Shown here one piece after another: positions 1 to 26,831 of a stretch of 26,831 bases of DNA (the stretch's first letter is position 1; each line of letters opens with the position of its first letter). Under the pieces are notes generated by a model that was given only the letters and a program-made list of their open reading frames with translations, made no database searches and was not told where the DNA came from. Source of the DNA: a virus. Location of the stretch: IMG/VR virus record IMGVR_UViG_3300031857_001146, positions 1 to 26,831 of that record, one strand, 5' to 3'. The position numbers and the translations under genes were made by a program.

Positions 1-409
1 AACTAATCTTCTCTCCTTCAATAACTTGAGATGTTTGGTCAATATGAGTCGGAGCATCTAATCCAACAATCTGTATCGTCACCGCACTCCTCTGAGCTTT
101 ATCCTTTTCAAACAAAGACACAGGGAGTAATCTATCCATACAGAGTTTAATCATCGCTCCCTGATGAGGGTGTTCGTCGTTCATAGCAATCTCTAAGGCT
201 TTCTCTACTACGTCCTTACCTTTAGAGCTTATTAAAAGACCTTTTAACTCTTTAAGTTTATCCCCGTCAGTCTTTAAGAGTTCAGGATTGTTCGCAACTC
301 TTTGTAGAGTCAATTTAACAGATCCTTTAGGACGGCCTTTTTTCTTTGGGGCTGTACTACCAATCGTATTGCCAATCGTACTACTAATAGTGCTGTCGGG
401 TAATTCCAT
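1..409 (-). CDS. Putative small terminase subunit, C-terminus off the left edge
   Basis: The frame is open from an ATG at 409 to the window edge (136 codons, no stop). An AGAGG Shine-Dalgarno lies just upstream. The N-terminal 20 residues are Ser/Thr-rich, followed by the basic AT-hook-like stretch KKKGRPKGS near residues 21-29. Next comes a helical region with MDRLLPVSLFEKDK near residues 93-106 and a beta-like end. This layout (GRPKGS plus a DRLLP segment) is what I associate with proteins encoded just ahead of the large terminase in podovirus-like phages; such proteins recognise packaging sites on phage DNA. Its orientation matches the late operon that enters at the right edge, so on a circular genome it would be followed by the large terminase and portal. 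The family call is by resemblance only; it could be another small DNA-binding head gene. Confidence 0.55.
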   Translation of the reverse strand, partial: MELPDSTISSTIGNTIGSTAPKKKGRPKGSVKLTLQRVANNPELLKTDGDKLKELKGLLISSKGKDVVEKALEIAMNDEHPHQGAMIKLCMDRLLPVSLFEKDKAQRSAVTIQIVGLDAPTHIDQTSQVIEGEKIS

Positions 410-442
410 AACGCCTCTTTTTTTCTAATCGGAGGAATAATA

Positions 443-472
443 CACGAAAAAGTCAAATTGGCTTTTTTTGTG
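443..472. other. A/T-rich hairpin upstream of terminase-like gene
   Basis: An AAAAAGTC arm pairs with GGCTTTTT around an AAATT loop, and CAC/GTG extends the outer stem. The T-run is on the plus strand, but no plus gene precedes it. It may be a terminator insulating the divergent units or a leader hairpin. Confidence 0.35.
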
Positions 473-539
473 GATAGGGGGCACCTGCAAATTTCTCGCA
501 AGCAAGCCGACCCACCCCCCCCATATTGCATCGCACCAT

Positions 540-552
540 GAGAATGATTCTC
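540..552. promoter_or_regulatory. Palindrome GAGAATGATTCTC, possible operator
   Basis: Perfect 6-base arms around one central base. The GAGAAT/ATTCTC word recurs at 660-665 and at 2202-2218 on the other side of the rightward cassette, consistent with a shared repressor site. No binding protein is identified. Confidence 0.35.
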
Positions 553-597
553 ACTCTTACCAGGCGCCGATCTGCCGGTCATCCTGCCGACCGACCA

Positions 598-639
598 TGT
601 GACAATTTTTTGCGTCACAAACTGCCGTAGATTGTCACA
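598..639. promoter_or_regulatory. TGTGAC/GTCACA inverted repeats, possible operator
   Basis: TGTGAC at 598-603 pairs with GTCACA at 614-619 (10-base spacer). A third half-site lies in ATTGTCACA at 631-639, which is a perfect 9-base inverse of TGTGACAAT at 598-606. The spacing differs from the CRP consensus (TGTGA-N6-TCACA), so a phage regulator is more likely. It lies 106-147 bases upstream of the gene at 745. Confidence 0.4.
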
Positions 640-744
640 ATTCATTGGATTGGATTATTGAGAATTCAATAGAATCAATGGTTTAACATTCTGGCATGGT
701 CTGTGCGTATGTTATGGCGCAGGCAAATCAACCAAGAGGAAATT

Positions 745-1014
745 ATGAAACAAAAGCTGATTGTAACAATGGACGGAATGAAAAAAGAGTTTCCGTTATC
801 TATTGATGTGAATGCGGTATCTGTTGGCGGTGAAATGGTTGACGGTTTATCGATGGACGATGAATCTTTTTATTTGCTGCTATCTTTTGTGCGCAATGAC
901 TATATTTATGCCGAAATGCCAATCTATCTGTACAACGAGGGCGGAATGACATCGGGCAATTTTGAGAATGATGATGATGAGATTGTAGGAAATTGGCAAA
1001 TAATTGGCATTTAA
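745..1014 (+). CDS. Acidic hypothetical protein, first gene of rightward cassette
   Basis: I do not recognise this 89-residue protein. The ATG at 745 is preferred over the frame's earlier start at 703 because AGAGGA sits just before it. The protein starts with a short basic stretch, then is acidic, with an IDVNAVSVGGE strand-like segment and a run of Asp/Glu (ENDDDEIVG) near the C-terminus. No Cys motif, membrane segment or signal peptide is visible. It heads a group of small plus-strand genes whose base composition is richer in G and C than the flanking minus-strand genes. A GC hairpin follows its stop. Small acidic early phage proteins often bind host proteins, but nothing here proves that role. 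Confidence 0.6.
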   Translation: MKQKLIVTMDGMKKEFPLSIDVNAVSVGGEMVDGLSMDDESFYLLLSFVRNDYIYAEMPIYLYNEGGMTSGNFENDDDEIVGNWQIIGI

Positions 1015-1021
1015 TCACGCG

Positions 1022-1038
1022 GCCGGACGGAATCCGGC
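1022..1038 (+). other. Intergenic hairpin GCCGGA/TCCGGC
   Basis: Perfect 6-bp stem with a 5-base loop directly after the stop of the gene at 745. No T-run follows, so it is more likely a processing, stability or attenuation hairpin than a complete terminator. Confidence 0.4.
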
Positions 1039-1060
1039 ATTTCAGATATGGAGCCGCAAA

Positions 1061-1330
1061 ATGTTATACGCTGTTATTGAAAAAATGTGCCGTTCGCGTC
1101 CGGCCTGGTTTGTTTCACGCGGTCAGATTGTGGCGCAATTGGATCACCAAAAATATCGCGCAAGCCGCGTTGATGAAATATACACGGCAACATGGCGTGC
1201 AGATCGCGGTGCTATGGGGTGCGCTCACGTTTCCGATAGCGCGTTGATGCAAAGCATGACGCGGTTTTCTAAATGCGATATTTTGCCGTCTGAAACAATT
1301 AAACGGTTATTCCCTGCCGATTTTGAATAA
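1061..1330 (+). CDS. Hypothetical basic protein of rightward cassette
   Basis: An 89-residue frame starting at ATG 1061, preceded by GGAGC. I do not recognise the product. It is basic, with many Arg and three Cys; the middle (GQIVAQLDHQKYRASRVDEIY) looks like a helix-turn-helix-sized helical region, but this is not a firm assignment. A 10-codon ORF (1048-1080) begins at the ATG of a TTTCAGATATG leader and overlaps this start in another frame, so translation may be coupled. The same leader word precedes the gene at 1810. A competing frame (993-1247) covers the same DNA; I prefer this one because its start follows the leader pattern and it runs to the next intergenic hairpin. Confidence is moderate. 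Confidence 0.5.
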   Translation: MLYAVIEKMCRSRPAWFVSRGQIVAQLDHQKYRASRVDEIYTATWRADRGAMGCAHVSDSALMQSMTRFSKCDILPSETIKRLFPADFE

Positions 1331-1339
1331 CCCGACATC

Positions 1340-1360
1340 CTGCGCCGTGACAGGGCGCAG
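1340..1360 (+). other. Intergenic hairpin CTGCGCC/GGCGCAG
   Basis: Perfect 7-bp GC stem with a 7-base loop, between the genes ending at 1330 and starting at 1404. No U-tract follows. With the hairpin at 1022-1038 it makes a pattern of one hairpin between each pair of cassette genes. Confidence 0.45.
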
Positions 1361-1403
1361 CGTGGCGGATTATCTGCCGACAACTAATTAAAGGATATCA
1401 GAC

Positions 1404-1721
1404 ATGGAAAAGTATAACGGCTGGAAAAATTACGAAACTTGGCTAGTCAATCTGTGGATAGACAATGATGGCGGATCAGAATACTGGCGCGAGCGTGCGG
1501 AGGAAGTGCGCGACGTTTCAGATCTTGCCGATGAGATGCAACAATATTACACGGAACTGTCCAGCGAAGTGATCCCGTCGCAAGGGATGTTTAATGATCT
1601 GTTCAATTCAGCACTGCGCGAGGTGTCGTGGTATGACATCGCAGAGCATTACATTGACGATGCAGAGTATGAGCGCAAGGCATTAGACCAGCGCGAGAAA
1701 ATGGAAATCCAGGCAAATTGA
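1404..1721 (+). CDS. Conserved NYETW-type small phage/plasmid protein
   Basis: 105 residues, starting at an ATG with AAAGGA upstream. The N-terminus carries GWKNYETWLVNLWIDND (residues 6-22), a signature I associate with a widespread but uncharacterised family found on phages and plasmids. The rest is acidic and helical, ending in a Glu/Lys-rich tail. No catalytic motif or membrane segment is seen. The gene sits alone between a GC hairpin and an intrinsic terminator. Its composition (GCGCGAGCG, GCGCGACG) is much richer in G and C than the early minus-strand operon, which fits recent acquisition as part of a small cargo cassette. Function unknown. Confidence 0.8.
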   Translation: MEKYNGWKNYETWLVNLWIDNDGGSEYWRERAEEVRDVSDLADEMQQYYTELSSEVIPSQGMFNDLFNSALREVSWYDIAEHYIDDAEYERKALDQREKMEIQAN

Positions 1722-1734
1722 TGCACCGCAACAT

Positions 1735-1761
1735 AGGCGGGTATAAAACCCCGCCTTTTTT
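1735..1761 (+). terminator. Intrinsic terminator
   Basis: AGGCGGG pairs with CCCGCCT around an 8-base loop, followed by six T. It ends the transcript of the NYETW gene 14 bases after its stop. Confidence 0.85.
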
Positions 1762-1809
1762 GATACTTTGCCCCTTGTGTGCAGTGCAACAAAATGGAGA
1801 ATTTCAGAT

Positions 1810-2010
1810 ATGAGTAGCGAAAAATACGATTTTACAACCCAAGCGCAAGTCCGTAGGGCGTTTTGGCAAGGCTGGCCCGAAGGATTCAAGCGCGGTAAAT
1901 TGCACAATCAATACAATGCAACAATACGCAGCGAGTTTTGCGAGTTTGTAGACTGTCTACAGAAAAACGGCCACATAAGCGAATCTTTAGCTGAGCGAGT
2001 GACCCTATAA
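1810..2010 (+). CDS. Small hypothetical protein after internal terminator
   Basis: 66 residues from ATG 1810, chosen because GGAG lies upstream within a TTTCAGATATG leader like that at 1039-1050. An extension to 1768 has no Shine-Dalgarno and would run into the terminator tail. The protein contains FTTQAQVRRAFWQGWPEGF (residues 8-26), aromatic and basic, and a C-terminal helical region; nothing recognisable. It lies after the terminator at 1735-1761, so it needs read-through or its own promoter, for which I see no clear signal. Its stop overlaps the start of the next micro-ORF (TAATG), showing translational coupling. Confidence 0.6.
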   Translation: MSSEKYDFTTQAQVRRAFWQGWPEGFKRGKLHNQYNATIRSEFCEFVDCLQKNGHISESLAERVTL

Positions 2011-2087
2011 TGGATAATCTAAAATGGCTGTTCGCAGCGTTCCTGCTATCAACCTGGATACTGTTCGCCCTGTGGGTCAGCCTATGA
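2010..2087 (+). CDS. 25-residue single-pass membrane microprotein
   Basis: The start overlaps the previous stop (TAATG). After a short MDNLKW head the peptide is almost wholly hydrophobic (LFAAFLLSTWILFALWVSL), one transmembrane helix with three Trp. Its stop overlaps the next start (ATGATG). Phage microproteins of this form can be holin-, pinholin- or superinfection-related; the role here is unknown. Confidence 0.5.
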   Translation: MDNLKWLFAAFLLSTWILFALWVSL

Positions 2088-2140
2088 TGGCGGTCATATA
2101 TGCGATCATCGCGCTGCTGGTGGTAATCCTGAGAGGATAA
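2084..2140 (+). CDS. 18-residue hydrophobic microprotein
   Basis: Starts in the stop of the preceding microprotein and encodes one hydrophobic helix (AVIYAIIALLVVIL) ending in Arg-Gly. A terminator follows 15 bases later. The coupled arrangement suggests co-expression with its neighbour, but at this length chance cannot be excluded. Confidence 0.4.
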   Translation: MMAVIYAIIALLVVILRG

Positions 2141-2155
2141 ACAGTAGAAAACAAC

Positions 2156-2179
2156 AAAGGGGCTTCGGCCCCTTTTTTT
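2156..2179. terminator. Terminator between convergent operons, probably bidirectional
   Basis: GGGGC-TTCG-GCCCC stem-loop with seven T on the plus strand, closing the rightward cassette. Read from the minus strand the same stem is followed by TTTGTTGTTTT, so it may also stop the early leftward operon. Confidence 0.85.
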
Positions 2180-2181
2180 CG

Positions 2182-2218
2182 TTCTCAATTCTGGATCGAT
2201 CATTCTCAATTCGAGAAT
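2182..2218. repeat. Repeated TTCTCAATTC with palindromic copy
   Basis: TTCTCAATTC occurs at 2182-2191 and 2203-2212; the second copy forms the palindrome ATTCTCAATTCGAGAAT (2202-2218). The word matches GAGAAT sites at 540-552 and 660-665, suggesting an operator family flanking the cassette. Confidence 0.4.
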
Positions 2219-2240
2219 CACGAATAACCCTACTCGTAGT

Positions 2241-2258
2241 AAGTCATATATATGACTT
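2241..2258. promoter_or_regulatory. Perfect 18-bp palindrome
   Basis: AAGTCATATATATGACTT is a perfect palindrome in the gap between two convergent operons (2141-2408). It could be a protein-binding site or a cruciform or hairpin. No T-run follows. Confidence 0.4.
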
Positions 2259-2347
2259 GGGCGAGGTGCTCCTCCTCCCTCTTTTCCTTTAACCTTCTAT
2301 TATCCTTTTATAGCGTTCCTCTGTTGATATCTTTTTGATATCTTTCT

Positions 2348-2396
2348 ATAGGATGCGTTTATATCTATTCTTCCCTTCGGGGCGGGGTCATCCTAT
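2348..2396. other. Long-range hairpin after the leftward early operon
   Basis: ATAGGATG (2348-2355) pairs perfectly with CATCCTAT (2389-2396) and encloses a CCC-TTCG-GGG mini-hairpin. It lies 13 bases past the stop of the last early leftward gene. No U-tract, so it may protect the 3' end rather than terminate. Just upstream, TGATATCTTT is repeated twice. Confidence 0.35.
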
Positions 2397-2408
2397 GTTC
2401 GCACTGTT

Positions 2409-2717
2409 TCATGCGTTTATAGGCTGTTCTGGCGCATCCTCGTCTGTTTTAAACCATTCCCTCTGTTTATAACCTTTCGTATTTTTGAATTGTTTTCCTA
2501 GCTGCCCGAAATCCTCGTTTAATTCAATGTTTACTTCAATGGATTCTCTTGGCATCCAGTATCTATACCCCTTCATGTAGAAATACGCATAAAAGGATAA
2601 AACCTCTTGATAACCCCTTATAAGGGAGCCGTTCCCAGCCAATAGTAAAATTTTACGATCGACTGGATTCAGCTTCCTTTTTACCCACTTAGCGGTTGGC
2701 TTATGCGGCCTGGGCAT
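2409..2717 (-). CDS. Hypothetical protein, last gene of early leftward operon
   Basis: 102 residues; I do not recognise it. The N-terminus is basic (MPRPHKPTAKWVKRKLN), then a hydrophobic/aromatic middle (LSFYAYFYMKGYRYWMP, residues 41-57) and an acidic C-terminus. The basic head and aromatic core could suit nucleic-acid binding, but there is no motif to name. Its start overlaps the upstream gene by 17 bases in another frame, so it is part of the same operon and probably translationally coupled. The operon ends here; a hairpin at 2348-2396 and the possibly bidirectional terminator at 2156-2179 follow. Confidence 0.65.
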   Translation of the reverse strand: MPRPHKPTAKWVKRKLNPVDRKILLLAGNGSLIRGYQEVLSFYAYFYMKGYRYWMPRESIEVNIELNEDFGQLGKQFKNTKGYKQREWFKTDEDAPEQPINA

Positions 2718-2964
2718 CCTGGTTCGCAGCCTCTGTTACTGTTTCAGTCTCTAAAGTTAAAGGTTTATTCAAACTGTAAATATATACAGATCGCGGCCCT
2801 TTTATATAGTTTTCTTTGATTTTTTTATATTTAAAAACCCTATTATTTTTACTTAAATGCCAAAGTAAAGGTTTAATGTTATTGATACCAGTAGCCTGTT
2901 GGATCTGTAAAGCAGTCATGTCCATCTGTTGTAAAACATCTACTATCTTTTCAACCATTTTCAT
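2701..2964 (-). CDS. Probable winged-helix DNA-binding protein
   Basis: 87 residues. Residues 1-60 read as a winged helix: a helix (KIVDVLQQMD), MTALQIQQATGINNIKPLLWHLSKNN as helix-turn-recognition helix, then a basic wing (RVFKYKKIKENYIKGPRSVYIYSL). The C-terminus is Ala/Glu/Thr-rich and likely disordered. The fold call is from pattern only; no family is named. It overlaps the HTH protein upstream by 4 bases (ATGA), so two DNA-binding proteins are made from adjacent coupled genes, as in phage early regulatory blocks. Likely a transcription regulator. Confidence 0.65.
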   Translation of the reverse strand: MKMVEKIVDVLQQMDMTALQIQQATGINNIKPLLWHLSKNNRVFKYKKIKENYIKGPRSVYIYSLNKPLTLETETVTEAANQDAQAA

Positions 2965-3164
2965 TTTTTTGCCCTGTATTGTTTAACCTTAGTCCACCCG
3001 TAACGGGTTCGCACTTCTATCATGTTTCCTTCGATCTTATTTCCTGCTTCTCTTAGGTCGTGAATCCTACTAGCTAACCTGGTAATCCCGTAAAGTTTAA
3101 AAGCTTCGAGACTGGTAATAGGCTTCTTTTTGATATGCTTTAAAACAATATCATTCTGAATCAT
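2961..3164 (-). CDS. Helix-turn-helix protein, HTH_39-like
   Basis: 67 residues. ITSLEAFKLYGITRLASRIH followed by DLREAGNKI (residues 16-44) matches the phage helix-turn-helix type I know as HTH_39 (ITsleAl.lyGi.RLaarI.dLr..G..I). The C-terminus is a basic beta-like strand (EVRTRYGWTKVKQYRAKK). Proteins of this type are common in early regions of phages of Pseudomonadota and are presumed DNA-binding regulators; targets are unknown. The start overlaps the preceding stop by 4 bases, and its own stop overlaps the next start in the same way. Confidence 0.8.
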   Translation of the reverse strand: MIQNDIVLKHIKKKPITSLEAFKLYGITRLASRIHDLREAGNKIEGNMIEVRTRYGWTKVKQYRAKK

Positions 3165-3448
3165 CGTTTGCCCTTATTTAGTTTTTCGATTGTTTGATAA
3201 TGAAGCGGCCATTGGTCAGGATCTACATAACCTTCTATTTCATTTTCTGTCATCTTGAACTTAATATAAGGATGGTCGCACCTTCCCTCCTTTTTCATCT
3301 GTAATTGAAAGTAGTTCGTGCAGTCTGTGCAAAACCATACCTTATAACTTGGCGGATATTGTTTAGCAGCGTGAACCCATTTGTTAAATTCTTCGTGATC
3401 TGTGCAATTAGGGGGCCGTCTTACATGAAACCTTAGAAGATCTTTCAT
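3161..3448 (-). CDS. Cys-rich zinc-ribbon-like hypothetical protein
   Basis: 95 residues with C15, a CTDC pair (C40, C43), C57 and H59, a plausible zinc-binding set (CxxC plus C-x-H). The rest is basic and aromatic with QYPPSYKVWF before the first Cys pair. I do not recognise the family. It sits between the TraR-like gene and the HTH gene, each joined by an ATGA overlap, so it shares their transcript and timing. A small nucleic-acid- or RNA-polymerase-binding zinc protein is a fair guess, not shown. Confidence 0.65.
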   Translation of the reverse strand: MKDLLRFHVRRPPNCTDHEEFNKWVHAAKQYPPSYKVWFCTDCTNYFQLQMKKEGRCDHPYIKFKMTENEIEGYVDPDQWPLHYQTIEKLNKGKR

Positions 3449-3633
3449 TTAAGTTTATACCGATCCCTACAAGGAGCGCATACTCCGTGAACCAGTCTCA
3501 TTGAGTGTTCGCCACATAAATCGCAGTCTCCAGGCTCACCCTTCACCAAAACAGCCTTCTTCCTGACTGCTTTGATTTGACCCTCTAACATCTTTTCTGC
3601 ATGATCGTTCGCAGCGTCAATTTCGTCGCTCAA
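3445..3633 (-). CDS. TraR/DksA-family zinc-finger transcription regulator
   Basis: 62 residues, the length class of TraR rather than full DksA. The N-terminus MSDEIDAA carries Asp3, Asp6 and Ala8 at the same positions as F-plasmid TraR (MSDEADEA), the tip that enters the RNA polymerase secondary channel. The zinc finger is C37-x2-C40 and C52-x2-C55. The start is TTG at 3633, overlapping the upstream TGA; alignment to the TraR N-terminus supports it over any later start. In the family the protein binds host RNA polymerase and alters initiation at selected promoters without ppGpp. Here it would retune host transcription early in infection. The finger is shorter between Cys pairs than in TraR. 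Confidence 0.85.
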   Translation of the reverse strand: MSDEIDAANDHAEKMLEGQIKAVRKKAVLVKGEPGDCDLCGEHSMRLVHGVCAPCRDRYKLK

Positions 3634-3803
3634 TTTAACACTCTTTCATCTTTGTATTTAAACATTATCCCGTCAGCTTCAACTCTATACATTAGCGTTC
3701 CAGGATGCACATCTTCAGGGAACTTTACGAAAAACTCGCCTTTATTTGAAATGCAGGCGTAAATTATTGCAGACTCAATAATTTCAATATCATCTTCGTT
3801 CAC
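3630..3803 (-). CDS. Small hypothetical protein with GTG start
   Basis: 57 residues beginning at GTG 3803, preceded by AAAGGA at good spacing. The sequence is acidic at the start (NEDDIEIIESA) and then reads as beta strands (KGEFFVKFPEDV, LMYRVEADGIMFKYKDERV). No motif recognised. Its stop overlaps the TTG start of the TraR-like gene (TTGA), so translation of the regulator is probably coupled to this frame. It was found by reading the gap between the PP-loop gene and the TraR gene. Confidence 0.6.
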   Translation of the reverse strand: MNEDDIEIIESAIIYACISNKGEFFVKFPEDVHPGTLMYRVEADGIMFKYKDERVLN

Positions 3804-3854
3804 AAGTTTCCTTTATTTCTACAAAGTTAAATTTATTAAATATTATAGATAATA

Positions 3855-4739
3855 TTAAAAGTTAACTTCGCAGCTCTCAACGCAACCATCATCTAATTCA
3901 AGTTGAACTTTTTGTTCTTTGTAAATTACGGCATCATTTTCAGCTCGATCCCATCCACCGGCAATGTGCATTTCTCGTATATCAGATACAGACTTGTTTC
4001 CACGGAAAAATGTACGACTATATCCTTCAATATGATTTTTTAAAAACTCCGGCCCTACTGTTCCGTAATCACGCTCCATACGATCAAAAAAATCAAATGC
4101 TTCTGGAGTTTCATCCATAATCGTCAATAATTTTCTAAATGATTTTTTCCAGCAAGTTCGGCAGTTTCCCTGATAACCAGCAAGATTAAGACGAAAATCT
4201 TGTTTTTGCCAAAATGAATTTACATCTGGTTTTGATAGCGGTTGCCAGTCCATCAATGGATAAATTATTCCATTATTTTTAGAAGCCTGTGAACGGCGCT
4301 TGCTTTCGTCTGCACGAATTCCGATGGCAATTTCATAAGATCCACGTTTCCAACCTTTTTCTCGCAAAAGACTTTCCATTGGACGCAACTTTAACTCTCT
4401 AGTACATCCTGGAAACTTCTGATTAGGTATCCCGTATTTTTTAATAAATGCCTCAAAAGGCTCCCCATTGCGAGATGCAGTTTCAAATGTTACAAAACGA
4501 TGCTTTGTGCCGATTCTACCTTCCTGCGGAACCGCCTCGACCCATATTGTATTAAAACCAAAAGCAGCATCACAGTCGCGCACAAATTCCAGTGTAGCCT
4601 CATTTTCTTGACCAGTATTTGCAAATATAACTACAACATCAGCGTAACGATCTCGCCATTTTGATAACAGCAAATGAGTCATTAACGCAGACGTTTCCCC
4701 TCCGCTAAATGAAATGAATAGGTTTTTTTTGTTGCTCAC
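3855..4739 (-). CDS. PAPS-reductase-like PP-loop ATPase
   Basis: 294 residues. The PP-loop SGGETS is at residues 12-17, followed by NTGQENEATLEFV (41-53), typical of the PAPS reductase/adenine nucleotide alpha-hydrolase superfamily, which activates substrates by adenylation. GCTRELKLRP (111-120) and GNCRTCWKKS (191-200) supply C112, C193 and C196, with another pair C286/C290 at the end. The redox ECGLH motif of assimilatory CysH is absent, so sulfate assimilation is unlikely. Thiolation or other modification of nucleic acid, perhaps with a metal cluster held by these Cys, is an inference. It overlaps NinG by 4 bases in the early leftward operon. Confidence 0.85.
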   Translation of the reverse strand: MSNKKNLFISFSGGETSALMTHLLLSKWRDRYADVVVIFANTGQENEATLEFVRDCDAAFGFNTIWVEAVPQEGRIGTKHRFVTFETASRNGEPFEAFIKKYGIPNQKFPGCTRELKLRPMESLLREKGWKRGSYEIAIGIRADESKRRSQASKNNGIIYPLMDWQPLSKPDVNSFWQKQDFRLNLAGYQGNCRTCWKKSFRKLLTIMDETPEAFDFFDRMERDYGTVGPEFLKNHIEGYSRTFFRGNKSVSDIREMHIAGGWDRAENDAVIYKEQKVQLELDDGCVESCEVNF

Positions 4740-5134
4740 AAGTTTTCCAGTTTCTCTTTATACACTTCAATCATTTCCTCAAGCTCTGAACGAGTATGTT
4801 TAACAGTAGTGTATTTAAGACGCATTAACTCGTCAAACTGAGTTTGACCGTATTTTTTAATAATAAACCTTGCGTAATCGTCCTGTCTTCCGCCCATGAA
4901 ATGATTGTCACGTCTACATTGTGGATGGACGTTCCTTTCATCCCACCGTACAGACCTATGTTGCCTTTTAATGAAGTGTCCAGCGTCTACATCCCTCCAA
5001 TACTCCAGCTTTCCGCAGGTACAACATTCTACAGTTCCTCCAAAGTCCGCGTCTTTCCTGCGGATATATTCAGAGAAAATCTTATCTAGTTTCTTCTCTA
5101 AGGCTGAGAGAGTAGGGAGCTTCTTTTTTTTCAT
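4736..5134 (-). CDS. ninG: NinG/Rap-like recombination endonuclease
   Basis: 132 residues. The N-terminus LSALEKKLDKIFSEYIRRKD (residues 9-28) and the core CCTCG, DAGHFIKRQHRSVRWDERN and HPQC match NinG (Rap of lambda), a structure-specific endonuclease that cuts recombination intermediates and promotes phage-bacterial exchange. Zinc ligands expected are CxxC (C37/C40) and a second CxxC; here the second pair reads C73-R-R-D76, so the last Cys is Asp. H53 in AGHF is the likely catalytic-region His. It lies in the early operon upstream of the PP-loop gene (4-base overlap) and would work with the ERF/YqaJ module encoded on the other strand. Confidence 0.88.
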   Translation of the reverse strand: MKKKKLPTLSALEKKLDKIFSEYIRRKDADFGGTVECCTCGKLEYWRDVDAGHFIKRQHRSVRWDERNVHPQCRRDNHFMGGRQDDYARFIIKKYGQTQFDELMRLKYTTVKHTRSELEEMIEVYKEKLENL

Positions 5135-5370
5135 TGGGTTAAATATTTAATTATTCCGTTGATTTCGTCAATCTTTTTCTTTAACAGTTTCTTGTCTGCT
5201 GCCGAATCTTCGACAAATACCAAAACCCTCCCTTTGAGATAATGCTCTAGGTCTTGTTTCATTGATTCCAAATGAGTAATACAAATCTGTTCTGCGATCT
5301 CATACGTTACTTCTGTTTTGAGTACATGTTTTTTGTCGCTATTCTTTTGCACTTTCTTAGACACCCGCAT
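5131..5370 (-). CDS. Lys-rich helical hypothetical protein
   Basis: 79 residues from an ATG with AAGGA upstream. The first 17 residues are highly basic; the rest looks like two long helices (EQICITHLESMKQDLEHYL and DKKLLKKKIDEINGIIKYL) joined by a strand (VLVFVED), possibly a helical hairpin. No known family recognised. Its stop overlaps the NinG start by 4 bases, so the two are probably coupled. Its 5' end overlaps the unusual Cys-rich frame described at 5307-5525. Confidence 0.65.
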   Translation of the reverse strand: MRVSKKVQKNSDKKHVLKTEVTYEIAEQICITHLESMKQDLEHYLKGRVLVFVEDSAADKKLLKKKIDEINGIIKYLTQ

Positions 5371-5525
5371 GACGGTTCCTTTTTATAGTCAAATTCGCCC
5401 CACATTTTAGATAAATGATCCGCTAAAGTCTTTCTGTAAGACTTACACGGTTCTGTAAGTATGAATCTATCCCTACAAATCTTACACTTAAAATCGAAAA
5501 CATGACCTTTGTGTTCGCAGTCTAT
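5307..5525 (-). CDS. Cys-rich reading frame with no standard start codon
   Basis: The gap between the genes at 5522-5794 and 5131-5370 contains an open frame whose translation looks coding: CEHKGHVFDFKCKICRDR, a later Cys, and SCGCLRKC, eight Cys in all. The frame is closed upstream by TAA and has no ATG, GTG or TTG before the first Cys. The only codon after that stop with good spacing to a Shine-Dalgarno (GGGAGAG) is ATA at 5525, which overlaps the preceding TAG. Either ATA is used, the start has been lost, or this is a relic. The last 60 or so bases overlap the next gene. It would be a small zinc-ribbon protein of 72 residues. Confidence 0.4.
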   Translation of the reverse strand: MDCEHKGHVFDFKCKICRDRFILTEPCKSYRKTLADHLSKMWGEFDYKKEPSCGCLRKCKRIATKNMYSKQK

Positions 5526-5794
5526 TTATTCTCTCCCAAACGATCTATCAAAGCTAAATAACCAATAGCGTCTACTATGTTGTCTTGTTTTGCACTGTTC
5601 ATCTGCCTGGCCATCTTTAAAAGGTTCATCATCCAGCAAACGTCTTCCGCGTTGACGATAACATTACTTCCGTACTTTTGATGCAAGTAAATAGTCCAGA
5701 GTTGAGATATTGCAACTAGGTTCTTACTTGGATGTCCGTAAGTTTCCTCCCTGTCTCCGTAGATAATATCTTTGGCTAAGTCTATTGCGTTCAT
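5522..5794 (-). CDS. DUF6378-like conserved phage protein
   Basis: 90 residues. GDREETYGHPSKNLVAISQLW (residues 13-33), then EDVCWMMNLLKMAR (50-63) and DNIVDAIGYLALI (71-83) match a small phage family that I recall as DUF6378. The all-helical pattern with conserved Glu/Asp in the last two helices resembles MazG-like nucleotide pyrophosphohydrolases, but the function has not been shown to my knowledge. It overlaps the zinc-ribbon gene upstream by 4 bases. Its TAG stop overlaps the possible ATA start of the next Cys-rich frame. Likely soluble and early. Confidence 0.75.
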   Translation of the reverse strand: MNAIDLAKDIIYGDREETYGHPSKNLVAISQLWTIYLHQKYGSNVIVNAEDVCWMMNLLKMARQMNSAKQDNIVDAIGYLALIDRLGENK

Positions 5795-5967
5795 TTTTTA
5801 CCCATACAGTTTGCACATTTCCAGCGTCTTGATCGGTTCGCAGTAACGACCCAACCGCCATTGTCTAACCTTTGATACGACCTACAATGAGAGCAGAATT
5901 TAGTTCCTGTCGATTTATTAACAGCTTCTGTTATTCTTTTTTTCTCATCGTTGTGTTTCTGACCCAT
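5791..5967 (-). CDS. Zinc-ribbon microprotein (two CxxC pairs)
   Basis: 58 residues, starting inside the 3' end of the previous gene (22-base overlap) and ending in ATGA with the next. Two knuckles, C25-S-H-C28 and C51-A-N-C54, are separated by a basic/aromatic strand segment, a classic four-Cys zinc ribbon. The N-terminus is Lys/Glu-rich and helical. The role is unknown; its place between a replication-type gene and the DUF6378-like gene suggests nucleic-acid binding. Confidence 0.65.
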   Translation of the reverse strand: MGQKHNDEKKRITEAVNKSTGTKFCSHCRSYQRLDNGGWVVTANRSRRWKCANCMGKK

Positions 5968-6316
5968 CCACGTTCCTTCGCATTTTGTTTAATAGTTCAT
6001 TAACCATCTTTTTAGTCTCTGGACTGTAAGATTTATTGGTATTGTCTGGAAGCATCAAAGCCTGTTTCCTAGCAGGTAAAACTCGAAAGAAATCACTAGG
6101 TGAAGGCCAAGAATCACACACAGCACAGAGTTCAGTAAAGCCTTTTTTTATTCTCTGAGAGTCTAATTCCTGATCCCATGCAATAGGTCTTGAACTAAAT
6201 ACGTCATGCCAAACAACAGCGGTCGCTTTTAACGTATCACTAGGTGGCGTATTTCTGAGTCTTAAAGCCATCAGTTTTTGGATACCTTCTACGATCTCAG
6301 CTTGTAGCCAGTTCAT
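5945..6316 (-). CDS. Replication-associated hypothetical protein (WPSPSDF type)
   Basis: 123 residues from ATG 6316, chosen because it overlaps the upstream TGA by 4 bases; the frame's earlier start at 6328 lies inside the previous gene without benefit. The centre CAVCDSWPSPSDFFRVLPARK (residues 84-104) is a pattern I associate with phage proteins encoded next to replication initiators or helicase loaders. The rest is helical. It is the second gene of the operon after a helicase-loader-like protein, which supports a replication role. I cannot name a biochemical activity. Confidence 0.65.
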   Translation of the reverse strand: MNWLQAEIVEGIQKLMALRLRNTPPSDTLKATAVVWHDVFSSRPIAWDQELDSQRIKKGFTELCAVCDSWPSPSDFFRVLPARKQALMLPDNTNKSYSPETKKMVNELLNKMRRNVDGSETQR

Positions 6317-6609
6317 GATCGTTTCCACTGTTCAAGAGCAACAATAGCACCCATCGTTTTACTTAGTGCTTTGGGTGCATCAATCTTTACTTCATCATCC
6401 CATCGCTCTTGTCGCAACCAAGTAGCAGGGTAAGGAATGTAAATTCCGTCATTCTCGATCCACTGTTGAGTATTTTTCTGGTTCTCAATCGCTTCCAGGA
6501 TTAAATCAAGTGACGGTCTGATTTTCTCTGTCTGTGTCCACGCTTTTCTTGCATCACCCTTTGCGACCTTACGAGGATAAGATTTCCAGAACGTATCGAA
6601 GTCTTCCAT
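6313..6609 (-). CDS. Helicase-loader/replication-protein C-terminal-type domain
   Basis: 98 residues. The sequence FWKSYPRKVAKGDARKAW (residues 7-24), then ILEAIENQKNTQQW and IYIPYPATWLRQERWDDE (56-73) is the domain usually seen at the C-terminus of phage replication proteins that recruit or load the host helicase. Here it stands alone without an origin-binding N-terminal domain, so it may be a minimal loader or may act with the coupled gene at 5945-6316. GGAGA precedes its ATG, and a good promoter candidate lies at 6635-6664. It is the first protein of the early leftward operon. With no polymerase or helicase seen, replication probably relies on host enzymes. Confidence 0.75.
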   Translation of the reverse strand: MEDFDTFWKSYPRKVAKGDARKAWTQTEKIRPSLDLILEAIENQKNTQQWIENDGIYIPYPATWLRQERWDDEVKIDAPKALSKTMGAIVALEQWKRS

Positions 6610-6634
6610 GTTGTCTCCGTTTTTAAGAGTCTTC

Positions 6635-6664
6635 AGGATAATCGTTCTTTTTTAACAATGTCAA
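6635..6664 (-). promoter_or_regulatory. Sigma70-like promoter for leftward early operon
   Basis: TTGACA (6664-6659), 18-base spacer, TATCCT (6640-6635), with the expected start about 20 bases before the ATG at 6609. The TTGACAT, TGTTAAA and ACGAT words are shared with the rightward promoter at 7112-7140. The position lets the operon start after the structured block at 6689-7045. Confidence 0.6.
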
Positions 6665-6688
6665 TCTTTTTTTTGAATAGACCAACCA

Positions 6689-7045
6689 CGAAACTTGCGT
6701 TTCGGTAACTCATCCATACTTCGGATATGCAAGGTGTCGTATCAAGTAACCACTCTCTGAACGCTGGCCTTGACCAGTTGGTTCGGGTATGGCAGGTGTC
6801 TTCCCTGGCTCCGCAGCTACTTATCCTGCGGCCTCTACCCCGACTGTTGCCTTCTTGCTTACGCACTGGCTTTTCGTGCGGCCAATGAAAAACCCTTTAC
6901 GGCGGGGTTCAGGTCGTGGCTAGGAGAAGCGCAAATCAAAGAAAGTCGCTTTCCTGACCAAAACCCCTGCGTAAAGGGTCATTCTTTGATTCACGCTCCG
7001 CCACAGAGCGACCTGTATTCACAGGCAAAACGATTCTCTACGTTT
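6689..7045 (-). ncRNA. Candidate structured RNA with H-type pseudoknot
   Basis: A protein-free block made almost wholly of perfect stem-loops. Arms: 6689-6694/6699-6704, 6811-6816/6826-6831, 6862-6866/6876-6880, 6994-6998/7006-7010, 7012-7016/7021-7025 and 7028-7032/7041-7045. The core is a long stem: 6892-6901 with 6970-6979 (10 bp), then GGGGTT/AACCCC, CAGG/CCTG and AAGCG/CGCTT. Ten bases of its apical loop (6934-6943) pair perfectly with 6982-6991 outside the stem, which is a pseudoknot. Read from the minus strand the loops are purine-rich and the 6689 hairpin has a GNRA loop (GCAA), so I assign minus. The ends are approximate. I do not match it to a known class; an origin of replication is the main alternative. 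Confidence 0.6.
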
Positions 7046-7111
7046 CAGTAATTATTTGCAAGTATTTTTCTACTTTTTTATAGTTCGTTGATTATTAAGC
7101 GAAAATAGTTG

Positions 7112-7140
7112 TTGACATACTGTTAAACTACGATCAGAAT
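7112..7140 (+). promoter_or_regulatory. Sigma70-like promoter for rightward early operon
   Basis: Consensus TTGACA at 7112-7117, 17-base spacer, then CAGAAT (4 of 6 to the -10 consensus) at 7135-7140. The first gene starts 48 bases later with AGGAGA. It lies in the gap between the structured RNA block and the rightward operon. Confidence 0.6.
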
Positions 7141-7185
7141 GTCTCCACGGTCGAAACCTGAAGACCGGATGAAAAACAGGAGACA
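7140..7185 (+). promoter_or_regulatory. Inverted repeat enclosing the first ribosome site of the rightward operon
   Basis: TGTCTCC (7140-7146) is the perfect inverse of GGAGACA (7179-7185), which contains the Shine-Dalgarno for the gene at 7188. An inner stem CGGTC/GACCG (7148-7152/7163-7167) stacks inside. In a transcript starting upstream this would hide the ribosome site. If transcription starts near 7147 the outer arm is lost and the repeat may instead be a DNA operator. Confidence 0.4.
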
Positions 7186-7187
7186 GA

Positions 7188-7367
7188 ATGAATTGCAAAT
7201 GCAATGTTTACAAGTTCCCGCACCGTCCTGGTAGCGGAGGCTGCAAGATTCCGAAATGTTCAGAGTGCGAATACGGGCGTGTAGAAAAAGACCCGTTCGG
7301 AACTGGCGATAAACGATACACTGAAATCCACTGTTTAGCTCTTAAATGTCCGTGGGGGAAGCAATGA
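7188..7367 (+). CDS. Cys-rich small protein, first of rightward operon
   Basis: 59 residues with seven Cys (C3, C5, C19, C24, C27, C49, C54) and two His, a density that indicates metal binding, probably zinc. GGCKIPKCSECEYG (residues 17-30) is the most knuckle-like part. AGGAGA lies just before the ATG. Its stop overlaps the next start (ATGA). I do not recognise the family. As the first gene behind the early promoter and under a possible RNA switch, it may be regulatory, which is inference. Confidence 0.65.
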   Translation: MNCKCNVYKFPHRPGSGGCKIPKCSECEYGRVEKDPFGTGDKRYTEIHCLALKCPWGKQ

Positions 7368-7534
7368 CTGACAAACAAGCGACAGCTCTAGGTAGCTTTT
7401 GCGGGTTGGCTCAATACATTAAAGACAACCCAAACGCAATCTACTGGACTAGCAATTTCATTCAAGAACGAATGATTCAAATCTTAAACGACTACAAGGA
7501 AACGTCATGCAAGCAATCGCCGCAGCACTCGTAA
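7364..7534 (+). CDS. Small hypothetical protein upstream of recombinase
   Basis: 56 residues from ATG 7364, which overlaps the preceding TGA; the frame's earlier start at 7346 lies inside the upstream gene. The sequence is helical (TALGSFCGLAQYIKDNP, WTSNFIQERMIQILNDY) with no recognised motif. Its last 28 bases overlap the start of the ERF gene, whose Shine-Dalgarno (AAGGA) lies within this frame, so it may serve translational coupling to recombinase production. Confidence 0.6.
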   Translation: MTDKQATALGSFCGLAQYIKDNPNAIYWTSNFIQERMIQILNDYKETSCKQSPQHS

Positions 7535-8055
7535 AAGCTCAAAAAGAGTTCGGGCCAGCTCTTAAGACCGCTACCAATCCGCACTTCCGGTCAAAGTATG
7601 CCTCTCTTGATGCCTGTGTCGAAGCAGTAATTGACGCTCTTAATAACAACGGTATCTTCCTGATGCAATACACCCATCCTTGTGAAGACGGAGTTATCGT
7701 AGAGACAATGTTTATACATGAGTCGGGAGAGCATATGTCCGGTGGGAGACTTCACGTTCCAGCTTCCAAACAAGACCCGCAGGGATACGGTAGTGCTCTG
7801 ACGTATGCTCGTCGTTACTCACTTCAAGCTGCCTGTGGTATCGCTCCAGAGGACGATGATGGTAACGCAGCTTCTAAGTCAAAACCGGAACCAAAGAAAC
7901 TTGCTGCCGGTACGCGAGACAAAGAGACTTTGACGTTCATCCTGGAGGCTTGCGAAGACCTGAGTTCAATGCAAGCAGAGTGGACAAAAATGACCCCCGA
8001 TGAACGTCTTTTGGTGAATGACGTTAAAGACAAACTCAAAGGTACTTTGAAATGA
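7507..8055 (+). CDS. erf: ERF-family single-strand annealing recombinase
   Basis: 182 residues. NPHFRSKYASLD (residues 24-35) and the later QGYGSALTYARRYSLQAACGI followed by DDDGN (about 92-118) are the hallmarks of the ERF family (P22 Erf), which anneals complementary single strands during phage recombination and genome circularisation. The C-terminal third is Lys/Glu-rich and variable, as usual. The next gene, overlapping by 4 bases, is a YqaJ nuclease; a 5'-3' exonuclease beside an annealing protein is the standard two-part phage recombination module. AAGGA precedes the start. Cytoplasmic, early. Confidence 0.92.
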   Translation: MQAIAAALVKAQKEFGPALKTATNPHFRSKYASLDACVEAVIDALNNNGIFLMQYTHPCEDGVIVETMFIHESGEHMSGGRLHVPASKQDPQGYGSALTYARRYSLQAACGIAPEDDDGNAASKSKPEPKKLAAGTRDKETLTFILEACEDLSSMQAEWTKMTPDERLLVNDVKDKLKGTLK

Positions 8056-8690
8056 GAGAAAGAAACGAGTTCCAGGGAACTGGACAATGGCATTCAGAAC
8101 GCACAGGAAAGCTCACAGCGTCACGGATGAACGATGCCATGTCATTCCTTAAGGGAAAAGCAGGTAAGGCTCCAGAGGAGTCTTCTAAGCGGTATGAACT
8201 CAAGAAAGAAATCCTCTTAGAAAGGCTTACAAATAACATCGTTTCAAAGTATGTAAATGATGCGATGCAACATGGAATTGAGACAGAACCGTTAGCGAAG
8301 GAGACATTTGAACAAAAGACGGGTATTCTTATTGAAGATATAGGCTTTGTGAATCACCAGACGATTGATAACTTTGGTTGTTCACCAGATGGTTTTACGT
8401 CAGACGGTGGGTTGATTGAAGTTAAATGCCCTACTGAAAAAACGATGCTGGAATATATTTTAAAAGATGAGATTCCAGAGAATCACAAGAAACAAATGTG
8501 CGTACAGGCTATTTGTACCAAACGAGACTTTATTCACTTTGTTGCGTTTGACAACAGACTACCTGAAGACATGCAGTTGTTTCACAAGATCTACACTCCG
8601 ACAAAGGAGGAATTGAAAGAAGTAGAGTTAGCTGCGATCCAGTTCTTAGACGAAGTAGACGAGATGTTTTTCAAATTAACTCATAAATAG
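8052..8690 (+). CDS. YqaJ-type viral exonuclease (PD-D/ExK)
   Basis: 212 residues. The N-terminus GTGQWHSERTGKLTASR and AMQHGIETEPLA (residues 71-82, E77) lead to the nuclease core NFGCSPDGF (D113) and IEVKCP (E123, K125), then a Gln-containing helix QMCVQAICT. These match the YqaJ/lambda-exonuclease family, which resects double-stranded ends to give 3' single strands. Its partner is the ERF annealing protein directly upstream (ATGA overlap). Metal-dependent, cytoplasmic. The next gene encodes a protein with an SSB-like tail. All expected catalytic residues are present. Confidence 0.92.
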   Translation: MRERNEFQGTGQWHSERTGKLTASRMNDAMSFLKGKAGKAPEESSKRYELKKEILLERLTNNIVSKYVNDAMQHGIETEPLAKETFEQKTGILIEDIGFVNHQTIDNFGCSPDGFTSDGGLIEVKCPTEKTMLEYILKDEIPENHKKQMCVQAICTKRDFIHFVAFDNRLPEDMQLFHKIYTPTKEELKEVELAAIQFLDEVDEMFFKLTHK

Positions 8691-8701
8691 GAGTTTTTCA
8701 C

Positions 8702-8953
8702 ATGGCATATGAAATGAAACCAGGCGAAGGATCTGCCTTTATCAACGAGAAAAAAGAAGACTGGCACGCAGACTTCCGAGGAAAGGTAGTTCTTCCAGAC
8801 GGAAAGGTTTGTTACCTAGATGTTTATAAAAAGACAGATAGGAACGGAAACCCGTTCGTGCGTATGAAGATCGGGAAAGAGATTCAAGGCCGTGGTGAAG
8901 CTCCAGTCCAGAAAACAACCGTAAATACTATGAAGGATGACATCCCGTGGTAA
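8702..8953 (+). CDS. Putative ssDNA-binding-like protein with SSB-type acidic tail
   Basis: 83 residues. The C-terminus DDIPW resembles the DDDIPF tip of bacterial SSB, which docks host repair and replication proteins. The body is beta-rich (FRGKVVLPDGKVCYLDVYKKT, NPFVRMKIGKEI), compatible with a small OB-like fold, then a flexible linker. It follows the ERF and YqaJ genes with an 11-base gap and GGAG upstream. I infer that it coats single strands or recruits host SSB partners during recombination; no family name is certain. The protein is about half the length of bacterial SSB. Confidence 0.65.
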   Translation: MAYEMKPGEGSAFINEKKEDWHADFRGKVVLPDGKVCYLDVYKKTDRNGNPFVRMKIGKEIQGRGEAPVQKTTVNTMKDDIPW

Positions 8954-9102
8954 AACCTGAAATGAGAACCGACAGGCTGAGAGACTATCTCAAACTTCTC
9001 TGCGAAGAACTAGATACCGCAGCGTCTATGATCCATGACAAAACGGTTTCTGATTATCTTAAAAAACTTTCCGAAACTTATAAGGGAAAACTTTATGAAT
9101 GA
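8947..9102 (+). CDS. Small helical hypothetical protein
   Basis: 51 residues if started at GTG 8947, which has AAGGA eight bases upstream and overlaps the previous stop; ATG 8962 is an alternative giving 46 residues with a poor ribosome site. The product is helical and charged (DYLKLLCEELDTAASMIHD, DYLKKLSETYKGKLYE). No family recognised. Its last eight bases overlap the next gene. Confidence 0.5.
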   Translation: MVKPEMRTDRLRDYLKLLCEELDTAASMIHDKTVSDYLKKLSETYKGKLYE

Positions 9103-9271
9103 GAAACTTCAAAAGTCTATGTCTTATCTAAAGGAAAGGAATCTCTACATTTTAGATAATTCATTTAAACCGACAAACTCATCTTGTACGGATGTTTCTA
9201 TTACATTTGCAAGGTATCGTAGAGAAGTCCTTGATCAACCGTTTCCCTCGGTAATCAGGAAGCGTAAATAA
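9095..9271 (+). CDS. Small basic hypothetical protein upstream of tRNA
   Basis: 58 residues from ATG 9095, supported by AAGGG upstream and overlap with the previous gene; a longer frame from 9035 lies inside that gene. The sequence is basic with an N-terminal helix (MNEKLQKSMSYLKERN) and a C-terminal PSVIRKRK. Nothing recognised. It ends 20 bases before the tRNA gene and is probably on the same transcript. Confidence 0.5.
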   Translation: MNEKLQKSMSYLKERNLYILDNSFKPTNSSCTDVSITFARYRREVLDQPFPSVIRKRK

Positions 9272-9291
9272 AGATTGGGCGATATGATTAA

Positions 9292-9368
9292 ACGGGCGTA
9301 TTCCAATCGGCAGAGAAAGAGAACTTAAAATTCTCAAAGTGTGAGTTCGAATCTCACCGCCCGTACCA
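9292..9368 (+). tRNA. tRNA-Leu (anticodon TAA) with five-base variable loop
   Basis: The acceptor arm ACGGGCG pairs with CGCCCGT (9358-9364), followed by A73 and an encoded CCA. D-loop AATCGGCAGA is nearly identical to bacterial tRNA-Leu(UAA). Anticodon stem GAGAA/TTCTC (9319-9323/9331-9335) encloses CTTAAAA, with anticodon TAA at 9326-9328. The T arm is GTGAG-TTCGAAT-CTCAC. Between anticodon and T stems are only five bases (9336-9340, AAAGT), whereas bacterial tRNA-Leu has a long variable arm. It would read UUA/UUG. The D stem has only three good pairs. It lies inside the rightward early operon. Confidence 0.9.
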
Positions 9369-9385
9369 ATTATATAGGTGAAAAA

Positions 9386-9436
9386 ATGATTACAGACACC
9401 GCGCTGGCGCTGCTGGCGAAGATAACAAGGAGGTAG
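9386..9436 (+). CDS. 16-residue leader peptide after tRNA
   Basis: ATG with AGGTG upstream, encoding an Ala/Leu-rich peptide whose last codons (AGG AGG) form the Shine-Dalgarno AAGGAGG of the next gene at 9441. Ribosomes finishing this ORF would sit on that site, so a translational-control role is plausible. It is too short to be sure. Confidence 0.35.
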   Translation: MITDTALALLAKITRR

Positions 9437-9440
9437 TGGA

Positions 9441-9596
9441 ATGAAAACGCAGCGATTTATAGGCGCTATTATGTTCATCGGCGGAACGGTGCCAATTACT
9501 TACGGGAACATTTGGGTTTTACCTTTTTGTGCTTGCGGGCTTTTGCTGTTCATTGAGGCCGTTGCAAGGATTGAAATTACTGAGGCCACCAAATGA
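9441..9596 (+). CDS. Small two-helix membrane protein
   Basis: 51 residues with a near-ideal Shine-Dalgarno (AAGGAGG). Two hydrophobic segments, FIGAIMFIGGTVPITYG (about 6-22) and IWVLPFCACGLLLFIEAVA (about 24-42), predict two transmembrane helices joined by a very short turn. A charged C-terminus follows. Function unknown; early membrane proteins of this kind often act in superinfection exclusion or lysis control. The stop overlaps the next start in an ATGA chain that runs to 10054. G/C-rich codons here differ from the flanking recombination genes. Confidence 0.6.
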   Translation: MKTQRFIGAIMFIGGTVPITYGNIWVLPFCACGLLLFIEAVARIEITEATK

Positions 9597-9625
9597 CCTT
9601 CCACGATAAGCTGAAAGTGGAATGA
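9593..9625 (+). CDS. 10-residue micro-ORF in ATGA chain
   Basis: Starts in the stop of the gene before and ends in the start of the next (ATGATG). At this length the product may be irrelevant; it may only carry ribosomes on to the next start. I report it because both ends are exact ATGA overlaps. Confidence 0.25.
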   Translation: MTFHDKLKVE

Positions 9626-9714
9626 TGAAAATAGTAATCAAACGATGGGCAGAAAAATTCAAATTTAATCGTAGGACATTGATCGAACGTTTATTGCGGA
9701 GAAAAACGCCATGA
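9622..9714 (+). CDS. 30-residue basic micro-ORF in ATGA chain
   Basis: A highly basic peptide (KRWAEKFKFNRRTLIERLLRRK) that could be an amphipathic helix or bind nucleic acid. It starts in the stop of the previous micro-ORF and its TGA overlaps the ATG at 9711. No family recognised. Confidence 0.4.
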   Translation: MMKIVIKRWAEKFKFNRRTLIERLLRRKTP

Positions 9715-9950
9715 CCCCTGACGAACTGTGGGAGAAGTATGCGAACGATGAGGCAAGCCGTGGCGGATTGGTTATGTGCATTGGCGACTTCCTCGCCGCC
9801 CTCGCAGAATACGGCGAGGCTGTCAGGGCAGAGGCGGTTAAGGTGTGTAAGGACAAGCGGCATCCAGACGACTTTACGCCAGAATCAGGGCAATGGTTTA
9901 TGGCGTGTGAGGACTGCGCCACCGCAATTGAGAAGATGAAACTACCATGA
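9711..9950 (+). CDS. Hypothetical protein, G/C-rich codon use
   Basis: 79 residues, start fixed by an ATGA overlap with the previous ORF. The N-terminus reads TPDELWEKYANDEASRGG, followed by a helix (IGDFLAALAEYGEAVRAEAVKVC) and a C-terminal part with CKDKRHPDDF and ACEDCATAI (a CxxC pair). Layouts like this are seen in small phage and prophage proteins of unknown role. Codon use is richer in G/C than the recombination genes, suggesting separate origin. The stop overlaps the next micro-gene. Confidence 0.65.
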   Translation: MTPDELWEKYANDEASRGGLVMCIGDFLAALAEYGEAVRAEAVKVCKDKRHPDDFTPESGQWFMACEDCATAIEKMKLP

Positions 9951-10054
9951 AAACATCAGAGATTATTGCTGTTTTTATATTAATGATCGCATGTCTTTTT
10001 ACTGGTTATCAGACTGGAAAACTAGAGTGCAAAAAGATTGAAATCATAAAATGA
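9947..10054 (+). CDS. 35-residue single-pass membrane or signal-anchor protein
   Basis: Starts in the previous stop (ATGA). After MKTSE comes one hydrophobic stretch (IIAVFILMIACLFTGY) and then a short basic tail with one Cys. The LMIAC sequence is a weak lipobox-like pattern, so a small lipoprotein is possible but unproved. It ends the ATGA chain, just before a minus-strand terminator. Confidence 0.5.
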   Translation: MKTSEIIAVFILMIACLFTGYQTGKLECKKIEIIK

Positions 10055-10069
10055 ATAACATTTGTGGAT

Positions 10070-10095
10070 AAAAAAAGCCCCTCACATAGAGGGGC
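10070..10095 (-). terminator. Intrinsic terminator for leftward transcription
   Basis: On the minus strand, GCCCCTC and GAGGGGC form a 7-bp stem with a 5-base loop followed by seven T. There is no T-run in the plus direction. It is the first clear terminator that the late leftward operon meets after its last gene ends at 10785, about 690 bases further on. Confidence 0.85.
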
Positions 10096-10117
10096 AAAAC
10101 GGGAGGGCAACGAAGCA

Positions 10118-10303
10118 ATGAAGACTGTACCAAAAAAAACGGTTCAAGACATCATAAAAGAACACTACACAAGGCAGGATCAACGAAACTATAAAGGTAA
10201 ACCATGCTTACTTATGGAAGTCTGGACTACTTATGAAGTGGGAACTGAGATACCTGGAGATGGCGAAGCTAGTATCGACTTGGAGCAAAGACCCATCAAC
10301 TAA
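10118..10303 (+). CDS. Small hypothetical protein overlapping dCMP deaminase
   Basis: 61 residues from ATG 10118 with GGGAGG upstream at long spacing. The N-terminal half (KTVPKKTVQDIIKEHYTRQDQ) is basic and helical; the C-terminal third overlaps the deaminase frame by 71 bases, where the reading may be imposed by the deaminase sequence. I do not recognise it. It could supply ribosomes to the deaminase start, whose own Shine-Dalgarno is weak. Confidence 0.45.
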   Translation: MKTVPKKTVQDIIKEHYTRQDQRNYKGKPCLLMEVWTTYEVGTEIPGDGEASIDLEQRPIN

Positions 10304-10661
10304 AGTAGGAGCTGTAATTGTTGATTCAGACAATACTGTTATATCAGTAGGTTTTAACGGTCTACCAAGACGAATACAGGATACAGATCAAAGGCTAAAC
10401 AACAGAGACATTAAGTTAAAGATGATCATACACGCGGAGATTAACGCAATAATCACCGCGAAAAGACCGTTAAATGGAACAACGATTTATACCTATCCGT
10501 TTATGTCTTGCTCTCAGTGTACGGGAATGATTATTCAATCCGGTATTTGTAGGCATATTTCCTACAAAACAAACAATGAGAGATGGAAGGATTCTTTTGA
10601 TCTAGCTTTGGAGATGTTTGACGAGGCGAGAGTGATAGTTAATCTATTGGAGGAACAATGA
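10233..10661 (+). CDS. dCMP deaminase (CDA-fold zinc enzyme)
   Basis: 142 residues. The N-terminus MAKLVSTWSKDPSTKVGAVI (residues 10-29) is typical of dCMP deaminases; the zinc site is H67-A-E69, with E69 as proton shuttle, plus C93 and C96 in FMSCSQCTGMIIQSGI. The usual Pro before the first Cys is Ser. The enzyme converts dCMP to dUMP, feeding thymidylate synthesis for phage DNA. The ATG at 10233 puts the conserved N-terminus at normal length. It overlaps the small gene upstream, and its stop overlaps the next start by 4 bases. It lies in the zone predicted to be transcribed antisense from the late operon. Confidence 0.9.
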   Translation: MKWELRYLEMAKLVSTWSKDPSTKVGAVIVDSDNTVISVGFNGLPRRIQDTDQRLNNRDIKLKMIIHAEINAIITAKRPLNGTTIYTYPFMSCSQCTGMIIQSGICRHISYKTNNERWKDSFDLALEMFDEARVIVNLLEEQ

Positions 10662-10837
10662 AACTTACTTACGAAGACATTGAAATAATCCGAGATACTT
10701 TGGTTTTATCTAAATTCCTAGACCCTGAAGAAGCCAATACCTTGTGTGATATGGCTTCTAGGTGCTTAGATTTAGAGTATGAATTTACACCTGGATCACC
10801 TCACCACGGAACTCAAAAGAGTCCTCACCAAACTTGA
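10658..10837 (+). CDS. Small acidic hypothetical protein, end of rightward operon
   Basis: 59 residues from ATG 10658, overlapping the deaminase stop, with TTGGAGGAA upstream as a strong ribosome site. The first 45 residues are acidic and helical (YEDIEIIRDTLVLSKFLDPEEANTLCDMA). The last 17 codons overlap the 3' end of the opposing phosphoesterase gene by 53 bases, so the C-terminus is constrained by the other strand. No family recognised. Confidence 0.6.
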   Translation: MKLTYEDIEIIRDTLVLSKFLDPEEANTLCDMASRCLDLEYEFTPGSPHHGTQKSPHQT

Positions 10838-11762
10838 GAGCTAACTCTGGTTGTAAAAGGACTCCATTCTTATAAGTTAAAACAGCGAGTCCTGACTGCC
10901 AGTTCGTCTTTTTACCTTCTAGGTAATTAACGAACTGCGGATCTCTGGATGAGTCTGCGGTCATTCCATGCCGTACCGCATACCTTCTCCCCCTTCTATC
11001 GTCGTAGGCCACAACATCAGCCCTGTGGTCGTGTCCTGTGACTATATTTACGCCAGACTTTAATGTGTTGTTATATCCGGCGTGAATTCCACCGTTTTCC
11101 CTGTGTCTGATTTCAGTGTGACTTTGCTGGCCTTCGTTTACAGTAACAAACCAAGCTGGTGTCCATTCAGGAATATGGTCTTTAAGGTGTACACCTTTTA
11201 AGTTTCTCAACTCAGGTAAGTTCGCAGCAATACGACTTTCCATCCTTAAATCGTGATTACCTGCCGTCCAGATTCTTTTTGAATTTGGAGAGGATTCAAG
11301 AATCTCTTTAGACCTATCTTGGACTGCTTCAATTTCCTCTGCGACTGAAGGTTTAGACTCCCACCCAATAGACGGAAAACGGCTAATAGAAGATCCGTCA
11401 AAAGCATCGCCATTCCAAATCAAAGCAAACGGTTTTAACTTTTTGGCTAAGTAAACATAAGCCCTGTGCATAACAGGAATGTTATCGGGCCAGTAGTGTT
11501 GATCACCTGCTACTAAAATAACCCCGTCTTTTACTTTTAACTTAACCTCAACGCGGTCAGCAGTAATTAACATCGACTGATCGTATTTTTTGCGATGGTA
11601 TTCATCAAATGTCGGGAGAATAATTTGATGCCGTTTTTCTATTCGCCTACGCCTTGATCGTACATTTTGCTCATGTAAATCAAGATACTTTGCAACTTTA
11701 GACGTTGATTTAAACTTATTCCATGCCTCAATAAACTTTTCGTCAGAATGTTTTGATTTCAT
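10785..11762 (-). CDS. Metallophosphoesterase with N-terminal HTH-like region
   Basis: 325 residues from ATG 11762, chosen because it overlaps the SprT-like stop (ATGA). Residues 8-45 look like a helix-turn-helix (WNKFKSTSKVAKYLDLHEQN) with an Arg-rich end. The calcineurin-like core follows: GDQH (D87, H89), WNGDAFDG (D119), AGNHD (N169, H170), IHAGY (H227) and GHDH (H244, H246), a complete set for a two-metal phosphatase or nuclease. The family includes DNA nucleases and phosphodiesterases; the HTH suggests a nucleic-acid substrate. It is the last late gene. Its substrate and timing are unknown. Confidence 0.82.
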   Translation of the reverse strand: MKSKHSDEKFIEAWNKFKSTSKVAKYLDLHEQNVRSRRRRIEKRHQIILPTFDEYHRKKYDQSMLITADRVEVKLKVKDGVILVAGDQHYWPDNIPVMHRAYVYLAKKLKPFALIWNGDAFDGSSISRFPSIGWESKPSVAEEIEAVQDRSKEILESSPNSKRIWTAGNHDLRMESRIAANLPELRNLKGVHLKDHIPEWTPAWFVTVNEGQQSHTEIRHRENGGIHAGYNNTLKSGVNIVTGHDHRADVVAYDDRRGRRYAVRHGMTADSSRDPQFVNYLEGKKTNWQSGLAVLTYKNGVLLQPELALKFGEDSFEFRGEVIQV

Positions 11763-12082
11763 ATTCCGCCCTTCCATCCCATTTCTTTGCAAACTATCTC
11801 AGCAAGAGCCTCAAAGTTCGCATCGTGTAAGTGATGATCACAATCCGCGTTTTGCTCTAACGCAGCATGGATCATTTCATGTGCAACAATCTTCAATACT
11901 TCCTCGATTGTTTTTGCTTTTTTATTGACTACTAGAACTTGGTCGGGCCAGTAATAAAGCCCCCAAAACTTATCCATGTTAAGAGCTTTAAAACTTACTT
12001 TAACAGGAAGTCGTATGTCTTTGAAAGCAGTCTTTTTTAAAAGATTGTAAGACGCTTTGATAGACTGTTCAGTAACAAGCAT
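11759..12082 (-). CDS. SprT-like zinc metallopeptidase
   Basis: 107 residues. The zinc motif is HEMIH (H68, E69, H72) in VAHEMIHAAL, with a probable third ligand H86 in HDANF. Upstream, VLVVNKKAKTIEEVLKIVAHE resembles the strand-helix leading into the SprT active site. SprT-like domains cleave DNA-bound or other proteins. Length is close to a bare catalytic domain without the C-terminal zinc ribbon. GGGGTG precedes the ATG. It lies between the endolysin and the phosphoesterase, so late expression is expected. Head maturation, host-protein cleavage or DNA-protein crosslink removal are possible roles, none shown. Confidence 0.75.
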   Translation of the reverse strand: MLVTEQSIKASYNLLKKTAFKDIRLPVKVSFKALNMDKFWGLYYWPDQVLVVNKKAKTIEEVLKIVAHEMIHAALEQNADCDHHLHDANFEALAEIVCKEMGWKGGI

Positions 12083-12083
12083 G

Positions 12084-12563
12084 TCACCCCATTAGATATA
12101 TGCTTCTCTCGTCTTTGCGTCTTTTGACTAACCCAGGTAATTCTCGACCACCGGCTTTAGTCCACATCATAAACGAGTCTGCTGCGCCATCAAAATCGCC
12201 TCGATTATGTTTCATCCTGATCGTAGACCTTTGAAGGTTCCCTAGTCCTACATTGAAACTAAATGACACAAGCGCATCAAAGCGAGACTGAGTAAGATAA
12301 TTAGGGCACAGTCTAAGAACACCCCTCTCAAAACGCTGTAAATCGTCTTTAAGCAGCTTATCCACTTCATCTGGTGTCAACACCCTATCCCAACCTTCCG
12401 GTATCGCCAGAGCCTTCCTATCCTCGAATTTGACGGATATATGAGACTGATCTATTACATGCCCAACTCCAACAGTCCAAATCAAGGCGGGACAACGGTA
12501 AGGTTTTAACTTAATACCCTCATGGTGCTTAATAACCCTAATGGCTTCAGGGCTTACGTTCAT
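12084..12563 (-). CDS. GH24 endolysin (muramidase) with Glu-Cys-Thr active site
   Basis: 159 residues, T4-lysozyme family. The motif E15-x8-C24-x5-T30 (HHEGIKLKPYRCPALIWTVG) has Cys where T4 lysozyme has Asp20; the (D/C) position tolerates Cys in this family, so activity is expected. GVGH (32-35), FDALVSFSFNVG (94-105) and LPGLVKRRKDE complete the fold. It cuts the MurNAc-GlcNAc bond of peptidoglycan. No signal peptide or anchor is visible, so it needs a holin; membrane proteins are encoded just upstream in the same operon. It overlaps its upstream neighbour by 4 bases. Confidence 0.92.
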   Translation of the reverse strand: MNVSPEAIRVIKHHEGIKLKPYRCPALIWTVGVGHVIDQSHISVKFEDRKALAIPEGWDRVLTPDEVDKLLKDDLQRFERGVLRLCPNYLTQSRFDALVSFSFNVGLGNLQRSTIRMKHNRGDFDGAADSFMMWTKAGGRELPGLVKRRKDERSIYLMG

Positions 12564-13045
12564 TTCTTACTAAACGCTTGGGTTCCAAACCAAAACGCCA
12601 CGACAGAAGACCAGATTATCTGTGTCTCGTCATCCCAAAGCTGATCTAACATTACGGTGAATTCTGCGTTCATCTTCCAGGCATAGACAAAACCAGCGAC
12701 TTCTACGAAGCAGAATAGGATAAATAAACCGTAAGTAATCGCGGGGCGAACCATAGCCCTAGCATTGATTACCCATTGACTTGCATCTTTACCAATCTCA
12801 ATGTCGTGCTTGTAAAGAGACTCACGCTCTTGAACCGCAGTCTGTAGGGCGATCTGATCAGTCCTTATTTCCTCTACTTTCTGTTGAGATAGAAATCCTA
12901 ATTTCATGGCTTCTAACTCTTTCTCCCTTTGAATCTGAGCGAGAGCTAATTCATGTTTCTTATCAGACTTATCTTGGAAGAAATCTAACAGTTTAGGTAA
13001 ACCACCTGCGAGAAAAGATACAAGAGTAGAGAGTAGGGTAATCAT
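12560..13045 (-). CDS. Holin-like membrane protein (3-TM type)
   Basis: 161 residues. An N-terminal hydrophobic segment (LLSTLVSFLAGGLPKLLDFF) is followed by a long charged coiled-coil-like helix (residues about 25-90), then two transmembrane helices (ITYGLFILFCFVEVAGFVYAW and IIWSSVVAFWFGTQAF). The end WFGTQAFSKK resembles the FWFGSR-type ending of the three-TM holin family. Overlaps of 4 bases link it to the endolysin and to another membrane gene, so it is part of the lysis cassette. It probably forms or regulates the membrane lesion; a spanin-like function for the coiled-coil part cannot be excluded. Confidence 0.72.
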   Translation of the reverse strand: MITLLSTLVSFLAGGLPKLLDFFQDKSDKKHELALAQIQREKELEAMKLGFLSQQKVEEIRTDQIALQTAVQERESLYKHDIEIGKDASQWVINARAMVRPAITYGLFILFCFVEVAGFVYAWKMNAEFTVMLDQLWDDETQIIWSSVVAFWFGTQAFSKK

Positions 13046-13374
13046 TTTTTTACTTTCCTGCGAACAGGTTTAACAGTTGATTTATTCATACTCGCTTTAA
13101 TTCCGAGATATAAATAACAATAAGCGATTATTGCGATACCTAAGTCCTTAAGAATCCACAAAGGAGCGTCAGCGTCACTAGGAGACACACCTGTATAAAT
13201 AAATTGGACATTCCTAAAAGCCTGACAAACAAGACCTACAACAGCAACAATTAAACCTACCTTATGCCAAGCAGGATATAACCTCATCCTCTCAGACAAC
13301 GCACCACAAAATATAATTACTGCTGCTGTAAGATCAATAAACGTGACTAAGTAAAATAAAGCGGTAGAACTCAT
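13042..13374 (-). CDS. Membrane protein of lysis cassette
   Basis: 110 residues with three predicted transmembrane helices: LFYLVTFIDLTAAVIIFCGAL (about 6-26), VGLIVAVVGLVCQAF (38-52) and LGIAIIAYCYLYLGI (77-91). The C-terminus is strongly basic (VKPVRRKVKK). No family recognised. The topology suits a holin or antiholin, and the genes on both sides are membrane proteins followed by the endolysin. Joined to both by 4-base overlaps, so production is stoichiometrically coupled. Confidence 0.65.
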   Translation of the reverse strand: MSSTALFYLVTFIDLTAAVIIFCGALSERMRLYPAWHKVGLIVAVVGLVCQAFRNVQFIYTGVSPSDADAPLWILKDLGIAIIAYCYLYLGIKASMNKSTVKPVRRKVKK

Positions 13375-13757
13375 TTGCGCGGCCTTTTAACTTTAGCCTT
13401 ACCGCGAAGTTCGTTAGCTACTTGTAATATGTCTTGGTTTTCTCTTTTGTCGAAGAAGTTTGCGACGAGTGATATAACACCGACAGACAGAACACCGATG
13501 CAATAACCAATACCCAAAGCAGTATCCGCTTCATTTATATCTACCCCTAGTTGCTTGGCTACCACACCACCTAAAGCAAACGCAGCAGCCACAGCAATGC
13601 CACCGATAATTGCTCCAGCAGCAAGTTTGCCATGTTGATGAAGTTTCTTAGGTTGCCAAAAGAACGAGATAGATAAACCACCAAAGAATCCTGCGATTCC
13701 GGTGAGTGCTTTACCTGCGGATAAACTACTGCCAATTGTAGATATTGGTTCGCCCAT
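13371..13757 (-). CDS. Membrane protein, holin-like, first of lysis cassette
   Basis: 128 residues from ATG 13757, preferred over an earlier in-frame start at 13820 because GAGGAA lies just upstream and the longer form would run into the preceding gene. Hydrophobic segments: ALTGIAGFFGGLSISFFW (about 16-33), AAGAIIGGIAVAAAFALGGVVA (43-64) and ALGIGYCIGVLSVGVISLVANFF (76-98), then a charged tail (DKRENQ to KRPRK). Three transmembrane helices and a basic cytoplasmic tail fit a class I holin layout. It opens a run of three membrane genes before the endolysin. Confidence 0.65.
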   Translation of the reverse strand: MGEPISTIGSSLSAGKALTGIAGFFGGLSISFFWQPKKLHQHGKLAAGAIIGGIAVAAAFALGGVVAKQLGVDINEADTALGIGYCIGVLSVGVISLVANFFDKRENQDILQVANELRGKAKVKRPRK

Positions 13758-13759
13758 GA

Positions 13760-15973
13760 TTATTCCTCTACAGATGAAATTGCAGCTGCTGGCAATGTCC
13801 TTTGAACAGCAGGATTCCATGTCTCACTGGTGCTAAGAATGTTTAATACTTTGCTTCTTTCGGAAGTCGGCAAAATGGCAAGCAATTCATTAGCAGACCT
13901 ACCGGATTGCATGGCATTTTCTAAAGCCTTATAAGTCGCTTTATTTACTTTTCCTTCAAACTCTTTCATTCCTTCACGCAATATTGTTACTGGACGACTT
14001 AATAACGGAGGAACAGGAATCCCCAACAATTTAGATTGATTTTCAGCAAAAATATCTGCCAATGGTTTTCCACCCATCTTAGCCAAAACCGAAACCCTAA
14101 GATCTTTTTCAACACCTTCGGCAAGTTTTAAAAATTCCAACGCAGAACTTTTTGGTCGTTGACCACCCATTTCTTTAATAAAATCATATCGTCCTGGGCC
14201 AAAAATATCCTCAACAGCACTAGGATTATTTCCTTTTACTAAATCAACAAATCCTTTTTTATCTCCATTTACATATAAATTACGCGCATAGTCTGCCATT
14301 TGTTTTTGTTCAATAGCTTTCATGCCATTCTCAAAAGTCTTGAGATAATTTCCCCAATTAGAACCACCTGCATCAATTATGGCGTTATCAATCAATGGTT
14401 TTATATCTTTCAAAACCTTTGCTGCAAGGTCTTTTCTGACGTTATCTGCCATACCAGGATTTAATTCTGCTATTGCTCCAGAAACACCATTTTTACGAAT
14501 TGCATAAAGTGCTTCTGGCGTTATGTTTCCAAAACGATCTGTCCAAGCAGAAAGCATTTCATTAACTCGTTTAATTGCGCCAGCAGCATCTCTATTAGTT
14601 GCAATATCTGGATCAGCTAATTTAGAGCTTAATTTTGATATTAAATCATCGGTTTTTAATGGATTAAAACCAGAGTCTGATAAGTTTTTAATCCTTTCTT
14701 GAACATCACGCGCCATTTCACCAAAGCGCAAAGATTCCTCTGCTGATTTAACGGCTTTTTGTTCTGCAAGATTTACTAGGTTTTCAGGGTATCCATACCT
14801 AGATGGCGTTCTAGGCAATCCCAAAGCAGTTGAGGTTCCACCAATTTCACCCCTGCCCCAATTTTTTGCCCAAAACTCAGCCCTTTGAGATAAATCAGAG
14901 AGCCTTCTAACATCGTCTACATTAGCGGCTGCTGCGCCTGCATATGCAGCATATTCACCTTCAAGACCAGGCAATACTTTCCCTGCAATACCAGCTTTTG
15001 CTAATTCTTCTTCTCGCATTGGAGTGGTAATCGCATTTAGTGCTTTTTTTGATGATTCTTGAACTGCGCGTGATTCTGTAATACTTGCACCTCCAGCTAA
15101 ACGGTTTAATGCGCTAGTAACTTCAGCATCTTGAACGGCAAGCCTTCTAGTCCACCAACTACCGGTATTTGAGGTTTTTGCAAGATTATCTAATGCTTGC
15201 CATGCAGAATTATCAATTCCAGCAGCAGCTTGACCAGCGGTTTCACCTTGCGATGCGGCAAGGTTGGCCGCTTTGATAGCGTTAATATCTCCAGCAGCAA
15301 CATCCCTTGCAATCTTTGCTGCTGATACTTCGCCAAGTTTTCCTGAAATTGCATCGTATAACCAGCCAGTGCTTTTTGCTAATCCCTTGACAACAGGAAC
15401 CGCGACACCAGGAATGGCCGCACCTATTGCTGCGCCAGTAGTTGTCGCTTCCGTAAAGTCTTTTTCTTCAGGACTAATAACTTCTCCAGCAGCAGCGCCT
15501 ACAGCACCGGTAACACCGCCACCTAATAATCGTTGAGCAGCGGTAGTAGTAGCCGCGCCTCGTCCAGCAAAACCCGCACTAGAAAGAATTGGAGCAAATG
15601 CTCTAGTAGCACCAAAAAGTCCAGCAGCCGCTCCTAAAGCTGGGGCGGCAGCAATGCCAAGACCAGTTTGAAACAATGGTATTGTTACATTTTGTCTAAT
15701 TGCTAAGTTTTCTGCGGAACGTTCTTCTGGAGTGATTTGCCTACGACGCGCCAAAATACGACCAGTTACCGCTGAAGTATCTTCAGGCAACGACGGTTCT
15801 CTCAAAGCAACATTTACATTAGAAGGCTCTTGTTCACTTTTTTGTGAAGAAGTTCCCATAAAATCTTCTGCTGTAGCTAAACCAGATGAAATTGCTTTAG
15901 CCATAACTTCTTCTCTAGAAGTGCCATCTGGAATATTTTTAACCAATACTCCATTAGGAAGTCGAATATCCAT
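13760..15973 (-). CDS. DNA ejection (internal virion) protein, largest
   Basis: 737 residues. The N-terminus LPNGVLVKNIPDGTSREEVM (5-24) is a short motif I often see at the start of phage injection proteins. Residues 100-200 hold Gly/Ala-rich membrane-seeking helices (GLGIAAAPALGAAAGLFGA, VTGAVGAAAGEVI, AAIGAAIPGVAVPVV), followed by a long helical body. It is the third of three large proteins downstream of the tail genes, the position of P22 gp7/gp20/gp16-type proteins that leave the capsid and form a DNA channel through the cell envelope. Its start overlaps the previous stop (TAATG). The stop is two bases before the next gene. Confidence 0.75.
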   Translation of the reverse strand: MDIRLPNGVLVKNIPDGTSREEVMAKAISSGLATAEDFMGTSSQKSEQEPSNVNVALREPSLPEDTSAVTGRILARRRQITPEERSAENLAIRQNVTIPLFQTGLGIAAAPALGAAAGLFGATRAFAPILSSAGFAGRGAATTTAAQRLLGGGVTGAVGAAAGEVISPEEKDFTEATTTGAAIGAAIPGVAVPVVKGLAKSTGWLYDAISGKLGEVSAAKIARDVAAGDINAIKAANLAASQGETAGQAAAGIDNSAWQALDNLAKTSNTGSWWTRRLAVQDAEVTSALNRLAGGASITESRAVQESSKKALNAITTPMREEELAKAGIAGKVLPGLEGEYAAYAGAAAANVDDVRRLSDLSQRAEFWAKNWGRGEIGGTSTALGLPRTPSRYGYPENLVNLAEQKAVKSAEESLRFGEMARDVQERIKNLSDSGFNPLKTDDLISKLSSKLADPDIATNRDAAGAIKRVNEMLSAWTDRFGNITPEALYAIRKNGVSGAIAELNPGMADNVRKDLAAKVLKDIKPLIDNAIIDAGGSNWGNYLKTFENGMKAIEQKQMADYARNLYVNGDKKGFVDLVKGNNPSAVEDIFGPGRYDFIKEMGGQRPKSSALEFLKLAEGVEKDLRVSVLAKMGGKPLADIFAENQSKLLGIPVPPLLSRPVTILREGMKEFEGKVNKATYKALENAMQSGRSANELLAILPTSERSKVLNILSTSETWNPAVQRTLPAAAISSVEE

Positions 15974-17214
15974 TAGCGACCCCCTTCAGATGGCATATCG
16001 CTCCAATTAACTTCTCTTGGTTGAGTAGCAGAACTTTGTGGCGGAGTTTTGGGCTGTTGTTTTTTATCAATTTTCCCAAATGCCGCATTGCGCCAGTTGG
16101 TGTATGAGGTTTTAATTTGATCTAAATTGGTTTTTAAGGTTTTTTGATCCAGACCCTGATCTAAAGAAGCAAGAGCAGCCTGAAGTGCCTCAAGTTCTTT
16201 TACGGCAACCTGACCCAATGCTCCTCCTGTTGGGCTTGCATTACGCATTTGCTGTAACTGATCGAAGCCAAGTCTTGCCTTAATAGTTGATAATGCTGAT
16301 GCTAATGCTCTAGCATCTGATCCAGGGATAACAGATAGATAACTTCCTACACCAGTAGTTGTTCGTCCTAATAATTTTTCTGCTTCATCAATTTTTGTAA
16401 GAACAACTTGCGTACCTGAAGCCACGCCTTCAGCAGAAGCTAATTGCTTTTCAATCTTTTCATCTCGTTTTGCTTGAGCATCGTCTATTTTGCCCTGCAA
16501 TATCTGTCTTTGTAGGTCTGTTGTTGCGTTTTTTTGTTGTGCAGTTAAAGAAGTAAGCAAAAGTTTAAACTCCCTGTCTTTTGCTCTTTCTTCTTCTCTG
16601 CGCTGCGCTCTTTCTTTCTCAAGTTCTGCACGCGCCTCTGCCTGTAATTGCATTTGAGATTTACGCTCTAAAGACTGAAGAACTGTTTTAGAATCGCCAT
16701 ATCTACGCAAAACGTTCTGTAATTGTTGCTCTGACGCATCTGAAGGCAGTTTCGCTAATTCTTGTTGTAATTGATCTTCTCTTTGCTGTTGTTGCTCTAA
16801 TATTGTCAACTTACCTGCGGCCAAAGATGTTTGTGCTTCAGATGCTCTGCGTTGAGCAACGCTTGACAGCATTGCATTAGACCTTTGTGACAATGCCGCC
16901 GCAAGTTGAGCATTACCAGAAGTTGCGGCAACCCTTGCTGCTTGAGCTAAAGACTCAGGATCATTTGGATCAACATTACGCAGAATCTGCTGCTGTTGAG
17001 CAATCATCTGCAACTGAGGGTCTTCAGCACCCAACAAAGTGCCAATCCCGCGACCAAGCCCACGACCAGCGGAATAGAATCCAGCAGACGCTTGTTGGAA
17101 TGGACTAAGTTGAGCAAATTGCATTGCTTCCTGTTGATCTGCGGCCTGTTGAGAACGCTGATACATCTCAGGAGTTAAACCGAATAAACCGCCTACGATT
17201 GAGTCTTGTGCCAT
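15973..17214 (-). CDS. Ejection protein, coiled-coil rich
   Basis: 413 residues. Gln, Ala, Glu and Arg dominate; residues about 110-260 form long coiled coils (QQQQREDQLQQELAKL, ARAELEKERAQRREEERAK). Before that is GFYSAGRGLGRGIGTLLG (about 46-63), a Gly-rich amphipathic stretch. The C-terminus is Pro/Ser-rich with NWSDMPSEGG. No enzyme motif. Its place between two other candidate ejection proteins, all linked by overlaps or 2-base gaps, supports the role. Function by position and composition only. Confidence 0.68.
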   Translation of the reverse strand: MAQDSIVGGLFGLTPEMYQRSQQAADQQEAMQFAQLSPFQQASAGFYSAGRGLGRGIGTLLGAEDPQLQMIAQQQQILRNVDPNDPESLAQAARVAATSGNAQLAAALSQRSNAMLSSVAQRRASEAQTSLAAGKLTILEQQQQREDQLQQELAKLPSDASEQQLQNVLRRYGDSKTVLQSLERKSQMQLQAEARAELEKERAQRREEERAKDREFKLLLTSLTAQQKNATTDLQRQILQGKIDDAQAKRDEKIEKQLASAEGVASGTQVVLTKIDEAEKLLGRTTTGVGSYLSVIPGSDARALASALSTIKARLGFDQLQQMRNASPTGGALGQVAVKELEALQAALASLDQGLDQKTLKTNLDQIKTSYTNWRNAAFGKIDKKQQPKTPPQSSATQPREVNWSDMPSEGGR

Positions 17215-17216
17215 GA

Positions 17217-18287
17217 TTAACCCCCGTAATATCCACCAGGTTCAAATGCTCCTGCCTCTTGCTCATAAGCGGTAGGCGGAGTCATTGCGCCAGAAAAGTA
17301 GTTATAAGCCAAATTACCAAGCTGGCCTAAACTTGGAATTCCACTTGCTTGACCATATCCACTAGCAGTCCTTCCTAAACCTTGAAGGAAACCACCCATC
17401 GGGCTTAATTCACCTGCGCGTTGTAAAGTCTGTGCCGCACCAATTCCGCCTTGCAATAAAGCATTAGCAGCAGAAGGACTTGCAATACGACCACCTAACG
17501 CAGAACCAATCGTAAGCGGTTCCATACCAAGTGACTCAATAGATCCAGCAGTTCCAAGACCAGTGGTAAACGGAGCATACGCACCAGTAAGACCTTGACC
17601 ATAACTACCAAGCAGTCCAGCACCGGTTCCAAAAAGACCAGCACCAAATGCTGTTTGTTGCTGACCAGCTTGCATGGCTTGAGCCGCTAACTGAGCATCT
17701 TGTTGGGCTAATGCGTTGTAGTACGCTTCCATCTCAGGAGAGGCTGCACCAAGACCAGCAGCACCGCTAGGACGCTCACCAGTGCCACCTACGGCTAATC
17801 CACCCCTACCGGTCTGGAATAAACGGTTTTGCAGTTGAGCAAATTGGCGCTCTCTGGAAGGCGCTAAAAGCTCTTGCTGCTGAGAAATATACCGTTCTGC
17901 TGCTTGTTGTGGAGACTCCGCAAGATACTGTTGGCCTAATCCAAATAAGCCAGTGGCGGCACCTTGTAACGGGGCATAAAGACCTGGTGCTTGTTCGGCA
18001 AAGCCAAGACCCTGGCCTGTAAGAGCCATAATCCTATCTTGGTAGGCTTTAAGCTCTGGAGAGACTTCATATCCAGCAGAGGATACTCGACCAGTAGTGG
18101 GATCGTACCCAAATTGGGATTGACCGAACCTAGTCGTAATCCCAATAGGTCGGAATCGCGCTTCTTCAGCGGCGATCCTTGCGGCTTCAGTTTGAGCAGC
18201 AGCAGATTGAGCAGCGGCAGATTCCATCGCTGACGCTTGCTTTTTTGCTCCCATAAACCCCAAGACGGGGCCGACAATCTCACCCAT
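17217..18287 (-). CDS. Ejection protein, Ala/Gly/Gln rich
   Basis: 356 residues, GGAGAG before the ATG. It begins with a Gly-rich hydrophobic head (IVGPVLGFMGAKKQ), then an Ala-rich helix (about 18-45), and a body of Gly/Ala/Leu repeats (GAGLFGTGAGLLGSYGQGL). Short genes of this style that start with a glycine-zipper-like head and helix are common as the first of several internal virion proteins in podoviruses. No catalytic motif. The start overlaps the gene upstream by 8 bases. Assigned by composition and synteny. Confidence 0.68.
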   Translation of the reverse strand: MGEIVGPVLGFMGAKKQASAMESAAAQSAAAQTEAARIAAEEARFRPIGITTRFGQSQFGYDPTTGRVSSAGYEVSPELKAYQDRIMALTGQGLGFAEQAPGLYAPLQGAATGLFGLGQQYLAESPQQAAERYISQQQELLAPSRERQFAQLQNRLFQTGRGGLAVGGTGERPSGAAGLGAASPEMEAYYNALAQQDAQLAAQAMQAGQQQTAFGAGLFGTGAGLLGSYGQGLTGAYAPFTTGLGTAGSIESLGMEPLTIGSALGGRIASPSAANALLQGGIGAAQTLQRAGELSPMGGFLQGLGRTASGYGQASGIPSLGQLGNLAYNYFSGAMTPPTAYEQEAGAFEPGGYYGG

Positions 18288-18576
18288 AATTTTCTCTCCA
18301 GAGATACAGCTTTCTAGTTATTCCATCTAAACATTTGTGATTCTCAACTACCTCAAAACCTGTAATTAAAGACCATTTGTACATTTTTTCATCGTCTATA
18401 AACGGCATTGCGTATATATCTTGCTTCTGTTTTCCAGCCCAATCATTCCAATCTTTACTAAACTCTTTCTTTATACTTTTTGTCCATTTAAATACATCCA
18501 TGTGGACAAATAACAAACCATTTACGTCTTCTGTATATATAATGTAATAATCAGTTGTAATTACAGGTATCTTCAC
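18280..18576 (-). CDS. Small late protein, GTG start
   Basis: 98 residues from GTG 18576, the only possible start after an in-frame stop. It is aromatic-rich (DYYIIYTEDVNGLLFVHMDVFKW) and ends in SLITGFEVVENHKC, LDGITRKLYLWR. The GF-x-x-V and final aromatic strand faintly recall the last part of GNAT-type folds seen in short proteins beside podovirus internal virion genes, but I cannot place it. It lies between a collar-domain fibre gene and the first ejection gene, so is probably virion-associated or assembly-related. Confidence 0.6.
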   Translation of the reverse strand: MKIPVITTDYYIIYTEDVNGLLFVHMDVFKWTKSIKKEFSKDWNDWAGKQKQDIYAMPFIDDEKMYKWSLITGFEVVENHKCLDGITRKLYLWRENYG

Positions 18577-18592
18577 GCAGTCCGTTCATTCT

Positions 18593-19282
18593 TCATGAAA
18601 CCCTTTTCCACATATACACCACAATGTACGGTTGCAGATTTGCGTTGGTCGCGCTTGCGCCTTCTGTGCTGTTGGCTACGGTGATTCCGGTAGTGCTAGT
18701 TGAAGATGTAATAGTTTGTTGAGAACCTGTATTGGAAAATGCAACGTAGCTACCACCAACTTGCGTAAGTGCGCTAACGGTATGGTTATGCCCAGGATCA
18801 GTAACCGTCGCCGTATGCGTGTGGCTGACAAGAGTCGCATTCGCAGAACCACCTGTTTCTTCGGCGGTGTCAAACGCTGCATTACCAGCATCCAAACCAA
18901 CCATAACGCGGCCAGCACCGAAAGCGACCCATGCTCCAAAACCCAAAAGTGTTGCAGGATTGGTGCTTACTGAAGCATTTGTATATATTGATCCAATAGG
19001 ATAAATAATTGGATAAACAGCAGCCAAAGCAGCCTGAACGAAAGCAGTTGTAGCTAAAGAAGTATCGTTATCACCATAAGATTGAGTAACTCCAACGGCT
19101 CCGGTAGGGAGCGTTACTGTTCCGGTAAACGTGGGAGATGCCGTATCTGCTTTAGTAGAAATAGCAGTAGCAATATTATTGAACTCTGTGTCAATCTCAG
19201 TACCTTTGACGATCTTATTGGAATCGCCAGCAGGTAAAGTATCTTTTGTCGCAAAATTAGTGCTTTTTACATAATTACTCAT
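18593..19282 (-). CDS. Tail fibre/collar-domain protein
   Basis: 229 residues, AGGAAC upstream. The N-terminal half (residues 1-90) has virion-attachment style sequence, including TEIDTEFNNIATAISTKAD and SPTFTGTVTLPTGAVGV. The C-terminal half is a tail-collar-like receptor domain: YPIGSIYTNASVSTNPATLL, FGAGRVMVGLDAGNAAFDTA, His-rich SHTHTATVTDPGHNHTV and the ending QPYIVVYMWKRVS. This C-terminal block is widely shared by phage fibres and baseplate proteins and the His-x-His clusters can bind metal along the fibre axis. Likely contributes to adsorption. Confidence 0.85.
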   Translation of the reverse strand: MSNYVKSTNFATKDTLPAGDSNKIVKGTEIDTEFNNIATAISTKADTASPTFTGTVTLPTGAVGVTQSYGDNDTSLATTAFVQAALAAVYPIIYPIGSIYTNASVSTNPATLLGFGAWVAFGAGRVMVGLDAGNAAFDTAEETGGSANATLVSHTHTATVTDPGHNHTVSALTQVGGSYVAFSNTGSQQTITSSTSTTGITVANSTEGASATNANLQPYIVVYMWKRVS

Positions 19283-19290
19283 GATTGTTC

Positions 19291-20850
19291 CTAACTAAGT
19301 TTTCCGTTTTTGGCCTGAATTTCAATCTTTTGAATACTTAATGCAGCGCCATTGATATTTGATTCATATCCAGTTTGAACCAGTTTTCCAGTTCCAGTAC
19401 CAGATACAGTTAAGGTCTGTATAAGTTGTCCATCACTGTAGTAGGCAACTGGAGAGCCATTAGCACCATATTCAGCAACACCGTATTCATAAATGCCTTG
19501 AATCGGAATTTGCGAGTTATCTGATAAATAATTATCAGTTAAATCAAATGCCCATTTAAAAGTGACGAATTGATTTGTTCCGCCAATAACAACAATAGAT
19601 ATTCTTTTAAGAACGGAAGTCTGAGCAACATTTCCAAGATCGGCGTAGTTTGTGTAATACTGCATCCTGTAGGCAGAACCATCATCTTGATATCCGGTGT
19701 ATTTGACTACATAACCGGTTTTACCAAACAACAGATCTCCGTTGGCCCTAGAGTAAAGAGCTTTTGGATCTATAGAATTCCAAACGGTTACTCGTAACGA
19801 ACCATCTTGTAATTGTCCCCTAGTATCAAAACAGTAAACCTGTTTTACAGAAGGCAAAGTAATTAGATAAATTGCGTTTCTTTCAGAGAATACAGACTTA
19901 ATCTTTGTTAAATCCTCCCCTGCAACAATATCCATTAAGTCGTTGCGTACATTCTTTGAAAGATCACGGAAAGGTAGTGATTTCTCTTGAATTGTTCTCA
20001 TTAACGAACGAATACCAGTGTTAGATAAAAATAGTATGTCCGTACCAATAGCCTTAACGCTGTCTCTAGCAATACAACCAGTTCCTATGATTGAATCATC
20101 AATAACTAATTCAGCAGGTGAGGTTGCGTTTTTATAGACAAGAATCTGATTCTTGCCAAAGATAAACAAATATCCGTTATGAGATGCAAGTGCTTGGATT
20201 TCATCAACACCCTGACCCCAAACTCTAGATACATCAAGACTTCCTGCGGTTCCGGTATTCCAGATATGTCCAGCAAGAAGATCTGAGAACGAAATTGTGA
20301 CTTTATCGGTAGAGGTATTAGCTACCCATAAGCGGCCATAAGCACTGAGAACAATGTTTGCACTTGGAACAGTACCAGAGTATCCAGTCTTTTCAGATAC
20401 CCTGCGATAAGTAGTTGTGCTAACTGCTGGATCGTAAATTAACGGATCGTGACCAGTCTGAAAGAAATATGCGATATTGTTTAATGTCGCAATACTCCAG
20501 TTATTAGCTGAGATAGTGGGTGCAGATCCACCGCCACCGTAGGTAAGCTCAACAACTACATTGCTGGAATTAAGTTTAAATAACTTGTTATTCGCAGCAA
20601 ATACAATAGTTGTAGTTCCATCTGTTTCTACAAGCTCATGTATTGCCTGAATGTCGTTTGATCCAACAGCGCCAGAACTTGAATTTACCTTTGTATAACC
20701 TTTTCGAGATCCAATGCGTCCATATTGGTCAATAATGCAATTCGTCGCATTTAAGGCAAATCCAGAAGCTAAATCTAAAGGGGAATCTTGGGTGTTTAAT
20801 CCATAAAACCCTGGGGCTGAAATACTGAATATTTGAAGTTGTTGCGCCAT
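19291..20850 (-). CDS. Tail hub / stabilisation-type protein
   Basis: 519 residues, almost all beta. The N-terminus GLNTQDSPLDLASGFALNAT and later GRIGSRKGYTKV resemble phage stabilisation and tail tubular B-type proteins (P22 gp10/T7 gp12 role). Repeated strand pairs with WVANTSTDKVTISFSDL, NGYLFIFGKNQILVYK and GNGD-like turns suggest a propeller. Such proteins close the DNA channel below the adaptor and carry fibres. It follows the adaptor gene directly (TAATG overlap), the usual order. The family call rests on sequence style and synteny. Confidence 0.78.
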   Translation of the reverse strand: MAQQLQIFSISAPGFYGLNTQDSPLDLASGFALNATNCIIDQYGRIGSRKGYTKVNSSSGAVGSNDIQAIHELVETDGTTTIVFAANNKLFKLNSSNVVVELTYGGGGSAPTISANNWSIATLNNIAYFFQTGHDPLIYDPAVSTTTYRRVSEKTGYSGTVPSANIVLSAYGRLWVANTSTDKVTISFSDLLAGHIWNTGTAGSLDVSRVWGQGVDEIQALASHNGYLFIFGKNQILVYKNATSPAELVIDDSIIGTGCIARDSVKAIGTDILFLSNTGIRSLMRTIQEKSLPFRDLSKNVRNDLMDIVAGEDLTKIKSVFSERNAIYLITLPSVKQVYCFDTRGQLQDGSLRVTVWNSIDPKALYSRANGDLLFGKTGYVVKYTGYQDDGSAYRMQYYTNYADLGNVAQTSVLKRISIVVIGGTNQFVTFKWAFDLTDNYLSDNSQIPIQGIYEYGVAEYGANGSPVAYYSDGQLIQTLTVSGTGTGKLVQTGYESNINGAALSIQKIEIQAKNGKLS

Positions 20851-21503
20851 TAGATAGCAATAAACTCTTGAGATTCAGGATAACGAGTTGCTTCTAAAGC
20901 AATGTAATCTGAAAGCATTTGACGATAAAGAGCATAAGCCTCAGAACTATTAAGTCCACCATCTTCACCGCGCTCAACCAAAGCCCTAGCGTAGGCATTT
21001 TGAATTACTAGATCATCAGCCACTTTAATAACAGTAGAGTCTGAAGACAATTCGGCTTGAGGAATGATCAAAGAGAATTTAAGCGAGTAAGCACTATCAG
21101 GGACAGGGAATACGTTTACTTTCGTGTCGTAACTTCCATCAACACCATTAAAAGCATAGTAAGTAGGGATATTCTGAGCAGGGGTACCAAAGCTCAAATA
21201 CCTATTCATTTCAGCAAATGAAATGTTTTGCAGAGGAATCTCTGATGTTACATTGATAGCATCTGAAACCCTAAACTTATTACCACTACCGGTAACAGAA
21301 TATGAACTAACTCCAGCAGAGGTAGTTACTGTTACGTTAGTGAATAATGCGTTCCAATTAAACGCATCCTCTACTTGTCGTTTTGCGTCATTTACAAATC
21401 GACCAATAAGAGTAGAGTAAGATGTTTGCGTGACGGTTGATACCTGGACTTCACGGAGCCTGACCAGAACATCATTAACCGCTTGTAAGTATGTTTTGCT
21501 CAT
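20850..21503 (-). CDS. Head-tail adaptor (tail tubular A-like)
   Basis: 217 residues. An N-terminal helix pair (SKTYLQAVNDVLVRLREVQV and IGRFVNDAKRQVEDAFNWNAL) flanks a beta segment, and the C-terminus is a helix bundle (VIQNAYARALVERGEDGGLN, YALYRQMLSDYIALEATRYP). This matches tail tubular A/gp4-type adaptors that form a dodecamer under the portal. Length is as expected. Joined by a 4-base overlap to the small gene upstream and a 1-base overlap to the hub downstream. Confidence 0.82.
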   Translation of the reverse strand: MSKTYLQAVNDVLVRLREVQVSTVTQTSYSTLIGRFVNDAKRQVEDAFNWNALFTNVTVTTSAGVSSYSVTGSGNKFRVSDAINVTSEIPLQNISFAEMNRYLSFGTPAQNIPTYYAFNGVDGSYDTKVNVFPVPDSAYSLKFSLIIPQAELSSDSTVIKVADDLVIQNAYARALVERGEDGGLNSSEAYALYRQMLSDYIALEATRYPESQEFIAI

Positions 21504-21835
21504 TCTCTTTGATTACCTTTAAGAACAAATGTCATCGCAACGGCGAAAGCACTCCCTGCCTCTGGAGTTACTCTAACTTGATCGCCTTCCTCCAAAACTA
21601 TATAAGAGCCACCGTCCAATTCAAGATAGTCTTTAGAGGTAAATGTGTATTGGTCTAAAATATTATAAGAAACAGCAGCACTAGAGTCATACCAAGTTAA
21701 AGTTATATGCTTGGTTGAGCCACTTGTGTTGTGGATATAAGTAAGGTTCCAGAGCGCACGATAACCTGTCGGCACCGTATAAAGTGTCGAGGTTGAGCCA
21801 GCAGTCGGGTTTGCGCCTACAGAAAGTTCCCGCAT
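21500..21835 (-). CDS. Small beta-rich structural protein
   Basis: 111 residues, predicted as a compact beta sandwich: TSTLYTVPTGYRALWNLTYI, KHITLTWYDSS, ILDQYTFTSKDYLELDGG and VLEEGDQVRVTPEAG. The Tyr/Thr-rich strands and LEEGD turn are typical of small capsid decoration or head-tail proteins in this type of phage. No Shine-Dalgarno problem; it lies just upstream of the adaptor with an ATGA overlap. Role assigned by place and composition. Confidence 0.65.
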   Translation of the reverse strand: MRELSVGANPTAGSTSTLYTVPTGYRALWNLTYIHNTSGSTKHITLTWYDSSAAVSYNILDQYTFTSKDYLELDGGSYIVLEEGDQVRVTPEAGSAFAVAMTFVLKGNQRE

Positions 21836-21863
21836 CAGAATCCTTTATACATCAATAAGGAGG

Positions 21864-21874
21864 CCCGATGCGGG
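21864..21874 (-). other. Small GC hairpin between late genes
   Basis: CCCG-ATG-CGGG (plus-strand reading) lies between the genes ending at 21921 and starting at 21835, followed on the minus strand by CCTCCTTATT. It may be a weak terminator or a processing site. Confidence 0.3.
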
Positions 21875-21920
21875 TTGTCACCTAGAGGTTTTGCAGAGAA
21901 TACCATAAATCAAAAGCAAA

Positions 21921-22193
21921 TCACCACTTAACCTTGTCTGCCCAAAAAGCAGCAGATAACTTACCTTTTGCAATGTTTTGTGCGTGCCTTGCTTTAAATG
22001 ATTTACGTCTAGCTTTATCTGCCTCCGACTCTCCCATTTTTGCCGGAGATCCAGATACACCTTGCTGACCAAAACGAATCAATTTAACAGTATCACCAGA
22101 CTTAGCTAAAACTGCATGGCTTTTAGTCGGATGACTTGGGGTTCTCTTTGGTTTGTTAAAACCTTGAAATTGCTCTTTGCCCCTTTTAATCAT
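21921..22193 (-). CDS. Conserved small basic phage protein (LIRFGQQGV type)
   Basis: 90 residues. The central KLIRFGQQGVSGSP and C-terminal ARRKSFKARHAQNI with SAAFWADKVKW form a signature seen in many marine and freshwater phages, including T4-like cyanophages; I recall it as DUF6321 but am not sure of the number. Very basic, no Cys or membrane segment. Its role is not known; a DNA- or capsid-associated function is plausible from its charge and its place among head genes. The start overlaps the previous stop (TAATG). Confidence 0.75.
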   Translation of the reverse strand: MIKRGKEQFQGFNKPKRTPSHPTKSHAVLAKSGDTVKLIRFGQQGVSGSPAKMGESEADKARRKSFKARHAQNIAKGKLSAAFWADKVKW

Positions 22194-22342
22194 TATCGAC
22201 CTCTTTTAACAGTCTTTTTGGCTGCTTTAAACGCTTTTGCGGTAGGTGCGCCTTTAGTTCCAGGCTTTCTCATTTTCTCACCGCTACCAGCGGCGATCCT
22301 AGCGCGTTTGGCATGGATATTTGAGTACAGTCCTTGCTTCAT
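22193..22342 (-). CDS. 49-residue basic conserved phage protein
   Basis: Sequence begins MKQGLYSNIHAKRARIAAGS and continues GEKMRKPGTKGAPTAKAF, a pattern that recurs as a tiny conserved protein in many environmental phages. About one-third of residues are Lys or Arg. The start overlaps the upstream stop (ATGA). No function is known to me; probably packaged with or near the head because of its position between capsid and adaptor genes. Confidence 0.65.
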   Translation of the reverse strand: MKQGLYSNIHAKRARIAAGSGEKMRKPGTKGAPTAKAFKAAKKTVKRGR

Positions 22343-22497
22343 TTTCGCTTCCTCGCCATACCAGCTTCAGAAAGTGCAATAGCTACAGCTTGTTTTTTTG
22401 ATTTAACAACCGGGCCTTTCTTTCCAGAATGGAGACTTCCGGCTTTATATTCCCGAAGGACTTTAGCTACTTTCTTCTGACCTTTGGTTGCTTTCAT
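22339..22497 (-). CDS. DUF6496-like small basic protein
   Basis: 52 residues. VAKVLREYKAGSLHSGKKGP followed by KKQAVAIALSEAG is the signature of a short phage family I recall as DUF6496: a basic stretch then a QAxAIALSEA helix. ATGA overlaps link it to the genes on both sides. Function unknown; likely structural or DNA-associated. Confidence 0.75.
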   Translation of the reverse strand: MKATKGQKKVAKVLREYKAGSLHSGKKGPVVKSKKQAVAIALSEAGMARKRK

Positions 22498-22604
22498 TTA
22501 TTTACCTTTTTGCGTGTTTTATGAGAACTATTTTTCATAACACTTCCATCAGGCATACGATGATAACCTTTAGGAACAGGCTTTAACTTTTTATTTTGTT
22601 TCAT
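22494..22604 (-). CDS. 36-residue basic micro-protein
   Basis: Contains PKGYHRMPDGSVMKNSSH, a phrase that recurs in tiny phage proteins beside the two conserved basic proteins downstream. Start and stop both use ATGA-type overlaps, which supports real translation. The C-terminus is Lys/Arg-rich. No known role. Confidence 0.6.
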   Translation of the reverse strand: MKQNKKLKPVPKGYHRMPDGSVMKNSSHKTRKKVNK

Positions 22605-22789
22605 GATTTACTTGGCCTCCCCATTTTCTTTTTAGGGGCTAAAAAAGGGATATTCACCCTTTCTTGAGAATCTTGTTTTTCTTCTACGTCAACACGCACA
22701 TAACCAGCGTGTCCCTTCATTGATTCAATATCGTGCGGTAAAACAAACTCAACAGTATTTCCACTTTGCAAACATTTATAAAGTGCCAT
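22601..22789 (-). CDS. Small protein with AT-hook-like tail
   Basis: 62 residues. The N-terminus LYKCLQSGNTVEFVLPHDIE and MKGHAGYVRV reads as a small beta domain; the C-terminus (KKKMGRPSKS) is an AT-hook-like GRP sequence. It is the first gene after the capsid terminator and its stop overlaps the next start. The beta part with a basic tail suggests a capsid- or DNA-binding accessory protein, but this is unproved. Confidence 0.65.
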   Translation of the reverse strand: MALYKCLQSGNTVEFVLPHDIESMKGHAGYVRVDVEEKQDSQERVNIPFLAPKKKMGRPSKS

Positions 22790-22796
22790 ATTTCCC

Positions 22797-22832
22797 TCTC
22801 AAAAGAAGGAAGGGCTACCTTTCGATAGCCCC
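22797..22832 (-). terminator. Intrinsic terminator after major capsid gene
   Basis: On the minus strand GGGCTA-TCGAAAGG-TAGCCC is followed by TTCCTTCTTTT. It lies 10 bases past the capsid stop. The tail is interrupted, so it probably lets part of the transcripts through, raising capsid relative to downstream genes as in T7. Confidence 0.7.
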
Positions 22833-22841
22833 TCCAACTAA

Positions 22842-23813
22842 TTACGCCGGAACAGCCAGAGCGTAGGCGGAGCTAGAAGTAGCCACACCAGAGCTGGCAG
22901 ACGTACGCATCGCCTTAACACCGTACAGGCTATCGGCGGTGTACAGCGTAGCCAGATATTCCTGTTTGTATTGGGTTTGCGAACGAATACCAACTTGCTC
23001 AACCAGAACCATCGAGTCACGATGACCCATCAGGCAGATACGATCCGCGCCGCCGTTACCCGCGCCAGCATCGGCGTTGGAGGTAACGAACACGGGCATA
23101 CCGTACAGATTGCCAATTTCACCATTACGGATGGTGTTGTTGGAACCAGCCTCACCAACGAACGCTTGCTCAGTGTAACGAGCGAGGCCCATCAGCGTGT
23201 TGCGGCTCGACGGCGGGATAATGAAGAAACGACCGTCCATCGGAACATCGTTGTCATCCAGACGTTGAATCGTGCGACGAATCGCAGCGTCAGTCAGAGC
23301 AGCGGCGTTCGAGCTCGTGCTGTTGTACGCGGTCGTGCCATCCGAACCAATGTACGCTTTGGTCGAAGCAGCAGACGTAGCGTAGTCGTTCGTGCCAATC
23401 GTAGCGCCGTTGAAAGCGCGACCCAAGCGAATCAGGTCGGTATCAACTTGACGAGCAAGAGCGTAGCCAGCATCTTCCGTGTAGAACGAACGCAGCGAAG
23501 ACAGAGCTTGGACTTCAACGATGTCTTCGATCAGGCGGCTGTATTCGTAGTGCTTGTCAATCAGGACTTGCACTTCCGATTCCGTGGCGGCAATCAGAGT
23601 AACGGCGGTCGAAGCAGCTTTGGCCGAGGCCGAACCACGGGTGGGCGAAGGAACGTGAACGGTGTCACCTTTCTTGCCTTTGTAGTTCATTTTCTTGACC
23701 AGGTTGGCCGCAACAAGGTTTTTCTTGTAAGCGGCCACAATCTCATCACTCCAAATCTCAGGAATGAAGGTTGCTGCGGTGGTGGTAGTTACGGCTGGGG
23801 TAGGAAACGGCAT
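22842..23813 (-). CDS. Major capsid protein
   Basis: 323 residues, HK97-fold type by pattern. After PAVTTTTAATFIPEIWSDEI come ANLVKKMNYKGKKGDTVHVP (N-arm and strand), LIDKHYEYSRLIEDIVEVQA and YALARQVDTDLIRL (spine-helix region), RRTIQRLDDNDVPMDGRFF and IIPPSSRNTLMG, then NLYGMPVFVTSN and GVKAMRTSASSG. These are standard landmarks of capsid proteins in podovirus-like phages. AAGGAG before the ATG is the strongest ribosome site in the late operon. Its codons are much richer in G/C and C-ending forms than neighbouring genes, as expected for very high expression. The scaffold gene is just upstream. Confidence 0.92.
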   Translation of the reverse strand: MPFPTPAVTTTTAATFIPEIWSDEIVAAYKKNLVAANLVKKMNYKGKKGDTVHVPSPTRGSASAKAASTAVTLIAATESEVQVLIDKHYEYSRLIEDIVEVQALSSLRSFYTEDAGYALARQVDTDLIRLGRAFNGATIGTNDYATSAASTKAYIGSDGTTAYNSTSSNAAALTDAAIRRTIQRLDDNDVPMDGRFFIIPPSSRNTLMGLARYTEQAFVGEAGSNNTIRNGEIGNLYGMPVFVTSNADAGAGNGGADRICLMGHRDSMVLVEQVGIRSQTQYKQEYLATLYTADSLYGVKAMRTSASSGVATSSSAYALAVPA

Positions 23814-23830
23814 GGTTAATTCTCCTTAAA

Positions 23831-24583
23831 TTATTTAACTCTGCCCTCTTGATATGCTTTCATAATCTCATCGCTGAGAGCTTCATATCGTTGAGGGTCA
23901 GTCATTTTTAAACGGATCAGGTCAGCCCTACGGTAGACCCTACGTGAAGACTCTCCAGAACCACCAGTATCGACGGATGCGGCTTTAAGACTTTGCTTGC
24001 GGACTTCTTTACCATCATTTTCCACTTGCTTTGACTTGATTGACCGCAACGCTTTATATGTCGATAACAATTCATTAGCACTGTCATAATCAAACTCACC
24101 GTCTGCTTTAGCATAAAGCCCAAGCCTTACAGGACTTTCTTTAACCCAATTAACAAAGTCATTGTTTTGAACAATGTCAACGTAATCAGGATGGTCTTTG
24201 CTGAGTTTTTGTTGAATTTGCATCTTTTTAAACTCTTGCGTGGCCTGCTTTGCAGCTAAAACATCGGGGTGTCGATCTACAGTATTCTGAATAGCTCTTT
24301 TCGGATCTTCAAAAAAATCTACTTCAGGCTCTTGTTGCTGGATGTTTTCTTGATTCTTGTTGATATTCTGTTTAATGAGTTCATCAGCAAGTTTACGGAC
24401 TTCACCGACTTCTTGAGCTTGTTTTCCAATGAGCTTTTCAGCTTCCTGGTGCATTTTAATAATGTCATCCAAAGATTTGCCCTGATACTTCTCAGGGAGT
24501 TCATTGGAACTTTGCTCGACGGTTTCTTCCAACTTTACCGGTTCTTTGTCGTTAAACGTATCAATTTCAGTATCAACTAACAT
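23831..24583 (-). CDS. Capsid scaffolding protein
   Basis: 250 residues, AGGAAAGG before the ATG. It is acidic at the start (EIDTFNDKEPVKLEETVEQS), contains ELPEKYQGKSLDDIIKMHQE (residues 28-47), typical of phage scaffolds, then a long helix/coiled coil and a Gln-rich linker, and ends in RRVYRRADLIRLKMTDPQRY with EIMKAYQEGRVK, a basic C-terminal helix-loop-helix that in scaffold families contacts the coat protein. It is directly upstream of the capsid gene with a 17-base gap. No protease motif. Confidence 0.88.
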   Translation of the reverse strand: MLVDTEIDTFNDKEPVKLEETVEQSSNELPEKYQGKSLDDIIKMHQEAEKLIGKQAQEVGEVRKLADELIKQNINKNQENIQQQEPEVDFFEDPKRAIQNTVDRHPDVLAAKQATQEFKKMQIQQKLSKDHPDYVDIVQNNDFVNWVKESPVRLGLYAKADGEFDYDSANELLSTYKALRSIKSKQVENDGKEVRKQSLKAASVDTGGSGESSRRVYRRADLIRLKMTDPQRYEALSDEIMKAYQEGRVK

Positions 24584-24638
24584 TTTTTATACCTTTCCTG
24601 CCGCTATGGGTTGTAGGAGATTAACTCGCCAAAATTGG

Positions 24639-24866
24639 TTAAGAGTTAGCTTTCTGTTCCGACTTTAACTTTTCACGATGAATCCGATCAAATCTGCCAT
24701 GAGCAGAGGGAAAATGACCAGACCACCCTTCTAACTTAAAGGAAGGAGCAGAGATTAGGCGCGAAGCTGTCGCACCGCAGTCACACAGAACGCTATTCTG
24801 TTGATATTCAACGTAGCGATCTAATTTATGCCCGTTTTCACAGGTGAATTCATAAATACGTTTCAT
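24639..24866 (-). CDS. FmdB-like zinc-ribbon protein
   Basis: 75 residues. YEFTCENGHKLDRYVEY (residues 5-21) and VLCDCGATASRLISAPSF (26-43) are the FmdB-type zinc ribbon: C9, H13 region, C28 and C30, ending in the usual ISAPSFKLEGWSG. Many phages carry such a protein near head genes. Function is not established; metal-binding regulatory or structural. The third Cys pair is reduced (CDC rather than CxxC). It overlaps the gene upstream by 4 bases. Confidence 0.75.
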   Translation of the reverse strand: MKRIYEFTCENGHKLDRYVEYQQNSVLCDCGATASRLISAPSFKLEGWSGHFPSAHGRFDRIHREKLKSEQKANS

Positions 24867-25096
24867 TTTTCACTTAAATCTTCGTAGGCTCTTTCACTTA
24901 TCTGTTTAAGATTCTTTAACCAAGTAAGTATTGAAAGCTCACCTCTTTTAAACTGTAACTGAGAATCAGTCTCAATAAGCGAGATATTGTTCAAAGCATA
25001 TATCATATTGTCAATATCTTCAACAAGGTCTTTCCACCCTTCAGTTGCTGTCATGGAAAACCTATCTTCGTAGTACTTTTGTAATTCAGGTGTCAT
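24863..25096 (-). CDS. Small helical conserved phage protein
   Basis: 77 residues, all helical: LQKYYEDRFSMTATEGWKDL, EDIDNMIYALNNISLIETD and QLQFKRGELSILTWLKNLKQ. This pattern (RF.M..TEGWK near the start, a GEL..L.WL segment later) is common as a short protein upstream of scaffold genes in environmental phages. No motif gives a function. ATGA overlaps join it to both neighbours. Confidence 0.7.
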   Translation of the reverse strand: MTPELQKYYEDRFSMTATEGWKDLVEDIDNMIYALNNISLIETDSQLQFKRGELSILTWLKNLKQISERAYEDLSEK

Positions 25097-25242
25097 TCTT
25101 CTTCTTTAACTTGTGGAGCGGCTTGTTGTTGGATCTTCTGTACCAATGAAACTACTTGTACAAATGGCATTTGACCTAAAGCCTGGAGTACTGCATTAAC
25201 TTCAGAAACTGTAAGTTTAAGATCAATTTCTTTATTTTCCAT
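25093..25242 (-). CDS. 49-residue conserved helical protein
   Basis: LTVSEVNAVLQALGQMPFVQ then VVSLVQKIQQQAAPQ is a recurring small phage protein pattern of unknown role, predicted as two amphipathic helices. The acidic tail (KEEE) overlaps the next start (ATGA). Confidence 0.65.
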   Translation of the reverse strand: MENKEIDLKLTVSEVNAVLQALGQMPFVQVVSLVQKIQQQAAPQVKEEE

Positions 25243-25262
25243 TACTCCCTCTTAATTTTTGT

Positions 25263-25451
25263 TTACTTTTGGTTTATAGGCTGTGTGGTAATAATACGCA
25301 GTATTGCTACTCCGACAGAAATGACCAGCATCACCAAGCCCGTATTAGCAGGGCCGACTAGCTGAGACACGACTGACTGAGACTGTTCCAGAATCCCACC
25401 CACAGCAATAAGGACGGAAAACCAGAGAGTTTTGGATTTAAGGTAATTCAT
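25263..25451 (-). CDS. Two-helix membrane protein
   Basis: 62 residues from ATG 25451, which overlaps the preceding stop; an earlier in-frame start at 25460 is less likely. Hydrophobic segments TLWFSVLIAVGGILEQ and TGLVMLVISVGVAILRII, ending TTQPINQK. This type of short membrane protein is frequent in environmental phage late regions and is sometimes labelled holin-like, but it lies far from the endolysin here. Role uncertain. Confidence 0.65.
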   Translation of the reverse strand: MNYLKSKTLWFSVLIAVGGILEQSQSVVSQLVGPANTGLVMLVISVGVAILRIITTQPINQK

Positions 25452-25768
25452 GCGGCCCACGGCAGCGGCAGGATAATAATCGGGGGTGCGATCTGATCTT
25501 TAATCTGTTGCTCTACAGCCAGTTGAACAGCATCCTTATCAACACCGCTATTCCAGCACCAGCCCAAGACTTGATCCTGAGTCAGTTGGTCGTAGGGGGT
25601 GAAATCACCGCCCGTGTAGGTAAAGTTACAAGCGCCGTAGGATGTGCCGTAGGTGTCACCAAATGCTCCATTGCAACGCCAGCAAGCCACCACGACAACA
25701 TCCGTTTCGCCATCCTGTTGGGGGGCGCATTGCATCTGTTCGATTAGCCAAGTGAATTGGGTTTCCAT
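25448..25768 (-). CDS. Conserved hypothetical protein downstream of tail fibre
   Basis: 106 residues with QFTWLIEQMQC at the start, VVVVACWRCNGAFGDTYG in the middle and PYDQLTQDQVLGWCWNSGVD followed by an Ile/Pro-rich end (PPIIILPLPWAA). The FxW...W layout with a T-x-x-QVLGW segment is a known small family near tail fibres of many environmental phages. Four Cys, no clear metal site. Its role is unknown; fibre attachment or chaperone duty is possible. The start is ATG 25768, 11 bases after the fibre stop. Confidence 0.7.
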   Translation of the reverse strand: METQFTWLIEQMQCAPQQDGETDVVVVACWRCNGAFGDTYGTSYGACNFTYTGGDFTPYDQLTQDQVLGWCWNSGVDKDAVQLAVEQQIKDQIAPPIIILPLPWAA

Positions 25769-25779
25769 GTTTTATCCTG

Positions 25780-26831
25780 TTACGGGTGAGCAGCTTTGTA
25801 TGCGTCAAATTCTGCCTTGAGTTCTTGTATTGCCTTCACAAGAATCGGCACAAATACACTGTATTTCACACTCTTTGTCGTAGTTCCAAGATCATCTCCA
25901 TTTTCATCTCGGTCAACGGTTTCTTGAATCATTGCAGGGAATATGGATTCCAACTCTTGAGCGACTACACCTAATTGTTTTTGAGTATCCCCAATTATGT
26001 TGTAGTTACGAACTCTTACTTGCATCAAATCAGAAAGTTTTGGAGAGGCATCAACAATATTTTCTTTCAACCGAACATCAGAAATAGCGCCGTAACTGTT
26101 ATTGGTGTTCTGAACATCACCGTTACCAAGAACATAAAATCTACCAGTGTTGGTATCAGACGCATATTGAATTGCCCTGAATCCGGTTCCAGATGCCATT
26201 GCGGTTCTAATATCCAGCATATTTGCTGTATAACCAGTAGTGGATGCACTAGCCATCAATACTACTGCCGCGTTACTTCCAGAAGCCTCTGTAAACAAAG
26301 CAGCAGAAGTTCCAGAGTTGCCAACAGAATTAAACTGTTGCGCGCCAAATCCTAGTGCAGACGGATCGCCATTAACAGTCACGTAACCGGAGGAGTCGAT
26401 ACGCATGCGTTCGGTTGTGCCGCCCGTCGCAATAACCAAGTTGTTCCCGGCAGAAATTCCAAGATCGGTTGATGCGGCACCAGTTACAATCGCATCAGCT
26501 TGGCCAATATATTTCCCGCCGGAAGTGCCAGTAAAAGAAAGATAACCGCCGCTTGAGGTAACAGCTAAACTGGTGGAGACAGCCAAACTTCCCGCGCTCG
26601 TCCCAATAGTCGGATTCCCACCATTACTACCAGTGAGGGTGATGTAGCGGTTGGCGCTGGCGGTGTTCGCAACCTGAACCTGCGTCCCCCCACTCGTCGC
26701 CAATGACAGCGCCGTTGTCGAGCCAGTGGAGATACTAGCCGCCGACACTTCAAGCATTATATTATCGGCTGTATTCAAAAACTGAAATGTCGCGCTATCT
26801 CGTTGCAGCCTATAGCTTCCAGAAACGCCAC
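25780..26831 (-). CDS. Tail fibre with C-terminal S74 chaperone domain, N-terminus off the right edge
   Basis: The frame stays open to the window edge (about 350 codons here); an internal TTG at 26778 is not needed, because the upstream codons read GVSGSYRLQRDSATF without a stop. The visible body is Ser/Thr/Gly/Ala-rich repeated beta strands. Near the end ISDVRLKENIVDAS opens an intramolecular chaperone (peptidase S74) domain, with GVVAQELESIFP and YSVFVPILVKAIQELKAE following. In this family the chaperone trimerises the fibre and then cuts itself off before the Ser of SDxRLK. It is a receptor-binding fibre candidate. Confidence 0.88.
   Translation of the reverse strand, partial: GVSGSYRLQRDSATFQFLNTADNIMLEVSAASISTGSTTALSLATSGGTQVQVANTASANRYITLTGSNGGNPTIGTSAGSLAVSTSLAVTSSGGYLSFTGTSGGKYIGQADAIVTGAASTDLGISAGNNLVIATGGTTERMRIDSSGYVTVNGDPSALGFGAQQFNSVGNSGTSAALFTEASGSNAAVVLMASASTTGYTANMLDIRTAMASGTGFRAIQYASDTNTGRFYVLGNGDVQNTNNSYGAISDVRLKENIVDASPKLSDLMQVRVRNYNIIGDTQKQLGVVAQELESIFPAMIQETVDRDENGDDLGTTTKSVKYSVFVPILVKAIQELKAEFDAYKAAHP

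What the first reader, a model, noticed from the sequence alone, without database searches (positions are those of the whole stretch)
6689..7045. Candidate new structured RNA with a 10+10 bp pseudoknot
The block between the divergent early operons carries no credible gene but at least six perfect hairpins plus a long stem (6892-6901/6970-6979 and inner arms) whose apical loop (6934-6943) pairs perfectly over 10 bases with 6982-6991. Crossing perfect pairings of this length are hard to explain as coding or as simple operators. Loops are purine-rich on the minus strand and one is a GNRA loop, pointing to a minus-strand transcript. Phages are known to carry large ornate RNAs (for example GOLLD and ROOL), but I do not match this one to them and it is shorter. 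It may act in RNA form early in infection or mark the replication origin next to the loader gene.
Basis: partly seen in the sequence, partly recalled or inferred. Interest (0 to 1): 0.75.

Follow-up and report, generated by a model that had tools for sequence, protein, structure and literature searches.

The report
Phage RNA with hypervariable pseudoknot
Next to their replication genes, aquatic phages encode a small folded RNA whose two matching arms change faster than anything around them yet always stay complementary, as if the RNA carried a specificity tag that lets it recognise its own kind.

Summary
The minus strand of 6887-7027 encodes a ~141-nt RNA (module 1). It starts just below a sigma70-like promoter and ends in a terminator stem (6970-6979/6892-6901 plus U-run). 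The apical loop (6933-6943) pairs with an upstream arm (6982-6992). I found 35 homologues (22 distinct) in viral contigs. Against a tree-based null, the 12 best-covarying column pairs of 1225 all fall in the proposed helices, 7 of them in the pseudoknot. Helices contain 80 G-U cells and 1 A-C, so the RNA is read from the minus strand. No Rfam family matches.

The arms are hypervariable. Window and L103 differ at 0/94 sites outside the arms and 9/31 inside. Across seven phage pairs the arms changed about 3x more than 4-fold sites of neighbouring genes. At least three other sequence families share the layout; one has 55 distinct sequences with 12 arm alleles. A second structured module (window ~6700-6886) follows.

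Best reading: a promoter-to-terminator RNA with two mutually exclusive folds, whose arms serve RNA-RNA self-recognition, perhaps superinfection or replication control as in P4 CI or P1 c4 RNA. Structure is shown; function is inferred.

The parts
6887..7027 (-). Module 1: ~141-nt RNA from predicted +1 to terminator U-run
   Evidence: 22 distinct homologues, covariance model R1 finds the window at 139.8 bits
7033..7061 (-). Sigma70-like promoter of module 1 (TTGCAA, 17 nt, GAGAAT; weak in the window, canonical TTGACA-17 in L091, L103, L117, L118, L120, L154)
   Evidence: -10 element ends at the same distance (index 6 in the script) from the RNA start in 18 of 19 distinct upstream regions; mean 8.5/12 vs 6.4 in shuffles
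7011..7026 (-). P1 hairpin (GCCUGU / ACAGGU)
   Evidence: pairs kept with changes on both sides (GCCUGU/ACAGGU to GUCCGA/UCGGGC)
6994..7010 (-). P3 hairpin (CGCUC / GAGCG) with conserved loop UGUGGYG
   Evidence: loop invariant except Y
6982..6992 (-). Hypervariable ARM (5' strand of pseudoknot PK1)
   Evidence: own arm/arm' helix mean 10.5 bp vs 5.8 in cross pairs, permutation p < 5e-5; PK1 covariation E 0.0006-0.14
6933..6943 (-). Hypervariable ARM' in the apical loop of the terminator stem (3' strand of PK1)
6970..6979 (-). Outer terminator stem, 5' strand (ACCCUUUACG)
   Evidence: 9 positions paired in 22/22 sequences with several Watson-Crick types
6892..6901 (-). Outer terminator stem, 3' strand (CGUAAAGGGU), followed by the U-run
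   Evidence: U-run present in all complete members
6962..6967 (-). Middle stem 5' strand (GGGGUU), pairs with 6904-6909
   Evidence: outermost pair G-C 4, U-A 15, C-G 3, 22/22, E = 0.001
6904..6909 (-). Middle stem 3' strand (AACCCC)
6999..7004 (-). P3-loop GUGGYG, 5' strand of second pseudoknot PK2
   Evidence: first five pairs with CRCCRC in 22/22; Y-R is C-G 13, U-A 6, U-G 3
6916..6921 (-). CRCCRC segment: pairs with the P3 loop (PK2) or with the mid YGGU at 6957-6960 (ALT); the two exclude each other
   Evidence: ALT pair U-A 14 / C-G 8, 22/22, E = 0.14
6888..6892 (-). U-run of the terminator
   Evidence: sequence; all complete members
6700..6886 (-). Module 2, type A: second structured RNA region after the terminator; 3' end approximate
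   Evidence: 7 relatives, 39 predicted pairs, 13 with changes on both sides
6635..6664 (-). Promoter of the replication operon (TTGACA-18-TATCCT), just after module 2
6313..6609 (-). First gene downstream: replication initiation protein-like
   Evidence: PHROG 270, E = 6.8e-22

Best explanation
Module 1 is a small phage RNA that runs from its own promoter to its own intrinsic terminator, just upstream of the replication genes and in the same direction. SHOWN by comparison: fold, strand, terminator stem, the arm/arm' pairing, the P3-loop pairing, and covariation in alternative inner pairings that cannot form with them. INFERRED: the RNA has two near-equal states. In the open state the inner stem (ALT plus P4) is closed and displays arm' as a loop while the arm is free; in the paired state arm-arm' and P3 loop-CRCCRC form, either within one molecule or between two copies. 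INFERRED further: because only the arms diversify quickly while staying complementary, and one sequence family carries a small set of reused arm alleles, the arms act as an allelic specificity tag for RNA-RNA recognition among copies of the same phage. The likeliest use is control of read-through or replication by already made RNA, i.e. copy control or superinfection immunity, with phages of another allele escaping it.
For: Covariation confined to the proposed helices; G-U 80 vs A-C 1; promoter in fixed register. Arm divergence with constant surroundings: window/L103 0/94 vs 9/31, L092/L138 2/95 vs 8/27; arms 26/58 changed vs 8.8 expected from 4-fold sites, p = 2.5e-6. No partner for the arms elsewhere in the same record beyond about chance length in 13 records; the longest, 12 nt in L117, is an A-rich stretch. 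In the short form (subfamily IV), found by a pattern that did not include arm', 98% of 55 distinct sequences carry the full 6-nt complement vs 44% of cross pairs, 0/5000 permutations; 12 alleles, 36 allele switches on the flank tree vs minimum 11. Inner stem -19.5 kcal/mol vs PK1+PK2 duplexes -20.5 on average. Precedents for RNA specificity in phage immunity: P4 CI RNA (PMC4825925) and c4 RNA in P1/P7 heteroimmunity (PMC12197685).
Against: No transcription, dimerisation or immunity data. Fast arm change could come from import of module 1 by recombination from more distant phages whose constant parts are held by selection. Template-switch correction of inverted repeats could keep the arms complementary without selection for recognition. 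Some close pairs share arms (L105/L093, L109/L090). No host, and lysogeny genes were not shown. Energies ignore loop and pseudoknot costs.
Confidence: 0.4

Rival explanations
1. Cis-acting leader: a promoter-proximal attenuator or riboswitch-like RNA that decides termination against read-through into module 2 and whatever gene follows. Arms are a structural helix whose sequence is free to drift.
For: Lies between a promoter and variable downstream ORFs, ends in a terminator; two exclusive sets of inner pairings both covary; conserved segments UGUGGYG and CGACC could bind a ligand or protein.
Against: The outer terminator stem can stay formed in both proposed states, so the switch need not change termination. 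Arms change faster than 4-fold sites. Downstream genes differ (HNH, nuclease-like, DUF5710-like, MTase-like, none) and the replication genes have their own promoter.
Confidence: 0.27
2. Structural RNA that self-assembles: arm of one molecule pairs with arm' of the next, making dimers, rings or cages as in GOLLD, ROOL or phi29 pRNA; variable arms keep assemblies phage-specific.
For: By my estimate the arm is joined to the base of the ~25-bp stem by 2 nt while arm' sits at its tip, so full stem and cis pairing conflict; GOLLD, ROOL and OLE multimerise through covarying kissing loops (PMC12286853).
Against: RNA is small; cis pairing is possible if the inner stem opens; no oligomer data.
Confidence: 0.15
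3. Processive antitermination leader, as HK022 put RNA: the folded RNA binds the polymerase that made it and lets it pass later terminators of the early operon.
For: First RNA made from a promoter ahead of early genes.
Against: It carries its own terminator; hypervariable arms are not expected of put-like RNA (own knowledge).
Confidence: 0.08
4. DNA-level element: inverted repeats at the replication origin or operator, with RNA pairing incidental.
For: Position beside the replication initiator-like gene.
Against: G-U 80 vs A-C 1 in the helices, crossing pairings, promoter and U-run in register.
Confidence: 0.03

Closest known systems
CI RNA immunity of satellite phage P4
   Same: Untranslated RNA ahead of the replication genes; complementary segments within one leader; termination; RNA-borne specificity (mechanism as described in PMC4825925).
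   Different: P4 CI RNA is processed from a leader and pairs with seqA/seqC; here a promoter-terminator RNA carries both arms in a terminator-loop pseudoknot. No sequence match. Immunity not tested here.
c4 antisense RNA of P1/P7 (Rfam RF01695)
   Same: Small phage RNA with complementary segments in loops, basis of P1/P7 heteroimmunity (PMC12197685).
   Different: c4 pairs with ant mRNA at its ribosome binding site; here the arms find no target elsewhere in the record and Rfam reports no C4 match.
GOLLD and ROOL ornate phage RNAs
   Same: Phage-borne, no known protein, covarying loop-loop pairings.
   Different: Much longer (many GOLLD members exceed 800 nt, PMC12286853); no Rfam match; here a hypervariable arm pair and a terminator.
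HK022 put RNA and lambda PR'-tR' 6S RNA (own knowledge)
   Same: Short promoter-proximal phage RNA ahead of an operon.
   Different: Neither has hypervariable self-complementary arms; no sequence relation shown.
ColE1 RNA I/RNA II copy control (own knowledge)
   Same: Fast-evolving complementary loops set specificity of a replication control.
   Different: Two RNAs from opposite strands there; both arms on one RNA here.

Membership tests
Rfam GOLLD / ROOL | Covariance model match | tested here: not met
   No match at gathering score in the window; none up to E = 5 for 6600-7200; none up to E = 2 in L002-L005, L088, L082
C4 antisense RNA (RF01695) | Covariance model match | tested here: not met
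C4 antisense RNA (RF01695) | Complementary target near the RBS of a downstream gene | tested here: not met
   No arm match clearly beyond chance length elsewhere in 13 records
P4 CI-type RNA immunity | Untranslated RNA upstream of replication genes with internal complementary segments | tested here: met
P4 CI-type RNA immunity | RNA from a resident phage terminates the incoming phage's operon | not testable with these tools
   needs infection experiments
Intrinsic terminator / attenuator leader | G+C-rich stem followed by a U-run downstream of a promoter | tested here: met
   9 stem positions paired in 22/22, U-run, promoter register
Riboswitch | Same aptamer before functionally related genes | tested here: not met
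   Downstream ORFs differ or are absent
Group I intron | Covariance match to the catalytic core | tested here: not met
   No Intron_gpI match in window or relatives
HEARO / IscB omega RNA | Covariance match | tested here: not met
   No match; the HNH protein of L002/L004 (184-188 aa) was only read by eye
Self-assembling RNA (GOLLD/pRNA-like) | Homo-oligomer through loop pairing | not testable with these tools
   needs native gels or cryo-EM

The most novel reading that the evidence does not exclude
A widespread allelic self-recognition system made only of RNA: each phage carries one allele of a self-complementary arm pair in a bistable terminator RNA, alleles are under diversifying selection and swapped between phages, and they define which phages can or cannot replicate in the same cell.
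Probability: 0.28. Interest if true: 0.92.

Novelty: new variant of a known kind. Interest (0 to 1): 0.78.

Why it matters
It adds an unlisted, apparently common class of phage RNA (tens of distinct sequences from two pattern scans of viral contigs) beside the replication genes. It offers a clean signature, arms that change fastest yet stay complementary, that ordinary neutral drift of a helix does not readily give. If the arms are specificity tags, who can co-infect whom among aquatic phages could be read from about ten bases and tested by swapping both arms.

Tried and rejected
Chance or coding: rejected. Rfam families including GOLLD, ROOL, C4, HEARO and group I intron: no match. GGUC (P1 3' side) pairing with 3' GACC: dropped because L117, L118 and L154 lack GGUC while keeping GACC. 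5' UTR of one fixed gene: rejected, ORFs differ or are absent. Trans target elsewhere in the phage: no match clearly beyond chance length. Bacterial genomes: the genome contigs pattern scan gave 98 matches that looked like chance (many are one Streptomyces coding region; the printed list was cut), and R1 found nothing in three genomes (uninformative). Named phages: blastn of the window block found none; only MW202484 (Manatee Spring) holds subfamily IV plus a type C module. Methylophilales phage MEP301 has the nearest ERF protein (66%) and gave no R1 match in the 6 kb searched. Weak R1 hits in L006, L008, L012, L048, L061 and L062 (E 0.01-0.16 in a seven-locus search) share the architecture by eye, but descent from one ancestor is not shown. 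Literature searches found no description of this RNA.

Full report
WHAT IS THERE. The window is a 26,831-bp virus record. The block lies between a leftward operon that begins with a replication initiation-like protein (PHROG 270) and a rightward operon with an ERF annealing protein and a YqaJ exonuclease. The minus strand of 6660-7070 folds with z = -3.9, the plus strand with -2.45. Rfam has no match to it.

HOMOLOGUES. Neighbouring-gene searches and two DNA patterns gave 35 viral contigs with the RNA, 22 distinct over the core. The core is ~141 nt: P1 hairpin, P3 hairpin with loop UGUGGYG, a variable arm, a long stem that ends in a U-run, and arm' in the apical loop of that stem. The -10 element ends at the same distance from the RNA start in 18 of 19 distinct upstream regions, with TTGACA-17 in six of them. 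A covariance model (R1) recovers the members at 111-151 bits for complete copies.

THE PSEUDOKNOT IS REAL. Arm and arm' of the same RNA form helices of 10.5 bp on average, arms of one RNA with arm' of another 5.8 bp; permutation p < 5e-5. On a curated alignment with a tree-based null (columns re-evolved independently with the observed number of changes), all 12 pairs with E < 0.5 among 1225 belong to the proposed helices: 7 in the arm pairing, 2 in the outer terminator stem, 1 in the middle stem, 1 in P1 and 1 in the ALT pairing; E runs from 0.0006 to 0.14. This is my own approximation of the R-scape test, not R-scape itself. The helices hold 724 Watson-Crick, 80 G-U, 1 A-C and 9 other cells: the sense of the RNA is the minus strand, and a DNA cruciform would not show this asymmetry.

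TWO STATES. The segment CRCCRC (6916-6921) pairs with the P3 loop GUGGYG (first five pairs in 22/22; Y-R is C-G 13, U-A 6, U-G 3) and also with the mid segment YGGU (22/22; U-A 14, C-G 8). Both cannot hold at once. In the same way arm-arm' excludes a fully closed inner stem, because the arm is tied by two nucleotides to the base of a stem of about 25 bp whose tip holds arm' (geometric estimate, mine). The two sets are near equal in energy: inner stem -19.5, arm duplex plus P3-loop duplex -20.5 kcal/mol on average, loop and pseudoknot costs left out. I infer a bistable RNA; the outer terminator stem can stay formed in both states.

HYPERVARIABLE ARMS. Outside the arms module 1 is nearly frozen. 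Window and L103 differ at 0 of 94 sites outside and 9 of 31 inside the arms; L092 and L138 at 2 of 95 and 8 of 27; L091 and L103 at 1 of 94 and 8 of 27. Counting one strand of the core arm only, seven close pairs show 26 changes in 58 sites where the 4-fold degenerate sites of their neighbouring genes predict 8.8, p = 2.5e-6. The pairs and the core limits were chosen by me, and recombination around module 1 could raise the arm count, so diversifying selection is likely but not proven. No counterpart of the arms clearly beyond chance length exists elsewhere in the same record.

A WIDER DESIGN. Relatives with other sequences show the same layout at matching places: L048/L061/L266/L271/L273 and L006/L008/L012, read by eye after weak R1 hits. 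A shorter form, with the arm in a GUUG...CAAC hairpin loop, was scanned with a pattern that left arm' out. Of 55 distinct sequences with the terminator, 98% contain the full 6-nt complement in the terminator loop (cross pairs 44%; 0 of 5000 permutations). Only 12 arm alleles occur among them; on a tree of the flanks (72 sequences) alleles change at least 36 times where 11 would suffice (shuffled mean 48). Whether these forms share an ancestor with the window's RNA is not shown.

MODULE 2. After the U-run a second structured region follows, and it is exchanged between relatives at the same junction: type A (window, L096, L101, L103, L125, L144), type B (L090, L126, L048, L269), type C (L092, L097, L062, L006 and others), type D (L110). 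RNAalifold finds 13 of 39 pairs with two-sided changes for type A, 20 of 34 for type C, 9 of 30 for type B, the last on a poor alignment. Some carry a ribosome-site-like GGGGAANCTATG and then an ORF (HNH in L002/L004; a PD-(D/E)XK-like protein in L092/L098/L109; DUF5710-like in L110; named by eye); the window has none and goes straight to the replication promoter.

HOW IT MAY WORK. I favour RNA-RNA recognition through the arms, with control of read-through or replication and with superinfection specificity as the likeliest benefit. Precedents: P4 CI RNA, which terminates the replication operon by pairing with seqA/seqC (PMC4825925), and c4 RNA, the basis of P1/P7 heteroimmunity (PMC12197685). 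It is not a member of either by the tests made. A cis attenuator, a self-assembling RNA (GOLLD/ROOL/OLE precedent, PMC12286853) and a put-like leader remain open.

LIMITS. Metagenomic contigs only; no transcripts, no host, no infection data; subfamilies II and III assigned by eye; covariation statistics from my own script.

Noticed in passing
window 6700-6886 (-) and L090, L092, L110: Module 2: a second structured RNA region after the terminator, swapped at a fixed junction for at least four structured types (A-D) in relatives; types B and C are also found behind other forms of module 1.
   Followed up: partly
L003, L004, L005, L088, L101, L105, L144 (3' of module 2): A further ~110-nt element (AAGCCAAGCCGATAGTGGCTG...GCAGGG...CCCTGC) with compensatory changes seen by eye (GCCGAU/AUCGGC to GCCGGU/ACCGGC; GCAGGG/CCCUGC to GCAGAG/CUCUGC); absent from the window.
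   Followed up: no
L002 3591-4157 (-), L004 1077-1631 (-): HNH nuclease-like ORF directly after module 2 type B; L092/L098/L109 have a PD-(D/E)XK-like ORF after type C and L118 a GIY-YIG-like ORF directly after the module 1 terminator (all named by eye).
   Followed up: partly
MW202484.1 33511-33693 (L281): Annotated phage genome with subfamily IV and a type C module, where a hypothetical protein is annotated across it, probably spurious.
   Followed up: partly
window 9292-9368 (+): tRNA-Leu (TAA) in the rightward operon; tRNAs also occur in that region of L003, L004 and L005.
   Followed up: no
window 3855-4739 (-): PAPS reductase-like protein next to a NinG-like nuclease in the left operon.
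   Followed up: no
L003, L089 upstream of module 1: Tandem CTTGAAGCCACC repeats between the divergent promoter and module 1, absent from the window.
   Followed up: no
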